A stretch of 64,000 nucleotides of DNA, from the NCBI GenBank assembly GCA_002840735.1, contig PHBY01000006.1, positions 124,001 to 188,000 of the forward strand, read 5' to 3'. The translations under genes and the position numbers were made by a program. This DNA comes from Chloroflexi bacterium HGW-Chloroflexi-2 (lineage in GTDB: Bacteria > Chloroflexota > Anaerolineae > Anaerolineales > Anaerolineaceae). Each line of letters opens with the position of its first letter. Position 1 is the stretch's first letter. The notes beneath the pieces were generated by a model that saw only the letters and a program-made list of their open reading frames with translations, was not told the DNA's origin and did no database searches. This document shows, piece by piece, positions 1 to 64,000 of this stretch.

Positions 1-413
1 AACAGGTATAGTTTGGCAATGGAGCCAGTCGGTAAAGAGGTAATCTTATCCCCCAGTGTCATGACCAACCCTTCCAACCCAGGATTATGGCCAACAACTA
101 ATAATTTTTCAACTTTGTCTGGAACTGTAGCAATTTTCTGAATGTACGTTTCTGGTTCTGCCATATAAAGGTCATCTACCAATTCAACCTCACCTTTATA
201 ATTCAGCTTCTCTGCCATCAGTGATGCGGTGTCCTTCGCGCGAACTGCGCTGGAAGAAAGAATCAATTCAGGAATTAATGCTTTTTTCTTGAGAATTTTT
301 GCCATATTGGTAATATCTTTGCGCCCGCGCTTTTTTAATGGGCGGTCATGATCAGGCAATTCCTGTTCTTTCCAACTTGATTTGGCATGTCGCATGATTA
401 GCAAAGTTTTCAT
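1..413 (-). CDS. SixA-type phosphohistidine phosphatase, 3' end missing
   Basis: This is a histidine phosphatase superfamily protein of the SixA type, which removes phosphate from phosphohistidine on signalling proteins. The reverse-strand translation begins MKTLLIMRHAKSSW, giving the catalytic RHxxS box at residues 8-12. It continues with DHDRPLKKRGRKD near residue 20, a typical SixA segment, then SSSAVRAKDTA, and then VVGHNPGLE, which carries the second conserved histidine. The ATG at 411-413 is preceded by a GAGGGA ribosome site. About 137 residues are visible and the C-terminus lies beyond the window edge, so only the last few residues of a protein of about 160 residues are missing. It is divergent from the next gene. 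The family is clear; the partner histidine phosphoprotein is unknown. Confidence 0.85.
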   Translation of the reverse strand, partial: MKTLLIMRHAKSSWKEQELPDHDRPLKKRGRKDITNMAKILKKKALIPELILSSSAVRAKDTASLMAEKLNYKGEVELVDDLYMAEPETYIQKIATVPDKVEKLLVVGHNPGLEGLVMTLGDKITSLPTGSIAKLYL

Positions 414-587
414 AGCTTCCCTCATTTGCTGTTAGAATTGAAAACCATTAGGTCAAAATTAGTATATCACGATTCAAAACACATCATTAATTTTAACAAT
501 TTGTTAACTATAAATGAATTATATGTATTTCTTCTATCAGATATTAAATATTATTTATAACTTATTCAATATTATTGAAGTTTAATA

Positions 588-615
588 TTGACATATTGAT
601 TTTTTATGATATGAT
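588..615 (+). promoter_or_regulatory. sigma-70-like promoter for the DUF2089 gene
   Basis: A perfect TTGACA at 588-593 and TATGAT at 610-615 are separated by 16 bases in a very AT-rich stretch (about 420-711). The start codon of the DUF2089 gene lies about 97 bases downstream, so the transcript would have a leader of roughly 90 bases. This is a sequence match only. Confidence 0.5.
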
Positions 616-711
616 TTTAATAAATAGAAAACTTGAATTAAGAATATTAATTGTACAATATAGCAAACTGAAAATATCTAGAAGAAATGTAAATTTAATG
701 CAGGAGGTTCG

Positions 712-1104
712 ATGAACAAATTACCCACCTTATGTCCCATATGCCGTAATGATCTGGAAGTAACCGGTTTATATTGCCCCCATTGTGATACCAGCATCCA
801 GGGACATTTTGCACCAACTGCCAACCCATTTAACGTGCTTAATCAAGAACAAATGCATTTTCTAATGACATTCATTCGCTGCGAAGGCAGGTTTAATCGC
901 ATGGAAGAAGAATTGAATCTTTCATATCCCACATTAAGAAATCGTTTGCAGGATATTTTACGATTATTAGGCTTTGAACCAAAAGCGGATGAACCCGTCA
1001 AATTCACAGCCGAAGAAAGAATGCGCATTTTAGATGCATTAGCCAGTGGTGAAATCAGCCCGGAAGAAGCTCAGGCTCAATTAGCAGGTAAGAAATCCGA
1101 ATAA
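712..1104 (+). CDS. DUF2089 zinc-ribbon DNA-binding-like protein
   Basis: A small putative regulator of 130 residues. An N-terminal zinc ribbon (CPICRNDLEVTGLYCPHC, residues 8-25) supplies four cysteines. It is followed by a helix-turn-helix-like segment (residues about 45-85, with LNLSYPTLRNRL as recognition-helix-like text), which is the DUF2089 architecture. The C-terminal 30 residues (EERMRILDALASGEISPEEA) form a SHOCT-like helical motif. The same motif recurs at the start of the next protein. An ideal AGGAGG site at 702-707 supports the ATG at 712. The next gene starts 16 bases after the stop, so the two are probably one operon. The family is known as uncharacterised, probably DNA-binding; its target is unknown. 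Confidence 0.85.
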   Translation: MNKLPTLCPICRNDLEVTGLYCPHCDTSIQGHFAPTANPFNVLNQEQMHFLMTFIRCEGRFNRMEEELNLSYPTLRNRLQDILRLLGFEPKADEPVKFTAEERMRILDALASGEISPEEAQAQLAGKKSE

Positions 1105-1119
1105 AAAGGAGTGATTGCC

Positions 1120-1530
1120 ATGACAACACAAGAAGAAAGAATCAAAATACTGTCCATGTTACAGGAAGGCGTGATTAATGCAGAACAGGCTGCTAAATTA
1201 TTAGAAGCTTTAGGTTCTATTGGGGTTGAATCCAAATCTATGCCAACCGGTCCCTCGGTACCCAGCTATGATCGAGGAGGAGGTTTCCGACCCGGAAAAT
1301 TTTTTCGTGTTCGCGTAACCGATACGGACACAGGTAAAACCCGCGTCAACGTTCGCTTACCGATTGGATTGGTAGGCGCTGGATTGAAAATGGGTATGAA
1401 ATTTTCCCCTGAAATTGAAGGAATCGACCCGGGTATCATTAATGAATTTCTCGAAAGTGGAGAAATCGGCCAAATTGTGGATGTCTTTGATGAAGAAGAT
1501 GGAGAACACGTAGAAGTGTTCATTGAATAA
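1120..1530 (+). CDS. SHOCT-like domain protein, partner of DUF2089
   Basis: A protein of 136 residues that pairs with the preceding DUF2089 gene. I place the start at the ATG at 1120, behind an AAAGGAG site at 1105-1111. An in-frame GTG at 1111 lies inside that ribosome site and is less likely. Residues 3-30 (EERIKILSMLQEGVINAEQA) repeat the SHOCT-like helical motif found at the C-terminus of the DUF2089 protein. Residues about 60-136 form a predicted beta-rich domain (RVNVRLPIGLVGAGLKMGMKF) ending in an acidic tail, like the adhesin-like domain of YvlB/LiaX-type proteins. There is no signal peptide or membrane segment. A role in envelope stress sensing is a guess from the family resemblance. 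Confidence 0.7.
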   Translation: MTTQEERIKILSMLQEGVINAEQAAKLLEALGSIGVESKSMPTGPSVPSYDRGGGFRPGKFFRVRVTDTDTGKTRVNVRLPIGLVGAGLKMGMKFSPEIEGIDPGIINEFLESGEIGQIVDVFDEEDGEHVEVFIE

Positions 1531-1573
1531 TCCAGAACATCCAGGCAATTCATTCCTTACATAAATTTCTATC

Positions 1574-1600
1574 AAAACAGGAAGTTGTTTCCTGTTTTTA
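1574..1600. terminator. bidirectional terminator-like hairpin
   Basis: AAAACAGGAA at 1574-1583 pairs with TTCCTGTTTT at 1589-1598 around a short loop, with T and A runs on both sides. It sits between the convergent SHOCT-like and desaturase genes and can serve both. Its last bases overlap the desaturase stop codon. Confidence 0.6.
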
Positions 1601-2620
1601 ATTTGCAACTGAAGGTTTTTTCAAATCTTTGAAATGAATTAAGCGATTGTTTTGAATGTCGATCAGATCTAATCCAATTGAATTAAAACCTTCCCAAAAG
1701 GAAATCTTTTTTACATTTTTCTGAAAAACTCCCCCATTTTTGTAACATTCTTCCAGATAATAATTGGGGACTTTGGGGCTTAAATGATGGATATGATGAA
1801 AACCAATATTGCCACTGAACCACTGCAGCCATTTTGGCAATTCATAATAGGAAGCACCCTTTAAAGCTGATGAAACATAATCCCATTGCGAACTTTCTGC
1901 CCAGTAAACCCCTTCAAACTGATGTTGTAAGAAAAACAACCAGATGCCCAAAGCACCTGCCATCCAGATGACTGGCAATTGAATAATAAGGTATCCTTTC
2001 CATCCAATCGCGAGTATCATGATAACGATCACCACCAATAAAGCAAGATTGTGATAAATCTGAAATCGTGTTTCTTTCTTCCCCAAATTTGGACGGGGGA
2101 TACGGTGACTGATCAGAAACATATATATTGGACCTAATAGAAACATCACCAATGGATGACGAAACAATCGATAGCCTAATTTCTCGATGCTGGATTTTGA
2201 TAAGTACTCATCCACTGTCAGGGTCATCACATCCCCCACGCCACGCTTATCCAGATTCCCACTGGAAGCATGGTGGATGGCATGTGAGCGCCACCATTGT
2301 TCACTGGGAGTAAATACCAGCACCCCCAGGAAAAAACCAACGATCTGATTGGTTTTTTTAGAAGGAAACAGACTGTTATGTCCACAATCATGAAAGAGGA
2401 TAAAGATTCGAACCAAAAACAAAGCAGCAATGATTGCCAGACCCAGTGTTATCCAATAACTATATTGCAGACTCCAGATCATCAATCCCCAAAGAGCTAA
2501 ATAAGGGATAACCGAGTTTACAATCTGGAAAATTGCTTTTTTTGTGCTTGCTCTGGTATAAGGCGCCAGATAGGGCTTGAGTATTTTCATATCAGGGAAA
2601 ATATCCTGTGTTTTTTCCAT
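1598..2620 (-). CDS. membrane fatty acid desaturase
   Basis: An integral membrane di-iron fatty acid desaturase of 340 residues, resembling acyl-lipid omega-6/delta-12 desaturases (PF00487). All three histidine boxes are visible: HDCGH near residue 77, HAIHH near residue 113, and HHIHH near residue 275, the last followed by LSPKVPNYYL, typical of plant and cyanobacterial-type desaturases. Four or more hydrophobic segments lie between the boxes. It would insert a double bond into membrane lipid acyl chains using oxygen, so its presence implies at least occasional exposure to oxygen. The ATG at 2620 has a GGAGG-like site upstream. It is convergent with the SHOCT-like gene and stands alone. Regiospecificity cannot be read from the sequence. 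Confidence 0.88.
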   Translation of the reverse strand: MEKTQDIFPDMKILKPYLAPYTRASTKKAIFQIVNSVIPYLALWGLMIWSLQYSYWITLGLAIIAALFLVRIFILFHDCGHNSLFPSKKTNQIVGFFLGVLVFTPSEQWWRSHAIHHASSGNLDKRGVGDVMTLTVDEYLSKSSIEKLGYRLFRHPLVMFLLGPIYMFLISHRIPRPNLGKKETRFQIYHNLALLVVIVIMILAIGWKGYLIIQLPVIWMAGALGIWLFFLQHQFEGVYWAESSQWDYVSSALKGASYYELPKWLQWFSGNIGFHHIHHLSPKVPNYYLEECYKNGGVFQKNVKKISFWEGFNSIGLDLIDIQNNRLIHFKDLKKPSVAN

Positions 2621-2820
2621 TTATACCTCCAAAACTTTTCCAGATTAAATGTAACTGAAAAAACTTTTTCAATTATCTACCGTGAGTCATATTTTTTAGC
2701 ATGATTTTTTCCACCAATATCATTACCTTTGAAAAGAATCATTTCATGTTGGCAGTTTAAATCATCAGCGCGGATATTCTAGTATATAATTGGAAACTCA
2801 TCCTTTCGTTGCGAGGGTTT

Positions 2821-4923
2821 ATGTCGAAATTCAAATCCACGATCCACAACTTTTACCTTCACATCATCCAATGGATAAATCCAGTAGTTGGTTTTCCTTT
2901 CTATGCTGCAATTTTGTTACTGGTCATGTTTGCAGCCCATAAACTACTGGTAGCCAACCTGGGGTTTTATTATGACGATTGGGAAGGCGTTTTACTGCAA
3001 AAGCAACAATTTAGTTTTCCCCAAATTTGGAGCTACTTCCTGATTGATCGTCCATTTTCCTCAATTATTCATTTCTTGTTCAATCCACTCATAGGTACAA
3101 AACCTATTAATTGGCATTTAGTAGGCTTATTGGTCAATTGGGCAGCCGTACTTTTTATTGTAAAATCATTTCTACGCATTTGGCCAAAGAACCTGTTAGA
3201 GATTGGTTGGATCGGTTTATTATTAGGTGTGTATCCGGGGATTACCCGTCAATTTGTCATCCGTACCAGCATGGTTCATTACATTAGTTTTCTGCTCTTC
3301 AGTGCTTCGATATGGTTGATGATTAAGGCAGTACAGGAACTAAAACATCGCTGGATCTATCTAATTATTTCCTTATTCTTAGCGATGCTGCAAATGTTGA
3401 TTATCGAGTACTTTACCGGACTGGAATTAATGCGATTATTGATTCTTTTTTACATCTTTAAAAGAGAGCATACCATTACTTCTACAGCAATTAAAAAAGC
3501 TTTCCTGAATTGGCTACCCTATTTATTGGTCTTTATCCTATTCTTAATCTTTCGAATGTCAGTATTACCCCTGATCCAGCAAGAAGGAATGACGGTCAAA
3601 AATATGCCTTCGATCCTGAGCGCATTTCAGCAAAACCCGTTGGTTGTTTTGGTTCAGCAAGTTGAAATCATCTTGCAGGATCTTGTTTATGCCGTCATGT
3701 ATGTCTGGTCCAAAACCATTATTCCGGAAGAAGTTGATATTCACGCCAAGACAACCATATTCTCATGGCTGGTCGGTTTTCTTGTGGCAGGTGTTTCATT
3801 GATATTCATGCAACAATGGCATAACAAAAAGAAATCAGCAGAAAGTGAGACTGAACCATATCCGGTTTTAATTCTTTCCCTTTGTCTGATCGCCATGCTG
3901 CTAGGCGGTTTGCCAATCTGGGCTGTAGGTCGTCAAGCAATCAAAGGGTTATGGTCCAGTCGTTTTTTGTTTGGAATTGTGTTAGGAGCCGTTCCATTTT
4001 TTGTGTTAATCACATCCTGGCTGTTTGGAAAAAAAAGAAATGCAGGTTTTAGTATCATTATGGCACTGTTCTTAATGGCTTCTGTATCATTGCAAATTCG
4101 TACCGCAAGAACATACACACTTACCTGGCAGTATGCAAAAGACTACTTTTGGCAATTAAAATGGCGTGCGCCAGCGCTGGCAGAAGGGACCTTCATTCTC
4201 TCGCCATATACACCTTTCCAATATAGTTCCGATTATCAAATTGCCTACGCCACAAATGTGTTGTATGCAACCGGTTATAGCAGTGAAGAAATGAAATATT
4301 GGTGGTTCGACGGACCCGATGACATTATTGATTTCACAAAAAATAAATATCCTGAACAAATGGATATTAATCATCAATTTCGTAACCTGAGTTTTAATTC
4401 CAGCATGGAGTTTGCCCTCCCTGTTATTTATAGACCTGGACGTGGTTGCCTTCAGGTTTTGGACAATGTGTACAAAAATGAACCGCTTTTATTGGTTGTA
4501 GAAAATCAATTATTTGAAACCTTTAAAACCGGTCTTATCCTTAATGAAGAACAATCCGTTCCAATCGATATTTTTGGAGAAGAACCCGAACCAAAATGGT
4601 GTTATTACTTCCAACTTGCAGATTTAGCCAGATCAGAAGAAAGATGGGGTGACGTCGCATCCTATTGGAAAATTGCAGAAAACGAAGACATGAAACCCAA
4701 TTATGGTCCCGAATACTTACCCTTCATTGAAGCGTTTGCCCATCTAAAAGAATGGGATCAGACCTACACACTCATTGAAAAGGCTTACTTCACAACGGAA
4801 AAAATGGAGATATTCCTTTGTACCAATTGGGAAAGAATATTTGCAGATACTGAATACTCATCTGATAAAGAAAAGGTAAACGATCAGGTGCAGAATTTGC
4901 TCAAATGCAATGTCCTGCCATAA
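2821..4923 (+). CDS. multi-spanning membrane protein, GT-C glycosyltransferase-like
   Basis: A large membrane protein of 700 residues. I prefer the ATG at 2821 over an in-frame TTG at 2809, because GAGGG lies just upstream. About eleven to twelve hydrophobic segments cover residues 20-430. The first extracytoplasmic loop carries FYYDDWEG (about residue 50), an acidic pair in the position where GT-C glycosyltransferases keep their catalytic aspartates, and RPFS follows soon after. After the membrane region, about 260 soluble residues rich in aromatic and acidic residues (KWCYYFQLADLARSEERWGDVASYWKIAE) look TPR-like. A role in adding sugars to lipids or proteins at the outer face of the membrane is inference; the exact family is not recognised. 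Confidence 0.6.
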   Translation: MSKFKSTIHNFYLHIIQWINPVVGFPFYAAILLLVMFAAHKLLVANLGFYYDDWEGVLLQKQQFSFPQIWSYFLIDRPFSSIIHFLFNPLIGTKPINWHLVGLLVNWAAVLFIVKSFLRIWPKNLLEIGWIGLLLGVYPGITRQFVIRTSMVHYISFLLFSASIWLMIKAVQELKHRWIYLIISLFLAMLQMLIIEYFTGLELMRLLILFYIFKREHTITSTAIKKAFLNWLPYLLVFILFLIFRMSVLPLIQQEGMTVKNMPSILSAFQQNPLVVLVQQVEIILQDLVYAVMYVWSKTIIPEEVDIHAKTTIFSWLVGFLVAGVSLIFMQQWHNKKKSAESETEPYPVLILSLCLIAMLLGGLPIWAVGRQAIKGLWSSRFLFGIVLGAVPFFVLITSWLFGKKRNAGFSIIMALFLMASVSLQIRTARTYTLTWQYAKDYFWQLKWRAPALAEGTFILSPYTPFQYSSDYQIAYATNVLYATGYSSEEMKYWWFDGPDDIIDFTKNKYPEQMDINHQFRNLSFNSSMEFALPVIYRPGRGCLQVLDNVYKNEPLLLVVENQLFETFKTGLILNEEQSVPIDIFGEEPEPKWCYYFQLADLARSEERWGDVASYWKIAENEDMKPNYGPEYLPFIEAFAHLKEWDQTYTLIEKAYFTTEKMEIFLCTNWERIFADTEYSSDKEKVNDQVQNLLKCNVLP

Positions 4924-5034
4924 ATTGTCGCAAGAAATCAAAACATGCTCACTGAAACTGATATTATTATTACAATAGTAATTAGATTATATGTAATTTC
5001 TTCCAAAATATTTAAGATTAATCCAAAACAAACA

Positions 5035-5808
5035 TTAAAACCACTGTATGATCGCTAACGCAGCAAACGCAATAAGGACGATCAATGCTCCCATGAAAAT
5101 TTGCCATTTTTCCTGCTGATCAACCAGTCGATATCCCTGCAAATCAGTCCGCATTTCCCACAAAGGGCCAGCTGTCCAGGCAAATACCAGACCACCGATC
5201 AAGCCACCCAGATGCCCCCAGTTATCGATCATCGGGTTTAATCCCAGGATGAGATTAATACCCAGAATAAAAATGATATTCGATAGAATTGGACGGGCTC
5301 GGCTGCCAAAAAACCGCCGATTGCGATAGATGAAAACACCCTGGGCTGATAACATACCAAAAATAGCCGTAGAAGCACCTAAAGAAGGATTTGGCGTTAA
5401 AACGAAAGAAACTACATTCCCGGCAAAACCACTCAGGATATACAGCAACAAGAAGCGACCATGTCCATATTGGTATTCAAGATTTCTGCCAAAAATATAG
5501 AGGGCATACATATTAAAGGCAATATGAGCGATACTACCATGCACCAGCACCGGTGTGATTAACCGCCATAATTGACCCGATAGGATCAACTGGTTATATT
5601 TCGCCAGGTAAGCAGCCGGTAAATCAATTCCCATAGTATTCTGGGTCAGTAACTGTAGCAGAAAAACAACCACGGTTACACCCAGAATGAAGTAGGTAAC
5701 CAGGGGTTTGGATGCCGGGTTATCAACTTCCACGCGCACACTTTGCTGGGGTGGAGGAGGTGCTGACGAATAGCTTTCAGGAGGTTGTTCGTAATTCATC
5801 ATTTTCAT
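5035..5808 (-). CDS. rhomboid family intramembrane serine protease
   Basis: A rhomboid protease of 257 residues that cleaves transmembrane segments of substrate proteins within the membrane. The cytoplasmic N-terminus (about 35 residues) is proline-rich. Six hydrophobic segments follow. The catalytic serine motif is GASTAIFG near residue 142 and the catalytic histidine is in NWGHLGGLIGG near residue 196. The HGSIAHIAFNMYAL stretch near residue 90 supplies the conserved H and N that form the oxyanion site. The start ATG overlaps the gmk stop codon by four bases (ATGA), so translation is probably coupled to gmk. Substrates are unknown. Confidence 0.88.
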   Translation of the reverse strand: MKMMNYEQPPESYSSAPPPPQQSVRVEVDNPASKPLVTYFILGVTVVVFLLQLLTQNTMGIDLPAAYLAKYNQLILSGQLWRLITPVLVHGSIAHIAFNMYALYIFGRNLEYQYGHGRFLLLYILSGFAGNVVSFVLTPNPSLGASTAIFGMLSAQGVFIYRNRRFFGSRARPILSNIIFILGINLILGLNPMIDNWGHLGGLIGGLVFAWTAGPLWEMRTDLQGYRLVDQQEKWQIFMGALIVLIAFAALAIIQWF

Positions 5809-6434
5809 AAGGTTATCTTTCTAGGAATGGTACGATGGTGTTCGGCATGGATGATATCAATGATCGTCTCCACTGCTTCTTCCAGACAATTATGCCGATT
5901 AACTACCATGTAATCAAAAATGGGTAGATATTCCAATTCCCACTTAACTTTGTTCATACGAATTTTCATGCTTTCTTCAGTCTCTGTCTGGCGATTATTG
6001 AGACGCTTATGCCATTCTTCCACACTGCTGGGTAACAGAAAAATGAGGACTGCATCCGGATTTAATTCTCTTAATTTTGCAGCACCCTGCACATCCACCC
6101 GCAGGATAACATCCAGTCCACTTTGCATGGCTTTGCGCACCTGTTCTTTGGGAATCCCTTTGTAATCCTCATATACAATTGCGTATTCCAGCAATTCATC
6201 TGCATCAATCATGGTTTGAAATTCTTCTTTGCTATAAAAAAAGTAGTCCACACCATGTGTTTCTTCCGGTCTGGCTTGCCGTGTGGTAGCTGTAACAACA
6301 AAGTGCAGGGGTATATTTCGTTTCTTCAATGCCTGTAATGTTACATCTTTGCCTACACCTGAAGGTCCTGAAAGCACAATCAGCAATGGTTCGGGCTTGA
6401 GTAAGTCAAAAGTTATACTGTTGTTATCGCTCAT
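5805..6434 (-). CDS. gmk: guanylate kinase
   Basis: Guanylate kinase phosphorylates GMP to GDP with ATP and is needed for purine nucleotide and GTP supply. The protein has 209 residues, the normal length. The P-loop GPSGVGKD is at residues 22-29. The GMP-binding segment follows with TTRQARPEETHGVDYFF (about residues 50-66) and EYAIVYEDYKG (about 82-92). The lid and adenine-binding part contains RLNNRQTETEESMKIRM near residue 150. The gene is upstream of and overlaps a rhomboid protease gene, with which it forms a short operon. Confidence 0.93.
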   Translation of the reverse strand: MSDNNSITFDLLKPEPLLIVLSGPSGVGKDVTLQALKKRNIPLHFVVTATTRQARPEETHGVDYFFYSKEEFQTMIDADELLEYAIVYEDYKGIPKEQVRKAMQSGLDVILRVDVQGAAKLRELNPDAVLIFLLPSSVEEWHKRLNNRQTETEESMKIRMNKVKWELEYLPIFDYMVVNRHNCLEEAVETIIDIIHAEHHRTIPRKITL

Positions 6435-6621
6435 TGGACCTCATCATTCGTTGTTTGATTTCTCAGATCTCATCTGAAAGAACCAAACTTAGCCAAAATA
6501 TTTCCGAATCTATATAAGACAAATTATAATGGATAAAAGCTGTTCATCAAACTTTTAGCTGGTGAAAACCAATTAGAGGATTAGTTCAGTAAAATTACTT
6601 GAGTAAAAAGGACTTTCACAT

Positions 6622-7035
6622 ATGCCATTGTATGAATATCGTTGTTTGGAATGTAAACGCCGCTTTGATGTATTCATGACATATGCGGAGTATGGCAATA
6701 AAACGGTTGTCTGTAAACACTGTGGCAGCCAGCAGGTAACGCGCAAAATTGGCAGAATCAGAATTGCAAAATCTGAAGATAGCCGGTTGGATGATTTTTC
6801 TAATCCTTCCAGCCTGGAAGGATTAGAAGATGACCCCGTCGCGCTCGGAAAAATGATGCGTAAAATGTCTGGTGAATTGGGCGAAGATATGCCGCCTGAA
6901 TTTGATGAAGTGGTAGATCGTTTGGAAAAAGGCCAATCACCTGAAGACATCGAACGCGATCTGCCTGATCTGGCAAATGATCTGGATCCAGGTATGGGTG
7001 GTGGTTTCGATGGTGGAATGGATGATGATTTTTAG
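6622..7035 (+). CDS. FmdB-family zinc ribbon protein
   Basis: A protein of 137 residues. The first 45 residues match the FmdB/CxxC_CxxC_SSSS zinc ribbon: MPLYEYRCLECKRRFDVF, then VCKHCGS, giving two CxxC pairs. The rest is acidic and low in complexity, ending in a glycine/aspartate-rich tail (GMGGGFDGGMDDDF). FmdB-type proteins are thought to be small regulators or chaperone-like zinc proteins, but the function is not established. The ATG at 6622 is preceded by AAAAGGA. It is convergent with the HEXXH protein gene downstream. Confidence 0.8.
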   Translation: MPLYEYRCLECKRRFDVFMTYAEYGNKTVVCKHCGSQQVTRKIGRIRIAKSEDSRLDDFSNPSSLEGLEDDPVALGKMMRKMSGELGEDMPPEFDEVVDRLEKGQSPEDIERDLPDLANDLDPGMGGGFDGGMDDDF

Positions 7036-7070
7036 TTTGTATATATAATCATCATTATTTGAAATCAAAT

Positions 7071-8333
7071 TTAATCAACCAGTTGTAGCAGGCGCTCGTA
7101 AGAAGTAACCCAGGCGATTCGACGAACAAATTCTGCCAGTGTTTTACTCTGTGCGCGCAGATTTCTTACCGCCTCTCCCACAGGATCCTCACCGGCCGCA
7201 CCACCTGGCTCGTCTGCATAGGCACCATGAAAGGCGAAGTAAGCCTGGTTTAACCGCCGGATGTTGTAACCATTTTCTACAAATAAAATACGTCGGTTAT
7301 CCATGTAGGCTTCTGCTTCTTCAATTTTTCCTTGCGCTAATAAGGTATCTGCGGTAACCCTGGTCTCACGCATCTCTGCCCGGAAATCAAAGGCTGGAGG
7401 TTCCTGCGGTTCCTGAACAATTTCCTCTGCCACTTTGGGTGACTCTAGCACAGGTGGAGGTAGCAAGGCGGGATAAAAAATTTCAATCACGGCATTTCCC
7501 AATTCTTTCCCTGCAATGGAGGCGGTTGTTTCGTTGATAATTCGTAATTCAGGTGTCTGATCATACAGCATACCCAATGGACGTAAAGTCAGGAAGTTAT
7601 GAATCCACTCATGCGAAACCACTTCGGATAACCAGGTCAAGCTGCTGGTCTCCATGACCATCGTTGGATAAACCCCTACACCTCCAATGGGAACCACAAG
7701 GGCAGATACATTTAATTTTTCTTCCACAGCCTTTTCCAACACGACGATCTGATCCAGCGTTAAATCTGGCAACAAGGAAATATCTGCGTCCTGACGGATA
7801 ATTTCCCGGGGAGATACAATCAGCGCATACGGCATTGAGGTGGTATGATATTGCACCGGGGGTATGGGTTGGCGGATGAATCCCAGGCTTTTATCACCCA
7901 CCACAAAAGATACCTGATTCTGAAGTATGGCTTCATATAGATAACCGATGTGACGCAATTCTTCCTGAACCTGGTGTTGTCTTTCCAAGTAAGGTTCCGC
8001 CTGTATCTGTGGATTGAGAATCGTTGGATCAGCGTAGATATGATTGATAACTTCCCTTAATTGACGCTGTTCATTGATCAAATCAAAATAATTCAAAGTA
8101 ATGGCTGCCTGTTGTTCTTCACTCAAATACCGCTGAGTTCCCAAAGAAATCTGGGCAGCTTTTCGCCACAATGTCTCCAATGTCCAGGAGACATAATCAA
8201 ATTCCATCCAACGAGTTTCCACCCGCACAATTTCACCAATTTTTAAGGAAGGCATACCACTGTTACTGAGAATGAGAATCAATAACAACCCCCAAAAAAT
8301 ATCCTTTCCAATGATTTTTACATTTCTCCGCAT
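7071..8333 (-). CDS. putative membrane-anchored zinc metallopeptidase (HEXXH)
   Basis: I do not recognise a named family. The protein has 420 residues with an N-terminal hydrophobic segment (residues about 10-28) that would anchor or export it. The middle contains VVSHEWIHNFL, giving an HEXXH zinc-peptidase signature at residues 241-245. A glutamate in INETTASIAG at residue 268 is well placed as a third zinc ligand, as in gluzincins. Residues 70-130 are helical and polar. Near residue 300 there is a proline/glutamate-rich linker, and the C-terminus has a helical domain. It stands alone between an FmdB gene and a divergent ABC exporter operon. Peptidase activity is inferred from the motif only. 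Confidence 0.6.
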   Translation of the reverse strand: MRRNVKIIGKDIFWGLLLILILSNSGMPSLKIGEIVRVETRWMEFDYVSWTLETLWRKAAQISLGTQRYLSEEQQAAITLNYFDLINEQRQLREVINHIYADPTILNPQIQAEPYLERQHQVQEELRHIGYLYEAILQNQVSFVVGDKSLGFIRQPIPPVQYHTTSMPYALIVSPREIIRQDADISLLPDLTLDQIVVLEKAVEEKLNVSALVVPIGGVGVYPTMVMETSSLTWLSEVVSHEWIHNFLTLRPLGMLYDQTPELRIINETTASIAGKELGNAVIEIFYPALLPPPVLESPKVAEEIVQEPQEPPAFDFRAEMRETRVTADTLLAQGKIEEAEAYMDNRRILFVENGYNIRRLNQAYFAFHGAYADEPGGAAGEDPVGEAVRNLRAQSKTLAEFVRRIAWVTSYERLLQLVD

Positions 8334-8631
8334 ACTTTATACAATCATTATACATTTTATGTATACTATGAAAATGAATGGTATTCTTAATGCAACAATT
8401 TTAACACAGACTTTTATACCAAATCTAACGTTATTAATAAATTTCTAACGGTTGAACCTTTAAAATTGGATTACAATAAACAAGGAAAAAATTTGATTCC
8501 TATAGAACCACATGTAGATATCGAAAAAAGGGGATCAAAACCATTCCTTAATAACCATAACATAAACCAAATATCCACAATCATTTTCTGTGATGATTGT
8601 TAGGATTTTTTATTTGTTCAGGAAGGGAAGT

Positions 8632-10044
8632 ATGAAGAAGACAATCATAATCATTTTAATTCTCGCCATCATTGGAACGGGTATTTATTTTGGGGTGCGA
8701 TTTGCTCAAGATAATGCAGCAAAAAATGTGGTGTCCAATTATCAAACTATCACGGTTTCACGGGGAAACCTGACCGCCATTGTAGGTGCTACTGGCACGG
8801 TGCGCGCCAATCAAACTGCGTTGGTCAGCTGGCAGACCTCGGGTCAGATTGACACCATTCATTATGAATTGGGTGAAAAAGTTTCTACAGATTCAATTCT
8901 TGCGTCTTTAAAGAAATCTTCCCTCTCTCAAAACATTATTCTGGCAGAAGCCGACCTGGTGACTGCCAAACGGAATCTGGATACACTCTTAAATTCCACT
9001 TTAGCACAGGCCCAGGCGCAGGCTAATTTAGCAAATACAACGGATGCGCTCGATAAAGCCGAAACCCGCAGAGAATCAAAAAAATATCAACGTGCTTCAC
9101 AAAACACCATCGATGAAGCTTATGCCAATTATATTGTGGCAGAAAACAATGCCAAAGAATGGGAAAAACGTTACGACAATGTCGATCATCTTCCGGAAGA
9201 TGACCCCATGCGGGCTGCTGCTTTTGCTGAATGGGCGGCCGCAAAAACACTTGCTGATCGTGCAAAAGCGAATTGGCGTTATGCCCAGGGGTTACCGGAT
9301 GAATCGGAAATAGAAATTGCTGATGGAAATCTCGCACTGGCTCAGGCTCAATACAATGAAGCGCTGCGTGAGTGGGAACGTCTCAAAGACGGACCTGATC
9401 CTGATGATATTGCTGCTGCTGAGGCTCGCATCGCTGCCATCGAAGCAACGATTGATCTGATCAATTTACGCGCTCCATTTGATGGCACTGTCACCGAAAT
9501 CCGCTCGAAAACTGGTGATCAAATTGCACCAGGAACCGTTTCTTTCCGCATCGATGACTTATCAGGACTTTTGGTGGATGTTGAAATTCCGGAAATTGAT
9601 ATCAATCGGTTAAAAACTGGCATGACTGCCCGCATCAGTTTCGATGCGATCAATGGCAAAGAATATGAAGGGATCATCACACAGGTTGCGCAGGTTGCCA
9701 ATATTACGGCAGGCATTGTCAATTTCACGGTTACGTTAGAGCTTACCAACGCTGATGAATTCGTTCTTCCCGGCATGACTGCTGCCGTGAACATTGTTGT
9801 CAGTGAAATCGAAGATGTGTTGATTATTCCCAACCGGGCAGTAAGGCTCAGAGAAGGACAACGAGTTGTTTATGTTCTTAAACCTGGAGAAATAAATCCC
9901 AACCCGGTCAATATCACCATTGGATCAACATCTGACCTGCAAAGTGAAATACTGGAAGGGGATGTCAAAGAAGGCGATGTGATTGTACTCAACCCGTCTA
10001 TTGAATTTTCACCTCAGGGTGGACCCTTTGGTGGCGGATTCTAG
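8632..10044 (+). CDS. HlyD/MacA-type membrane fusion protein of an ABC exporter
   Basis: A periplasmic-adaptor-like protein of 470 residues with an N-terminal membrane anchor (MKKTIIIILILAIIGTGIYF). A split lipoyl domain (GQIDTIHYELGEKVSTDSIL, and later LRAPFDGTVTEI) flanks a long alanine/glutamine-rich alpha-helical hairpin (about residues 95-280). A beta-barrel and membrane-proximal domain follow (PGMTAAVNIVVSEIEDVLIIPNRAV). I chose the ATG at 8632, behind GGAAGGGA at 8621-8628, rather than an in-frame ATG 42 bases earlier. It is the first of three genes with an ATPase and a permease, a MacAB-type exporter. In a presumed monoderm it would extend the permease outward. The substrate is unknown; peptides, lipids or drugs are possible. 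Confidence 0.88.
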   Translation: MKKTIIIILILAIIGTGIYFGVRFAQDNAAKNVVSNYQTITVSRGNLTAIVGATGTVRANQTALVSWQTSGQIDTIHYELGEKVSTDSILASLKKSSLSQNIILAEADLVTAKRNLDTLLNSTLAQAQAQANLANTTDALDKAETRRESKKYQRASQNTIDEAYANYIVAENNAKEWEKRYDNVDHLPEDDPMRAAAFAEWAAAKTLADRAKANWRYAQGLPDESEIEIADGNLALAQAQYNEALREWERLKDGPDPDDIAAAEARIAAIEATIDLINLRAPFDGTVTEIRSKTGDQIAPGTVSFRIDDLSGLLVDVEIPEIDINRLKTGMTARISFDAINGKEYEGIITQVAQVANITAGIVNFTVTLELTNADEFVLPGMTAAVNIVVSEIEDVLIIPNRAVRLREGQRVVYVLKPGEINPNPVNITIGSTSDLQSEILEGDVKEGDVIVLNPSIEFSPQGGPFGGGF

Positions 10045-10052
10045 AGGTTAAT

Positions 10053-10742
10053 ATGAATGACTGGGTAATTGAAACCCGCAATTTAAAAAAGTTTTACAAG
10101 ATGGGTGAAATCGAGGTACGCGCTTTGGATGGAGTCGATCTCAATATTGAACGCGGGTCGATTGTATCCATCATGGGACCCTCCGGTTCAGGGAAATCGA
10201 CGTTGATGAACCTGCTGGGATGCCTGGATCGTCCTACAGAAGGTGATTACATTCTGGATGGTGTCCAGGTCTCACAGATGAATGATGATCAATTAGCCGC
10301 TGCCCGTAATCACCTGGTGGGGTTCGTTTTTCAAAGTTTTAATTTATTATCGCGTCAGACAGCGCTGGCAAATGTAGAATTACCACTACGATATGGCGGT
10401 ATCACCAATGGTCGCAAGCAAAAGGCAATTGAAGCCCTCACGGCGGTTGGACTGGGAGATCGTGTTACCCACAGACCCACCGAGCTGTCTGGTGGCCAAC
10501 AACAACGTGTGGCCATCGCCCGTGCACTCATCAATGATCCTGCCATCATCATGGCAGATGAACCTACCGGCAACCTGGATTCCAAATCCGGCAAAGAGAT
10601 TATGGATCTGATCCTGAGTCTCAATAAAACCCGCAAGACAACGATCATCATCGTCACACATGATCAGAACATTGCCAGGCAAACCCAACGCATCATTAAC
10701 CTGAGCGATGGCAAAGTTGTCGGTGAGGAGGTGCCTGAATGA
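10053..10742 (+). CDS. MacB/LolD-type ABC transporter ATPase
   Basis: The ATP-binding subunit of the exporter, 229 residues. It has Walker [10 protein letters not shown] (about residues 43-51), the Q-loop within FVFQSFNLL, the ABC signature [15 protein letters not shown], and Walker [13 protein letters not shown] followed by the H-loop THDQ. The MacB/LolD subfamily is indicated by [13 protein letters not shown]. The gene lies eight bases behind the adaptor gene and overlaps the permease start by four bases, so the three are translated together. Confidence 0.92.
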
Positions 10743-11962
10743 ATATAGGACAGGCAATCATCGAAGCAATTGAGTCTCTGAATGCTAACAAAATGCGTTC
10801 CGGGTTAACCATTTTAGGCATCGTCATCGGCGTGGCAGCCGTGATCGCCATGCTGGCAATCGGCAGCGGTGCCCAAAACACCATCACCGGATCCATCAGT
10901 GGTTTGGGTTCCAATCTACTCTTTGTATTTCGTGGTGGCAATGATAATGTACGTAATCCACAGCCCTTAACCCGTGGAGATGCAGAAGCTATTGCAGATC
11001 CCTTTCAGGCACCATCCGTTGCGCTGGTGGCACCGTATATCAGTTCCAATTTATCGGTAACATTTGGTGGAGAAAGTATCAGCTCCAGCATTAATGGGGT
11101 TACGCCGGAATATTTAGAAGTGAGAAATTACTCTTTACTCGAAGGCGATTTTATCAGTGAGGAGAACATCCTGGGGCGTAGTTCTGTGGCCGTCATCGGT
11201 GTGGAAGTCGCGGATAAATTATACGGACGTCGTGATGGTTTAATCGGAGAGACCCTCCGTATCGAAGGACAACCCTTCCGCGTCATTGGTGTGTTAACCC
11301 CACGTGGTGGTGGCGCCTTTGGTAGTGAAGATAATATCGTCAACATTCCTTTTTCAACGGCTCAATCCCGCCTGATCCAACGTTCCAATGATCGCGTGGA
11401 TTTTATCCTCGTTCAGGCTGTAAATACCGATCTGGTCAATCAGGCATCCGAAGAAATCTCACAGATCCTGCGCGCCCGGCACCGTACCGATCTGGGTGCA
11501 GATGATTTTCAGATCTTTTCCCAGCAGGATTTTGTCGCCACGGCTCAGAGCATCACCTCTGTCTTAACTATTTTCCTGGGAGGTATTGCCGCCATTTCAC
11601 TCCTGGTAGGTGGTATCGGGATTATGAACATCATGCTGGTGTCGGTCACCGAACGAACCCGAGAAATCGGTTTGCGTAAAGCCATCGGCGCCCGTAAACG
11701 AGACATTCTGATCCAGTTCCTGACGGAATCATCATTATTGAGTATGTTTGGAGGCATCCTCGGCATTGGTCTGGGCTGGTCGATTGCCTATATTGTCGGG
11801 TTAATTGCATCAGCCAACAATACCGAATTGATTCCGGTCGTCGGGTTGGATGCCATTTTATTGGCAACCATCTTTTCTACCGCCGTCGGATTGTTCTTTG
11901 GCATTTATCCCGCCAATCGTGCCGCCAATCTACAACCTGTAGAAGCCTTGCGTCACGAATAA
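10739..11962 (+). CDS. MacB-type ABC transporter permease (FtsX-like)
   Basis: The permease of the exporter, 407 residues. An N-terminal helix (SGLTILGIVIGVAAVIAML) is followed by a large extracytoplasmic MacB_PCD domain (residues about 45-250). Three C-terminal helices follow with the FtsX motif MLVSVTERTREIGLRKAIGA near residue 300. Type VII ABC systems of this kind act as mechanotransmitters that move substrates on the outer face of the membrane with the help of the adaptor. The start overlaps the ATPase stop codon. A strong terminator follows. Confidence 0.92.
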   Translation: MNIGQAIIEAIESLNANKMRSGLTILGIVIGVAAVIAMLAIGSGAQNTITGSISGLGSNLLFVFRGGNDNVRNPQPLTRGDAEAIADPFQAPSVALVAPYISSNLSVTFGGESISSSINGVTPEYLEVRNYSLLEGDFISEENILGRSSVAVIGVEVADKLYGRRDGLIGETLRIEGQPFRVIGVLTPRGGGAFGSEDNIVNIPFSTAQSRLIQRSNDRVDFILVQAVNTDLVNQASEEISQILRARHRTDLGADDFQIFSQQDFVATAQSITSVLTIFLGGIAAISLLVGGIGIMNIMLVSVTERTREIGLRKAIGARKRDILIQFLTESSLLSMFGGILGIGLGWSIAYIVGLIASANNTELIPVVGLDAILLATIFSTAVGLFFGIYPANRAANLQPVEALRHE

Positions 11963-11977
11963 ATCGAACTTTGAATT

Positions 11978-12010
11978 AAAAAAACCGAAATGTAAAATTT
12001 CGGTTTTTTT
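11978..12010. terminator. rho-independent terminator
   Basis: A twelve-base stem (AAAAACCGAAAT paired with ATTTCGGTTTTT) with a short GTAAA loop lies just after the permease stop. The A and T runs on either side mean it can also end the convergent pfkA transcript. Confidence 0.8.
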
Positions 12011-12025
12011 AATTGGAATCCAAAT

Positions 12026-13111
12026 TCAATCTCCCAGCGAAATTCCCAAACTGCGGGCAGTTAATACCGTATCTCCCAGAACATTTACCCGTTTGGGCGT
12101 TGCCAGCGCTTCGGATAAAGGTATTGTCACGACTTTATTCCCTTGCAGCGCAGACATGCACCCCAACTCACCCCGTCCGACTGCCCGCACTGCTTCCGCT
12201 GCCAGACGGGTTGCCAGCCAGCGGTCAAAGGCAGTTGGACTTCCACCCCTTTGCAAATGGCCTAAGATCGTCACACGCGTTTCCACATCACACACCCTCG
12301 CGATATACTCCGCGACCTGATGACTGATGCCACCCAATCTGGACTGGTGGATACTATCACCTTCCCTTAAGAAAACCTGCTCCTGCCCCTGAACGGACGC
12401 TCCTTCTGAAACCGCAATGATGCTGAAAAATGATCCGCGGCTGACACGTTCGTTGACTTTTTTACAGATGGCTTCATAACGGAAAGGAATCTCCGGAATC
12501 AGAATAACATCCGCTCCCCCCGCAATACCGGCATACAACGTGATGAATCCTGCATCGCGTCCCATCAGTTCCAGCACCATGACACGGTGATGAGATTCGG
12601 CGGTGGTGTGCAGTTTGTCCAATGCTTCCGTTGCGGTAACGACAGCGGTATCAAATCCAAAGGAAAAATCCGTGCCACCAATATCATTATCAATCGTTTT
12701 GGGCACGCCCACCACCGGCACACCAATTTCATGTAATTCCTGAGCAATATGTAAAGTGCCATCGCCACCGACCACCACCAGGGCATCCAATCGCAGGCTA
12801 TGAATCCGTTCGTACACTCGCTGGGAGGTATCCTCATAGTGCACACTCCCATCCGGATCAACCACTTTCAAAGCAAACGGGTTGCCACGATTGGCTGCGC
12901 CTAAAATAGTACCACCCCTTGGAAGAATGCCACGCACACCCTTCGAATCCAATGGGAATACACCACCATCCTGAATAAAACCATCAAAGCCATTGCGTAC
13001 ACCCAGCACTTCACAGTTATATTCATTCTCAGCCGTCTTGACAACAGCGCGGATGACTGCATTCAATCCCGGGGCATCGCCACCACCGGTTAATATTGCC
13101 AATCGTTTCAT
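12026..13111 (-). CDS. pfkA: 6-phosphofructokinase, group with Gly104/Lys124-type active site
   Basis: Phosphofructokinase, the committing kinase of glycolysis, 361 residues. I start it at the ATG at 13111, behind GGAGGG; an in-frame upstream start adds six residues and would bury that site. LTGGGDAPGLNAVIRAV is at the N-terminus. GGDGT near residue 104 has the glycine expected of ATP users. The next motif reads PKTIDND instead of PGTIDND, so the residue matching E. coli Gly124 is lysine, as in pyrophosphate-dependent and group III enzymes. ELMGRDAGFITLYAG and HLQRGGSPTAFDRWLA are also present. It is convergent with the exporter operon and divergent from the photolyase gene. ATP is the more likely donor, but this is inference. 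Confidence 0.9.
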   Translation of the reverse strand: MKRLAILTGGGDAPGLNAVIRAVVKTAENEYNCEVLGVRNGFDGFIQDGGVFPLDSKGVRGILPRGGTILGAANRGNPFALKVVDPDGSVHYEDTSQRVYERIHSLRLDALVVVGGDGTLHIAQELHEIGVPVVGVPKTIDNDIGGTDFSFGFDTAVVTATEALDKLHTTAESHHRVMVLELMGRDAGFITLYAGIAGGADVILIPEIPFRYEAICKKVNERVSRGSFFSIIAVSEGASVQGQEQVFLREGDSIHQSRLGGISHQVAEYIARVCDVETRVTILGHLQRGGSPTAFDRWLATRLAAEAVRAVGRGELGCMSALQGNKVVTIPLSEALATPKRVNVLGDTVLTARSLGISLGD

Positions 13112-13189
13112 ATTACCCTCCAGAACCATAGTTAGATTATACAGGGTTTTTTAATGGCGATTCTGCTTCCATTTCGTTTGAGCTGATAG

Positions 13190-13218
13190 CAGACATTTCT
13201 CTCATTGAATGCTAGAAT
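13190..13218 (+). promoter_or_regulatory. possible leaderless promoter of the photolyase gene
   Basis: CAGACA at 13190-13195 and TAGAAT at 13213-13218 are 17 bases apart. Only six bases separate the -10 box from the ATG at 13225 and no ribosome site is present, so the message would start at or very near the start codon. Confidence 0.35.
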
Positions 13219-13224
13219 CAAAAT

Positions 13225-14604
13225 ATGAAGTCTGTTATTTGGTGGATACGCAGAGATGTACGTCTGGAGGATAACCCTGCTTTGCAGACAGCCCTTCAAA
13301 CGGGATTACCCATCATTCCACTTTTCATTTTGGATCCCAAATTGCTGCAGGAACCACCCACTCGCCGTCAGATCTTTCTCTTCCAGGCACTCCAAAACCT
13401 GGATGAAGGGCTGCATCAGCTTGGAAATCGATTGCTGGTTCGCCGTGGAAACCCCCTGCAGGTGTTGCAGCGCATCATGCAGGAAATTCCTGTGGATGCC
13501 ATCTTTGCTGAGGAAGATTACAGCCCATACGCTATCACACGAGACAGCCAAATTCAAAACGCTTTACCACTGAAATTAATCCTGGGATTGGTCATTCATC
13601 ATCCACAACAGGTCTTGAAAGCTGATGAAACACCTTACACCATCTTCACCCCTTTCAGTAAAACCTGGAAGGCACTTCCGAAAAACTTCACAACTTACCC
13701 AGCACCGAAGCATCTACCACCCCCCGAGTATCCATTACCAGGCGTTTCCCTTTCTGATACAGATGCTTTGCCTTACTTTCCTGCCAGCGCCTCAGAAGCA
13801 CACCACAGACTGGATTCTTTTTTTCAGGAGCCGATCTATGTGTATAGCCAGGGGCGCAATCTGCTCGCTCAACCCGGTACCTCGACCCTCTCACCCTATC
13901 TGCGCTTTGGTCTGCTCTCCGTCCGTACTGCCTACCAGGCTGCTTTGAAAGCGCTGATAAACACTATGCGTGCTGACGAAACAATAGGAGTGGAAACCTG
14001 GATCAATGAATTGATCTGGCGTGAATTCTACATCAGTATTCTTTATCATTTTCCGAATGTCCTGCAGGAGGCCTTTTACCCGCACCGGCGCAACATCCAC
14101 TGGCGCTATGTACCTCAAGAGTGGGAAGCCTGGAAACAAGGACTGACCGGTTATCCCGTTGTGGATGCATGTATGCGTCAGCTCAATGAAACTGGCTGGA
14201 TGCACAACCGCGGACGCATGATTGTGGCATCCTTCCTGACCAAAGACCTGCTGCACAACTGGCAGTTGGGGGAACGCTACTTTAGGAAACAACTGGTGGA
14301 TGGTGACCCAGCGGCTAACAACGGTGGCTGGCAATGGACAGCCGGCGTGGGCACCGACGCTGTCCCTTACTTCCGCATCTTCAACCCCATTCTGCAATCC
14401 CAAAAATTTGACCCGCAAGGGAATTTCATCCGCCAATGGATTCCTGAATTATCGAAGGTATCCCAGCAATACATCCACGAACCCTGGACCATGCCACAGG
14501 ATGTGCAACAACAATGCGGATGTGTCATCGGTAAACATTACCCCGCCCCCATCGTTGATCGCACCATCGTGAAAGAGCGCGTCCTTCACGCATTCAAACC
14601 ATAG
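13225..14604 (+). CDS. phrB: deoxyribodipyrimidine photolyase (class I type)
   Basis: A flavoprotein that uses blue or near-UV light to split cyclobutane pyrimidine dimers in DNA. The protein has 459 residues, normal for the family. The N-terminal photolyase domain begins WWIRRDVRLEDNPAL. The FAD-binding domain includes GRNLLAQPGTSTLSPYLRFGLLS (about residues 210-232), WINELIWREFY, the stretch with GWMHNRGRM near residue 328, and the DPAANNGGWQWTAGVGTDA segment near residue 360. The tryptophans expected for electron transfer to FAD appear to be present. It is a single gene, divergent from pfkA, with no ribosome site upstream. A cryptochrome-like role cannot be excluded by eye, but a CPD photolyase is most likely. 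Confidence 0.92.
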   Translation: MKSVIWWIRRDVRLEDNPALQTALQTGLPIIPLFILDPKLLQEPPTRRQIFLFQALQNLDEGLHQLGNRLLVRRGNPLQVLQRIMQEIPVDAIFAEEDYSPYAITRDSQIQNALPLKLILGLVIHHPQQVLKADETPYTIFTPFSKTWKALPKNFTTYPAPKHLPPPEYPLPGVSLSDTDALPYFPASASEAHHRLDSFFQEPIYVYSQGRNLLAQPGTSTLSPYLRFGLLSVRTAYQAALKALINTMRADETIGVETWINELIWREFYISILYHFPNVLQEAFYPHRRNIHWRYVPQEWEAWKQGLTGYPVVDACMRQLNETGWMHNRGRMIVASFLTKDLLHNWQLGERYFRKQLVDGDPAANNGGWQWTAGVGTDAVPYFRIFNPILQSQKFDPQGNFIRQWIPELSKVSQQYIHEPWTMPQDVQQQCGCVIGKHYPAPIVDRTIVKERVLHAFKP

Positions 14605-14605
14605 A

Positions 14606-14629
14606 GGCGGGTTCGGAACCCGCCCGTAC
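14606..14629. repeat. palindromic intergenic repeat (copy A)
   Basis: The core GGCGGGTTCGGAACCCGCC is a near-perfect palindrome and is followed by CGTAC. A closely related palindrome lies at 17014-17042 on the other side of the 26-heme cytochrome gene. The palindrome could act as a terminator-like hairpin for the photolyase gene. Confidence 0.75.
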
Positions 14630-14673
14630 GAAATTACCCTTTATCCCATGCATCTGTAGGAAAATTTTGCCAT

Positions 14674-14701
14674 GTAGGGGCGTTCGGCCGAACGCCCCTA
14701 C
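14674..14701. repeat. perfect 28-base palindrome
   Basis: GTAGGGGCGTTCGG followed directly by its reverse complement. It lies five bases beyond the 26-heme cytochrome stop codon and may act as its transcript-end hairpin or as a mobile-type intergenic palindrome. Its sequence differs from copies A and B. Confidence 0.8.
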
Positions 14702-14705
14702 AATA

Positions 14706-16913
14706 TCATGGTATTTCCCAGGTATCCGTCGTGTGGCACTGTGAACATTGCGCGCCTGGATGCTTGGGCGGACGCGTGTGACAGGAACTGCAATTGGTGT
14801 AGCCTGTATGATCAAATGACACCTGACTCCAAGAGGTTGTATTATGACATAACGAACATTCACCCGGGTAATGGCCAGCCGGGCTGGTATGACAGCTGCT
14901 GCAGTTCGTGTACCCGGTATGATTGAAGGTCACATCACTCCAGGTCGTGGTCTTATGACAGAGCGTGCACTCCCCTGGATAATGCCCAGGTTGCGGATTG
15001 TGACAGGTGCTACAGTTCGTATACCCGCTGTGATTGAAATTTACATCACTCCAGGAGAACGTGTTGTGACAAAGCACGCACTCACCCGGATAATGACCGC
15101 TGGGTGCTGTATGGCAGCTGGTGCAATCTGTATACCCTGTGTGGTCAAAGGTTACCTTGCTCCATGAAGAGGTTGTGTGGCAATTAGAGCATTCACCCGG
15201 ATAATGTCCGGGGGGAGGCGTATGACAGGTGCTGCAATACGTATATCCGGTATGATTGAAGGTCACATCACTCCAGGAAAAAGCATTATGACAGTTCGAA
15301 CACAGACCAACATAATGATTAACCGGCGCAGTATGGCAATCTGTACAGGCGAACAAAGTGCTGTGATTGACCGAAATAAGCAACCAGGAATTGGTAAAGT
15401 GACAACTGACACAGGCAGCCGGGTAATGGTTGTCCGGGGTGGAGTGGCAGGTGCTGCAGTTGCTCAGGGTATGGTTGAAGACCGCATTATTCCAGGTGGT
15501 TGTGTTATGGCAGGTACTGCATTGGGCTGTAAACCCCTGGTCAGCGTGGTCAGCTGGTGCCTCGTGGCAGGACATGCAATCTCCCTGTGGACCGTGATTC
15601 ATCAAGACATCACCCCAGGCACTTGTGGAATGGCATTGGACACAATCCCCTGAAAAATGATTGGCGGATGGTATATCCTTGCTGTGACAACCAATACAAG
15701 TGCTAAAACCAGCATGATCTAAAGACACATTACGCCAATCCAGCACATCCTGATGACATCTTGCGCAGAAATTACCATATTCATAAGGATGCCTTTCATA
15801 GATATGACATTCGTTACAATTCGTTTCCCTGGTGCAATCTTCAATCGTTTCACTCAAATCAGTCAGTTGACCGACCAGACCATGGCATCCATCACAAGTT
15901 TCCAATTGATGATCATATCCATTCACACCCCAATCTGTGGTATCGGTGTGGCAGATGGCACAGTCTCCTGGATAATGTGGTGAAACCATGGTATTTCGAT
16001 TTGAAGTACTCAAACTGGCCAATAAGATCTGGTTAGAAGATTCAATTAAGTCTTCCGTTGGATAATCCCCGACATGGCAACACAGACAGGTGTACACTTC
16101 GCGATGATCAAATTGATAAATTCTCCAGGATTTTGTCCTGTGGCAATCGATACAATCCCCACTAAAGTGATAGGGATAATCCTGTTCTAAATATTTCGGG
16201 CGGTAAGAATCAGTCCCTAACCTGGATTCAAAATACACTACTGGAATATGACAATTTGAACATTCGCTGGCTGAATCCATATATTCACCATCCTGATGAC
16301 AATCCATACAGTTTGGTGCATCGCTGTGCATCGATTTGTGTTTCAAGGGTTCTTGTTTGACCACCATGGACTCAACTGCAAGGTTAGGATCATTATAGGT
16401 GAAAAAAATCCTGGAAAGGTAATTTTCGGAAACCAGCTTGACAAGTTCAACCGGGGACGTTGTGTTTTTTAATACAGAAATCTTGTTCTTTAAATACGCT
16501 AAGTGGGCATTCATAAATCTAATTTCAAGATTGGTTACCACCTGCTCAATCCGCCTCATTAATGGCTTAATGTTATGATAATAAATATGGGCAGAATCTC
16601 TGTCGAGATATTGAATATTTAAGATCGCGGTTGTTATTGCTTGTTCAAACGAAACAACAGTAGGTAAGATATCTTCCTGTTGATTTACCATTGCCAAATC
16701 ATCCAGGCGGCGCTCTACAAGCTCAAAACTAAATTCTATTTGTTTTTGGGGATCACTTTTCAGCTTTAATTGGGTATTTTCCACTGCGCTTTGCAGCCCA
16801 AATAAAGCATCTCCGGGCCTATAAGGATGTAATTTCGCTAAAACGACTATGTTGACTACAATTAATAACAGTAAAACGATGGGGGCTATGATTATGATTT
16901 TTCCGCTTTTCAT
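14706..16913 (-). CDS. exported 26-heme c-type cytochrome
   Basis: A very large multiheme cytochrome c of 735 residues with 26 CxxCH heme-attachment motifs. I start it at the ATG at 16913, behind GGACGGA. Residues about 5-27 form an N-terminal membrane anchor or signal. The next 140 residues contain a DUF5667-like helical region (PYRPGDALFGLQSAVE, FSFELVERRLDDLAMV) without hemes. Hemes begin near residue 200. The C-terminal third is a tandem array of 37-residue modules, each with two CxxCH and two further histidines (FNHTGY and GHYPGEC), enough for bis-histidine ligation of both hemes. It ends abruptly at TTDTWEIP. It is the last gene of the cytochrome operon and a paralogue of the 22-heme protein upstream. 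A role in long-range electron transfer at the cell surface is inferred from the heme count. Confidence 0.85.
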   Translation of the reverse strand: MKSGKIIIIAPIVLLLLIVVNIVVLAKLHPYRPGDALFGLQSAVENTQLKLKSDPQKQIEFSFELVERRLDDLAMVNQQEDILPTVVSFEQAITTAILNIQYLDRDSAHIYYHNIKPLMRRIEQVVTNLEIRFMNAHLAYLKNKISVLKNTTSPVELVKLVSENYLSRIFFTYNDPNLAVESMVVKQEPLKHKSMHSDAPNCMDCHQDGEYMDSASECSNCHIPVVYFESRLGTDSYRPKYLEQDYPYHFSGDCIDCHRTKSWRIYQFDHREVYTCLCCHVGDYPTEDLIESSNQILLASLSTSNRNTMVSPHYPGDCAICHTDTTDWGVNGYDHQLETCDGCHGLVGQLTDLSETIEDCTRETNCNECHIYERHPYEYGNFCARCHQDVLDWRNVSLDHAGFSTCIGCHSKDIPSANHFSGDCVQCHSTSAWGDVLMNHGPQGDCMSCHEAPADHADQGFTAQCSTCHNTTTWNNAVFNHTLSNCSTCHSTPDNHYPAACVSCHFTNSWLLISVNHSTLFACTDCHTAPVNHYVGLCSNCHNAFSWSDVTFNHTGYTYCSTCHTPPPGHYPGECSNCHTTSSWSKVTFDHTGYTDCTSCHTAPSGHYPGECVLCHNTFSWSDVNFNHSGYTNCSTCHNPQPGHYPGECTLCHKTTTWSDVTFNHTGYTNCSSCHTSPAGHYPGECSLCHNTTSWSQVSFDHTGYTNCSSCHTRPPKHPGAQCSQCHTTDTWEIP
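14709..15458 (-). repeat. 37-residue (111-base) tandem diheme modules
   Basis: Six full 37-residue units plus a shortened seventh end the 26-heme protein. Each unit has the pattern CxxCH...GHYxGxCxxCH...WxxxxFxHxGYT. Spacing is exactly 37 residues from unit to unit. The DNA is also clearly repetitive, for example GGTCACATCACTCCAGG-like text recurs, which points to recent expansion. Confidence 0.85.
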
Positions 16914-17013
16914 GCATTCCGTCCTTGATTGCACTAATAGCCCCGTCCCTATTCAATTTTCAAATATTATATATTAATTTTAGATTAAAAACCACCTCCT
17001 TTCAATTTTTTTC

Positions 17014-17042
17014 GTACGGGCAGGTTCTGAACCCGCCCGTAC
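17014..17042. repeat. palindromic intergenic repeat (copy B)
   Basis: A 29-base inverted repeat, GTACGGG at its left edge and CCCGTAC at its right edge, with the GGTTCTGAACCCGCC core. It is closely related to copy A at 14606-14629. Together they bracket the 26-heme gene. Confidence 0.75.
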
Positions 17043-17093
17043 ACCTAACCCTGCCCCTATTCGCAAGGACAAAGGTCAACATATGATTGTTAT

Positions 17094-19277
17094 TCATGGT
17101 TCTCCTTGAGCTTCAGTCGGTTCTGGTTCTGTTGTTGGTTCTTCCGTTGGTTCTTCAATCGGTTCTTCTGTTGGTTCAGGTGTTGCTGTCGGTTCTTCTG
17201 TCGGTTCAGGCATGGCAGTAGGTTCTAATGTCGGTGTTGGTGTATTGGTTGAGGTGAAAGTCGGCAATGGTGTATTCGTTGGCAGTGGTGTTGGCGTTGG
17301 TGGGACATACCAGGTCTCAGTCTTGTGGCAATTAGAACATTGCCCACGTGGGTGTCCTAATGGCCGCGCATGGCATGCATTACATAATGTATAACCCGTG
17401 TGATCAAACGTATAATCAGACCAGGAAGTCGTTACATGGCAATTCGAACATTCTCCAGACCAATGCCCATATGGTTTCGGATGACAGGTGCTGCAAGTGT
17501 ACGAAGTGGTGGAATGATTAAAGCTTGAACTCCAATTATCCGTGTTTGTGTGACAGGATTCGCATGTGCCAGGAAAATGAGCGATCGGTGCCATATGACA
17601 ATTTCCGCACACAGTTGAATAACTATTATGATAGGTTTCGGTATACCAGGTGCTCGTGATGTGGCAATCCGTGCACAATCCCGCATAATGATTGCCTGGC
17701 TGGCTGTGACATTCTGTACACACGTTCATTCCAGCATGATTGACAGAAATTTTCAACCAGGAATTGGAGACATGACAGGCACTGCACTCTGCCGGATAGT
17801 GACTGACAGGACTGACATGACAGGTACTGCAATTGCTCAGAGTGTGATTAAAGGTTGTAGGTTTCCACCTTTTTAGTGTGTGACAGGAAACACATTGACC
17901 CACAAATTCACCGGCTCTGTGGTAATCTGGCTGCGTATGGCAGGATTTACAGTCGGCTTTTGTCGTGTGATCCAAAGCCAACGTCTTCCAATTTCCTGTG
18001 ATATGGCAGGTACTGCAATTGCTTTTGTAATGGTCCTCCTCAGGTTTATCCTTCTCGTGACAGGTCATGCAGTTGGGTAGCTCATCATGTTTGATGTCTG
18101 CTGGCAACCATTCTTTCACGTCCTGATGGCAGATTATACAGGCAATTCCTTCATAATAAGAAGGATGTTTCTCATACTGATGACAGGTTTCGCAGGTTTG
18201 TTCGCGGGTACACTCATGAATCTTGCCGTTCATTCCTTCAATAAAACCACGGCTGCCATGACAGCTCTCGCAAGTTTCCATTTGATGATCATAATTGAAT
18301 TCTGCCCAATCCTCCGTATCGGTATGACAGCTGATACAGTCACCCGGATAATGTGGTTCAACGGTTGTTTTAACTTTTGATACAGTCAGTCCGATGAAAT
18401 TGACAGGTCCTGAAGCAATTTCCTGCTCATCCTGTGGATAATCATCATAATGGCAGGAGATACAATCGTACACACCACGATGATCAAATTCTGTCGGTTC
18501 CCAGGAAATGGCATCATGACAATCGGAGCATTCACCTTTGAAGTGGTATGGGTAAACCCGATTACTGCGTTTGATTTCGTAATCCTCAACCTCCGAGATC
18601 ATTGCCAGCACCTGGTCAAACACATGACAGCTGGAACATTCTGTAGCTGTGTCGACGTAAACACCGTTGGCATGGCATTGCTCACATTCCAGGTTTTCGT
18701 GTCCATCCGTCAGGGTGAAATCGATATGATCCACATCCTGACTGAGAAATGGAATGGCTTTAGGAGCAATGATGGAGGGTAAAGTCTGTTGCATCGCCAA
18801 TTTTTGAATCTCTGATGGGGTTGTGGCAGATTGTAAAATGGCTACTTTTTCATGCAGGGCAGCCAGATGCTCATGTTCCATATTTTTTTCCACTGATCCC
18901 AAAACCAGATCGACCCGCAAAAGAAGCGTTTGCACGTCCTGGTAATAATTGGCAGCTTCTACTTCACTGACGGATTGAATGCTAACGATTGCCTGGGTCA
19001 GTACCTGATCAAATGCTTCCACCGCGGGTTTTACCTTATCCGGATCACTGACCATAGCCAGATCAGCCAGTCGCCGTTCTACCAGTTCAAAACTGAGTTC
19101 AACCCGCTTTTCAGGATCTTTTGCCAGTTTCACCCGGCTGCTTTCAGCAGTACTTTGCAGGGCGAACAATGGGTCACCCGGGTGAAAAGGATATGTTTCT
19201 GCCAATAATAGCAGCCCCGCTAATACCAGAAACATAATGGCATTGAGTGCTAATAGTATTTTTATTCCTTGTTTCAT
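17094..19277 (-). CDS. exported 22-heme c-type cytochrome with Pro/Thr-rich tail
   Basis: A multiheme cytochrome c of 727 residues with 22 CxxCH motifs. Residues 5-27 form an N-terminal membrane anchor or signal. A heme-free DUF5667-like helical region follows to about residue 195 (HPGDPLFALQSTAESSRVKL, FELVERRLADLAMV). Hemes are spread between residues about 200 and 650, the last ones in 37-residue diheme modules like those of the 26-heme paralogue. After ETWYVPP comes a tail of about 70 residues made of proline, threonine and glutamate repeats (PTPTPLPTNTPLPT, then EEPTEEPT). This could span a cell wall or S-layer or carry glycans. The start is preceded by AAAGGACGG. It lies between the 12-heme and 26-heme genes on the same strand. 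Confidence 0.87.
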   Translation of the reverse strand: MKQGIKILLALNAIMFLVLAGLLLLAETYPFHPGDPLFALQSTAESSRVKLAKDPEKRVELSFELVERRLADLAMVSDPDKVKPAVEAFDQVLTQAIVSIQSVSEVEAANYYQDVQTLLLRVDLVLGSVEKNMEHEHLAALHEKVAILQSATTPSEIQKLAMQQTLPSIIAPKAIPFLSQDVDHIDFTLTDGHENLECEQCHANGVYVDTATECSSCHVFDQVLAMISEVEDYEIKRSNRVYPYHFKGECSDCHDAISWEPTEFDHRGVYDCISCHYDDYPQDEQEIASGPVNFIGLTVSKVKTTVEPHYPGDCISCHTDTEDWAEFNYDHQMETCESCHGSRGFIEGMNGKIHECTREQTCETCHQYEKHPSYYEGIACIICHQDVKEWLPADIKHDELPNCMTCHEKDKPEEDHYKSNCSTCHITGNWKTLALDHTTKADCKSCHTQPDYHRAGEFVGQCVSCHTLKRWKPTTFNHTLSNCSTCHVSPVSHYPAECSACHVSNSWLKISVNHAGMNVCTECHSQPGNHYAGLCTDCHITSTWYTETYHNSYSTVCGNCHMAPIAHFPGTCESCHTNTDNWSSSFNHSTTSYTCSTCHPKPYGHWSGECSNCHVTTSWSDYTFDHTGYTLCNACHARPLGHPRGQCSNCHKTETWYVPPTPTPLPTNTPLPTFTSTNTPTPTLEPTAMPEPTEEPTATPEPTEEPIEEPTEEPTTEPEPTEAQGEP

Positions 19278-19320
19278 AAAAACCCGTCCTTTCCGGACTT
19301 ATCGTCCCTGTAAGACCTGA

Positions 19321-20490
19321 TCATGGGTTGGCTTGATTCGGTCCCTGGTTCTGTTGTTGAACCGGTTTTTCCGTTGGTTGCGTAATAATGAACGGTGCAG
19401 GCAAATTGGGTTGGGAATCCTCAGGAGCATTCTGCCTGATTTGCTCTGCTTCTCCAACCTGTTGCCCTGGCATGACTGCCTTTCCTCGCCCGGTGGGGTG
19501 ACAGGTAATACAATCCTGGATGACATGAATACCCAGTGAAAAATGCACACTGATAATTTCACCCTCATTATGGCAGGTGCCACACGGGTATTCGGTGTAG
19601 TTGCCACCATGACAGGTTTCACAGGTATCGATCTCTTCATCTCCATGCTTTAACTCGAATTTATGTTGCACCAATACCGCTGGCGTCCAGGCTTGCGTGG
19701 TATGGCAGTATTCACAGGTCGTGCCAAATACGCCAGCATGTAAATCTGGTTCCAGGTGGCAGGTGCTGCAGGTGGTTCCCATCCCCACATATTTTTTCTC
19801 GGTGTGGCAATCCGCACAGGTCAATTCAGCATGCCCGGCTTGCAATGAGAAATAAGGCTGGTGATCAAACCCGTTGATCATGCGATCCTGACCATCATGG
19901 CATTCAAAACAATTAATGCCATACTCTTCAATGTGGGCAGCCAGTTCGTCATGATTACCATCCGAATGACAATGCACACAGTCAATCGTCTCAATGATGT
20001 CACGCACTTTGGTGTGGCAGGTGGTGCAGGTAAATTTCTTACCATCTGTGTTGGTTACGTGCGCCTGAATGGAAAATCCGGTCATGGCGTAATGATCGAT
20101 GTTGGGAAAGGCAAACACGGTCAGATTGGCATCGTGACCCTGATGCTCGGGGTGACAGGTCTGGCATTTGGAGACCCCTGGCAGGCGACCATGAATGGTG
20201 TTGACATCCAGCCGATCCTGCTCAATTTCAAAATGGCAATCCTGACATCTCGAATCGGTCACACAGTGAATGGGTGCATGACAGTGCGAACATTGCCGTT
20301 CCAATTCAGCGTGCGATTTGACACCTCCCAACATCGTGTTTTTCGTTTCCATATTGGATAATTCGCCCGGGCTGAGCAGATAGGATGCGTAGGATTTAAC
20401 ATAATACGCGCCACTGGCAACTAAAACGAAAATAAAAATGATGATAACGCGCATCCACCTGCTCTGTTTACACCAAAATCGCTTAATCAT
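19321..20490 (-). CDS. membrane-anchored 12-heme c-type cytochrome
   Basis: A cytochrome of 389 residues with 12 CxxCH motifs. Residues about 13-33 are a membrane anchor after a basic N-terminus (MIKRFWCKQSRW). Heme motifs run from residue 67 to about 330 (CSHCH, CQDCH, CQTCH and so on). The last four hemes sit in a module (TTQAWTPAVL, CETCH, CGTCH, CITCHPTG) that closely matches the C-terminus of the next protein upstream, the 6-heme cytochrome. The C-terminus is proline/glutamine-rich and heme-free. AAGGAGG precedes the ATG. It probably relays electrons between the Rieske/b complex and the larger cytochromes, by analogy with other multiheme relays. Confidence 0.87.
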   Translation of the reverse strand: MIKRFWCKQSRWMRVIIIFIFVLVASGAYYVKSYASYLLSPGELSNMETKNTMLGGVKSHAELERQCSHCHAPIHCVTDSRCQDCHFEIEQDRLDVNTIHGRLPGVSKCQTCHPEHQGHDANLTVFAFPNIDHYAMTGFSIQAHVTNTDGKKFTCTTCHTKVRDIIETIDCVHCHSDGNHDELAAHIEEYGINCFECHDGQDRMINGFDHQPYFSLQAGHAELTCADCHTEKKYVGMGTTCSTCHLEPDLHAGVFGTTCEYCHTTQAWTPAVLVQHKFELKHGDEEIDTCETCHGGNYTEYPCGTCHNEGEIISVHFSLGIHVIQDCITCHPTGRGKAVMPGQQVGEAEQIRQNAPEDSQPNLPAPFIITQPTEKPVQQQNQGPNQANP

Positions 20491-20548
20491 AGCCCTCCTT
20501 TCCGGGCTGTCTTCAGAGACACCCTATAAATCGAATTAAGAATGGATC

Positions 20549-21463
20549 TCATGGTTTTATCCCCTCTACCGTTGAGGGTTGAATTTTCAACAAACTGGCA
20601 TCCTTCACCAGGCTGGCTTTTTCTTCCAGACTCAATGGATATTTCAAACCAGGATTTTCATCCATCAATCGTCCCGCTTCACCCTCCACACCGGTGGGAT
20701 GGCAGATCGCGCAATTGTCAAATTCTTTGATATCTTCCGCCAGATGGACTTCTTTCATTTCTTCATACTGGTGGTTATCATGGCAAGCATAGCAGTCATA
20801 AACGCCATATTTTGCTGGGTGGCAGGTCTGGCAAGAAACTTCACCCTCGCCACCATGATCCATCAGAAAGATATGGCTGGTTAAAACAGCTGGTGTCCAG
20901 GCTGTCGCGCTGTGGCAACGGGCGCAGTTGATGCCAAACTGATCAGCATGCATCTCGGGTTCTTCGTGACAGGTGGCGCAATGATGTGGATCATCAATAT
21001 CCTCCACATTCATAAAGGTCACCCCACCATTTCCGGCTGCAACGAATGGCTGGCTGGCACCCCGCACCGCGGCCACCTGAGCCACCACCATCCAATCCGC
21101 TTTCTGGATCATGGTCACGACTTCATTCAGCTGGTAATCACTTAAGATGCCACCTTCATCGATATGCCAGGATGCCATTGCTCTACCATGTGTGGCGCGC
21201 GCAATGGATTTGAAGAGCAGATCCGAGCGCGCTTCAATTAATGCTTCACGGTTCAGTCCCGGGATCATACCCACACCTTCACCTGCATTGCCATGACAAC
21301 CGGCGCAGTTCTGCACATAGATTTCAATGCCATCCATCATATACAGGTCATCCAGAGCAACTTTGGCCTGCTGCATACGGTCCTGTTCCATAAATCCATA
21401 CACCGGTAAGGCAATCACCAGAACGAGTAAGGCAACCAGACTGATTATTTTTGTTTTATCCAT
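20549..21463 (-). CDS. 6-heme cytochrome c with N-terminal class I domain
   Basis: A cytochrome of 304 residues. I start it at the ATG at 21463, behind AAGGAG; upstream in-frame TTG and ATG codons lie within the end of the Rieske gene. An N-terminal signal/anchor (IISLVALLVLVIALPVYGF) is followed by a monoheme class I domain (NCAGCHGNAGEGVG, with the methionine in GRAMASWH as a likely axial ligand). A C-terminal part then has five further CxxCH motifs, including the TATAWTPAVL-like module SATAWTPAVL and CAICHPTG. This is a typical cytochrome c1 substitute, expected to accept electrons from the Rieske protein. It follows the Rieske gene directly. Confidence 0.87.
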   Translation of the reverse strand: MDKTKIISLVALLVLVIALPVYGFMEQDRMQQAKVALDDLYMMDGIEIYVQNCAGCHGNAGEGVGMIPGLNREALIEARSDLLFKSIARATHGRAMASWHIDEGGILSDYQLNEVVTMIQKADWMVVAQVAAVRGASQPFVAAGNGGVTFMNVEDIDDPHHCATCHEEPEMHADQFGINCARCHSATAWTPAVLTSHIFLMDHGGEGEVSCQTCHPAKYGVYDCYACHDNHQYEEMKEVHLAEDIKEFDNCAICHPTGVEGEAGRLMDENPGLKYPLSLEEKASLVKDASLLKIQPSTVEGIKP

Positions 21464-21485
21464 TCTATTCTCCTTCTCTCCCGCC

Positions 21486-22010
21486 TTAACCCGGGTAACT
21501 GACATGTTGTGGTAGATGTTGTTCGCGCACAATCGGAGCCGTGGTATCCACTTTCACCATGCCTTTTTCAAAGATCACGGGGAAGTAATCCAGCGCGCGC
21601 GCCACCAGTTTATTGTTGAAATCTCCGGTTTTGGCAAAGGTAGCCGAATGACACGGGCACAGGAATTTCTGTTCATTTTCCATCCAGTTGACCGTGCAGC
21701 CCAGATGCGGGCAACGCCGGTAAACCGCCAGAAAGCCACCATCCTCGGTGGAGATCAGATAGAAGTTACCATCTTCAATCTCCACCACTGAACCCGGGGT
21801 GAACTCTTCAATCTTGCCGATGGTCATCATCCCGCCAAACTCCCCGGCAAGACTGCGTGATCGCAGAAACAGGATCCCAGCAGCGCCTAATTCAATGGCG
21901 GCTAACCCACCCAGGGCTTTTAAACTGAGACTAAGGAAATCACGTCTACTGACATTTTTTGATACACTTGACCCATCCTTTTCAGGATTTTCATTTGTTA
22001 TTTTTTTCAT
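21486..22010 (-). CDS. Rieske iron-sulfur protein of a bc-type complex
   Basis: A Rieske [2Fe-2S] protein of 174 residues. The N-terminus has a twin-arginine export motif (SRRDFLSLSLKALGG) followed by a hydrophobic anchor. The cluster ligands are in CPHLGCTVNW (about residue 105) and CPCHSATF (about residue 125), two cysteines and two histidines, with the two extra cysteines of the disulfide. It would take electrons from quinol at the Qo site of the cytochrome b encoded just upstream and pass them to the 6-heme cytochrome. GGAG precedes the ATG. The 18-base gap from the cytochrome b stop codon supports one operon. Confidence 0.93.
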   Translation of the reverse strand: MKKITNENPEKDGSSVSKNVSRRDFLSLSLKALGGLAAIELGAAGILFLRSRSLAGEFGGMMTIGKIEEFTPGSVVEIEDGNFYLISTEDGGFLAVYRRCPHLGCTVNWMENEQKFLCPCHSATFAKTGDFNNKLVARALDYFPVIFEKGMVKVDTTAPIVREQHLPQHVSYPG

Positions 22011-22028
22011 GTCACTGCTCCCAGATGC

Positions 22029-23393
22029 TTAGAATGGCAATACCAGCGCCATATTCTGGCCGCGGAAGTATATGCCAACAATTGTTAATAGAATTAACCC
22101 GGTCATCATGAATGCGAACACACCCAGCATGGCTTCGCTGTGGTTGGTCTTTTCATTTTTGAATAACAAACCGCTTTTCAAAAGGAAGTAGATCCCCACA
22201 AAAACGGAGATGGTGATCAGGAAGGGAATGACGCCCACGGTGATATTCGTATGCACACCCGGCAACCAGCCCGGTACGTCATACCAGAACTCATCCAGAA
22301 TGACCGCTAACGGCACCAGATACACTGCCAGTAGCGAACCGAATACAGCGGCCCGTCTGCCAATCGCCGAGCGAAAGTAGATGCCGATATCGCGGAAATC
22401 CCGATCGATCCAAGGGATAATCGCCAGCGCAATCACCGCCACCGCCAGCAGACTCATCACCGCCAATGGGTGCATGTGTAATAATAATTCCTGTAAACCC
22501 AGGAAATACCAGGCAGCTTTAGCCGGGTTGGGGGATACCATCGGGTTGGCGATCGAACCCAGCGGCGCCGGGTTTAACATGGCGTATAACCCGACCACCA
22601 CCACTACCACCAGCCCGGCAGCCAGTTCAATGTTGACCAGGTGCGGATTGGTAGCTTTGAACTCCGGTTTCTCATCCTCTTTGAGCAAAGGTTGAGAAAT
22701 GCCGCCGTTTTTGCGCACTTTCCACAGGTGGTAAGCCAGAAAGCCCAATAACAAGGCTGGCATGAAAACCACGTGCAATGCGTAAAAATTACTCAAGGCT
22801 GCCTGACCAACCTGAGGTCCGCCGAGGAAGAAGTTCCGTACTGCTGTCCCAAGCAGTGGAATGTAAGCCATCAAACTGGTGCTGACTGTGATCGCCCAAT
22901 AGGAGAGTTGATCCCACGGTAATAAGTAACCGGTGAAATTCCCTGCTAAAACAATCACAAACAGGACCAAACCGATGATCCAGTTTACGCTTCTTCCCTG
23001 TTTAAATGACCCGGTCAGGAAAACCCGCACCAGGTGTAAAAAGCTGGCAATTACCAGAAAATTGGCTGACCAGTGATGCACTGCCCGTACAAACGAGCCA
23101 AACATCACCTCGGTCTCCAGTTGCTGGATGCTGACATACGCGTATTCCACGCGTGGGTCATAGCGGAACATCAACAGCAGACCGGTCAGTCCCAGTAATA
23201 GCACCAGCACGACAGAGATCCCGCCCAAACCCCAGGTGTAGGTAAAGCGCAAGGCTTGCGCCGGTACCCGGCTGGGGTGCAGATGCAGGATCAGGTTGTT
23301 GCGCACATGAGAATCACGGCTGGGTAGTTCCTGAGCTGCTGTCTCTTTGGGTAACAACCTATCTCGCAATGGTTTGATAAATTCCAGACTCAT
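22029..23393 (-). CDS. cytochrome b of a menaquinol-cytochrome c reductase-like complex
   Basis: A full-length cytochrome b of 454 residues. I use the ATG at 23393, behind AAAAGGA, not the in-frame TTG 21 bases earlier. Heme-binding histidine pairs are in VHHWSANFLVIASFLHLV (helix B) and LHVVFMPALLLGFLAYHLW (helix D). The helix D pair is separated by 14 residues, as in b6f-type rather than bc1-type proteins. The Qo loop reads NPAKAAWYFLG, an AWY variant of PEWY of the kind seen in low-potential menaquinone users. About eleven or more membrane helices are present, so the N- and C-terminal halves are fused. It sits between the FG-GAP and Rieske genes. Confidence 0.93.
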   Translation of the reverse strand: MSLEFIKPLRDRLLPKETAAQELPSRDSHVRNNLILHLHPSRVPAQALRFTYTWGLGGISVVLVLLLGLTGLLLMFRYDPRVEYAYVSIQQLETEVMFGSFVRAVHHWSANFLVIASFLHLVRVFLTGSFKQGRSVNWIIGLVLFVIVLAGNFTGYLLPWDQLSYWAITVSTSLMAYIPLLGTAVRNFFLGGPQVGQAALSNFYALHVVFMPALLLGFLAYHLWKVRKNGGISQPLLKEDEKPEFKATNPHLVNIELAAGLVVVVVVGLYAMLNPAPLGSIANPMVSPNPAKAAWYFLGLQELLLHMHPLAVMSLLAVAVIALAIIPWIDRDFRDIGIYFRSAIGRRAAVFGSLLAVYLVPLAVILDEFWYDVPGWLPGVHTNITVGVIPFLITISVFVGIYFLLKSGLLFKNEKTNHSEAMLGVFAFMMTGLILLTIVGIYFRGQNMALVLPF

Positions 23394-23419
23394 CGTCGTT
23401 TTCCTTTTCAACAATTGAT

Positions 23420-24928
23420 TTATTTAAGAATATTTGGTAAAAAGATTGAAAAAATTTCAACATCCGGAATTCCCGGAATACCAGCATAGTAAGTCATGGC
23501 ACGCCCAACCCGAAATCCGCTGGCTTTGTAGTTTGGCGCTCCCACAATCACATCCAACAAACCATCGTTATTGACATCCCCAGCACTGCTGACCGATGTA
23601 CCAAATTCGGTGTCAGCTTTGTTGCCATAAGTGCTCTCAAAATAATCACCTTTGACACCAATACTGCCACTGCTGCCAAAAAACAAATAGATCGCTCCCT
23701 GCTTTTCATTGCTGACGGAATAAAATGGCACACCTACCAGAAAATCAGCATACCCATCGCCGTTCATATCTCCAGCAGCAGCTACACTCGCGCCGAACAT
23801 GCTTCCGGGTTGATTTGAACATTTTTCCCAGGAAGGTGTCGTGACTAAACCGCTGGAAGAACCCAGATAAAGAAATACACATCCCGCTGATTGGAAAGTA
23901 CCATCGATCAAAACTTTCTTATTGGGTGCGCCTACCAGAACATCATCATAGCCATCGTTGTTAACATCACCAGCACCAGCTACCGTAGCGCCAAACGATG
24001 AACCACCTTTTTCATCCGAACCTCTCCATGAAAACGAAGAAGAGAGCCCACTGTCAGAATTATGATAAACATAAGCATAGCCAATGTTGGCCGGACGAGG
24101 TGCGCCAATAATCACATCGTCGTATCCATCCCCGTTCACATCACCGGCATTATCAACCGCACTTCCAAATAATGCGGCAGAATTTTCACCAAACACTTCC
24201 CAAACAAATTCTGTCGCTAACCCGGAGGCTGAACCCAGATATAAAGAGACTCTGCCATTATTGGTTTTTTCTTCATTATTATAAAAAGGTGTACCTACCA
24301 GAAGATCCGCATACTTTACGACTGCAGATTGATGTTCATTAATGTAACCACTGACCGCTGACCCCAATTTGGCATCTGCCTGATCGCCTAACAAACTCCA
24401 ATCAGCGCTGGTCTTTGCAGTAAAGTTCTGACCTCCATAATACACATAGGCAGCTCCTACTTTCGATTTAGTAACCGTTGAACCATCCAGCAGGTTATAC
24501 TCACAAGCCCCGATAACGATATCATCATAGCCATCAGCATTAACGTCTCCCAGGTAATCGGTTGCGCATCCAAACATCGCTCCTTGTTGTCCACTGCCCA
24601 TTTTCCAATCAGGAAAACTCGACAACCCTCCGCCGGAACTGTAAAATAAGAAGGCTGCCCCTTCCCGGTACAGTGTCAATGTGTGTTTTTGTGCCCCAAC
24701 CAGCACATCCGCTTTTCCATCTCCATTCACATCACCCACACCACTGACCGTGCTGCCCATATTTTCACCCGAATCCTTGCCGTTGAAAAACCAGCTCGGA
24801 TACGACGATAAAATCGTAGTTGTTTCAGCATTTACAATGCTCCAATGGGGTAGAGCAACAGCCATGGATACCACCAGCAAACTGATTGTGATCAGAGATA
24901 AGATTGGGATTTTGGTTTTTATTTTCAT
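23420..24928 (-). CDS. secreted FG-GAP (integrin alpha-like) beta-propeller protein
   Basis: A secreted protein of 502 residues with an N-terminal signal peptide (residues 1-35, ending near VNA). Seven repeats of about 60-65 residues form a predicted seven-bladed beta-propeller. Six of them keep the calcium-binding FG-GAP loop GDVNxDGxxDxxxG (for example GDVNGDGKADVLVG, GDVNADGYDDIVIG, GDMNGDGYADFLVG). One repeat is degenerate (VVKYADLLVGTP). The C-terminus is the hydrophobic tail IFSIFLPNILK, similar to that of the larger secreted protein encoded upstream. Its place inside the cytochrome operon suggests a surface scaffold or binding partner for the cytochromes, which is inference. Confidence 0.85.
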   Translation of the reverse strand: MKIKTKIPILSLITISLLVVSMAVALPHWSIVNAETTTILSSYPSWFFNGKDSGENMGSTVSGVGDVNGDGKADVLVGAQKHTLTLYREGAAFLFYSSGGGLSSFPDWKMGSGQQGAMFGCATDYLGDVNADGYDDIVIGACEYNLLDGSTVTKSKVGAAYVYYGGQNFTAKTSADWSLLGDQADAKLGSAVSGYINEHQSAVVKYADLLVGTPFYNNEEKTNNGRVSLYLGSASGLATEFVWEVFGENSAALFGSAVDNAGDVNGDGYDDVIIGAPRPANIGYAYVYHNSDSGLSSSFSWRGSDEKGGSSFGATVAGAGDVNNDGYDDVLVGAPNKKVLIDGTFQSAGCVFLYLGSSSGLVTTPSWEKCSNQPGSMFGASVAAAGDMNGDGYADFLVGVPFYSVSNEKQGAIYLFFGSSGSIGVKGDYFESTYGNKADTEFGTSVSSAGDVNNDGLLDVIVGAPNYKASGFRVGRAMTYYAGIPGIPDVEIFSIFLPNILK

Positions 24929-24942
24929 TATTACTTTCCCTG

Positions 24943-24974
24943 GGCGCCTGCCCGATCAGGTTCAGACAGGCGCC
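24943..24974. promoter_or_regulatory. GC-rich hairpin between two operon genes
   Basis: GGCGCCTG at 24943-24950 pairs with CAGGCGCC at 24967-24974. It lies in the gap between the large secreted protein gene and the FG-GAP gene. With no T run on the minus strand it is more likely an mRNA-processing or stability hairpin than a full terminator. Confidence 0.45.
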
Positions 24975-24999
24975 ACTCATCATGGGACAGTGAAATTGG

Positions 25000-27900
25000 T
25001 TACTTTGTTGTCAATGGCAAGAAGATCTTGAAGCCAGGCAGATCAGTTGCACTGTTGGCAATGTATTTCTTTACCTTCACAATCTTCGACCATTTGGCAG
25101 GGTCGTCGTTGTCTTTAACCTGCAAGGCAAATTCATACCAACCCAGGTTGTAATTATTCTGCCCTGACCAACCAGGTTGCTGGAATTGATATCCATCCCA
25201 GTGGCCGGAAACTACGCGGGCGGGGGCGTTGCATTGCTTGTCCTGGAAGCAGTCAAAGCCCATATCCTTGAATTCCTCCTGGAATTCAACTGGAACTGCC
25301 ACGCCATTGATCGTCCAGACATACTCCTGGATTGGGTCAAGGCTTTCGTCACCCATCTTATCGAGGTCACGCGCTGTCGCAAGTAGACTGATGATTTGAT
25401 CTTCGGTGACTCCATACACCTCTTGAGAGGTGGCAAGAATGCTCGCAACTGGCGGCAAGTTCACTTCCAGTGTCGTGTCATCCGGCAGATACATTAACCG
25501 TCGGAAGATGATATCGCTGTTGAAAACCAGTTCTTCCTCGTGTTCAAGTCCATATTCATCCACCCAATGGGTGATTTCTTCTTCCCATTGGTTCCAGACA
25601 GAGTACATGAATGTGCCACCCGGGTTCGCCAGCATCCCAGCTTCACCGGATAAAATATCCGATTTGTTTTCCAACCATGGCCAGCGATCGAGAACAAGAT
25701 CATCTTTATCGGTCACATAATCCATTACTTCCCAGACATCGCCATATACGGTTGCCCGGCTGTAATAAAGATCCAATGGGGTGGCTTCACCTTCGGCTAC
25801 AGTGGTGTTGTCACCGGTCTCATAGACCATGAAGAATTTGGATGGATCACGAACGGCATCATCGTCATAAGGCAAGGTGTCACCATAGGTGTTCAAACCA
25901 TACAGGTCAATAAACCAGGTACTGATCGTCGGATAGAGCTTCATACCACCGGTCGGGCTGTAACGCGGATCGAGGATGGTGACTTTGTTACCGGTCAGTA
26001 AGGAAACATTGCGACCCTGTTCAAATTCACCCGCGCCATAGGTCCAGGTCACGGGAACCGGTTCACCGATTTTGGTGCCATAGTAGTATTCCAGATATTC
26101 TGTGCCTTCGCCACCTAATACAGAAGGTGTAGTCGTCCAGGTAGCTCCACCATCAAACGAGCGGCGGGTGTAGAGATTGTAGTGGTCGTTACCAACTGTG
26201 TTGGAGTTCCAGTTGGGAGCCCAGGCGTACATCATCATTACAAAGTCGCCATCCAGGAAACCGCGGTGTCCTTTGGCAACATCATAGGGGTTTTCCCAGG
26301 TCTGGTCATCCAGGTCATTGTCATCCTCACAACCGTCGATGGATGTGCCACCATCACATTGGCGCCATTCGTACACCTTGGGTACTGCTGTTCCATCAGG
26401 GTTACTGCCATCATCTGCCATAGGGAAGGCATCCGCGCAGGTATCGTTATCATTGCCTGCATCACACCGAATGACTGTCGTTCCGGTAATATTGATGGCC
26501 GGTGAGAGACAGACACCCTGCAGGTAATTGGGATTTAAGCCATCGGAGTATGCCCATTCCGCGCATTCCATATTCTCGAAGGCATAGGGGTTGTCTACAG
26601 TTGCATCGAATTCATCCGGAATAAGTGTTCTACGCAGCATGATATCGGCTGGGCCACCCTGGTTGATGATGCCCTGTTTGTAGATCAACATGGCTGATAA
26701 GCCACTCTCTGAATTGACTGCGGCCGAAACCGAGTTGGTGGTCAATGCAAAGCGGCGGGAGATTTCTGTCAGATAATAATCAAAACCACGAGTATCAACC
26801 TGAACATCATAGAACTCACCAACAGTTGTACAGTGTTCGTCGGCTTCATCCTTGCAGACAGCCGGTTGGTTGAGCAGACCACCCTGGTTGACCATGAACT
26901 CATCTGCACCAGTTTTGAATGGGTCAAAGCTGTAATACCAGATATCTTTGCCGATATCAATTGGATCACCATCCTCATCCAAAACCTCACCCAAAGCTTT
27001 CGATTCCTCGGCAGCCATCACCACCCAGGCACTTTTTGTTCCATCTGCAAGTGTGTATGGTTTCAAATTAAGGCGCACACGGGTGGCAGCTACACGTCCA
27101 TTCAAAAGGCGATTGTCTTCTGTGACACACAGTTTGAGTGTTGTTCCACCTGGGTTGAGCCAGTCAACTTGATCAGCGCAAAAGTCAGCATCTGCTTCTG
27201 GGGCTTCTAAATCCAATAATGTCTGAATATTGGTGTGATCTATATCATCAATAGTATCGAAATCAATGTAACAATAAGGGGCACTTGGACTCTTTTCAGT
27301 ACTAGTTCCTTTACACATGGCATTGTCGGTCAGACGAACCGGAGCAGCCATGGGCACATACGGTTTTGGCATTGTGACATCCGTCAGAAGCGCATATTCC
27401 GACATCGGGATTGCACCGATCACATCTTCAGCCGAGAACACAAGATCAAATTCAGCCTGAGAAATATGCGAATACCAGATATCAGTTTGCTGATTGGCAA
27501 CCGCTCCACTCCAGCCTTCACCTGGGCCAAGGCCCTGTCCAGGGCGTAAACCTTCGGGATCTTCCTGCCAGGTCAGGATACAGCCAGCGCCAGCAGCGCA
27601 ATCGACAGCGGGAAGGTTGGCATCGCGTTTTCCAGAGGTCAATCGTTCTGGTTTGGTCCACATCACATATGTGGCTTCCGATTCCGTTGTCGCAGGGTCA
27701 TCGCCAGCCAGTAATTTACCTCGTGCAGTCCAGACACAGGAGAAAGGAATTTCACCTACTTCCGGAAAACCCTGGTCTTTATAATCCACCGAGCTCTGTG
27801 CCCCACCTACACCGAACAGGTCATACAAATACACTGCATCTTTTTCGTAAGTCTCTTCAAGATCAGCGAAGTAATCTGCTTCTTCAACAGGTTTCAAAGA

Positions 27901-28443
27901 ATACAGAGGTGTACCACCTTCGCAGTATTTACCAACCCAGGCAACAAAGATATTGTCATTAAAGACCTGATGCACTACATTATGGACATCACCAGGATAG
28001 GCATAACCATTCTTCAATGTGAAAGATGATAGGTCAGATGAGCGAGATAGATTGGTGGTTTTCCAGGACGTACCATCATCTAATGAGATACCTATAAAGG
28101 CATCAAAATGTCCAAAAGTAACACCACCTTTGGTCTCTTCCACCGGATGCAGATCATCAATCCAGGCAGTTACCAATGGTTTGGCATAGTTACGGGCCTC
28201 ATATCCTGAAGTGGTTTCATCAGCTAATAAGTAGTTATCAACAGGACCAACCAGCCCCGTCGAAGCCTGAGCAGGCACGTAAAAGTCCATCATATAGATG
28301 GCTGCTTTTTCCGTCTCATTATCTGGCGTTTTGGAGATATTCTTTCTAAATAAATCTCCATCCTCCGCCAGCGCCGCACCGACGGTCATGCTGAGCAGCA
28401 TGATAACCGTCAAGAAACTCCACAAAAACTTTTTTCCTTTCAT
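25000..28443 (-). CDS. large secreted Asp-box/PKD-like protein of the cytochrome operon
   Basis: A secreted protein of 1147 residues. I use the ATG at 28443, behind a perfect AGGAGG, rather than an upstream in-frame start. The signal peptide ends at about GAALA (residue 26). Two Asp-box (BNR)-like turns, SLDDGTSWKT near residue 120 and RSFDGGATWTT past residue 750, suggest a sialidase-like beta-propeller without evident enzyme residues. The region is rich in aspartate, tyrosine and tryptophan. Near the C-terminus LPPVASIL...EYVWTINGVAV resembles a PKD domain. The protein ends with GFKIFLPLTTK, a hydrophobic tail like that of the FG-GAP protein. It heads the cytochrome operon. It reminds me of secreted proteins annotated as choice-of-anchor types, which I could not verify. 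The function is unknown. Confidence 0.75.
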   Translation of the reverse strand: MKGKKFLWSFLTVIMLLSMTVGAALAEDGDLFRKNISKTPDNETEKAAIYMMDFYVPAQASTGLVGPVDNYLLADETTSGYEARNYAKPLVTAWIDDLHPVEETKGGVTFGHFDAFIGISLDDGTSWKTTNLSRSSDLSSFTLKNGYAYPGDVHNVVHQVFNDNIFVAWVGKYCEGGTPLYSLKPVEEADYFADLEETYEKDAVYLYDLFGVGGAQSSVDYKDQGFPEVGEIPFSCVWTARGKLLAGDDPATTESEATYVMWTKPERLTSGKRDANLPAVDCAAGAGCILTWQEDPEGLRPGQGLGPGEGWSGAVANQQTDIWYSHISQAEFDLVFSAEDVIGAIPMSEYALLTDVTMPKPYVPMAAPVRLTDNAMCKGTSTEKSPSAPYCYIDFDTIDDIDHTNIQTLLDLEAPEADADFCADQVDWLNPGGTTLKLCVTEDNRLLNGRVAATRVRLNLKPYTLADGTKSAWVVMAAEESKALGEVLDEDGDPIDIGKDIWYYSFDPFKTGADEFMVNQGGLLNQPAVCKDEADEHCTTVGEFYDVQVDTRGFDYYLTEISRRFALTTNSVSAAVNSESGLSAMLIYKQGIINQGGPADIMLRRTLIPDEFDATVDNPYAFENMECAEWAYSDGLNPNYLQGVCLSPAINITGTTVIRCDAGNDNDTCADAFPMADDGSNPDGTAVPKVYEWRQCDGGTSIDGCEDDNDLDDQTWENPYDVAKGHRGFLDGDFVMMMYAWAPNWNSNTVGNDHYNLYTRRSFDGGATWTTTPSVLGGEGTEYLEYYYGTKIGEPVPVTWTYGAGEFEQGRNVSLLTGNKVTILDPRYSPTGGMKLYPTISTWFIDLYGLNTYGDTLPYDDDAVRDPSKFFMVYETGDNTTVAEGEATPLDLYYSRATVYGDVWEVMDYVTDKDDLVLDRWPWLENKSDILSGEAGMLANPGGTFMYSVWNQWEEEITHWVDEYGLEHEEELVFNSDIIFRRLMYLPDDTTLEVNLPPVASILATSQEVYGVTEDQIISLLATARDLDKMGDESLDPIQEYVWTINGVAVPVEFQEEFKDMGFDCFQDKQCNAPARVVSGHWDGYQFQQPGWSGQNNYNLGWYEFALQVKDNDDPAKWSKIVKVKKYIANSATDLPGFKIFLPLTTK

Positions 28444-28523
28444 TATCGTTCCTCCTATTCTCAAAATTTTGTTTGATTGAAATAAACGAACAATACCTGT
28501 TGTCTTTCCTTGCATACACACTC

Positions 28524-28757
28524 CTATTCTATTTTTCTGGCATATTGCTGTTTGAATGGCTCAAATGGACTACGCTCGGGATGGTTGACGTTTTCGTTGG
28601 TCAAATCCCACAAACTGACATATAATTCATACAGAGTCGGATAATGGTGGCATTCCCCGCTGACGACATCCTGTAATGATGCATGCCATTCTCCATCAAC
28701 GCTGTCTTTCCAAACCCGTAACAAGTAAGAGAAGTAATTTATATTTTGCTCATGCAT
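28524..28757 (-). CDS. small conserved-looking protein next to SARP regulator
   Basis: A 77-residue soluble protein without signal peptide or cysteine pairs. The text NYFSYLLRVWKDSVDGEWHASLQDVVSGE followed by FPTLYELYVSL-like sequence (here YPTLYELYVSLWDL) resembles short proteins I associate with BTAD regulators in Chloroflexota: a beta-rich start, WxASLxxxxxGE, then a helix. It precedes the large secreted protein gene on the same strand by about 80 bases and is divergent from the SARP-GGDEF gene. It may be a co-regulator, but no function is established. Confidence 0.6.
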   Translation of the reverse strand: MHEQNINYFSYLLRVWKDSVDGEWHASLQDVVSGECHHYPTLYELYVSLWDLTNENVNHPERSPFEPFKQQYARKIE

Positions 28758-28860
28758 AGAATCCGGCCTTTATATGAACCATGGTTGCTCTCATTATCCC
28801 AATCCGGCGTGTACGGCTTGTGAAATCAGCGTGAATTAAGCGTGAATTAAGATTAGAAAA

Positions 28861-30204
28861 ATGAGCAGACTCGAAATTTCCCTCCTTGGCCCGTTCCGTG
28901 TGCACTTTGATGGCAACGATCTCAGCGATATCCTGCGCACGCGCAAGGAACGCGCTCTGCTGGCGTACCTGGCGGTAGAACCAGCCCGCCTGCAACCGCG
29001 CGAAATGGTGGCTGAGTTCTTCTGGCCTAATCGCCCGGAGACGTACGCGCGCATGAATCTACGCCAGGCCATGCTGGGGTTGCGCAAAGCCTTTGGCGGG
29101 GAGGATCAGATCGCTGATTTTCTGGAGGTCAGCGATGAGTCGATTGAGTTCATGCATAAACAGGTCTGGATGGACACAACCGCCTTCGATGGCTATATCC
29201 AGAGCAGTAAATTGCACCCGCACATCGATCTACACAACTGCCAGGAGTGCATCAATCAACTGGAAGAAGCGGTCGACCTGTATCGTGGCGACTTTTTAAG
29301 CGATTTGATCCTGAATGAGGTCACCGGCTTTCAGGAGTGGGCCGTCTTTAACCGTGAACGCTATTTCCGCAGTATGATTAATGCCCTGCAAGCGCTGGCC
29401 AAAGCCTACTATCACCGCTCCAATTTTGACCAGACATACAAATACGCCTGGCGCTATGTGGAGATGGCGCCGCTGGAAGAAAGTGCCCATCGCTTATTGA
29501 TGCGTCTGCTCACCAAAAGTGGTCGCCGCAACGCCGCCCTGCAGCAATACCAGTTGTGTAAATCGATCATCGAGCGTGAACTGGGCATAGAGCCCTCACC
29601 TGAAACCCAAAAACTGTATACAATGATCCTCAATAATCAACCGATTGAACGCATCGATACCGGTAATCTGGTAGGCAAATTGCCTCAAACGCCGCGTGGT
29701 ACTCGACCTCTGAAACCACCCACCGGTCCGCTGTATGATCCCAACACCGAAATTCCCCTGCGTTCGATCTTTATGGACCGCTTGCGGCATGCCTTGATGC
29801 GTATGAAACGCAATCAGAGTAACGCACTCTTAATTTCGCTAACAGTATCATTCCCCTATCATGAACATTTGCTCCCGGACTTGAAGAAACAGGTGGAAGT
29901 GCTGGTGGTGCGGCGGCTGCTGGGTACCGTGCGCGAGGATGATACCGTAGCGAAGGTCAATGACAATGAGTACGCGCTGGTGTTGGAGGACATTCATAAT
30001 CCCGAAGTGGTACCGGCGATTATCAATAAAATATCAAACGCCATGAATTCTCCGCTGCAGGTTAAGGACCAGCGGGTGCAAACGCGTCTGGCCATTGGCT
30101 GGAGCCTCTACCCGCAGGATGGGCGAGACCCCGCGACCCTGATCAACAAAGCCGATATCGCCATGCGCACCGATCGTCTGCAGCAGAATATACACAAATC
30201 GTAG
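28861..30204 (+). CDS. SARP/BTAD regulator fused to a degenerate GGDEF domain
   Basis: A predicted regulator of 447 residues. Residues 1-95 form an OmpR-like winged-helix DNA-binding domain (LEISLLGPFRVHFDG, RKERALLAYLAVE, MNLRQAMLGLRKAFGG). Residues about 100-255 form the BTAD helical domain (EEAVDLYRGDFLSDL, YVEMAPLEESAHRLLMRLLTKSGRRNAALQQY). A linker is followed by a GGDEF-like fold (residues about 300-445). Where a cyclase has GGDEF, this has NDNEY (within VAKVNDNEYALVLE), so it should not make cyclic di-GMP. It could bind a nucleotide or serve as a dimer platform. It is divergent from the cytochrome operon with about 100 bases between starts and is the natural candidate regulator of that operon. 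That link is inference. Confidence 0.82.
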   Translation: MSRLEISLLGPFRVHFDGNDLSDILRTRKERALLAYLAVEPARLQPREMVAEFFWPNRPETYARMNLRQAMLGLRKAFGGEDQIADFLEVSDESIEFMHKQVWMDTTAFDGYIQSSKLHPHIDLHNCQECINQLEEAVDLYRGDFLSDLILNEVTGFQEWAVFNRERYFRSMINALQALAKAYYHRSNFDQTYKYAWRYVEMAPLEESAHRLLMRLLTKSGRRNAALQQYQLCKSIIERELGIEPSPETQKLYTMILNNQPIERIDTGNLVGKLPQTPRGTRPLKPPTGPLYDPNTEIPLRSIFMDRLRHALMRMKRNQSNALLISLTVSFPYHEHLLPDLKKQVEVLVVRRLLGTVREDDTVAKVNDNEYALVLEDIHNPEVVPAIINKISNAMNSPLQVKDQRVQTRLAIGWSLYPQDGRDPATLINKADIAMRTDRLQQNIHKS

Positions 30205-30205
30205 C

Positions 30206-30905
30206 CTCACCTGTGGCGTGGGGTGGGGTCTATTGCACTTCACCTGTGGCGTGCTGTGAGGTGTGATCAATTGAACTACCGCACCTGTGTGGTGTGATCT
30301 ATTGAACTTCACCTGTGGTATGTTGAGGGGTGTGATGGATTGAACTACCGCACCTGTGGTTAAAACCACAGGCTGACAGATTCAAACCTGTTCAAACAGG
30401 TTTATTTGCAACCGGATTGATCCGGTTTGATGCTGTCAGACGCAGGTTTTAACCTGTGGCGTGCTGTGAGGCGTGCTGTTGCACAACCTCACCTGTGGTT
30501 AAAACCACAGGCTGACAGATTCAAACCTGTTCAAACAGGTTTATTTGCAACCGGATTGATCCGGTTTGATGCTCACAGACGCAGGTTTTAACCTGTGGCG
30601 TGCTGTGAGGCGTGATCGAATGCACACCTGTGGTTAAAACCACAGGCTGATAGATTCAAACCTGTTCAAACAGGTTTATTTGCAACCGGATTCATCCGGT
30701 TTGATGTTGGCAGACGCAGGTTTTAACCTGTGGCGAAATTTGTGGCGTGCTGTGAGGCGTGATCGAATGCACACTGTGGTTAAAACCACAGGCTGATAGA
30801 TTCAAACCTGTTCAAACAGGTTTATTTGCAACCGGATTCATCCGGTTTGATGCTGTCAGACGCAGGTTTTCAACCTGTGGCGTAAACCGTGGCGTGTTCT
30901 ATTGC
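30206..30905. repeat. structured intergenic repeat array
   Basis: About 700 bases made of two repeat types. From 30206 to 30351 there are four degenerate copies of about 30-40 bases of the form CACCTGTGGCGTG...GATCTATTGAACT. From 30352 there are four longer copies (30352-30460, 30491-30600, 30626-30735, 30771-30882), each about 110 bases, separated by short CGTGCTGTGAGGCGTGATC spacers. Each long copy contains three local hairpins: CTGTGGTTAAAACCACAG, AACCTGTTCAAACAGGTT and AACCGGATTGATCCGGTTT. GGTTAAAACC at its start can also pair with GGTTTTAACC at its end, giving a branched, cloverleaf-like fold. No gene is present. The repeats are too different in spacing and content to be CRISPR. Confidence 0.85.
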
Positions 30906-30934
30906 CTGTGGCGAAATTGGTGGCGTTCGTTCTA

Positions 30935-31426
30935 TTACTCTACCTCTTCCGGATTTCCTTCCGCTTCATCCCCCGCTTTATCTTCCGGCAGTTGCACGGT
31001 GCGGATCCAGTAATCCCCAATTTTACAAACCGCCTCGCGCAATCCGCTGAAGCTGACCGGTTTGGTCACAAAACCGCTTGCGCCTTGCTCATAAGAATAT
31101 TTCATGTCACGTTCAGCGCTGGAGGTGGTCAGCACCACCACCGGAATTCCGCGCAAATCGGGGTCCTCCTTTAATTCCACCAGGGCTTCGCGACCATCCT
31201 TGCGCGGCATGTTCAGATCCAACAGGATTAGATCCGGGCGTGGTGCCAGATCAGGGTCGGAATAATCTCCTCGCTGATGCAGGTAATCCAGCATTTGCTC
31301 GCCATCTTCGACGATGAAAATCTGGGCGTTCATCTGGCATTCATCGATGGCTTCCCCAATCAGGTAAATATCATCCGGATCATCTTCCACCATCAGGATT
31401 ATCTTTTTATTTTGTGTCGTTTTCAT
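30935..31426 (-). CDS. single-domain response regulator (Rcp1/CheY-like)
   Basis: A receiver-domain protein of 163 residues. The acidic pocket is VEDDPDD near residue 14, the phosphorylated aspartate is in LILLDLNMPRKDG near residue 70, the threonine is in VVLTTS and the lysine is in VTKPVSF. There is no output domain. An insertion between beta2 and beta3 (DYLHQRGDYSDPDLAPRPDL) is typical of Rcp1-type regulators linked to phytochrome-like kinases. A C-terminal acidic tail follows (EDKAGDEAEGNPEE). Its start overlaps the end of the histidine kinase gene by 20 bases, so the two are a cognate pair. The output is unknown. Confidence 0.92.
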   Translation of the reverse strand: MKTTQNKKIILMVEDDPDDIYLIGEAIDECQMNAQIFIVEDGEQMLDYLHQRGDYSDPDLAPRPDLILLDLNMPRKDGREALVELKEDPDLRGIPVVVLTTSSAERDMKYSYEQGASGFVTKPVSFSGLREAVCKIGDYWIRTVQLPEDKAGDEAEGNPEEVE

Positions 31427-33269
31427 GATTGTTGAGCCTTTCTATGGATTGTTTCTTTGGCAATCGTACTACAAAGGTTGTACCTTTTCCAGGTGAACTA
31501 TACGCCGAGATGGTACCGCCATGATTATCCACAATCTTTCGGCAAATCGTCAGCCCCATGCCCAATCCAGGATACTCCCCGCTGGAATCCAGACGCTGGA
31601 AGGGTTGGAAGATACGATCCAGATACTTTTCGTTGAAGCCAATGCCATTGTCCTGTACGCGGATCTCACACATGCCTTCGTTGTCAGTCACATCTCTGGG
31701 ATAGGGGCTATAAACGTTGATTTCCGGTTGCCTTCCAGGTGAATGGAATTTGAGGGCGTTGCTGAGCAGGTTCTGGAATAATTGTGTGATTTGTACTTCA
31801 TCCGCTTCCAGCGTTGGCAATTCGGAGATTTCAACAATTGCCTGTTTTTGTTCCACCTGCCAATCCAGGTCGATCAGCACCTGCCGAATAATCTGTTCTA
31901 TGTTCACCTTACTGAACTGGTATTCTTTGTTGATGGAACGAGAGAACGTCAGGGTTTCACTCAATAAGAGCTGCATTCTACCAGCAGCATCGCGCATACG
32001 CTGCAGGTAATTGATCCCACGGGGATCCAGTTGGCCGCTGTAACGGTCATGCAGCATCTCGCCAAATGTCTGAATTTTGCGCAACGGTTCCTGTAAATCG
32101 TGCGAGGCAATATTCGTAAAATTGCGCAATTCCTCATTGCTATGCTCCAGATTCAAGGTGTATTCCTTTAAGGCAACTTCCTGTCGATCACGCTCCGCAT
32201 CGCGTTCAGCAATCTCATCCGCCATATCATCAAACGAACGTGCCAGTTGTCCAAGCTCTCCTTCTTTATAAGAGATGCCGGTACGTGCGGTCAGATCGCC
32301 TTTGGCCAGTTTCTGGGTGGCATCTACCAGGGCTCTCGCCTGACGGATGATGAGTGCATCCCCCAGGAACCACATGAAAATTAACACCAACAAGACTACA
32401 ACCACCATGATGGTAAGGTTGCGCTTTAGCGTGAAATTAGCGGTTTCAAATGCGATCCGGGTAGGCAACCCCATGATCACCGACAGATTGCCGCTGGTAC
32501 CATGAATATCACTGATAGCATAAATGGTTTCTTCTCCGCTCAGCCCTTCACCGATTAAATAACCACTTTTTTGTGTCCATAATTGTGCCACAATATTGGA
32601 TTCAGGCAAGCGATATCCGCGCCAGCGGTCATTATCCGGGTAATGCGAGAGGATTGTACCGGCTTCATCCATAACAATCAATTCACCACCTTCCGGTAAT
32701 CCGGCAGATTTAGCAAAGTCGTAAAACCAGATTAAGTCCAACGAGACATTAGCTACATTGGTAAATTGATCCTGCATATCATACACCGGATACCCCACCG
32801 ACATGACTGCTTTTCCGGTCACCCGGCAGATGTGATAGCCACTCAAAGCAAAATCAGTAGCATGAATCAGATTCTGATAATGGTCACATTCTTCGAAATC
32901 CGGCGGGGCATGTTTTTCCGGTGGGCTGCAGACAATATTTCCCTGCAAATCAGCCACATAAAAGGCTGAGTAATATTCAAAATGTTCCTCAAACATATGC
33001 CAGAAGATGGCGTTGCATTCATCATAATTCTGTTCCCGCACGGTCGGTAAGTGGGATACGGTCAATAAAAATGATTTGGCATTATCGACCATCAGTGCTT
33101 CCACACTGGAGGCGACCTCAGCCAGATGGATGACCTCGTCCAGGGTATCTTGCTTGGCAGCCTCGCGCTGGTTGAGACCTACCTGAACCAACAGCAATAT
33201 GCCGGGAACAGCCGTCAGAATGATGATCAAAATTAATCGACTGCGTAAAGTGGAAAATAATTTTAACAT
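31407..33269 (-). CDS. membrane sensor histidine kinase
   Basis: A sensor kinase of 620 residues. A first membrane helix (residues about 12-32) and a second one (about 285-308) enclose a Cache-like extracytoplasmic sensor of about 250 residues. It contains PVYDMQDQFTNVANVSLDL and GELIVMDEAGTILSHYP, text typical of dCache domains. A HAMP domain follows (ALVDATQKLAKGDLTART), then a short coiled coil, the HisKA box FTNIASHDLQEPLRKIQ with the phosphorylated histidine, and an ATPase domain with N box NLLSNALKFHS, DNGIGFNEKYLDRIF and GLGMGLTICRKIVDNHGG. The DLQEP form of the H box is the one found in phytochrome-like kinases, fitting the Rcp1-like partner downstream. The ligand is unknown. Confidence 0.92.
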   Translation of the reverse strand: MLKLFSTLRSRLILIIILTAVPGILLLVQVGLNQREAAKQDTLDEVIHLAEVASSVEALMVDNAKSFLLTVSHLPTVREQNYDECNAIFWHMFEEHFEYYSAFYVADLQGNIVCSPPEKHAPPDFEECDHYQNLIHATDFALSGYHICRVTGKAVMSVGYPVYDMQDQFTNVANVSLDLIWFYDFAKSAGLPEGGELIVMDEAGTILSHYPDNDRWRGYRLPESNIVAQLWTQKSGYLIGEGLSGEETIYAISDIHGTSGNLSVIMGLPTRIAFETANFTLKRNLTIMVVVVLLVLIFMWFLGDALIIRQARALVDATQKLAKGDLTARTGISYKEGELGQLARSFDDMADEIAERDAERDRQEVALKEYTLNLEHSNEELRNFTNIASHDLQEPLRKIQTFGEMLHDRYSGQLDPRGINYLQRMRDAAGRMQLLLSETLTFSRSINKEYQFSKVNIEQIIRQVLIDLDWQVEQKQAIVEISELPTLEADEVQITQLFQNLLSNALKFHSPGRQPEINVYSPYPRDVTDNEGMCEIRVQDNGIGFNEKYLDRIFQPFQRLDSSGEYPGLGMGLTICRKIVDNHGGTISAYSSPGKGTTFVVRLPKKQSIERLNNHENDTK

Positions 33270-33369
33270 AATTGCCTGACTTAATAGGAAATGATGAGTA
33301 GATAATCTTTATTATAGTGATATTTCCCCACTTTTGACAATTATTTCCCCTTTTCGCATGGATTCTAAA

Positions 33370-33397
33370 AGAGGTTGATCATTTCCGATCAACCTCT
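33370..33397 (-). terminator. terminator of the SlyD-like gene
   Basis: AGAGGTTGATC at 33370-33380 pairs with GATCAACCTCT at 33387-33397. Read on the minus strand it directly follows the SlyD-like stop codon and is followed by TTTTAG. Confidence 0.7.
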
Positions 33398-33405
33398 GAT
33401 TTTCC

Positions 33406-33939
33406 TTATCCGCAGCTGCCCCCGCAGCCATCGCCACTGCCACAACTGGCGCAACCACCGCCGCCCAATCTGCCGGCTGCCAGCTCATCGGCAGTCGCCA
33501 GCCGTAAATCCACAATCGTGGCTGAGAATTTGAGCTCTTTACCCGCCAGGGGATGATTCAGATCCAGACGCACATCCCCTTCACCAATTTCCATAATATT
33601 GGCATTGATCTGACGACCCTGTGGATCGCTCAGACGGATGGTCTTGCCAATCTCGAATTCAAAATTAGCCGGGAACTGCTCTTTGGGGATATCCACAAAG
33701 GCGTTATTATCGTATTCACCATAGGCATCCACCGGTGGGACAATAATTTCACGTGACTCGCCAACCTGCATGCCAAATAATTCTTTTTCCAACCCGGGAA
33801 TGATGTTGCGATGCCCTTGAATGAATTGTAAGGGACCATACCCATCACTCGAATCAATCAACTCACCATCTACGGTCAGTGAATATTCCAGACTCACAAC
33901 CAGATCCTGGGTAACTATATCGGGGATTCGTTCTACCAT
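33406..33939 (-). CDS. SlyD-like FKBP peptidyl-prolyl isomerase with Cys/Gly tail
   Basis: A protein of 177 residues in the SlyD branch of the FKBPs, combining prolyl isomerase and chaperone activity. The FKBP half includes DGELIDSSDGYGPLQFIQGHRNIIPGLEKELFGMQVGE. The inserted-flap domain follows (VPPVDAYGEYDNNAFVDIPKEQFP), and the FKBP fold closes with LNHPLAGKELKFSATIVDL. The C-terminus is a short metal-binding-like tail, GGGGCASCGSGDGCGGSCG, with five cysteines in place of SlyD's usual histidine-rich tail. AAAGGAG precedes the ATG. In other bacteria SlyD tails deliver nickel to hydrogenases; no hydrogenase gene is in this window. Confidence 0.9.
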   Translation of the reverse strand: MVERIPDIVTQDLVVSLEYSLTVDGELIDSSDGYGPLQFIQGHRNIIPGLEKELFGMQVGESREIIVPPVDAYGEYDNNAFVDIPKEQFPANFEFEIGKTIRLSDPQGRQINANIMEIGEGDVRLDLNHPLAGKELKFSATIVDLRLATADELAAGRLGGGGCASCGSGDGCGGSCG

Positions 33940-34144
33940 TTAAATACTCCTTTCCATCCAATAAAAAGACTTTTTTTGTCAGGTTTTCAAGGATTATAAC
34001 AGATCAATTCAGGAAGTCAAATAATCTGTAGGACAATAATCTGTAGGAGCAGGAATTCTCCGCCAAAAACACCCTGCCTGTGCTGGTTTGGAAAATTACA
34101 TTTTTTCGATACAATTAATGAAAATACAATAAGTGAGGAAACCC

Positions 34145-35794
34145 GTGCCAGCCACCGAACGCCAGTTCCAGAAAATTGGTAAGAATCCCAAAGACCCGCT
34201 CGATTTTCAGGACGCGGATATGGTTCTTTCGCGTGGTTACCTGTACGAACGCGAAGAGTACTTTGCAAAAGCCATCAAAGAATATCGTGCCTACTTGAAA
34301 AAGCATGATACCGATCCCTGGGTGTACGCGCATCTGGGCTATTGCCTGCGCGAAACCTCCAAATTCCCGGAAGCCATGAAGATGTTTGCACATGCCCTGG
34401 AGATGGATCCATTTTATGGTTGGGCTTATGCGCAGCGGGGCAGTGCTTATCTGTGGTTGGAAGATTATGAGCTGGCATTAACCGATCTTATCAAATCCAA
34501 AAGCCTGCTGCCCGGCGATGCCTGGGTTCTGGCCACCCTGGGGGAATGTCTCCGTGAAATGCAACAGTATGACCAGGCGATTGAAATTTTCACCGAGGCA
34601 TTGGAAGCCAGACCGAATTATGTCTGGGCTCTCGCACATCGCGGCCGTGTGTATCTGGATTTGGGTAAATTTTCGGAAGGCTACGAAGATTTACAACACG
34701 CACTCAACCTGGATCCGGAATATGCCTGGATCCACTACAGTTTGGGAGAGGCTTACCGCAAACAGGGGATGTTAAACGAAGCCTTGAATGCCTATCAACA
34801 AGCTCTTGAGATCCTGCCGGACTATCCCTGGGTGTTCAGCGCGCGCGGTCAACTATATCAGATGATTGGCGAACTGGATAAAGCCCTGGCGGATTTTAAT
34901 CGTCTGGGAGAATTCTGGCCCAAAGATGCCTGGGTGTATGCCGTGCGTGGTGACATTCTGGAACAGATGGGCAAAACCGAAAACGCCCTGGCTGCTTTTC
35001 AGACGGCCGTCAGATTACGGGGCGATTATGGTTGGGTACATTGCCGTATTGGGATCATCCATCGCCTGCATCACAATTTTGAGCAATCACTGCTGGCATT
35101 TGACAGAGCCCTGGAAATTATGCCCGAGTTTGGGACCGCCTGGGTAGAGCGGGCAGAGACCTATCGCCAGATGGGAGAATACACACAGGCGCTGGCTGAT
35201 CTGGAGATCAGCAAAGCCTTGTTGGGTGAAGACGCCTGGATGTATGCGGTCATGGCGGAGGTACAACGGGGATTGCAGCAAAGCGACCTGGCATTGGAAA
35301 GTTTTGCCAAATCGCTTGAAATTGACCCGGATTACGACTGGGCGCTGGCTCACCGCGGTCGATTGCGGCGTGAATTGAAACAATATGATCTGGCATTGCA
35401 GGATTTCAATGAAGCGCTGATTATTAAAGATAATTATGTCTGGGCCTATTACCAGCGAGGTGAACTCTATCAGGAAATGGGTGACTCAGATGCTGCCTGG
35501 GAAGATTTCCAACACACCCTGGAACTCAACCCCAAATACTATTGGGCCAAAGCAGGCTGTGCTGAAATCCTGATCCAGAGACAAAATTATGAAGAAGCCA
35601 TCCCCTATCTGGAAGCTTTCCTGCAAGCCCGCCCAAAAGATGCCTGGGGACTGGGACAACTCGGGTATGCCTATGAAAAAAGTGGTCAACATGAACAGGC
35701 AATCCTCAATTACTGGCAGGCGCTCACCTTTGACCCGGAAAACGCCTGGGCGAAACAACGTCTGGAAGCCCTCCAGAATATGGATTATTCTTAA
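34145..35794 (+). CDS. protein of 15 near-regular TPR units
   Basis: An all-helical protein of about 549 residues. I prefer the GTG at 34145, with TGAGGA five bases upstream, over a GTG twelve bases earlier that lies within that site. From residue about 20 to the end there are 15 TPR units of 34 residues in close register. Nearly every unit starts with an aromatic or aspartate, any residue, then tryptophan (DAWVLATLGE, YVWALAHRGR, YAWIHYSLGE, DAWVYAVRGD). Such repeats make a protein-binding solenoid. There is no signal peptide or enzymatic domain, so it is probably a cytoplasmic scaffold. The binding partner is unknown. An alpha/beta hydrolase gene follows on the same strand after about 90 bases. 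Confidence 0.82.
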   Translation: MPATERQFQKIGKNPKDPLDFQDADMVLSRGYLYEREEYFAKAIKEYRAYLKKHDTDPWVYAHLGYCLRETSKFPEAMKMFAHALEMDPFYGWAYAQRGSAYLWLEDYELALTDLIKSKSLLPGDAWVLATLGECLREMQQYDQAIEIFTEALEARPNYVWALAHRGRVYLDLGKFSEGYEDLQHALNLDPEYAWIHYSLGEAYRKQGMLNEALNAYQQALEILPDYPWVFSARGQLYQMIGELDKALADFNRLGEFWPKDAWVYAVRGDILEQMGKTENALAAFQTAVRLRGDYGWVHCRIGIIHRLHHNFEQSLLAFDRALEIMPEFGTAWVERAETYRQMGEYTQALADLEISKALLGEDAWMYAVMAEVQRGLQQSDLALESFAKSLEIDPDYDWALAHRGRLRRELKQYDLALQDFNEALIIKDNYVWAYYQRGELYQEMGDSDAAWEDFQHTLELNPKYYWAKAGCAEILIQRQNYEEAIPYLEAFLQARPKDAWGLGQLGYAYEKSGQHEQAILNYWQALTFDPENAWAKQRLEALQNMDYS

Positions 35795-35883
35795 GGATCG
35801 GCAGGGTTTTTTGCAGGTTGTCACCTGCCAAAAACACCCTGACTCAAACGAATGAATATTTATATAAAGGTGTTCAATCAAAG

Positions 35884-36678
35884 ATGAAAAATAAACCTAC
35901 AAAAACAACTGTCAAACAACCAATGAAAAAGGGCAAGACTTCTATCCTCAAACGGATCCTGATCGGTTTGGTGTTGATAATTCTCCTGGCGATTACCGGA
36001 TTTGTGATCTGGGGTAGCACCCCGGCTCGTCCGGATGCCAAGGCATTGCAGGCACTTGAATCCGATGAAAGCGTCACGATTTCAGAAGGAAAATACTGGC
36101 TGGAATTTACACCAACGAATCGATCCCCCAATACGGGTTTGATCTTCTACCCTGGAGGTAGAGTGGACTATCGCGCTTATTCACCTTTGCTACGAGAGAT
36201 TGCCAGGGGCGGTTATTCTGTTTTCCTGGTCAAAATGCCGCTTAATCTGGCCGTTTTCGGGGCAGATCGGGCGAATGCGCTGATTGCAGCTTATCCGGAT
36301 ATATCTTTCTGGTATATCGGTGGTCACTCTCTGGGTGGCGCAATGGCAGCTTCCTATGTATATAATAATCCGGTCGGGATGCAGGGATTGATCCTCTGGG
36401 CAGCTTACCCGGCTGAGAGTAATGATCTTTCTGGCTCTGGTTTCCCGGTGCTTTCCATCATTGCCAATCGCGATGGTCTGGCAACGCTGGATAAAATCAA
36501 AGAATCTGCGCCATACCTGCCTGCTAACACAGAATGGGTTGAAATCGATGGCGGTAATCATGCCCAGTTTGGTAGTTATGGACCCCAGAATGGGGATCTG
36601 GAAGCCACCATCTCAGCTGCGGAACAACAACGCCAAATCGTGCTTGCTACCCTTATGTTTATGTCAGGCATACGCTAG
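35884..36678 (+). CDS. membrane-anchored alpha/beta hydrolase
   Basis: A protein of 264 residues. I start it at the ATG at 35884. It has a basic N-terminus and one membrane helix (ILIGLVLIILLAITGFVIWG), with the hydrolase outside. The fold matches the alpha/beta hydrolase family of PF12695 type: FYPGGRVDYRAYSPLLREIA forms the oxyanion strand, GGHSLGGAMAA (about residue 146) holds the nucleophilic serine, ISIIANRDGLA-like text (here LSIIANRDGLAT) the aspartate region, and GGNHAQFGSYG (about residue 222) the catalytic histidine. The substrate cannot be predicted. The ribosome site is weak. Confidence 0.82.
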   Translation: MKNKPTKTTVKQPMKKGKTSILKRILIGLVLIILLAITGFVIWGSTPARPDAKALQALESDESVTISEGKYWLEFTPTNRSPNTGLIFYPGGRVDYRAYSPLLREIARGGYSVFLVKMPLNLAVFGADRANALIAAYPDISFWYIGGHSLGGAMAASYVYNNPVGMQGLILWAAYPAESNDLSGSGFPVLSIIANRDGLATLDKIKESAPYLPANTEWVEIDGGNHAQFGSYGPQNGDLEATISAAEQQRQIVLATLMFMSGIR

Positions 36679-36691
36679 TTATTCCTTAACC

Positions 36692-36726
36692 AGAGCTGGG
36701 GTGTTTTCAACATCCCAGCTCTTCTT
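36692..36726. terminator. hairpin between hydrolase and pepT
   Basis: AGAGCTGGG at 36692-36700 pairs with CCCAGCTCT at 36713-36721, followed by a short T-rich tail (TCTT). It lies between convergent genes and probably ends one or both transcripts. Confidence 0.5.
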
Positions 36727-36753
36727 GCCATCTCCCTCAACACCTGATTGCGC

Positions 36754-37986
36754 TCAATCAGACTTGAACGTAAACAACTCAATTATTTTTAATATTACCT
36801 CCACCGATCGCTCCAGGGATTGTGCCGGCAGGTATTCAAATCTTCCATGCGCATTGTGTCCACCGGTGAACAGGTTCGGACACGGCAATCCCATAAAGGA
36901 TAAACGGGCGCCATCAGTCCCTCCACGAACCGGAATTATTTTGGGGGTAATTTTCAGCGCCAGCATGGCTTCCCGGGCTGTCTCGATGATGTGAAACACC
37001 GGCACGATTTTCTCTTTCATATTGTAGTATTGGTCTGTTAATGCCAGTCTGGCAGTCCCGGGACCATATTTGTAGTTGGCATAATCCACAGCTTTTTCGA
37101 TCAATCCTTTTTGCCACTCAAATTTATCGTGATCATGCTCACGGATGATATAAAGCAGACTGGTTTTCTCCAATGTGCCATCAAAATGCATCAGATGGAA
37201 AAATCCATCATAGTGTGCGGTGTGCTCCGGACGCATATGTGGGGGCAGCATCCCCGCGATATCCATGGCGATGTTAATAGAATTAACCATCTTATCCTTG
37301 GCGGTACCCGGGTGCACACTCCTGCCTTTCACTTCAATCCTGGCGCCAGCAGCGTTGAAGTTCTCAAATTCCAGCTCACCCAACTCGCCCCCATCCATGG
37401 TGTAAGCGAAATCGGCTCCAAATTTCTGCACATCAAAACGATCCGCGCCACGCCCAATCTCTTCATCCGGAGTAAATCCCACCTTTAATGTGCCATGCTC
37501 CACCTCAGGATGGTTGACCAGATATTCCATCGCCGCCATGATGGCTGCAATGCCTGCTTTGTCATCCGCTCCCAGCAAGGTGGTTCCATCGGTCGTAATG
37601 ATGGTCTGGCCGATATATTGTATTAACTCGGGAAAATCCAGCGGGGAAAGCACAATATCCTTCTCTGCATTCAGCACGAGGTCTCCACCATCATAATTCT
37701 CAACCCATTTTGGTTTGACATCCTTGCCGCTCATATCCGGGCTGGTGTCCATATGCGCAATCCAGCCGATCACCGGTACATTGCGCCTGGTATTGCCGGG
37801 TAGGGTCGCCATCACATAACCATTCTCGTCCAGGCTGACATCCTGCAGGCTGAGTGCTTCCAGCTCTTCTTTTAATAAGCGTGCCAGATCCAATTGTTTC
37901 AAAGTGCTGGGGCAGGTTTCGGAATCAAAATCGGATTCAGTATCAATCTTAACATAGCGTAGAAAACGCTCAATTACATTACTCAT
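36754..37986 (-). CDS. pepT: peptidase T (tripeptide aminopeptidase)
   Basis: A zinc aminopeptidase of the M20 family, 410 residues, that removes the N-terminal residue from tripeptides in the cytoplasm. The metal and catalytic residues are in GWIAHMDTSPD (about residue 77), LLGADDKAGIAAIM (about 138), TPDEEIGRGADRFD (about 173) and YTMDGGELGELEFENF (about 195). GGTDGARLSFMGLPCPNLFTGGHNAHGRFEY near residue 370 contains the last zinc histidine. The length and motifs match PepT closely. It is a single gene, convergent with the hydrolase. Confidence 0.95.
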   Translation of the reverse strand: MSNVIERFLRYVKIDTESDFDSETCPSTLKQLDLARLLKEELEALSLQDVSLDENGYVMATLPGNTRRNVPVIGWIAHMDTSPDMSGKDVKPKWVENYDGGDLVLNAEKDIVLSPLDFPELIQYIGQTIITTDGTTLLGADDKAGIAAIMAAMEYLVNHPEVEHGTLKVGFTPDEEIGRGADRFDVQKFGADFAYTMDGGELGELEFENFNAAGARIEVKGRSVHPGTAKDKMVNSINIAMDIAGMLPPHMRPEHTAHYDGFFHLMHFDGTLEKTSLLYIIREHDHDKFEWQKGLIEKAVDYANYKYGPGTARLALTDQYYNMKEKIVPVFHIIETAREAMLALKITPKIIPVRGGTDGARLSFMGLPCPNLFTGGHNAHGRFEYLPAQSLERSVEVILKIIELFTFKSD

Positions 37987-38139
37987 GGTTTTCTCCCTTT
38001 ATAAGAGTTATTCTTATCCACATGGAAATCGTTGATACGTTTTAATTATTGTACAAACCTGGCAATTTGTAAACCCGATAAGCCTATAAAAAGCCCTGAT
38101 GTGAGATAATAAGGATGAAATTCTCCATAAGGAGGTCTT

Positions 38140-39231
38140 ATGCAATCCTATCCAATTCCCATGGTGCCGGGTCCGGTGCAGGTACCTGTCCGAATTTTAT
38201 CTGCCTATCAACAGGACTTTGGTTCACCTGATCTCGAGCCTGAATATCTGGGACTTTACAACCAGACTGAATCAAAAATGCGTCAATTGCTCGGCACGCA
38301 GAATCAAATTGTATTCCAAACCGGAGAAGGCATGCTTTCCCTATGGAGTGCGCTGAAAAGTACCATCCGACCAGGTGAGCGTGTCCTGGCGCTCGCAACC
38401 GGTGTGTTTGGCTATGGGATCGGAGATATGGCACGCTCCATCGGAGCGCAGGTCAAGACTCTCGGATTCGCTCAAAACGAAACCATACAGGATTGGGTGA
38501 AGGTTGAAGAAGCCATCATCGAATTTCAGCCCAAAATGATCACCGTGGTGCATTGTGAAACTCCTTCCGGAACATTAAATCCACTGGAAAAATTGGGCGA
38601 ACTCAAACAGAAATATAACATTCCGCTGCTGTATGTTGATATGGTAGCCAGTATCGGTGGCGTACCGATTGAAACTGATGCCTGGCACGTTGATCTGGCA
38701 CTCGGCGGCTCTCAGAAGGTACTCTCTGCTCCCTGTGACATCTCCTTCCTGGCGATCAGCCCACCAGCATGGGAAAAGATAGAAGAAGTAGCCTATGTGG
38801 GTTATGATGCCCTGCTCCCCTTCCGCAATGCTCAGCAAGAAGGCGAATTCCCCTATACCCCACACTGGCATGGCATGGCAGCCATCGCCACCAGTCTGGA
38901 TATGTTGCTGGAAGAAGGACTGGATCTGGCCTTCAGTCGTCATGAGTTGGTCGCCACCTATTGCAGAGAACAATTACAAAGAATCGGTTATGAGCTTTTT
39001 ATCCAACCTCCGTTTATCCCTTCTCCCACCGTCACCGCTGTCAAAGTGCCCGAAGGCTTCACCTGGAACGCTTTTGATCAGCAACTGCGTGCGGAGGGTC
39101 TGGTGTTGGGTGGTAGCTATGGTTCACTGTCTGGCAAAGTCTTCCGCCTTGGCCACATGGGCTCCCAGGCGAATATGCCCCTCATGCATCAAGCATTGGA
39201 AGTGTTGGAGAGAGTTTTAAAAAATAGTTGA
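38140..39231 (+). CDS. class V aminotransferase (alanine-glyoxylate type)
   Basis: A PLP-dependent aminotransferase of 363 residues in the alanine-glyoxylate/serine-glyoxylate branch. It opens with the typical PIPMVPGPVQVP. The PLP phosphate-binding GEGMLSLWSAL is near residue 63, VVHCETPSGTLNPL near residue 138 contacts the cofactor, VDMVASIGG holds the aspartate, and the PLP lysine is in LGGSQKVLSAP near residue 195. RLGHMGSQANMPL lies near the C-terminus. An ideal AAGGAGG lies ahead of the ATG. Likely substrates are alanine, serine or glyoxylate, but specificity within the family cannot be assigned by eye. Confidence 0.87.
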   Translation: MQSYPIPMVPGPVQVPVRILSAYQQDFGSPDLEPEYLGLYNQTESKMRQLLGTQNQIVFQTGEGMLSLWSALKSTIRPGERVLALATGVFGYGIGDMARSIGAQVKTLGFAQNETIQDWVKVEEAIIEFQPKMITVVHCETPSGTLNPLEKLGELKQKYNIPLLYVDMVASIGGVPIETDAWHVDLALGGSQKVLSAPCDISFLAISPPAWEKIEEVAYVGYDALLPFRNAQQEGEFPYTPHWHGMAAIATSLDMLLEEGLDLAFSRHELVATYCREQLQRIGYELFIQPPFIPSPTVTAVKVPEGFTWNAFDQQLRAEGLVLGGSYGSLSGKVFRLGHMGSQANMPLMHQALEVLERVLKNS

Positions 39232-39373
39232 TCCGGTGCATTGCACCGGTGGGGTAGAGAAGATACTCTACTTTTGGATCATTGTTAATGCGGATGGAAT
39301 GCTGGGATGAGGTGATAGGGTTAATCGTTAAGTGTACCCTAACGGGCATCTTCAATAATGCACCAACGATTTT

Positions 39374-41812
39374 CTACTCATCTTCAGTATTATTATTACT
39401 TTCTGCCCCATAATCGAGCACATCCCGCACATTGGAATGGGTTAATGGTGGACTGATGATGCCTTTATCTTCCAGTTCATCGACCATTCTGGCTGCCCGG
39501 GTATAGCCGATCCGCAATTTGCGTTGCAGCATGGTAATGGAGGCTTTGCCTTCTTTACGGACGATCTCGATAGCTTCTTTTAATAAAGGATCGGCGTCGC
39601 TGTTTTCCATATCTTCAAACAGGGGGACCTGTATTGCTGGGCTATCAGACATGAATTCAGGAGTCTCCTGATCACTCCTCTGTATAACAGGTGTGGCTGC
39701 CTGTACATTCATAGCCTGTAAACGCCAGTAGTCCACCGTTCGGGCGATCTCCTGTTCGGTGATGAATACACCCTGCAAACGCACAGGTGCTGCCGCATCC
39801 GGTGCCTGGAAGAGCATATCACCACGTCCAAGCAACCGTTCTGCCCCAGGTTGGTCGAGGATGACACGGCTATCGATTCCGGAGGCCACGGCAAAGGCAA
39901 TTCGAGCCGGGAAGTTGGCTTTGATCAGGCCGGTGACAACATCCGTGGAGGGGCGTTGCGTCGCCAGGATCAGGTGAATGCCGGTGGCACGGGCAAGCTG
40001 CGCCAGACGGGTGAGCGCGCGCTCGGTTTCATCTGGAGCAAGCATCATCAGATCGGCTAACTCGTCAATAACCACCACCATGTATGGGAATTTATCCGCT
40101 TGTGATTTGTTGTATTCTGCAATATTGCGGGTACCTACCTGTGAGAAGCGGTGGTAACGGGCATCCATTTCTCGTTGAACCCATTGCAAAGCCCCAACTA
40201 CTTTTTCGGTATCGGTAATCACCGGAGATAGCAGGTGAGGAATACCGTTATAACCAGTCAACTCCACCCGTTTTGGATCCACCATGATCAGACGCAAATT
40301 GGCTGGAGAGTTATTGAGCAATAGACAGCAGAGAATCGAATTTACACACACGGATTTACCAGATCCGGTGGTACCGGCTATCAATAGATGCGGAAGACCT
40401 GTCAGATCCGATGAAACAGGTTCACCGGACACATTCATGCCAAGTGCAATTTTCAATGGAGATTTTTTCTGGTTGAAACTTTTACTATCGATTACTTCTA
40501 CCAATGTAACCCGGTTCGATTCGGAATTTGGCACTTCAATTCCTACGTAGCTGTGTCCCGGAACCGGTGCCTGAATACGGATTCTGGGGGCTGCCAATGC
40601 CAGAGCAAGATCATCTGCCAGATTGGCAATCTTGGAAACACGCACGCGCGTTCGGCCAGCACGGGTTTCGACAAACAATGGCTCCACACCAAACTGGGTG
40701 ATGGTGGGACCGCGTTTGATCTCGACGATTTTGGCAGGTGCCCCAAAGGAGGTGAGGGTTTCCTCAATTAAAGATGCCCGTTCTTTATCGATGTTGCTTT
40801 CGATGCTGACAATGGTTGCCGGGTCTAGAATGGTTTTTATATCGGGTAGTTTCCATTGGCTGGAAGTGGTGTTCTGGGTGACAGACGGCTGTAAGCGGGA
40901 TGCAGTGGCTGTTGATGGTGCAGCCTGGTGAGTTTGCGTTGAAGTAGCTGCCGTGTTTTTTTGTGCACCCGGTGATTGAGGTGATATTTGGGAAAGTTTT
41001 TCGGTTGTTTGCTGGACAGGCACTGGATGATCCAGAGGAATGAAATCATCCTGCAGTAATTCTTCGATTTCATGGGAAGCAGCCGATTTGGATGGATGCA
41101 GCTTTTCCAAACGTTGAGCGTGTTCTCTGGCAGCCTGACGACGCTTACGATCTGTCTGAAATTTTTCCCAGACAGGTTGAATTTTACGAAATATATCCGG
41201 TATAGATAGATCAAGGGTGAGTCCCAACGCAATTAATAACCATGCAGACATCACGATCACTGACCCTGCAATCCCTAAACCTTTGATCATTGAGGTTTCA
41301 AAAAAGGCACCAATATAACCACCACCCTGGCCAGCTTTGGCTGTCTCCCAACCGCCGGCAGAAAATAAATGCAACCAGGCAAGCAGATTAAGATAGAGTA
41401 GGACGATGCCGGTGATTCTTTCAGCGGAAAGCAGTGGTAATTTTTCAATGTTTCTCAACACCAGCCAGATGCCTACCACCAATAAAGTCAATGGTAAAAC
41501 GAAAGTTCCCCAGCCAGCAACCCGGGAAATGGAGTCAATCCACCAGTTGGTCACGGTGCCCCGTTGGGAAGTTAATAAGGATAGAATGGTCAGGAATCCA
41601 ATCAGCGCCAGAAAAATACCCAGGATATCCAGTTTTCTTTCATTGGATATATTATTCCATTGCCAGCTTGATTTTGAAGAAGAGCGGGATTTGCGGGATT
41701 TTGCTCTTGTTCTGGTAGTGGAAGGGGTTTTTGATCGTGATGAACTTTTCACTGTACGGGATGACGATCTTGAACTGGTTTTATTGCTGCTGGATCTGGG
41801 TTTTTGTGCCAA
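39374..41812 (-). CDS. ftsK: FtsK/SpoIIIE DNA translocase
   Basis: A septal DNA pump of 812 residues that clears chromosomal DNA during division. A basic, serine-rich head (residues 1-48) is followed by four membrane helices (about 55-215), then a variable linker rich in glutamine and threonine. The motor has the alpha domain, then the FtsK/SpoIIIE ATPase with Walker A IAGTTGSGKSVCVNSIL near residue 480 and VVVIDELADLMM as Walker B, and LATQRPSTDVVTGLIKANFPARIAF. A C-terminal gamma winged helix (ITMLQRKLRIGYTRAARMVDELEDKGIISP) reads KOPS-like DNA. Its length is normal. Confidence 0.95.
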   Translation of the reverse strand: MAQKPRSSSNKTSSRSSSRTVKSSSRSKTPSTTRTRAKSRKSRSSSKSSWQWNNISNERKLDILGIFLALIGFLTILSLLTSQRGTVTNWWIDSISRVAGWGTFVLPLTLLVVGIWLVLRNIEKLPLLSAERITGIVLLYLNLLAWLHLFSAGGWETAKAGQGGGYIGAFFETSMIKGLGIAGSVIVMSAWLLIALGLTLDLSIPDIFRKIQPVWEKFQTDRKRRQAAREHAQRLEKLHPSKSAASHEIEELLQDDFIPLDHPVPVQQTTEKLSQISPQSPGAQKNTAATSTQTHQAAPSTATASRLQPSVTQNTTSSQWKLPDIKTILDPATIVSIESNIDKERASLIEETLTSFGAPAKIVEIKRGPTITQFGVEPLFVETRAGRTRVRVSKIANLADDLALALAAPRIRIQAPVPGHSYVGIEVPNSESNRVTLVEVIDSKSFNQKKSPLKIALGMNVSGEPVSSDLTGLPHLLIAGTTGSGKSVCVNSILCCLLLNNSPANLRLIMVDPKRVELTGYNGIPHLLSPVITDTEKVVGALQWVQREMDARYHRFSQVGTRNIAEYNKSQADKFPYMVVVIDELADLMMLAPDETERALTRLAQLARATGIHLILATQRPSTDVVTGLIKANFPARIAFAVASGIDSRVILDQPGAERLLGRGDMLFQAPDAAAPVRLQGVFITEQEIARTVDYWRLQAMNVQAATPVIQRSDQETPEFMSDSPAIQVPLFEDMENSDADPLLKEAIEIVRKEGKASITMLQRKLRIGYTRAARMVDELEDKGIISPPLTHSNVRDVLDYGAESNNNTEDE

Positions 41813-41899
41813 AAGAGGACTCCAAAACTGAAAGGTTGTTCTAATTATAACAAATTTGGGAAGGCAGTTCTACAGCACGCATGTATGAAAGCTCAGCTT

Positions 41900-42406
41900 T
41901 TATGGCACTTGTAGGCTTTCAATCACTTTTTTTGTTGCCTGGAAGGCAAGTGGGGGTAACTGATTCAGGGGAAAAAAAGCTACCTCATCCGCATCATCTC
42001 CGGCTGATAACTTACCCCCGATGATTTCAGCATCATATACGATGACCATGTCCGCGCCACGATCATGTTCACGTCCACTGATTATATCTCGCAAACGGAT
42101 GATTCTCACAACCAGACCAGTCTCTTCCAGACATTCCCGGATGGCTGCGTCTTTTGGGTTTTCATGTGCGTCCACAAATCCAGCTGGTAAGGTCCAGTCT
42201 CCTTTATTTGGGTTGAAAATGCGTCGGGCGAGTAAAATTGTTCCGTTTTGTTGCACCAGAACGGCTGCGGCTACCTTGGGATCTTCATAATGCACCCACC
42301 CACAAGACGGGCAGGTTGCTCTGACTTTTCCATATACTTCTTTCGGTTGAATGGGTTTTCCGCAATAAGGACAAAATTTTATTTCAATGAGGTGATGATG
42401 TCCCAC
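41900..42406 (-). CDS. NUDIX hydrolase with zinc ribbon
   Basis: A NUDIX hydrolase of 168 residues in the group that carries an N-terminal zinc ribbon, as in NudC-like NADH pyrophosphatases. The ribbon is FCPYCGKPI and CPSCGWVHYEDP. The NUDIX box GFVDAHENPKDAAIRECLEETGL (first 20 residues are key) carries the REXXEE core. I put the start at a GTG at 42406, whose first base is the last base of the upstream stop codon (TAGTG), with AAAAAGG eight bases ahead. A longer reading overlaps the anti-sigma gene by 88 bases and is unlikely. It is the third gene of the sigma/anti-sigma operon. The substrate is unknown. Confidence 0.85.
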   Translation of the reverse strand: MGHHHLIEIKFCPYCGKPIQPKEVYGKVRATCPSCGWVHYEDPKVAAAVLVQQNGTILLARRIFNPNKGDWTLPAGFVDAHENPKDAAIRECLEETGLVVRIIRLRDIISGREHDRGADMVIVYDAEIIGGKLSAGDDADEVAFFPLNQLPPLAFQATKKVIESLQVP

Positions 42407-43254
42407 TAAAATGACCTTTTTCGTAAAATGATCGCTGTAATAGCCGTGATGATAGCGATGCTGCCAAGAAGGATCTGACTGACCCGTAACCAAGGAAATG
42501 GTTCAGATAATGTCGGGATTGGTTCCTTGTCAGATTCACGCAGGATGTTTAATACAGATTCGTTGAAAGCATCTGTTTCTTCAGCTGGACGAATACCCAG
42601 AATAGGCCCGGTACCGGTGATCGGTTCAGAATCTGCTTGTTTTGTTAAAGACCTTTCTTCTTCAGCAGCTGGTGCTGGCTCTTCCGCTGGCATCTCTGGC
42701 ATTGCGGGCTCGATCTCAATTCCTCCACCCACAGGCGGGGCAGTTAACAATCCTGCGCCCATATCTCCGCCACCGCCATAACCGCCTTCAATTTTCGCCT
42801 GTGGGTAACCCCACTCAAAAATTTGTGGTGAATCGGCAGAATCCATCGCTTCAGCCGCCATGGGAGCGGTTGCCAAGGCCTGCATTTCATTGGAAGCGGC
42901 AGATTTCGGTGACTTCGAACCTGAGAGCATGCCAGGTAAGAATTCAAATAATATCACAACCACCAGTAAAATGGTCGCAATGACAGAAGCAAAAGAGAAA
43001 AATGGGAAGAGCGGCTTCATGGCTGGACGAATTTGAGCCGCCATTTCTGGGGTCAGTGTGAAACTGCGTGGCACAGGAATTTGCTTCGCATGTTGCAGCA
43101 GATAGCGAGTCTGTTGCATCTCCAGTAAAGTTTGTTTTAGTTGTGGTTCACCTTGAAGACGTGTTTCTATCATCGAAACTTCCCGGTTGGTTAATTGTCC
43201 ATCCAGGTAGTTCGATAATAATTGCCAGTCTTTCGGTGAGTAATTTAATCTCAT
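42406..43254 (-). CDS. putative membrane anti-sigma factor
   Basis: A protein of 282 residues encoded directly after an ECF sigma factor with a four-base overlap. The first 75 residues (LLSNYLDGQLTNREVSMIETRLQGEPQLKQTLLEMQQTR, key words YLDGQL and LRQ-like helices) resemble the anti-sigma fold of zf-HC2 proteins, but the usual HxxxCxxC zinc ligands are absent. A first membrane helix is at about residues 85-108. Then comes a long extracytoplasmic region rich in proline, glutamate and glycine, and a second helix near the C-terminus (SQILLGSIAIITAITAIIL). The last residues are basic. It would hold the sigma factor at the membrane until a signal releases it. The role is inferred from position and architecture. 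Confidence 0.72.
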   Translation of the reverse strand: MRLNYSPKDWQLLSNYLDGQLTNREVSMIETRLQGEPQLKQTLLEMQQTRYLLQHAKQIPVPRSFTLTPEMAAQIRPAMKPLFPFFSFASVIATILLVVVILFEFLPGMLSGSKSPKSAASNEMQALATAPMAAEAMDSADSPQIFEWGYPQAKIEGGYGGGGDMGAGLLTAPPVGGGIEIEPAMPEMPAEEPAPAAEEERSLTKQADSEPITGTGPILGIRPAEETDAFNESVLNILRESDKEPIPTLSEPFPWLRVSQILLGSIAIITAITAIILRKRSF

Positions 43255-43862
43255 TGTGTTCCCTCACCATCAAGACGAAAAATATCTGGCAAAAGTTCCC
43301 GGAAAAATTGCAGACATTTCCTTAACTTTCCGCGTGCACGAGCCAATCGACTCTTGATGGTTCCAAGGGGTAACCCGGTAGAATCAGACACTTCCTGATA
43401 GTCCATTCCCTGAATATCGACCATTACAACCACCAGCCGAAAATCCTGTTTCATGGACTGTAAGCAATTCTGGATTGCGCCTTCCAATTCTGAGGATTCG
43501 AGCACTTCTTCTGGAGAAGGATTTTCATCTTTTAACCATGAGGGAGATTCTATTTCTTCTTCACCTTCAGGGTCAAATGGTTCCAGGGGTGTGGTGGGGC
43601 GTCTTTTCTGACGTCGTATTTCGTCCAGGCAAGTGTTAGAGACAATTCTCATGACCCAAGATTTGAAAGATCCACCCCGGTAACCTGATAATGCTTTATA
43701 GGCAGAGATAAAAGCATTCTGGGTAGCATCAGCAGCGACATCAGGATCACCCAACATGCGGTAAGCCAGATTGAAAGCCATTTCCTGATATTCAAGCACC
43801 AGATGGTTGAAGGCATCCAAATCACCCTGCTGAGCTGATAATGCTAATCCGATCTCATCCAT
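43251..43862 (-). CDS. ECF-type RNA polymerase sigma factor
   Basis: A sigma-70 family factor of the ECF group, 203 residues. Region 2 covers residues about 22-90, with YRMLGDPDVAADATQNAFISAYKAL and the -10-reading segment FKSWVMRIVSNTCLDEIRRQ. A linker rich in acidic residues follows. Region 4 covers about 133-185, with DYQEVSDSTGLPLGTIKSRLARARGKLR as helix-turn-helix. Its stop codon overlaps the start of the putative anti-sigma gene by four bases. ECF factors commonly regulate their own operon; I did not find a clear matching motif upstream. Confidence 0.92.
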   Translation of the reverse strand: MDEIGLALSAQQGDLDAFNHLVLEYQEMAFNLAYRMLGDPDVAADATQNAFISAYKALSGYRGGSFKSWVMRIVSNTCLDEIRRQKRRPTTPLEPFDPEGEEEIESPSWLKDENPSPEEVLESSELEGAIQNCLQSMKQDFRLVVVMVDIQGMDYQEVSDSTGLPLGTIKSRLARARGKLRKCLQFFRELLPDIFRLDGEGTQ

Positions 43863-44095
43863 AATGATTCTTTCTGATGGTTATACATTCCCTGAATAGA
43901 ACACAATGTCCATTATATACCACACATACATGCATCTGCAAATAATCAGCCCACTTCATTGATAACCGAATTTGCGTTAGGAAATAAGTTCAATCGTAGA
44001 AGGTTTTAAGGGATATAATTGCACGATGAGAATGATGAATTCGATGGATGATGTAGAGAAACCTTCAGAAAACTGCCAATAATTTAAGGTATCCA

Positions 44096-45394
44096 ATGCG
44101 TTTATCAAATTTACGAGGTATTACTTCTTTCATCTATCGCTGGTTTAATGTTCCCCAAACTGCACCGGAAATCAACCGGTTAAACTTCAGAAATGTGCAA
44201 ATTGATGCGATAGGTGTTGGCCTTGCATCCACTGGTGCACCTTTTTTACCGGTTTTATTGACCAGGCTGGGCGCGAATACTCTGGAAATCAGTATGTTAA
44301 CTTTCATGCCTGCGTTGACCGGTGCTGTATTGGCGATCCCATTGGGAAATTTTTTAGAGACACGCAAGAATATTGTTCCCTGGTTCAGCTTTGCCCGTCT
44401 GGGGGTATTGATGAGCTATGGCTTTACCGGGTTATTGGTGCTTTTATTGCCAGAGGCCGGGGCTATTCTTGGCATACTTGGTCTCTGGGCGGTTGCTACT
44501 ATACCGCAGACCATCCTGAGCATTTGTTTTTCGGTGGTGATGAATCAGATTGCCGGGTCACGAGGTCGTTTTGAGTTGATGTCGCATCGCTGGTCTATCC
44601 TCGGTTTTACCAACGCCGCAACTGCGTTAATGGCCGGACAGTTTCTGGATCGGGTAGCCTTCCCACTGAATTACCAGATTTTCTTTATCACGCTATCGCT
44701 GGGTGGCATCATCAGTTTTTATTTTTCCAGTAAGATTGTTTTGGCGGACAATCCCCCACAGATAAAGAAGGTCAGAACCAGCTTAAAGGAACAGGCTGTC
44801 TCCTATGTGCGATTAATTTATCGTGAAAAGCCGTTTGTCTCTTTTATCTGGAAGCGGTTTATTTTTTTATCCGGTGCAGCATTGGCAGCACCGCTCTTAC
44901 CCATTTATTACGTAAGAGAAATCCATGCATCGGATTATTGGATTGCATTGATACAAATTGCGGCCAACACCACGGTTATTCTTGGATATTTCTTCTGGAC
45001 GAATCAATCCCGGCGCAAGGGATCCAGAGCGGTGTTGCTGGCGACGACCCTGGGGAGTTCTCTATTCCCAATTCTGGTGGGGGTGAGTCAGCAGGTGTGG
45101 CCAGTGGTTATATTTGCCGGGTTGAATGGAATCTTTACTGCTGGGTTAAACCTGGTTTTCTTTGATGAATTAATGCGCAGAGTCCCCGCCGATCATAATG
45201 CTACTTTCGTGGCTGCTGCTCAAACATTGCAATATTTATCCATGATTGCAGCACCTCTATTAGCGCCCATATTATCCAAATGGTTGGGTTTTGGACCGGC
45301 TCTGATGCTGGCAGGTGGAATCAGTATCATAGGCTTTATATTCTTCGTGTTGGAGAGGTCACAACCGATTTCTGAAGAAGATGTATTGGTTTGA
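44096..45394 (+). CDS. MFS transporter
   Basis: A major facilitator superfamily protein of 432 residues with about twelve membrane helices in two halves. The loop between helices 2 and 3 has IPLGNFLETRKNIVPW, a loose form of the MFS motif A. A TATAAT at 44014-44019 lies upstream. The transported compound cannot be told. It is divergent from the ECF sigma operon and its stop lies one base from the stop of the convergent DUF3054 gene. Confidence 0.82.
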   Translation: MRLSNLRGITSFIYRWFNVPQTAPEINRLNFRNVQIDAIGVGLASTGAPFLPVLLTRLGANTLEISMLTFMPALTGAVLAIPLGNFLETRKNIVPWFSFARLGVLMSYGFTGLLVLLLPEAGAILGILGLWAVATIPQTILSICFSVVMNQIAGSRGRFELMSHRWSILGFTNAATALMAGQFLDRVAFPLNYQIFFITLSLGGIISFYFSSKIVLADNPPQIKKVRTSLKEQAVSYVRLIYREKPFVSFIWKRFIFLSGAALAAPLLPIYYVREIHASDYWIALIQIAANTTVILGYFFWTNQSRRKGSRAVLLATTLGSSLFPILVGVSQQVWPVVIFAGLNGIFTAGLNLVFFDELMRRVPADHNATFVAAAQTLQYLSMIAAPLLAPILSKWLGFGPALMLAGGISIIGFIFFVLERSQPISEEDVLV

Positions 45395-45395
45395 T

Positions 45396-45785
45396 TCAGG
45401 ATTTTTGTCTAAGGAATAATTGCCAGACCAGACGCCAGATTAAAAGCCCAAAAATAGAGAAAGCCACCATCACCAGCACAAAAATCCCGATGGTAGGTGT
45501 ATTCAAAATAAACCCACGTATCACTATTGCAAGAGGTACACTCAGGATCGCAGCCCAGATTAATCGCCACCAGGACTTTTGCAACGGCATCTGTTTCGCA
45601 TTCCATAAACCTAAAATAGGTGCTGCCATGCTCCAGGCAAGACAGAGTGGTAACCAATTGGCTAATATACGTCGAATATCAAACTGGCTGTTATGGTTGG
45701 CATACCCGATCAGGGTCACTATCAGGAAGGTGAGAAAATCTCCAATGATTAATAAATTTGAATAGTCATTCTGATTTGATTTCAT
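45396..45785 (-). CDS. DUF3054 membrane protein
   Basis: A membrane protein of 129 residues with four hydrophobic helices and a basic C-terminus. The order GDFLTFLIVTLIGYANH, then PLCLAWSMAAPILGLW, then a tryptophan-rich stretch and a last helix, fits DUF3054. I place the start at the ATG at 45785, where a perfect TATAAT lies exactly six bases upstream on the same strand and no ribosome site is present, so the message may be leaderless. The function of the family is unknown. Confidence 0.75.
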   Translation of the reverse strand: MKSNQNDYSNLLIIGDFLTFLIVTLIGYANHNSQFDIRRILANWLPLCLAWSMAAPILGLWNAKQMPLQKSWWRLIWAAILSVPLAIVIRGFILNTPTIGIFVLVMVAFSIFGLLIWRLVWQLFLRQKS

Positions 45786-45867
45786 GCATTTATTATAGAT
45801 GAAACAAGATAACACGTAGTAAATTTAGAAAATTCATTTCCCAGAAGAAATAGTCCAGCCAGGGAAT

Positions 45868-45896
45868 TTGATCCTGGATAAAAAATCCGCTACACT
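45868..45896 (+). promoter_or_regulatory. possible leaderless promoter of the DUF429-like gene
   Basis: TTGATC at 45868-45873 and TACACT at 45891-45896 are 17 bases apart. Only six bases separate the -10 box from the ATG at 45903 and no ribosome site is present. Confidence 0.4.
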
Positions 45897-45902
45897 AATA
45901 GC

Positions 45903-46676
45903 ATGGTAGAAACTCCGCTCTTCTTTTTGGGGATTGATCCCAGCCAAAGATACCAACCATATGTTTTTGCTGCGTTGGACGAAAATATGCATATTCAAGC
46001 GATTGGGAATGGACCTCTGCGCGAGATCCTGGCTTTCTTAGCTGGTTTGGGATCCGCATGTGTTGCGATTAATGGTCCACAAATGGTAAATCAAGGACTG
46101 GTGGATGCTGATGAGGATACTCACCGGCTATTTTCTGTTCCTGTCAGTGAACGTGGCGATTTGCGAAAAGTAGAGTTCCTGTTACTGCAGGAAGGAATTC
46201 AGGTGAATCGCACTCCAGCAGTTGAATCGGAGTGCATGGTATGGGTACGAAGGGGATTCAAATTGTTTCAACGGATTCGAAAACTTGGCTATCAACCTTA
46301 TCCAGAAGATGATAAGCGACATTTCGTGGAGGCTCCGGCAGAAGCCATTTTCAGCCGTCTGATTGGGGGAAATGCGCTATTTGATGAGTTGAGCCTGGAA
46401 GGGCGATTACAACGTCAATTGATTCTGTATGAACAGGGTGTGGCAGTCAAAGATGCGATGAATTTTTTTGAAGAAGTAACCCGCTTTCGGTTGATAAAAG
46501 GAATTCTACCTGCGGATGATATATACCTACCTGGAGAATTAAATGCAATTGGATGTGCTTATTTGGCCTGGATGATGCATCATAAACCTGAAAAAGTCCA
46601 CACGATGGGGGATAAACGCGAAGGGGAAATTTTTCTGCCGATTAAGCAGGATGAAATGCCACGATTCAGATTCTAA
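45903..46676 (+). CDS. DUF429-like protein, RNase H-fold nuclease candidate
   Basis: A protein of 257 residues resembling DUF429, a family predicted to be RNase H-fold nucleases. FLGIDPSQRYQPYVFAALDEN at the N-terminus has the first acidic residue of the fold on strand 1, and CVAINGPQMV on strand 4 lies where the family has a second acidic residue; here it reads IN, so this site looks altered. The later text RHFVEAPAEAIFSRLIGG is typical of the family. It has no signal peptide. The start codon follows a -10-like box by six bases. It stands alone; catalytic activity is uncertain. Confidence 0.6.
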   Translation: MVETPLFFLGIDPSQRYQPYVFAALDENMHIQAIGNGPLREILAFLAGLGSACVAINGPQMVNQGLVDADEDTHRLFSVPVSERGDLRKVEFLLLQEGIQVNRTPAVESECMVWVRRGFKLFQRIRKLGYQPYPEDDKRHFVEAPAEAIFSRLIGGNALFDELSLEGRLQRQLILYEQGVAVKDAMNFFEEVTRFRLIKGILPADDIYLPGELNAIGCAYLAWMMHHKPEKVHTMGDKREGEIFLPIKQDEMPRFRF

Positions 46677-46768
46677 ATTATTCGATATCGAAGGTTTTAC
46701 AAAATAAGGAAAATCAACTTTATTTGGGATAATATTTATCTGATTATTTTTTTGGTAAAGGATTAAAA

Positions 46769-47770
46769 ATGAACGCAAGTATGTGGTTAAAAGCTTTAAG
46801 AGTCATTCCGCGAATAGACAAAGCGGAGTGGGATGCATTGGATATCATTTCGCGCTGGTTGATTTCAACCCGCGCTGCTGTGTTGATCATGACATTTATA
46901 TCGGCAGCGCTGGCGGGCATCTTTGCCTGGCGAGATGGTAGTTTTCACCTCGGACGGTGGGCTTTACTGGTTGTGGGGCTGGTGTTCGCACACGCCACCA
47001 ACAACCTGATCAATGATCTGACAGACCATAAGCGTGGTGTGGATAAAAACAATTATTTCCGCACCCAATATGGTCCACAACCACTGGAACAGGGATTGCT
47101 GACCATCCGCTCATTGTTGGTTTATATTGCTGTTACAGGATTGATTGCCATCGCAGCTGGTTTACCACTGGTAATCCAGGGTGGCAGCACTGCCCTGTGG
47201 TTAATGATTGCCGGAGTGGTATTTGTTCTGTTCTACACCTTTCCCCTTAAGTATATTGGTCTGGGTGAGGTCGCTGTGTTGATCATCTGGGGTCCCCTGA
47301 TGATTGGGGGCGGTTATTATGTGATCAGTGGTGCCTGGGATTGGAACGTCGTCTGGGCAAGTCTGCCATATGCATTGGGACCAACCACTGTGTTATTTGG
47401 CAAACATATCGATAAATTAGCTGCAGATAAAGCCAAACGAATCTACACCATGCCGGTAATACTGGGTGAAAAAGTTGCTCGCTATACCGTGCTGGGAATG
47501 ATTGCCCTGCAATACCTAACTATCATCGCACTGGTCATCACAGGATTCTTTACTCCGGTTATGTTGATCGTACTGGCAGCCTTAACTGCTATACCAAGAG
47601 TATGGGCGATATACAAAGCGCCCAAACCAGAAAATCGCCCACCCGAGTACGACCCCAGCATCTGGCCTTTATGGTTCTCGGCGATTTCTTTTTTCCATAA
47701 TCGTCGCTATGGAATGTTCTTAATGCTGGGACTGATTTTAGAAGTTATCCTGCGGTTGTGGATCCTATAA
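46769..47770 (+). CDS. UbiA-family prenyltransferase
   Basis: An integral membrane prenyltransferase of 333 residues with about eight helices. The first aspartate-rich motif is NNLINDLTDHKRGVD near residue 75, and the second is near residue 205 (KHIDKLAADKAKRIYT). The arrangement is most like MenA, which joins a polyprenyl chain to 1,4-dihydroxy-2-naphthoate to make menaquinone. That would fit the menaquinol-type cytochrome b encoded 23 kb away. The acceptor is not certain, because the UbiA family also includes heme, chlorophyll and archaeal lipid enzymes. AAAGGA precedes the ATG. A terminator follows. Confidence 0.82.
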   Translation: MNASMWLKALRVIPRIDKAEWDALDIISRWLISTRAAVLIMTFISAALAGIFAWRDGSFHLGRWALLVVGLVFAHATNNLINDLTDHKRGVDKNNYFRTQYGPQPLEQGLLTIRSLLVYIAVTGLIAIAAGLPLVIQGGSTALWLMIAGVVFVLFYTFPLKYIGLGEVAVLIIWGPLMIGGGYYVISGAWDWNVVWASLPYALGPTTVLFGKHIDKLAADKAKRIYTMPVILGEKVARYTVLGMIALQYLTIIALVITGFFTPVMLIVLAALTAIPRVWAIYKAPKPENRPPEYDPSIWPLWFSAISFFHNRRYGMFLMLGLILEVILRLWIL

Positions 47771-47808
47771 TTATTCCGTTTTGATCTAAAAAGAGAATTT
47801 GGAAAAGG

Positions 47809-47845
47809 AACTGTCATCTGAAAATATTTGGATGACAGTTTTGTT
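47809..47845 (+). terminator. rho-independent terminator after the prenyltransferase
   Basis: AACTGTCATC at 47809-47818 pairs with GATGACAGTT at 47831-47840, followed by TTGTT. A further inverted repeat (ATTTTGGAG with CTCCAAAAT, about 47901-47945) lies in the same 234-base gap and may serve the convergent gene. Confidence 0.7.
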
Positions 47846-48004
47846 ATAAGAAATTTGTGGCAGATTATCCTTGTTCTGCATTTGAACCGGGAATCCAGGA
47901 GATTTTGGAGGAGGGCTTTATTGCTTTCCTAAGCTCTCCAAAATGTTTTAGAAAATCTTGTCTCTCACTACAGGATCAAGGGAAAAACTCCTTTGATTTT
48001 GTCG

Positions 48005-48766
48005 TTAATAAATCTGTAGATCACCAATCTCAAGCGTTGTCGATTCTGTAGTTGCTAAAGTTCCAAACAACAATTTACCTTCTGGGGGAAAAGCTGCATA
48101 TTGATTATCGACCCAGATTACAAGACCCTGCCTGCCAAATGGATGGATTACCGTATCTAGAACGGTTTGACCATCTATGGTAAATGTTACCCTACGTTTA
48201 CCCCAATCAATCTGGTAGGAATGCCACTCGGTAACATCCATTTGAATTTGGACAGCATCCTGCCTTATGAGGGTTGCTAATCCATAGCGTGCCACCCGGG
48301 TAAATCCTTTCCAGAACAATAAGGGGAAAAAAGGAATTCCCAATGATAAAAATAATGGAGGAATTCTGTGTGATGAAAAAGTGGCGGCCAGAAATCCTTG
48401 AGCTGGCAGATGGTCATGAAACGAAAGATAATTGTGCTCTGATGCATAAAAAAACCAGGCACAATTGGGTAAAGCCGGTAAGCGTCTGACACTGCCACTG
48501 ACACCCAGATTGGTGTTAAAGGGGTCATTCCAAAAGCCGAAGCCCCAGGTGCCGGCATGCTGGGTGTTATTACAACGCGCCATCAAAGACAACCGACAGG
48601 GGGGTTGCCATTCGAAGTTTCGTCGTAAGCGGTGCAGGTAATCATCAAATTGAGCCCAGCGATACTTACCTTTGCGGCCTCCTGGGATGGTCATGATAAA
48701 ATGTCCGTCGGAGTTAACTTCGGCAATTGAATCTGGTGTATTACGTGACGCGAGAGAAATTTGCAT
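48005..48766 (-). CDS. concanavalin-like fold protein of unknown function
   Basis: A protein of 253 residues, not recognised by name. There is no signal peptide. Beta-rich text suggests a concanavalin A-like jelly roll: GTWGFGFWNDPF near residue 73, AWFFYASEHNYLSFHD near residue 103, and WHSYQIDWGKRRVTFTIDGQTVLDT near residue 180, which is close to the closing part of GH16-type folds. The ExDxxE catalytic motif of GH16 enzymes is missing, so it is probably a non-catalytic binding protein or a very divergent enzyme. Residues about 125-160 are hydrophobic and proline-rich (PPLFLSLGIPFFPLLFWKG). It stands alone, divergent from serS. Confidence 0.55.
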   Translation of the reverse strand: MQISLASRNTPDSIAEVNSDGHFIMTIPGGRKGKYRWAQFDDYLHRLRRNFEWQPPCRLSLMARCNNTQHAGTWGFGFWNDPFNTNLGVSGSVRRLPALPNCAWFFYASEHNYLSFHDHLPAQGFLAATFSSHRIPPLFLSLGIPFFPLLFWKGFTRVARYGLATLIRQDAVQIQMDVTEWHSYQIDWGKRRVTFTIDGQTVLDTVIHPFGRQGLVIWVDNQYAAFPPEGKLLFGTLATTESTTLEIGDLQIY

Positions 48767-48806
48767 AATTCTATTGTAACGAAAAACTTGCTGTTAAGCT
48801 TCCTAC

Positions 48807-48834
48807 TTGACAGTGATATTTGTTTCGGTATAAT
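48807..48834 (+). promoter_or_regulatory. consensus promoter of the serS T-box leader
   Basis: Perfect TTGACA at 48807-48812 and perfect TATAAT at 48829-48834 with 16 bases between. The transcript would start near 48841, exactly where the T-box structure begins. Confidence 0.85.
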
Positions 48835-48840
48835 CGCTCT

Positions 48841-49092
48841 ATAGAGACCAACCCGGGGCTAGCTTTTGCTCCCACACAGAGAGCCAGTGGATGCTGAGAA
48901 CTGGCAAAGTAGTCAAAATTTCCACCCCGGTTGTCCCGTGATGGGACAGGTTGCCCTTGCAGGGGTCAGATGACCGTAAGAGGGCCGGCAACTCCGTTAT
49001 CAGTCAACAAGGTTATGATGAATTTCCATCGTAATGAATGCAGGTGGCACCACGGGTCCTCACTCGTCCTGCGCGGGTGAGGATTTTTTGTT
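48841..49092 (+). promoter_or_regulatory. T-box riboswitch (serine) controlling serS
   Basis: A tRNA-sensing leader. The conserved T-box reads AGGTGGCACCACGG at 49042-49055. Its UGGC bulge pairs with GCCA, fitting the G discriminator base of tRNA-Ser. Stem I has a GAGAG bulge near 48880 and a distal hairpin (GCCAGT with ACTGGC). Its base pairs CAACCCGGGG (48849-48858) with CCCCGGTTG (48925-48933). Just above that base the sequence is TCC followed by A at 48921-48924, so the specifier is probably UCC, a serine codon. A terminator (TCCTCAC paired with GTGAGGA, then TTTTTT, about 49057-49090) closes the leader. Uncharged tRNA-Ser would favour the antiterminator and switch serS on. Confidence 0.9.
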
Positions 49093-49120
49093 TGCATTCA
49101 AAGTTTGAGAAGGAGAGATT

Positions 49121-50389
49121 ATGTTAGATATCAATTTGATCCGAGAAGATCCCCAGGTCGTTATTGATGCATTGACCAAACGAAATATGGACACGATCGT
49201 GGTGACAGATCTGATCGAACTCGATGCACAACGACGCAGTTTTTTGCAGGAAGTGGAAGTTCTTAAAGCGGAACGAAACCGTGTTTCCAAAGAGATTGGG
49301 AAAAGTAAAGATCAGATAGAACGGGAAGGTAAAATCGCCGATATGCGCGCTGTGGGTGACCGGATTGCAGAATTGGATGAACATGTGCGCCAGGTTGAGT
49401 CAAAATTGAGTGACCTGATTTCTGGTGTACCCAATTTGCCGGATGCCATAACTCCATTGGGAAAAGATGAAAGTGAAAATGTAGTTGTACGCACCGTAGG
49501 AGAACTTCCAGCATTTGATTTTGAACCCAAAACGCACTGGGATTTGGGACCGGCATTGGGATTAATCAATTTTGAACAGGGCGTCAAAATCACCGGGTCA
49601 CGTTTTTATGTACTCAGCGGGGCCGGAGCGAGATTACAGCGTGCTTTGATTGCCTATATGCTCGATCTGCACATCAAACAGGGTTATCTGGAAAAATATA
49701 CACCCTTTATGGTGAAAGCCGATACGCTATATGCAGCTGGCCAATTACCAAAATTCATCGATAATCTTTACCATGATATTGAAGAGGATTACTGGATGGT
49801 GCCGACCGCGGAAGTACCGATTACCGGATTGCATATGAATGACTTTATCGCTGAAGCGGAATTACCACTACGTTATACCGCCTATACACCTTGTTTCCGC
49901 CGCGAGAAGATGAGTGCCGGGCGGGATGTGCGCGGGATCAAACGGGGACATCAATTTGATAAGGTGGAAATGTACATTTTCAGCCACCCGGAAGAATCGC
50001 AAAAAGAACTGGAAAAAATGCTGGCGGATGCTGAAGAGACTGTGAAGTTATTGGGTTTACCGTATCGTATCATTCAGTTATGCACGGGTGACCTGGGATT
50101 CAATGCGCGGGTTACGTATGATATTGAAGTGTGGGCAGCGGGTTGTCAGGAATGGCTGGAAGTATCGTCGATTTCAAACGTGGGAGATTTTCAGGCTCGA
50201 CGGGCGAATATTAAGTATCGCCCGGAGGATAAAGTCAAACCCCAGTTGGTTCACACCTTAAATGGTTCAGGATTGGGATTACCACGCACATTGATAGCCG
50301 TGATGGAAAATAACCAGCGGGCAGATGGATCGATTGTAGTTCCGGAAGTCTTGCGACCCTGGATGGGTGGGATTGATATCATTCGTTAA
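49121..50389 (+). CDS. serS: seryl-tRNA synthetase
   Basis: Seryl-tRNA synthetase, 422 residues, a class II enzyme that charges tRNA-Ser and the selenocysteine tRNA. Residues 1-105 form the antiparallel coiled-coil arm that grips the long variable arm of tRNA-Ser. Motif 2 is FRREKMSAGRDVRGIKRGHQF near residue 265 (a core of FRREKMSAG), with KVEMYIF close behind. Motif 3 is NGSGLGLPRTLIAVMEN near residue 385, followed by PEVLRPWMGG. GGAG precedes the ATG. Transcription is controlled by the T-box leader immediately upstream. Confidence 0.97.
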   Translation: MLDINLIREDPQVVIDALTKRNMDTIVVTDLIELDAQRRSFLQEVEVLKAERNRVSKEIGKSKDQIEREGKIADMRAVGDRIAELDEHVRQVESKLSDLISGVPNLPDAITPLGKDESENVVVRTVGELPAFDFEPKTHWDLGPALGLINFEQGVKITGSRFYVLSGAGARLQRALIAYMLDLHIKQGYLEKYTPFMVKADTLYAAGQLPKFIDNLYHDIEEDYWMVPTAEVPITGLHMNDFIAEAELPLRYTAYTPCFRREKMSAGRDVRGIKRGHQFDKVEMYIFSHPEESQKELEKMLADAEETVKLLGLPYRIIQLCTGDLGFNARVTYDIEVWAAGCQEWLEVSSISNVGDFQARRANIKYRPEDKVKPQLVHTLNGSGLGLPRTLIAVMENNQRADGSIVVPEVLRPWMGGIDIIR

Positions 50390-50425
50390 TATTGGTATTC
50401 GTAGACATTGTAATGAGGAGTTTTC

Positions 50426-50932
50426 ATGGATTGGCAGGCTTTTGGTAATGTAACAGTACATGTTCTTGTAGGATTGACCATGTTGATTGGCTGGTTGAGC
50501 TTGTTAATCGTGATCGTACCCGGTCTGGTGATCATGTGGGTCGGTGCACTGGTGTATGGCATTGCTACCGGTTTTGATACCACCGGTTGGATCATTTTCG
50601 GGATCATGACAATATTAATGATCGTAGGAAGCATCATTGATAACTTCCTGATGGGTGCATCTGCCCGAAAGAAAGGCGCGTCCTGGTGGTCCTTAGGGGC
50701 TGCCTGGGTAGGCGCGATGATTGGTACCGTGCTATTACCACCTGTGGGTGGATTGATTCTGGCCTTGTTAGCGCTTTTCTTAGTGGAATATTTTCGTCTG
50801 AAAAATGCAAAACAAGCCTTTGATTCTTCCAGCAGCCTGGCAACTGGTTGCGGATGGTCGGTTGGCGTTCGGTTTGGCATTGGCTTTGTCATGCTGATTC
50901 TGTGGATATTGTGGGCATTTGTTATTAAATAA
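50426..50932 (+). CDS. DUF456 membrane protein
   Basis: A small membrane protein of 168 residues with about five hydrophobic segments. It matches the DUF456 pattern: an N-terminal helix pair with PGLVIMWVGALVYG, then DNFLMGASARKKGASWWSLGAAWVGAMIGTVLLPPVGG with glycine-zipper-like helices. Function is unknown. GAGGAG precedes the ATG, and it lies 36 bases after serS, so it may be cotranscribed with it. Confidence 0.8.
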   Translation: MDWQAFGNVTVHVLVGLTMLIGWLSLLIVIVPGLVIMWVGALVYGIATGFDTTGWIIFGIMTILMIVGSIIDNFLMGASARKKGASWWSLGAAWVGAMIGTVLLPPVGGLILALLALFLVEYFRLKNAKQAFDSSSSLATGCGWSVGVRFGIGFVMLILWILWAFVIK

Positions 50933-50933
50933 A

Positions 50934-50963
50934 AACCAGGTTTCTAACGGGAGACCTGGTTTT
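50934..50963. terminator. bidirectional terminator between DUF456 and ferritin
   Basis: AAACCAGGT pairs with ACCTGGTTT around a twelve-base loop, with A and T runs on the two sides, so it can end both convergent transcripts. Confidence 0.75.
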
Positions 50964-50982
50964 GTGGTCAAAAAAACTGAAA

Positions 50983-51468
50983 CTATTCTGCGTGTTTGAT
51001 TAATTGTTCCAGCATGTAGATATTCTTATCGCCCATCTTGCGGACAAGATTGAGTAATTTTTCCATGGTGGTTACTTCTTCAAGTTGTTCATTGACAAAC
51101 CATTGCAGGAAGTTTTCTGCCAGGTAATCGTTCTGCTGTTTTGCCATATCCATGAGTGCATTGATCTGACCGGTTACTTCCAATTCCCAATTTAAAGAAG
51201 TCTGGAATGCATCTTCGGCTGATTTGATTTTTGCAACAGGCGCAGGAATGGCTAATAATTCGGCATTGCCACCTGTTTCAACCACATAGCGCAACAATTT
51301 CATACCGTGTTCATTTTCTTCTGCTGCCTGGGCATAAAAGAAGGCTGCGGTATTATCCATGGATTCCTGTTCAAAATAAATGGCAATTGCCAGATATTGT
51401 AAGGAAGCGGCAAATTCATTACGTACTTGTTCAATCAATTTCTTTGCAAGTTCAGGTTTGATCATCAT
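50983..51468 (-). CDS. ftn: ferritin-like iron storage protein
   Basis: A non-heme ferritin of 161 residues, forming a 24-subunit cage that oxidises and stores iron. Four helices carry the ferroxidase residues: the glutamate in VRNEFAASLQYLAIAIYFEQ (ligands E and Y region), EENEHGMKLLRYV with the E and H ligands, then LMDMAKQQNDYLAENFLQWFVNEQLEE supplying later glutamates. It has bacterial FtnA-type length and no heme-binding methionine in the bacterioferritin position that I can recognise. It is useful beside a heavily iron-using organism with many cytochromes. It is a single gene. Confidence 0.92.
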   Translation of the reverse strand: MMIKPELAKKLIEQVRNEFAASLQYLAIAIYFEQESMDNTAAFFYAQAAEENEHGMKLLRYVVETGGNAELLAIPAPVAKIKSAEDAFQTSLNWELEVTGQINALMDMAKQQNDYLAENFLQWFVNEQLEEVTTMEKLLNLVRKMGDKNIYMLEQLIKHAE

Positions 51469-51599
51469 AATTTTTCTCCTATCTTAATTTTCCTGTTTCC
51501 AGGTGATTCAAAACTCATCTTTCAGAGTAAAAAGTCTGAATAAATTATAGTACGCTTACTTCATTTTGTAAGATGATTGTACAGGGTCCTTGGATGATA

Positions 51600-52334
51600 T
51601 TATTTCTGTCTTGCCTGTAATGCGTGGTAGAGGGCGACGGAACCAGCGACAGCAGCATTGAGAGAATCCACCTGACCTCGCATGGGCAAACGCACAAGGT
51701 GATCGCAAAGCCTGCGGGTAAGGGGACGCATACCACTGCCTTCGCTGCCAACCACAATCACCAAATCTCCGGAAAGATCGATCTCTTCAATTGGTTTTGA
51801 CCCGGTGCCACCTTCCAGTCCGACGACCCAGGCACCTTTGGCTTTTAATTCTTCAATAGCCTGAGCCAGATTTACCTGAGTAATTAAAAGGTGTTCTACA
51901 GCTCCGGATGAGGCACTGACAACGGCCGGGGTAACAGAAGCGGTGCGGCGAAAAGGCAGCACGACGCCATGAATGCCAACCGCTTCAGCGCTGCGAAATA
52001 AGGTACCCAGATTTTGAGGATCCTGAATTTCATCCAACACCAGCACAAATAAGGGTTCACCGCGCTTCCCTGCTTCCAGAATCACTTCATCCATGGCTGC
52101 CATGGGATAAGCACTGGCTTGCAGGGCGACACCCTGATGATTCACACCCATGCTATCAATCTGGTTACGGGGCACTTCCTCTATTTGCAGTTTCCTGGCC
52201 TGGGCAAGCTTGATGATGTCATGAACATGCCCACTACGATCGATACCCTTTGCCAATAAAAGCCGAAAGACATGCCTGCGTTTAGCACGTAGCACTTCAT
52301 AAACCGGGTTACGTCCTGTGATCCACTCTTTCAT
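51600..52334 (-). CDS. rlmB: 23S rRNA (guanosine-2'-O)-methyltransferase RlmB-like
   Basis: A SPOUT-family 2'-O-methyltransferase (TrmH/RlmB type), 244 residues. The N-terminal substrate-binding domain is ITGRNPVYEVLRAKRRHVFRLLLAKG. The knotted catalytic domain has LDEIQDPQNLGTLFRSAEAVGIHGVVL with the conserved N and R, VVGSEGSGMRPLTRRLCD, and the closing motif VRLPMRGQVDSLNAAVAGSVALYHAL. In E. coli RlmB modifies G2251 of 23S rRNA. It follows cysS by seven bases. The yacL-cysS-rlmB order resembles the Firmicutes arrangement. Confidence 0.93.
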   Translation of the reverse strand: MKEWITGRNPVYEVLRAKRRHVFRLLLAKGIDRSGHVHDIIKLAQARKLQIEEVPRNQIDSMGVNHQGVALQASAYPMAAMDEVILEAGKRGEPLFVLVLDEIQDPQNLGTLFRSAEAVGIHGVVLPFRRTASVTPAVVSASSGAVEHLLITQVNLAQAIEELKAKGAWVVGLEGGTGSKPIEEIDLSGDLVIVVGSEGSGMRPLTRRLCDHLVRLPMRGQVDSLNAAVAGSVALYHALQARQK

Positions 52335-52341
52335 TGGTTGA

Positions 52342-53742
52342 TTAATCCCATCGCCATGTTGTCCCGTCTTTACTGTCCTCCAGTGTCACACCCAATTCTT
52401 TTAATCGGTCACGTATTAAATCGGAGTATGCCCAGAGTTTATCTTTTCTTAATGAAGCGCGCAGATCCAGCAACAAGTCGATAAATGCATCTGCCTGCGA
52501 TTCAGAACCTTTCGTTTCTGCCAGCACCAATCCGAAAACTGAGGTTAATTCACGAACTTTTTCCTGGGCGGGTTGCAGTTCCTGATCAGTCGCCCCGGAA
52601 GCGCGTGCCTGATTGATCATGCGCACCAGATCGAACAACGAACCCAATGCGCCGGCGCTGTTAAAATCATCATCCATATTATTGATGAAGCTGGTTTGTG
52701 TTTCCTCCACCTTTTTTGCTAAAGACGCGAGAATTTCCACAGTTGCCCCTTTAGCCCCAGGTAAAGCCGGGCGGAAACCAGAGGTTAACCTGTTTAAAGC
52801 ATTTTCGGATTGAGCCAGGACTTCATCGTTAAAGGTCATTGGTCCGCGGTAGTTGGCATTCAAAACTGTGAATCTTAAGCTATCAGCGCTGTATTTACTG
52901 AGAAATTCTTCGATGGACACCAGATTACCGGTGGATTTGGACATTTTTTCGCCACCTAATTGCAGCATACCGTTATGTACCCAGTAACGGGCAAAAGGTT
53001 TTCCTGTCAGACTCTCGGTTTGGGCGATTTCATTTTCATGATGGGGAAAAACCAGATCATTTCCACCCCCATGTATGTCGATCTGTTCCCCATGGTGATG
53101 CAAATTCATGGCAGAACATTCGATATGCCAGCCGGGCCTTCCCATTCCCCAGGGACTTTCCCAGGCAGGTTCACCAGGGCGGGCTGCTTTCCATAAAGCA
53201 AAGTCCATTGGGTGTTCTTTGCGGTCATCAATGTCAATCCTGGAACCGGCCTGCATATCTTCGATTTTTCTGCCAGATAACCGACCATAGTCTTCATCTT
53301 TAGTCACACGAAAATAAACATCACCATCCACGGGATAGGCATAACCTTTTGCAATCAGACCTGCGATCATTTCTATGATCTGGTCAATTTCCTGGGTTGC
53401 TCGCGGGTTGAAGGTGGCTGGCTTGATGTTCAGATCGGATAAATTCTGTTCGTAATCGCGGATATATCCTTCAGCCAATTGGAAAGGATCAGCACCCTGT
53501 TCATTTGCACGCGCGATGATCTTGTCATCGACATCGGTGAAATTCATCAGGTAACGTATCTCGTAACCACGATATTCCAGATAACGGCGAATGATATCGA
53601 ATACCATGGCAGACATGGCATGTCCTACATGGGCTTTGGAATACACTGTGGGTCCGCAGACATACATTTTGACAACACCAGGTTCGAGTGTCTCTAAATC
53701 TTCTTTTTTACGTGTCAATGTATTATAAATTTTTAATGTCAT
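52342..53742 (-). CDS. cysS: cysteinyl-tRNA synthetase
   Basis: Cysteinyl-tRNA synthetase, 466 residues, class I. The HIGH box appears as HVGH in CGPTVYSKAHVGHAMSAM. The zinc site uses the cysteine of YVCGPTVY, one in ECSAMNLHH, and the histidines and glutamate in GGGNDLVFPHHENEIAQ. The KMSKS loop is EKMSKSTGN near residue 265. A DALR-type helical domain follows. AGGAGA precedes the ATG. It lies between yacL and rlmB in one operon. Confidence 0.97.
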   Translation of the reverse strand: MTLKIYNTLTRKKEDLETLEPGVVKMYVCGPTVYSKAHVGHAMSAMVFDIIRRYLEYRGYEIRYLMNFTDVDDKIIARANEQGADPFQLAEGYIRDYEQNLSDLNIKPATFNPRATQEIDQIIEMIAGLIAKGYAYPVDGDVYFRVTKDEDYGRLSGRKIEDMQAGSRIDIDDRKEHPMDFALWKAARPGEPAWESPWGMGRPGWHIECSAMNLHHHGEQIDIHGGGNDLVFPHHENEIAQTESLTGKPFARYWVHNGMLQLGGEKMSKSTGNLVSIEEFLSKYSADSLRFTVLNANYRGPMTFNDEVLAQSENALNRLTSGFRPALPGAKGATVEILASLAKKVEETQTSFINNMDDDFNSAGALGSLFDLVRMINQARASGATDQELQPAQEKVRELTSVFGLVLAETKGSESQADAFIDLLLDLRASLRKDKLWAYSDLIRDRLKELGVTLEDSKDGTTWRWD

Positions 53743-53766
53743 AAAACAATTCTCCTGGCTGAATTA

Positions 53767-54870
53767 TTAATCCCCATCCTCGGGTCTGGCAAAAATCATG
53801 CGACCGGCGGCTGTTTGCAGGACTTTCGTGACCACCACAACAATCTGGCGGTCCATATAATCACGGCCATTTTCTACCACTACCATGGTGCCATCATCCA
53901 TATAACCAACACCCTGATTGGCTTCTTTGCCATCCTGAATGACACGCACATTCATCAACTCGCCGGGTAGCAACACAGATTTGACAGCATTTGCCAGTTC
54001 ATTGATATTTAAAACGGTAACGCCCTGTAACTCGGCAACCCGATTGAGATTGTAATCATTGGTAAGTACCGGACAACGCAACTGACGTGCCAGGATGACC
54101 AGCTTATCATCCACCTCACGGACCCCTTCCACATCGATGTCGCTGATTCTAACAGGGATATTCGGTTCTTTCTGCAAATTTGCCAATACTTCCATGCCTC
54201 GACGGCCACGTTGACGCCGTAAACTCTCGGATGAATCAGCAATATATTGCAGTTCATTCAACACAAACCTGGGAATCAACAACGATCCTGGTAAAAATCC
54301 AGTGCGGGCAATATCAGCGATACGGCCATCGATAATGACGCTGGTATCCAGGAGAATGGTACGATTTTCAGCCCAGTTGGCGTTGACATCCCCCACCGGT
54401 GTACCTGGCAGGTTACTGGCTCCTCTGCCTGTGAAGCCACCAATGACATTAAAAAGATCATTGGATCGCATGGAGAAGACTGTTATTCCCAGGTAGCCGA
54501 ATACAACCACGCCAATAAAAGGAAGAAATGTACCAAATGGTTTGGGTAATAAAGATATGGGAAAAGCTAATAATGCAGCAGTAAGTAAACCAGCAATTAA
54601 ACCAACAAATGAAGAAAATAATGATTGCGCAGAAATTCTGGTAAGTTTTGATCGGAGGGTTCTGACGGGTTTGGTGGTTAAGTATGGTGTTAAGATCAGG
54701 CCAACAAGGGCACCTACCAGGCCGAAAGTGAAGGTATATTGTTCTAAATTGAGTGGAATAGCCGGATTTTGATTGACTTGAGTAATGGTACCTAAATCGG
54801 AGCCAACAAAAACTCCAATAATACAAAAAACGACCATGCCAATAAGGCGAGAGATAAAGTCAACGCTCAT
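53767..54870 (-). CDS. YacL-like membrane PIN/TRAM protein
   Basis: A protein of 367 residues with four N-terminal membrane helices (residues about 5-155), then a PIN domain (about 175-290) with ILLDTSVIIDGRIADIA, VLNELQYIADSSESLRRQRGRRG and VLTNDYNLNRVAE supplying the conserved aspartates. A C-terminal TRAM domain follows (NQGVGYMDDGTMVVVENGRDYMDRQIVVVVTKVLQTAAGRMIFA). This is the YacL architecture. The PIN domain suggests RNase activity on a nucleic acid bound by TRAM, and the protein sits in the cytoplasmic face of the membrane. It is first in the yacL-cysS-rlmB operon. Confidence 0.9.
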   Translation of the reverse strand: MSVDFISRLIGMVVFCIIGVFVGSDLGTITQVNQNPAIPLNLEQYTFTFGLVGALVGLILTPYLTTKPVRTLRSKLTRISAQSLFSSFVGLIAGLLTAALLAFPISLLPKPFGTFLPFIGVVVFGYLGITVFSMRSNDLFNVIGGFTGRGASNLPGTPVGDVNANWAENRTILLDTSVIIDGRIADIARTGFLPGSLLIPRFVLNELQYIADSSESLRRQRGRRGMEVLANLQKEPNIPVRISDIDVEGVREVDDKLVILARQLRCPVLTNDYNLNRVAELQGVTVLNINELANAVKSVLLPGELMNVRVIQDGKEANQGVGYMDDGTMVVVENGRDYMDRQIVVVVTKVLQTAAGRMIFARPEDGD

Positions 54871-55163
54871 AATAAAACTCCTGTGAATATGTGAATGTTA
54901 AGGTGCAGGATAATATGAATAATAATGATAATGACTGCCTATAGATAATAGCATGAGCGATGTTTAGAGTCAAATGAATCGAATAAACATTTCGATATCA
55001 AATCGTCAGGAATTGACTGGTTGAACCTCCATTGCATTCTTTGCTCAATGGGACACTGGTTTAGCCGTTATTGAATCGCTAATGCTGGAAATACAAATAA
55101 ATACGGCTAGTCGATTCTTATTGACAGGCGTATACCAGCATGTTAAAATCCCATGCAGAGTAC

Positions 55164-55236
55164 GCCCCCATCGTCTAGCGGCCCAGGACGGAGCCCTCTC
55201 AAGGCTCAAACAGGGGTTCGAGTCCCCTTGGGGGCA
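55164..55236 (+). tRNA. tRNA-Glu (anticodon CTC)
   Basis: A complete 73-base cloverleaf. Acceptor stem GCCCCCA pairs with TGGGGGC and the discriminator is A. The anticodon stem GAGCC/GGCTC frames the loop CTCTCAA, so the anticodon is CTC, reading GAG. The T-arm has GTTCGAGTC. No CCA is encoded, so it must be added after transcription. A strong terminator starts two bases later. The tRNA marks the edge of the accessory-looking region on its right. Confidence 0.95.
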
Positions 55237-55237
55237 C

Positions 55238-55266
55238 AACCATCCTAAAACAGGATGGTTTTTTTT
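55238..55266 (+). terminator. rho-independent terminator of tRNA-Glu
   Basis: AACCATCCT at 55238-55246 pairs with AGGATGGTT at 55252-55260, followed by a run of eight T. The last bases overlap the stop codon of the short-chain dehydrogenase remnant on the other strand. Confidence 0.9.
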
Positions 55267-55395
55267 ATTGGGCGCTCCAGCTGCCGTCGACCAGAATGCA
55301 GGTACCGGTTATAAAACTGACGAATAACTGGCGAGGAAGACAACCAAACCGTCGATCTCATTAAGATTGCGCCAGAGAGCCAATGGAATTACCGA
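55265..55395 (-). pseudogene. C-terminal remnant of a short-chain dehydrogenase
   Basis: On the minus strand the sequence reads SVIPLALWRNLNEIDGLVVFLAS in one frame, then, after a shift of frame, FITGTCILVDGSWSAQ and a stop. Both parts match the last 40 residues of short-chain dehydrogenases (consensus P..R.G.PEEIA..VVFLAS....ITG..L.VDGGW). No N-terminal part is seen, so about four fifths of the gene has been lost and the remainder is frameshifted. Confidence 0.7.
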
Positions 55396-55562
55396 TTAAA
55401 CAGGATTTGCATTATTCTCCACAAACACGATAACCTTTTGTGAAATCACATTGAGAGCTGCTATACTATATTTCGCATTTATATAAGGGAATTCTATTGG
55501 TAGAGTAAACATTACTCCTGGTTGTTATGATCTCCTCAGATGGATGACAATAGATTGAAGAT

Positions 55563-56359
55563 TCAAGTAATTTTTCTTGTGACCCGATCGACAAATCGTG
55601 GTGCGATCAATTGCAACCATTCCCCGTACATCCCCTGAAAAGTCATTATTAATTGACGCTTGCGTTTTTCTGCAGCACGGATGATCATACGGGTACAGGT
55701 TTCTACAGACATAGCCCTTTCTTCATGGGGGGATATCTGGCCCGTTTGGTGACCATCCAATTTCAATACCCGGCTGGTGATTCCTGTACATACCCAGCCA
55801 GGATAGATTATTGTGACGCTCACCCCACTATCGAATAACTCATTCCGCAACGAACCATAGAATCCGACAATAGCATGTTTACTGGCACCATAGCCATCGG
55901 CTCTTGCTGAGGGAAATTTACCGCGCAGGCTGGAGACCGCCACTAACCGGCCCATTGATTTCTTTAAATAAGGCAGCGCATAATGCGTGCAATAAACACC
56001 GCCAAAAAAATTTACTTGCATGACTTTTTCAAACAGATCAAGATTTGACATATCTTCAAATCTTGATTCAATTCCAAAACCAGCATTGTTAATTAACATG
56101 TCGATCCGTCCGTATTTTTTCACGGATTGTTCGATCAAATTTTAGCATTGAGTTTGATAGAAACATCGGTGGGGAATGCAATTGCTTTTGCACCGCGTCT
56201 CTGGCATAGTTGAACATTGTTGTTTAACTCCTCCATACTTCTCGCACCTAAAACCAGACAGGCGCATTGCTCAGCCAATTGCAATGCAATTTCCTTGCCG
56301 ATACCATGAGAAGCACCAGTGATGATAACAACATTATCCTGAAAAACTGCTTTTTTCAT
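55563..56359 (-). pseudogene. short-chain dehydrogenase broken by a one-base deletion
   Basis: Two adjacent reading frames together make one SDR. The first (56135-56359) starts MKKAVFQDNVVIITGASHGIG with the TGxxxGIG NAD(P)-binding motif and stops early after FPTDVSIKLNAKI. The second (55563-56138) continues QSVKKYGRIDMLINNAGFG with NNAG, then VSSLRGKFPS, YGASKHAIVGF with the YxxxK catalytic pair, and goes to a normal end. Adding one A to the run of four (plus strand T run 56140-56143) gives AKNLIEQSVKKYGRID in one frame, a protein of about 265 residues. All catalytic residues are intact, so this is either a very recent mutation or a sequencing error. It precedes the tRNA side and follows a sulfotransferase gene. 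Confidence 0.85.
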
Positions 56360-56421
56360 TTTTACTCCTGCTATCGATATTGGCTTTATTCACAATAGAA
56401 AACTAAACCATGGTTCATGAG

Positions 56422-57642
56422 TCAACATTTGATGACTTCGTTTGGAAAAAAGTGCTGAAAGAATTGCTGCAATTCTTCCTTGTTCTGTCCAAATTGTTCT
56501 GGCCCATAATTATGTTCTCCATACCTGTTCTTCTTATTCTGGTTTACATAACTGTTTAGTTGTTGCTCAAATTCTTCAGAGAATGGAATTCCAAAATGCT
56601 GGTAAATCAATTTAACGGTATCCAATGGGTTGCCAACTAATTGCTGGTATTGAACATCGAAGACTGAGTTCGACAAATTTATTGTTTTCTTTGCCGCTTC
56701 GTTTCTATTTAAGTAATGAAAGTACATAAGCTGATTAATTTCTCCGATGCGTTGAGGATTTAAATCGGTAGAGGCCGATTTATGAGTGGAATAAAATAAG
56801 CTGTTCAGGCTGGTAAGGCAGGTAGTTGGGTCACGATGCAGCTGAATGATTCTTGCATCCGGAATTTCAGCCAACAACACATCAACGTTGGGGGTATGGT
56901 CTGGCGCTTTTAGCACAAGAGATTTGGTTGGATAATATTGCTGTTGTGCCTGCAATAACTCCCGATACTCTTTGTAATAGAAATGACGATCTTGTTGAAA
57001 GATCCACTTCGCATAACTAGCAACAGGCGCTAACACCCAAAAAACAATGGAAGATAAGGTGATCCCTGTCATCCAGATACATTCTTCTCCTTCATCTTCT
57101 CGGATAAAATGCTTGGTGTCCATTTCTGGATAGGCTGGCCTGCGCAAGTTGATCTCCTGCCGCGCGATCTTTCTCCTGTTGTCGTTCTTATTGGGGTGGG
57201 GAAATGGACGATATAAACGCCAGAATGGTACATTTTCATTTTGCTGGTCAAGACTTAGCATGCGATGTAAAAATGTAGTTCCTGACCGGGGGATGCCTGT
57301 TACGAATATCGGGGAATTGAGGTGAGTATTGCCTTCCCCCTTTGTTTTTTTATATTCTGCGAACAACAATCGCTGGGTCAGATAATTCAGGATCACCCTT
57401 TGGGTAATGATTTTTCCAAAGTAATGTAAATTGGCATCCCGTAGAAGAGAATCGACAAGTCGGTAAAGACCTTCCTGGAAGTAGTCGTAGCCAAAGTCCA
57501 TCAAGCCTGTTTGTTTCATGGCAGAAAGGCATAATATATCGGCATCTAACCGAATTGGATTGAGGTGTGCTTTTTCCAAACCTCGACCGATGGTGTTGAT
57601 TGTTTCGAAGGTAAGTGGCAGATTAGCCTTATTTGGTAACAT
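56422..57642 (-). CDS. sulfotransferase family protein
   Basis: A PAPS-dependent sulfotransferase-like protein of 406 residues. The 5'-phosphosulfate loop is FVTGIPRSGTTFLHRMLS near residue 112, with HRMLSLDQQNENVPFW behind it. The 3'-phosphate site is probably LHRDPTTCLTSLNSLFYSTH near residue 270. PDHTPNVDVLLAEIPDARIIQLHRD lies between. It has no signal peptide. It belongs to the broad Sulfotransfer_3 group, acting on lipids, sugars or small molecules; the substrate cannot be told. It is upstream of the broken short-chain dehydrogenase on the same strand with about 60 bases between, so the two may have been one pathway. Confidence 0.82.
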   Translation of the reverse strand: MLPNKANLPLTFETINTIGRGLEKAHLNPIRLDADILCLSAMKQTGLMDFGYDYFQEGLYRLVDSLLRDANLHYFGKIITQRVILNYLTQRLLFAEYKKTKGEGNTHLNSPIFVTGIPRSGTTFLHRMLSLDQQNENVPFWRLYRPFPHPNKNDNRRKIARQEINLRRPAYPEMDTKHFIREDEGEECIWMTGITLSSIVFWVLAPVASYAKWIFQQDRHFYYKEYRELLQAQQQYYPTKSLVLKAPDHTPNVDVLLAEIPDARIIQLHRDPTTCLTSLNSLFYSTHKSASTDLNPQRIGEINQLMYFHYLNRNEAAKKTINLSNSVFDVQYQQLVGNPLDTVKLIYQHFGIPFSEEFEQQLNSYVNQNKKNRYGEHNYGPEQFGQNKEELQQFFQHFFPNEVIKC

Positions 57643-58448
57643 GGTCGCATTCCTTTCGTCTCTTCAATTATTTCAATATGTATTCTTGTCTAAACATCAA
57701 TACATTATTTTTGTTGATACACATCAATAAACTCTTGAAATAACTCACCTTAGAGATCGCGTGTACCTGGATTGGATGTGTATAAATTCTTTATGTTGAT
57801 ATGATGAGAGACCTCATTGATAGTCGTTAATCCAAGGGTGATCAGAGCATGAATCCCTGTTCCACGTAAATTGCTGAGAATGGTTTTTTGTACTTGTTCG
57901 ATCATTTTCTGACCATAGAAAAAGTAAAGGTTCAAACTTATTTCCTGTGATACAGCTTATGGCATCAACAAATCGACCTTAGGTCTACAGGTACCTAAAT
58001 TAACCGAAAGTATTTACTTCGTTTTTTACATCCATTTCCTTTTGAACGACCACAATCAGCAAATTCTACTTTGCAGAATGGATGTTTTATGACATAAAGA
58101 CGAAATTTTGATGTGGGAGGAATGTATTTGTATGCTTTTTGATGGGAAAATGAATTTCTAATGCAACAGAAAAGTCAATTTCACAAACTTGAATGCTGAT
58201 TATGCAAAATTAGAATTTCAGGGTGGAATTATTGATAAGATAATAGTAACATTAATTCAGAAAAAGGGGAGAGGTGAATATTTTTTTATTTGATACATTT
58301 CAATATCGAATTTACTAGCCTTTGAAAAAAATATCATTTTCTTTCATTAGCCTGGTGCACGGTGAATTTTATCAATTCTCACCGGAATCATCCCCTATAA
58401 AGTACAATTTATTTCGTTTTTCATTCTAAAGAAATCCTGGTATCATCC
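57643..58448. other. 806-base AT-rich gap without a convincing gene
   Basis: No convincing gene. A 61-residue minus-strand frame at 57750-57935 has no recognisable domain and may be decayed coding sequence. Near 57680-57735 the words CATCAATA, GTTGATAC and CATCAATA occur in direct and inverted order upstream of the sulfotransferase gene, as an operator might; this is weak. The rest (57940-58448) shows no hairpin with a T run and no promoter that I would trust. Confidence 0.4.
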
Positions 58449-59678
58449 ATGAAAGAATTAGCACATTCATTACAAAATAAAAAACTGCCTGTAATTACCC
58501 TGGCATTCATAGCCTTTGTTGCTCTTGGATTACCTGACAGTTTGTTGGGGGTTGGGTGGCCATCGATACGGACTGGTTTTGGTATTCCTTTGGACGCCAT
58601 TGGTTTGTTTTTGATCGCTTCGGTGAGTGGCTATATTTTTTCCAGCTTTATCAGTGGATTTTTGCTTTCTCACTTTGGAGTAGGTAAGATACTTACCGCC
58701 AGTTGTTTTCTCACCGGGTTGGCATTGATTGGTTATACGCTGGTTCCAGTGTGGTGGATGATGGTGACTCTGGCAATATTTGCAGGGTTAGGGGCAGGTG
58801 CGATAGACGCGGGGCTCAATACTTATGTGGCTGCTTATTTTGGTGAAAGATTGATGCAATGGTTACATGCCAGCTGGGGGATTGGCATTACGATAAGCCC
58901 ATTGATCATGACGGTAGGGTTAACTTCCTTTAAATCATGGCATTTCGGCTACCAGGTTGTCGGAGGATTTCAAATCTTCCTGGCGTTTATTTTTTTGATA
59001 ACTTTACCGATTTGGAATCGGAATCATTCATCATCCATCATTGAACAGCAGAAATATCTGACCGATTACAAAACTTCCTACGGGGAGACTCTGAAACAAA
59101 CACAGGTTTGGTTAAGTCTGCTCCTGTTTTTTCTTTATGTGGGAGGAGAAATCGGGTTAGGAACCTGGGTTTATACGCTGTTAACCGAATCGCGAGGGGT
59201 AGACACTTTATTAGCTGGTTTCTTTGCAGGCAGCTACTGGTTTACATTTACAATTGGAAGAATCCTTGCCGGGCTGATCACCTTGAAGTCGGGGAATAAT
59301 AAACTTGTGATTGGTGGGGTAATTGGAGCAATGCTTGGGACAGGCTTGCTGATCTGGAATCCTTCTGAAATGGCTAATGTGATGGCTGTGGCGATCATCG
59401 GTTTTTCCATTGCACCGATTTTCCCGGCGATGATGTCTGGCACAAAAGCTCGCGTAGGCGACCATTTTGCATCCAATACGATCGGCATGCAAATGGCAGC
59501 GACCGGTTTCGGTGGAGCGATTATCTCGGGTTTGATGGGTGTCCTGGCACGGCGGTTCTCGTTGGAAATCATTCCATTTATATTGTTCGTAGTGTATGCG
59601 AGTTTGTTAGGTGTTTACATACTAACAACCAGACTGAGAAAAGCAAAGCTTACGGTCGTTAATGCAAAAGCGGAGTAA
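58449..59678 (+). CDS. MFS transporter
   Basis: A major facilitator superfamily protein of 409 residues with about twelve membrane helices. The N-terminus reads ITLAFIAFVALGLPDSLLGVGWPSIRTGFGIPL, a start I know from FucP/NarK-like and Bcr-type facilitators. GLGAGAIDAGLNTYVAAYFGERLMQWLHASWGIG near residue 120 is characteristic of the fucose/sugar permease-like branch. The substrate is unknown. It is unrelated to the other MFS gene in the window. Confidence 0.82.
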   Translation: MKELAHSLQNKKLPVITLAFIAFVALGLPDSLLGVGWPSIRTGFGIPLDAIGLFLIASVSGYIFSSFISGFLLSHFGVGKILTASCFLTGLALIGYTLVPVWWMMVTLAIFAGLGAGAIDAGLNTYVAAYFGERLMQWLHASWGIGITISPLIMTVGLTSFKSWHFGYQVVGGFQIFLAFIFLITLPIWNRNHSSSIIEQQKYLTDYKTSYGETLKQTQVWLSLLLFFLYVGGEIGLGTWVYTLLTESRGVDTLLAGFFAGSYWFTFTIGRILAGLITLKSGNNKLVIGGVIGAMLGTGLLIWNPSEMANVMAVAIIGFSIAPIFPAMMSGTKARVGDHFASNTIGMQMAATGFGGAIISGLMGVLARRFSLEIIPFILFVVYASLLGVYILTTRLRKAKLTVVNAKAE

Positions 59679-59882
59679 GAGAAATAATCTCAGAGGATCT
59701 ACCTGGCATTATATTCTCTGATTGATGAGATAATAAAAAAGTCCTGTATAATAATTTAATCAATTGAAACTTCTGATTTCTAAGATTTTCAGGAACAAAC
59801 TTTCTTTCAATTACAATTGGTAAAAATCATTATTCTATCCAGATGATCTGTTTTTCTCATTCCAGCTAGCATTGAAGGTACT

Positions 59883-62800
59883 ATGAAATCTGACCTAAAG
59901 GTAAAATTAAACACTTATTTTGGTTTTTCCAGTTTCCGTCCAGGACAGGAAGAAGCCATCCAATCGTTGTTAAGTGGCAAACATACAGTAGCTGTGATGC
60001 CAACCGGATCAGGGAAATCACTCATTTTTCAGCTGACAGCTTTGCATCTTCCGGGCATCACGCTGGTGATTTCTCCTCTGATTGCTTTGATGAAAGACCA
60101 GGTCGATAGCCTGGAAAAACATGGGATCCCGGCAACATTTATCAACAGTTCGATTAGCCTTTCAGAACAAAGCGGAAGATTGAAACGAATGTCGGAGGGG
60201 AAATTTCGGATTGTTTATCTAGCCCCGGAAAGGTTGCGCAATGCCAGATTTCTGGAGGTAATAAAAGGAATCAAGGTCAGTCTTTTGGCGGTTGATGAAG
60301 CCCATTGTATCTCGGAGTGGGGTCATGATTTCAGACCGGATTACCTGCACATTGCCAAATTCAGAGAAGAAATAAGGTTTCCGATTACGGTGGCACTTAC
60401 AGCCACTGCGACGCCGCAGGTTCAGACGGATATTTCCAGATTGTTGCAACTGGATAAACCAACCTTGATCGTCAATGGTTTCAATCGTCCCAATCTGGTG
60501 TTGACAGTTCGACATGTTCTCGATCCAATACACCGCTACAGTGTGCTACGGGAAGCGTTGTTGTCCCAACCGGATGGAGCAACGATTATCTACACAGGTA
60601 CGCGTCGGGACACCGAAGAAGTAGCCGAATTTGTGAGCAGTGAGATGGGTTTAAGTGCCTGTTATTATCATGCCGGATTAGATGCTGAAAAGCGAACGCA
60701 AATTCAGAATGATTTTATCCACAAAAAACTTTCCGTGATTGTCGCTACCAATGCGTTTGGGATGGGCATTGACCGTCCGGATGTGCGGCAGGTAATTCAT
60801 TTCTCGATGCCTGGTTCGTTAGAATCTTATTATCAGGAAGCCGGCCGGGCTGGTCGGGATGGGATGCCAGCCAGAGCATTGTTATTATATAACAGTGGGG
60901 ACAGGGCATTACAGGAATTCTTTATTCGGATTTCAACGATCAGCAAAGAGGAATTATTAAAGATCTACAAAGCCCTGAATGCAAATAATCATCAGGAATT
61001 AGTGATTGCTGGTGAAACACTCAGTATGCTCACCGGGTTAAATGAGATTAAAATTCGAGTGGGCTTATCCACGTTGGAACAGGTTGGCATCGTCGATCGT
61101 CTGGGAGATGAAGGCTCTCAAATGATTTTAAAGAAGAACGAATGGCACGCTGAGCGGATCAATCAAGCGGTGCTGCGTTTCAACCAACAACAAAGTATCA
61201 AAGCAAAACAGCTACAAAGCATGATCCAATATGCAGAAAGTGATCAGTGCCGTCGCAATATTATCCTGCGCTATTTTGGCGATAAATCGTATGTGGCCGT
61301 GGATGTTTGTTGCGATAATTGTATTGGACGTAAAGCCATTCAAAAATTCACTCCAGTTGTTGACCATGACCCTGACTTAATAGATCCTGCTTTAATGATT
61401 CTGGAAACCATCCATCAAATAAAAAACGGTGTTGGAATTGTAAAAATTGCTCAAATCTTAAAAGGATCGAAGAATAAAGAAATCATCCATTCTAATTTAG
61501 GTAAACTTCCGCAATATGGAAAGTTATCGGGAATCACCATTGGTTCCATCCGTGCAATGGTAGAGCAACTGATTAAAGAACAATTTATAAATGTAATCGG
61601 TGGTGAGTATCCAGTTTTGCGATTATCTCACGCCGGGGTTAAGGCTTTGCAAGAAAGAACACCAATAAAAATTAAAACAACCCAAGATCCCCCTGTAATG
61701 AAACCTGATAAAAAAGAGACCAGCTATACAATCACAGATACCGTTGAGCAGACTTACCAATTGTTTAGATTGGGGTTGTCAATTGATAAAGTGGCTGAAA
61801 AACGAGGGTTGAGCACTGGCACCATTTATTCCCATCTGGTGATATTGATACAAAATCAAAAGGTCAATATCGAAAAGATTCTGCCCAAACAGATAATCGA
61901 TGCAATCGAAGCAGTAATTATTGACCTCAACCAGGTAGACCGGTTAGCTCCGATTAAAGATAAATTGCCTGAGGAAATCAGCTACGATATGATTCGCTGT
62001 GTTGTGGAGAATTGGAAAGTGAGAAATATCGGTTCGGCCAGCCAACCATCGGAAGCCTCAAGGATGCCATTATTAATCAAGAAAACAGGTAATGAAATCG
62101 ATACCATTGTTAAGGCGGGAAATGATCGTAATGAAGAAGCAGTGCCTGAATTAATAGAATATTTGAATGCAAAAGATGCAAATCAGCGAAGATTGGCCGC
62201 TTCTGCATTGGGAAAAATTAAGAACCCAATTGCAAGTAAACCATTGATGGATTTGATCAGAATTGAAGAAAAACCACAGGTAAAGCAATATGCTATCAAC
62301 GCATTAGGGATGATCGGTGATACCACTGCTCTTCCGTTATTAGAAAAAATCCAATCCGATCAAAACGAAATGGATTATGTGAGACAAGCAGCAAAAAATG
62401 CTAAAAATTTGATAAATTCAAAACATGAAAATAAAAGACATAGTAAATCTTCCGATGATGAATCGAAGGAAGGAACTTCAGATGAATCAATCAAAAAATT
62501 TCTTTCAAGAGATCATCCCAGACAGCTTTCAGGACCCTGGAATACCGGCTGGGCTTTGGGATTTCACAGCCGTTATCAGGGATCAGAATGGACGCGCAGT
62601 CCGGTTGGGGAACTGGCGTTCCGCTTGAAATATCAGGGAGATTTTAATGCGATCCCTCCATTGGTTCAAAAAATAAAAGACCTGATTCAAGATCACCCGG
62701 AGATTGCGCAGGTGGATGCTGTTATTCCGGTGCCTTCTTCCGTCCAACGTGAGAAAGACCCGGTTAGCAGCCTTGCCAGTGAAATTGCTAAACAAGTCAA

Positions 62801-63059
62801 GGTCAATTATTGGCCTGTGTTGGCAAAATCACGAAAAACAGAACAGCAAAAACAATTTCAAACCCTGGCGCAGAAAAAAGCCAATGTTGCTGGCGCATTT
62901 CAATTACAATCCTCAGTTAAAGGAAAAAGATTACTGGTGTTAGATGACCTGTTCGATTCTGGAGCAACATTGGAGGAGATTACAAAATTGCTTAAACAGT
63001 CTGGGGCTGATAAAGTAAATGTACTGACAATTACCCGCACAATCCATTCTGAACATTAA
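59883..63059 (+). CDS. RecQ helicase fused to HEAT repeats and a ComF-like phosphoribosyltransferase
   Basis: A 1058-residue multidomain protein. Residues about 1-340 are a RecQ-type DEAH helicase: Walker A PTGSGKSLIFQ (about 39), VDEAHCISEWGHDFRP (about 135) and QEAGRAGRDG (about 318). The RQC part follows with four zinc cysteines (about 455-480) and a winged helix (about 512-592), then a second helix-turn-helix (about 614-666) as in HTH_40. There is no HRDC domain. HEAT repeats lie at about 742-844 (AVPELIEYLNAKDANQRRLAASALGKI). The end (about 880-1058) is a ComF-like phosphoribosyltransferase: GELAFRLKYQGDF, VIPVPSS, QTLAQKKANVAGAFQL and the PRPP loop VLDDLFDSGAT. It is 13 bases ahead of a DprA-like gene. 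Ordinary RecQ is about 600-750 residues, so this is not a housekeeping form. Confidence 0.88.
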   Translation: MKSDLKVKLNTYFGFSSFRPGQEEAIQSLLSGKHTVAVMPTGSGKSLIFQLTALHLPGITLVISPLIALMKDQVDSLEKHGIPATFINSSISLSEQSGRLKRMSEGKFRIVYLAPERLRNARFLEVIKGIKVSLLAVDEAHCISEWGHDFRPDYLHIAKFREEIRFPITVALTATATPQVQTDISRLLQLDKPTLIVNGFNRPNLVLTVRHVLDPIHRYSVLREALLSQPDGATIIYTGTRRDTEEVAEFVSSEMGLSACYYHAGLDAEKRTQIQNDFIHKKLSVIVATNAFGMGIDRPDVRQVIHFSMPGSLESYYQEAGRAGRDGMPARALLLYNSGDRALQEFFIRISTISKEELLKIYKALNANNHQELVIAGETLSMLTGLNEIKIRVGLSTLEQVGIVDRLGDEGSQMILKKNEWHAERINQAVLRFNQQQSIKAKQLQSMIQYAESDQCRRNIILRYFGDKSYVAVDVCCDNCIGRKAIQKFTPVVDHDPDLIDPALMILETIHQIKNGVGIVKIAQILKGSKNKEIIHSNLGKLPQYGKLSGITIGSIRAMVEQLIKEQFINVIGGEYPVLRLSHAGVKALQERTPIKIKTTQDPPVMKPDKKETSYTITDTVEQTYQLFRLGLSIDKVAEKRGLSTGTIYSHLVILIQNQKVNIEKILPKQIIDAIEAVIIDLNQVDRLAPIKDKLPEEISYDMIRCVVENWKVRNIGSASQPSEASRMPLLIKKTGNEIDTIVKAGNDRNEEAVPELIEYLNAKDANQRRLAASALGKIKNPIASKPLMDLIRIEEKPQVKQYAINALGMIGDTTALPLLEKIQSDQNEMDYVRQAAKNAKNLINSKHENKRHSKSSDDESKEGTSDESIKKFLSRDHPRQLSGPWNTGWALGFHSRYQGSEWTRSPVGELAFRLKYQGDFNAIPPLVQKIKDLIQDHPEIAQVDAVIPVPSSVQREKDPVSSLASEIAKQVKVNYWPVLAKSRKTEQQKQFQTLAQKKANVAGAFQLQSSVKGKRLLVLDDLFDSGATLEEITKLLKQSGADKVNVLTITRTIHSEH

Positions 63060-63072
63060 GGAAAGGTAAACC

Positions 63073-64000
63073 ATGATGATTTCAATTGATTCAAAAGTAA
63101 TCCTGTTGCTCGCTTCTCGACTTGCTATCAGAAAGGATTCAGATTTAACCCCCTTATCATTGCGGGAATGGAACATCTTGGAAAAGAAATTAACAGCTTC
63201 CGGACTGGAGTCACCTGCAGGCTTGCTTGGATTGGGGGTCAATGACATTCAGCAACATCTTGAAATCAGCGATGATGAAGCGATTCGTATTGTAGAATTG
63301 TTGGACAGAATTGAATTGTTGGAACTATCTCTGGCTTATTATGCTGATAAAGGCATACAGGTCATAACCAGAAATGAGGAGATATATCCACAGCGTTATC
63401 GCGAACGACTGAAAGATTCGGCTCCACTGGTGCTGTTTTTTGCGGGTGAGCCGGCTTTAATGGGACAACCCGGCATCGCTGTTGTGGGATCACGACATCT
63501 GGATCCCATTGGGCAGGCATGCGCGGAATTCGTCGGAAATACCTGCGGTTTGTCCGGACTGGTTCTGTACTCGGGTGGTGCAAAAGGTGTGGATTCCATC
63601 AGCACCCTGGCTGCTCTGGAGGCTCGTGGAACAGCAGTCAGTGTGTTGGCGCATAGTCTGGAACAGACAATTAAGGATTCAACAGCAAAGAAGTCAATTG
63701 AACGAAATGATTTATGTCTGGTTACACCTTATACCCCGGATGCCGGGTTCTCGGTGGGAACAGCGATGGGGCGCAACAGGTTGATCTACTGCCTGGCTGA
63801 TTATGCCATTGTGGTTGCCAGTGATTCTGAAAAAGGTGGAACCTGGGCAGGTGCCACAGAGACTTTGAAGGCTGGTTGGGTGCCAGTTTTCATCCTGGAT
63901 CACCCAGAAATGCCGGATGGAAATCGGCTGTTGATGCAAAAAGGCGGCTTACCATTTCCACATCCTTTCCCCGAGCATTTCAGTAAGTTGGAAAATTGGC
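63073..64000 (+). CDS. DprA/Smf-like protein, 3' end missing
   Basis: A DNA-processing protein A-like product with 309 residues visible; the gene continues beyond the window. AAGGAAAGGT lies ahead of tandem ATG codons at 63073 and 63076. Residues about 1-115 form a divergent helical N-terminus. A Rossmann-like Smf domain follows: EIYPQRYRERLKDSAPLVLFFAGEP, VVGSRHLDPIGQACAEFVG, YSGGAKGVDSISTLAALEARG, GFSVGTAMGRNRLIYCLADYAIVVASDSEKGGTWAGATETLK. DprA normally loads RecA on single-stranded DNA during transformation. Here it follows the RecQ-HEAT-ComF fusion with a 13-base gap, in the same order as phosphoribosyltransferase/DprA defence pairs. Confidence 0.85.
   Translation, partial: MMISIDSKVILLLASRLAIRKDSDLTPLSLREWNILEKKLTASGLESPAGLLGLGVNDIQQHLEISDDEAIRIVELLDRIELLELSLAYYADKGIQVITRNEEIYPQRYRERLKDSAPLVLFFAGEPALMGQPGIAVVGSRHLDPIGQACAEFVGNTCGLSGLVLYSGGAKGVDSISTLAALEARGTAVSVLAHSLEQTIKDSTAKKSIERNDLCLVTPYTPDAGFSVGTAMGRNRLIYCLADYAIVVASDSEKGGTWAGATETLKAGWVPVFILDHPEMPDGNRLLMQKGGLPFPHPFPEHFSKLENW

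What the first reader, a model, noticed from the sequence alone, without database searches (positions are those of the whole stretch)
14706..28443. 66-heme cytochrome operon built on a Rieske/cytochrome b core
Four multiheme cytochromes with 6, 12, 22 and 26 CxxCH motifs lie on one strand with a Rieske protein, a cytochrome b and two secreted beta-propeller-like proteins. Known bc complexes usually have one or two c-type hemes. The gene set resembles the plan of Geobacter-type cbc complexes but with a true Rieske protein and far more hemes, so it may be an extracellular electron conduit linked to menaquinol. No terminal oxidase or NrfD is present, leaving the electron acceptor open.
Basis: partly seen in the sequence, partly recalled or inferred. 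Interest (0 to 1): 0.8.

Follow-up and report, generated by a model that had tools for sequence, protein, structure and literature searches.

The report
Quinol-fed heme wire in Anaerolineaceae
Some Anaerolineaceae bacteria appear to have joined a long chain of iron-containing hemes to the membrane enzyme that taps their respiratory electron pool, probably to push electrons out through the cell wall to something outside the cell.

Summary
In detail: one strand carries two secreted proteins, a cytochrome b, a Rieske protein and cytochromes with 6, 12, 22 and 26 CxxCH motifs (66 in all), with gaps of 18-71 bases (180 before the last gene). The order recurs in the five genus relatives that carry this cytochrome b (one cut by a contig end), with 40-64 motifs in the four whole loci.

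It is best read as one machine built from two modules that relatives keep apart: (i) an Anaerolineales cytochrome b/Rieske/class-I cytochrome c complex, and (ii) a c12 + diheme-repeat heme chain that elsewhere in Chloroflexota usually sits beside an NAD(P)/FAD oxidoreductase and a putative di-heme b protein. The 6-heme protein is a chimera: its front is the bc-type cytochrome c domain, its back resembles the c12 tail. This is the strongest evidence for one path: quinol, Rieske, 6-heme adapter, c12, c22/c26, outside. Omp85 was not found in the genus, so a porin conduit is not expected.

Rieske/b clusters with several multiheme cytochromes are known (Geobacter ext cluster, Methanoperedens, anammox), and large variable Anaerolineales cytochromes are published. 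New variant of a known kind; electron direction, acceptor and quinone are untested.

The parts
25000..28443 (-). chO: secreted 'choice-of-anchor O' protein, 1147 aa, N-terminal hydrophobic segment, C-terminus ...FLPLTTK
   Evidence: NCBIfam NF040591 3e-206; start by upstream AGGAGG and ATG; conserved first gene in L101-L104
23420..24928 (-). FG-GAP protein, 502 aa, N-terminal hydrophobic segment, predicted integrin-type beta-propeller, C-terminus ...FLPNILK
   Evidence: PF01839 1.3e-52, six stretches; second gene in L101-L104 and L106
22029..23393 (-). cytochrome b, 454 aa, b6-like and subunit-IV-like parts fused; nine hydrophobic segments; H-x13-H and H-x14-H pairs; no cysteine
   Evidence: PF00033 3.1e-44; pairs and hydropathy; no Cys; tree
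21486..22010 (-). Rieske [2Fe-2S] protein, 174 aa, twin-Arg-like N-terminus (RRDFL), CPHLGC...CPCH
   Evidence: PF00355 3.2e-10; motif read
20549..21463 (-). c6 adapter, 304 aa: N-terminal class-I cytochrome c domain (1 heme) and C-terminal five-heme domain like the c12 tail
   Evidence: chimera shown; start
19321..20490 (-). c12, 12-heme cytochrome, 389 aa, N-terminal hydrophobic segment
   Evidence: motif spacing identical in the window, G001, G007, G005 and G002
17094..19277 (-). c22, 22-heme cytochrome, 727 aa: N-terminal hydrophobic segment, DUF5667 part, heme array, Pro/Thr-rich tail
14706..16913 (-). c26, 26-heme cytochrome, 735 aa: N-terminal hydrophobic segment, helical part, heme array ending in 37-residue diheme repeats
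   Evidence: AlphaFold2 only moderately confident for about residues 5-160
14774..15293 (-). tandem array, period 111 bp (37 codons, two hemes), 4.7 copies, inside c26
   Evidence: Tandem Repeats Finder; units read
14605..14625 (-). terminator-like hairpin (9 pairs, 6 G-C) after c26
   Evidence: consensus scan only
28861..30204 (+). divergent BTAD plus degenerate GGDEF regulator, probable regulator of the operon
   Evidence: Pfam; VNDNEY in place of GGDEF; kept beside the operon in L101-L104
30935..33269 (-). response regulator and dCache/HAMP histidine kinase pair, possible second regulator
   Evidence: Pfam; both in L101 and L103, response regulator in L102, kinase also in L004; G002's contig ends before this place

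Best explanation
The operon encodes one membrane machine that takes electrons from the quinol pool and carries them out through the wall of a cell with no outer membrane. Cytochrome b and Rieske oxidise quinol (Q-cycle, inferred from the family). The Rieske cluster reduces the class-I heme of the c6 adapter, which passes electrons into its five-heme part, then to membrane-anchored c12, then to the long c22/c26 heme arrays that reach outward to an acceptor (mineral, humic substance or partner cell; unknown). The two secreted proteins probably sit at the surface as scaffold or contact. Shown here: genes, motifs, gene order in relatives, the chimera of c6, two separable modules. Inferred: complex formation, electron direction, surface location, acceptor.
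For: Order chO-FGGAP-cytb-Rieske-c6-c12-giant cytochrome in 4 of 4 relatives with a whole locus (G001, G007, G005, G002) and, as far as the contig goes (to c12), in G006, down to about 62% identity in cyt b. c6 is a chimera: its front aligns at 42% over 125 aa to the first domain of the class-I cytochrome of G046; in a database of 25 c6-like proteins plus window c12 and c22, its back hits only the 7 genus-operon c6 entries, c12 (45% over 97 aa) and weakly c22, and 0 of 18 c6-like proteins from outside the genus operon. Motif spacings agree (18-31-13-27 and 18-31-13-24). Identity to the window falls along the proposed path in G002/G007: cyt b 63/85, Rieske 64/83, c6 53/88, c12 49/76, giant 40/69 (c22; c26 46). 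No Omp85 in 8 of 8 genus genomes, 7 of 14 controls ringing; a c-heme assembly family in 8 of 8. An oxidase and a Qrc/ACIII-like cluster lie on other contigs and could serve aerobic respiration separately.
Against: No expression, protein or electrochemical data. AlphaFold2 failed on the heme parts (mean pLDDT 30.5 and 37.3), so heme stacking is untested. c26 is not intact in G001, and G005 and G002 have a single giant cytochrome, so 66 hemes are not a fixed requirement. In G001 the gradient is slight (92 to 86%) and its FG-GAP protein is 93% identical; chO (60-81%) does not follow the gradient anywhere. chO occurs in three other Chloroflexota without a gene of two or more CxxCH in the stretches read. 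Two of 8 genus genomes lack the cyt b. Electron direction is not fixed by sequence and the quinone is unresolved.
Confidence: 0.6

Rival explanations
1. Same hardware run in reverse or both ways: electrons enter from outside (Fe(II), reduced minerals, a partner cell) and pass through the heme chain and the bc core into the quinone pool, or to the oxidase.
For: A COX1 oxidase is encoded; the close relative KA20 is listed with coxA, sqr and hyaB and called aerobic, from a mud volcano (PMC8470020 passages). A filamentous Chloroflexi isolate passes anodic and cathodic current (PMC5808234 passages). Reverse-running bc complexes are known in some iron oxidisers (recalled).
Against: No oxidase or donor-oxidising enzyme gene among the eight genes; nothing in the sequence favours this direction.
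Confidence: 0.17
2. An ordinary complex III for aerobic respiration with a heme store: c6 reduces the oxidase, while c12/c22/c26 act as a capacitor rather than a conduit.
For: The b/Rieske/c parts are homologous to the plain cytb-Rieske-three-heme operons of order relatives; an oxidase is present.
Against: c6 has one class-I domain where relatives have several, and a c12-like part instead; a Qrc/ACIII-like cluster is present as another route; the oxidase lies on another contig (C35 versus C26).
Confidence: 0.12
3. Selenite/tellurite or other oxyanion reduction, as the ExtP/ExtQ profile names suggest.
For: Best NCBIfam name for cyt b is ExtP (1.3e-79); ExtQ also matches (1.6e-14).
Against: Both are below curated cut-offs (266.9 of 290; 54.3 of 150); the ExtP profile rings in 8 of 14 control genomes, one above its cut-off, so it is a general cytochrome b signal; no ExtN match for the cytochromes at E up to 10.
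Confidence: 0.03
4. Neighbouring but separate systems: a bc complex and an unrelated set of cytochromes that merely share an operon.
For: Each module occurs alone in relatives.
Against: Gene order is kept in the six genus genomes with this b gene (one truncated), and the chimeric c6 joins the two modules.
Confidence: 0.08

Closest known systems
Geobacter extKLMNOPQS / conserved bc cluster GSU2937-2930 (PMC5877670 and PMC2825233, passages)
   Same: Rieske, b-type cytochrome and several multiheme cytochromes (12, 10, 5, and 4 or 2 hemes by paper) in one cluster; proposed as the quinol-oxidising complex of Geobacter
   Different: There cyt b is split into ExtP/ExtQ, here fused; no porin, rhodanese or selenoprotein gene among the eight here; cytochromes do not match the ExtN profile at E up to 10. 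Geobacter sequences themselves were not compared.
Methanoperedens Rieske/cytb cluster with two pentaheme cytochromes (PMC4683180, passages)
   Same: Rieske/b core with extra multiheme cytochromes, expressed at similar levels
   Different: Archaeal; pentahemes; assigned to nitrate reduction
Anammox Rieske/cytb complexes with hexa- or octaheme cytochrome and NAD(P) oxidoreductase (PMC12954380, passages)
   Same: Multiheme cytochrome in place of cytochrome f
   Different: Hexa/octaheme proteins, no long arrays described in the passages seen; anammoxosome membrane
Large Anaerolineales multiheme cytochromes with varying motif number (PMC7399161, passages and Fig. 5 legend)
   Same: Probably the same family as c22/c26: motif number varies, gained or lost in pairs or multiples, nearest sequences from Japanese deep boreholes; no outer membrane conduit expected (sequences not compared here)
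   Different: The main text has no occurrence of Rieske, cytochrome b or operon
Cytb-Rieske-multiheme three-gene loci of Bacteroidota, Gemmatimonadota and others
   Same: Fused cyt b 36-47% identical, Rieske mostly next, multiheme cytochrome next
   Different: One cytochrome, mostly of 540-890 aa with 7-8 motifs; their cyt b rows form a separate 64-row clade (100/100)

Membership tests
Rieske/cytochrome b (bc) complex | cytochrome b with two pairs of transmembrane histidine ligands | tested here: met
   H-x13-H at 113 and H-x14-H at 214 of the 461-aa frame, at hydrophobic segments; PF00033. That these are the ligands rests on family knowledge.
Rieske/cytochrome b (bc) complex | Rieske 2Fe-2S protein with both Cys/His motifs | tested here: met
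   PF00355 3.2e-10; CPHLGC...CPCH
Rieske/cytochrome b (bc) complex | c-type electron acceptor subunit | tested here: met
   class-I domain of c6: QcrC-like 1.3e-7 (below its cut-off) and homologous to the c subunit of order relatives
b6f-type complex | cysteine holding the extra heme on cytochrome b6 (recalled) | tested here: not met
   no Cys in cyt b
Geobacter ext (selenite/tellurite) cluster | ExtP and ExtQ profiles above curated cut-off | tested here: not met
   266.9 of 290 and 54.3 of 150 bits
Geobacter ext (selenite/tellurite) cluster | ExtN-type multiheme cytochrome | tested here: not met
   no ExtN match for c6, c12, c22 or c26 at E up to 10 (filters drop most weak matches); the model is in the library
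Geobacter ext (selenite/tellurite) cluster | ExtO Rieske | tested here: inconclusive
   NF040968 gave no match in the genome but rang in no control either, and it hits the same stretch as the ExtN model, so it may not model a Rieske
   no Cbc sequence was compared
Porin-cytochrome conduit | outer membrane with a porin | tested here: not met
   no Omp85 in 8 of 8 genus genomes, 7 of 14 controls ring; no porin match among the eight genes
Polymeric cytochrome nanowire (OmcS-type) | polymer of cytochrome subunits | not testable with these tools
   no usable model

The most novel reading that the evidence does not exclude
Chloroflexota use an interchangeable heme wire: a c12-type cytochrome, often with a diheme-repeat cytochrome, that can be plugged into either of two inner engines: an NAD(P)H-fed flavoprotein with an undescribed di-heme b membrane protein, or, in this genus, a quinol-fed Rieske/b complex, with c6 evolved as the plug by replacing bc-type domains with a relative of the wire's tail. 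Wire length changes by adding mostly three-heme units to c12 and two-heme units to c26.
Probability: 0.45. Interest if true: 0.78.

Novelty: new variant of a known kind. Interest (0 to 1): 0.6.

Why it matters
How cells without an outer membrane move respiratory electrons through their wall has been worked out in only a few organisms (recalled; an example, OcwA, is in the listing, PMC6703420). This locus names a complete candidate path in Anaerolineaceae, couples it to a quinol-oxidising complex that should conserve energy, and gives a direct test, the chimeric c6 adapter. It also suggests that heme chains are reused with two different electron donors.

Tried and rejected
AlphaFold2 of c26 (5-row alignment) and c12 (3 rows): mean pLDDT 37.3 and 30.5; only the N-terminal part of c26 (about residues 5-160, block means 53-84) is usable, so no fold search was run. 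PDB sequence search of c22: one match, to the Pro-rich tail and not the hemes. PDB search of the side-lead membrane protein: none.

Ext identity: dropped because the profile is not specific and cut-offs are not met; the ExtO profile test is uninformative.

chO as a marker of electron export: rejected. In the class search 7 of 199 genomes match, 4 above cut-off, the window's own genome counted in both; in the other three above cut-off (G188, G152, G062) no gene with two or more CxxCH was seen in the stretches read. The three weak ones were not read.

Strict 'multiples of three' for c12: not claimed as a rule. Of 34 c12-type proteins 26 have 9, 12, 15, 18, 21, 24 or 30 motifs, 8 have 14, 16, 17 or 38; some are cut by contig ends.

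Papers: two searches returned nothing; PMC11976967 and PMC10553843 held only a citation of the ExtI paper for my terms; PMC5317091 and PMC10052568 gave background only.

Rows dropped: cyt b tree, 17 of 101 candidate rows (two duplicates, the rest short or unfound frames, listed). The collection scan had 247 relatives and kept the best 80. c12 neighbourhoods: 31 regions read; matches at G055 and G040:C140 and G278:C219 were not fetched. Part of the output was cut; the same loci were shown again.
Full report
What is there. The window is part of contig 26 of a 4.1-Mb, 99.87% complete genome held without a name. The nearest named matches of its cyt b are MAGs: Anaerolineaceae KA20 (95%), HGW-Chloroflexi-3 (92%) and Anaerolineaceae E6 bin 151 (86%). 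On the minus strand, in order of transcription: chO, FG-GAP protein, cytochrome b, Rieske, 6-, 12-, 22- and 26-heme cytochromes. With corrected starts the gaps are 71, 26, 18, 22, 58, 43 and 180 bases (it printed 19 for the fourth, one codon before the ATG of c6). A terminator-like hairpin follows c26 and a promoter-like site lies in the 180-base gap before it; both are consensus matches only, and such matches exceed the shuffled mean over the whole region (36 against 23.5; 21 against 12.8). Each of the four cytochromes has one N-terminal hydrophobic segment, fit for a membrane anchor or signal.

Conservation inside the genus. Cyt b occurs in 6 of 8 genomes of the genus (G000, G001, G002, G005, G006, G007); of the 29 other genomes of the family searched one, 64% complete, has a match, at 37%. 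The gene order is kept in G001, G007, G005 and G002, and in G006 as far as its 6.9-kb contig goes. CxxCH totals are 66 (window), 64 (G007), 42 (G005), 42 (G002) and 40 (G001). Behind c22, G001 has five c26-like motifs in two frames among stops. In a 14-row tree the seven Rieske-linked giant cytochromes form one group (100/100); within the G000/G001/G007 lineage (five rows, 99/97) c22 and c26/c24 are sister groups, so c26 and c22 are duplicates, and c26 has the long branches (1.03 and 1.09 against 0.06-0.25). A BTAD plus degenerate GGDEF regulator is kept divergently beside the operon in the four whole loci.

Two modules. (A) Order relatives G049, G043, G060 and G046, and a second locus in G002, carry cytb-Rieske-three-heme operons with no giant cytochrome in the stretch read; in G002 the three-heme protein is three class-I cytochrome domains. 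In an 84-row cyt b tree the genus operon is one clade (6 rows, 100/100); the 20 Chloroflexota rows, these included, lie outside a 64-row clade (100/100) of Bacteroidota, Gemmatimonadota and others. In 55 of those 64 a cytochrome with 7 or 8 CxxCH is among the next three genes on the strand. The root is by midpoint only. (B) c12-type proteins match in 7 of 8 genus genomes, 2 of 29 other family genomes and 8 of 24 other order genomes, and in 19 of 301 phylum genomes at 1e-10. I read stretches of up to 20 kb around 31 such loci outside the Rieske operon: 25 hold both a Pyr_redox_2-type flavoprotein and a 184-321-aa membrane protein, mostly adjacent, 2 the flavoprotein only, 4 neither; none holds a match to the window's cyt b or Rieske at 1e-5; 10 of 31 also hold a c22/c26-type cytochrome. 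Loci L194 and L208 look like near-copies from one genome, so the 31 are not all independent. Genus genomes G002 and G007 have both kinds of locus, G003 only the flavoprotein kind; in the window's genome the c12 search found only this operon.

The adapter. c6 joins the modules. Residues 23-160 of its frame match the first domain of the class-I cytochromes of order relatives (42% over 125 aa in G046, 43% over 118 in G060). Residues 161-327 were searched against 25 c6-like proteins and the window's c12 and c22: they hit the 7 genus-operon entries, c12 (45% over 97 aa) and weakly c22, and 0 of the 18 c6-like proteins from outside the genus operon, some of which are incomplete. The CxxCH spacing of the two tails is nearly the same. 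A subunit that is half bc-complex and half wire is hard to explain unless electrons pass from one to the other.

The wire. c26 ends in 37-residue units, nearly all with two CxxCH and two further His; the last 14 hemes take 17.3 residues per heme, the heme region 20.2, the whole protein 28.5. PMC7399161 quotes 22.4-23.4 residues per heme for dense Burkholderiales cytochromes and 25.1 for MtrA (passage), perhaps on another basis. The DNA keeps a 111-bp tandem array of 4.7 copies, 67% matching. Across the loci read, c22/c26-type proteins have 13 to 34 motifs apart from one cut by a contig end (10) and one of 47 that is c22-like by best match only; c12-type proteins have 9 to 38, many differing by inserted three-heme units of 16-18-32 spacing. 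Variation in motif number in large Anaerolineales cytochromes, gained or lost in pairs or multiples, is already published (PMC7399161, passages).

Cell envelope and respiration. Omp85 was not found in 8 of 8 genus genomes, agreeing with a cell without outer membrane; a c-heme assembly family was found in 8 of 8. The genome also encodes a COX1 oxidase, a cluster with QrcA/B/C-like subunits (below curated cut-offs) and an NrfD, and further multiheme loci. So the organism probably respires oxygen too and has another possible way from quinol to cytochromes. menB was above its cut-off in none of 8 genomes, with weak matches in two; which quinone is used is open.

Reading. The simplest account of the gene order, the chimera and the envelope is an outward conduit fed by quinol through a Rieske/b core. 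Direction, acceptor, surface location and complex formation are inferred. The most serious rivals are the same device used for electron uptake, or a complex III with a heme store.

Novelty. Rieske/b clusters with several multiheme cytochromes are known from Geobacter (PMC2825233 calls the role of the multiple cytochromes novel and in need of study), Methanoperedens and anammox bacteria, so the kind is known. What I did not find described, in nine keyword searches of an open-licence library only, of which I opened twelve papers and read passages, is this Chloroflexota arrangement, the chimeric adapter, or the use of the same kind of wire with two cores.

Noticed in passing
L148:12027-14172 and 24 further loci: Near c12-type cytochromes across Chloroflexota sit a Pyr_redox_2 flavoprotein and a membrane protein; the L148 copy of the latter has no Pfam, NCBIfam or PDB match. 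Its histidines H41, H80, H94, H237, H240 and H254 are invariant in 25 of 25; H80/H94 and H240/H254 have the x13 spacing of di-heme cytochrome b. Candidate NAD(P)H-fed electron export system.
   Followed up: partly
C-termini of window 25000-28443 and 23420-24928; L101-L104, L106, L188: The two secreted proteins, most of their homologues in the genus and one protein of L188 end in a similar short tail (FLPLTTK, FLPNILK, FLPLVQR, FLPAIQNNP, YLPVVVR), possibly a sorting signal.
   Followed up: no
L005-L081: A widespread three-gene arrangement cytb-Rieske-multiheme cytochrome (mostly 7-8 CxxCH) in Bacteroidota, Gemmatimonadota, Latescibacterota, Acidobacteriota and Desulfobacterota-type genomes.
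   Followed up: partly
L101:14361-15800 (G001): Decayed remnants of a c26-type gene behind c22.
   Followed up: partly
L141:8845-15549 (own genome, contig 17): Second multiheme locus: a cytochrome b561-type protein with three cytochromes of 9, 7 and 10 motifs; CbcL-like in plan (recalled).
   Followed up: no
L080 (Chloroflexi J111): A 12-motif, 921-aa cytochrome lies three genes from a split cyt b-Rieske-four-heme operon, an independent pairing of a large cytochrome with a Rieske/b core.
   Followed up: no
NCBIfam NF040968: The ExtO (Rieske) model is 416 positions long and hits the same stretch as the ExtN model with nearly the same score, so it may be built on the wrong protein.
   Followed up: no
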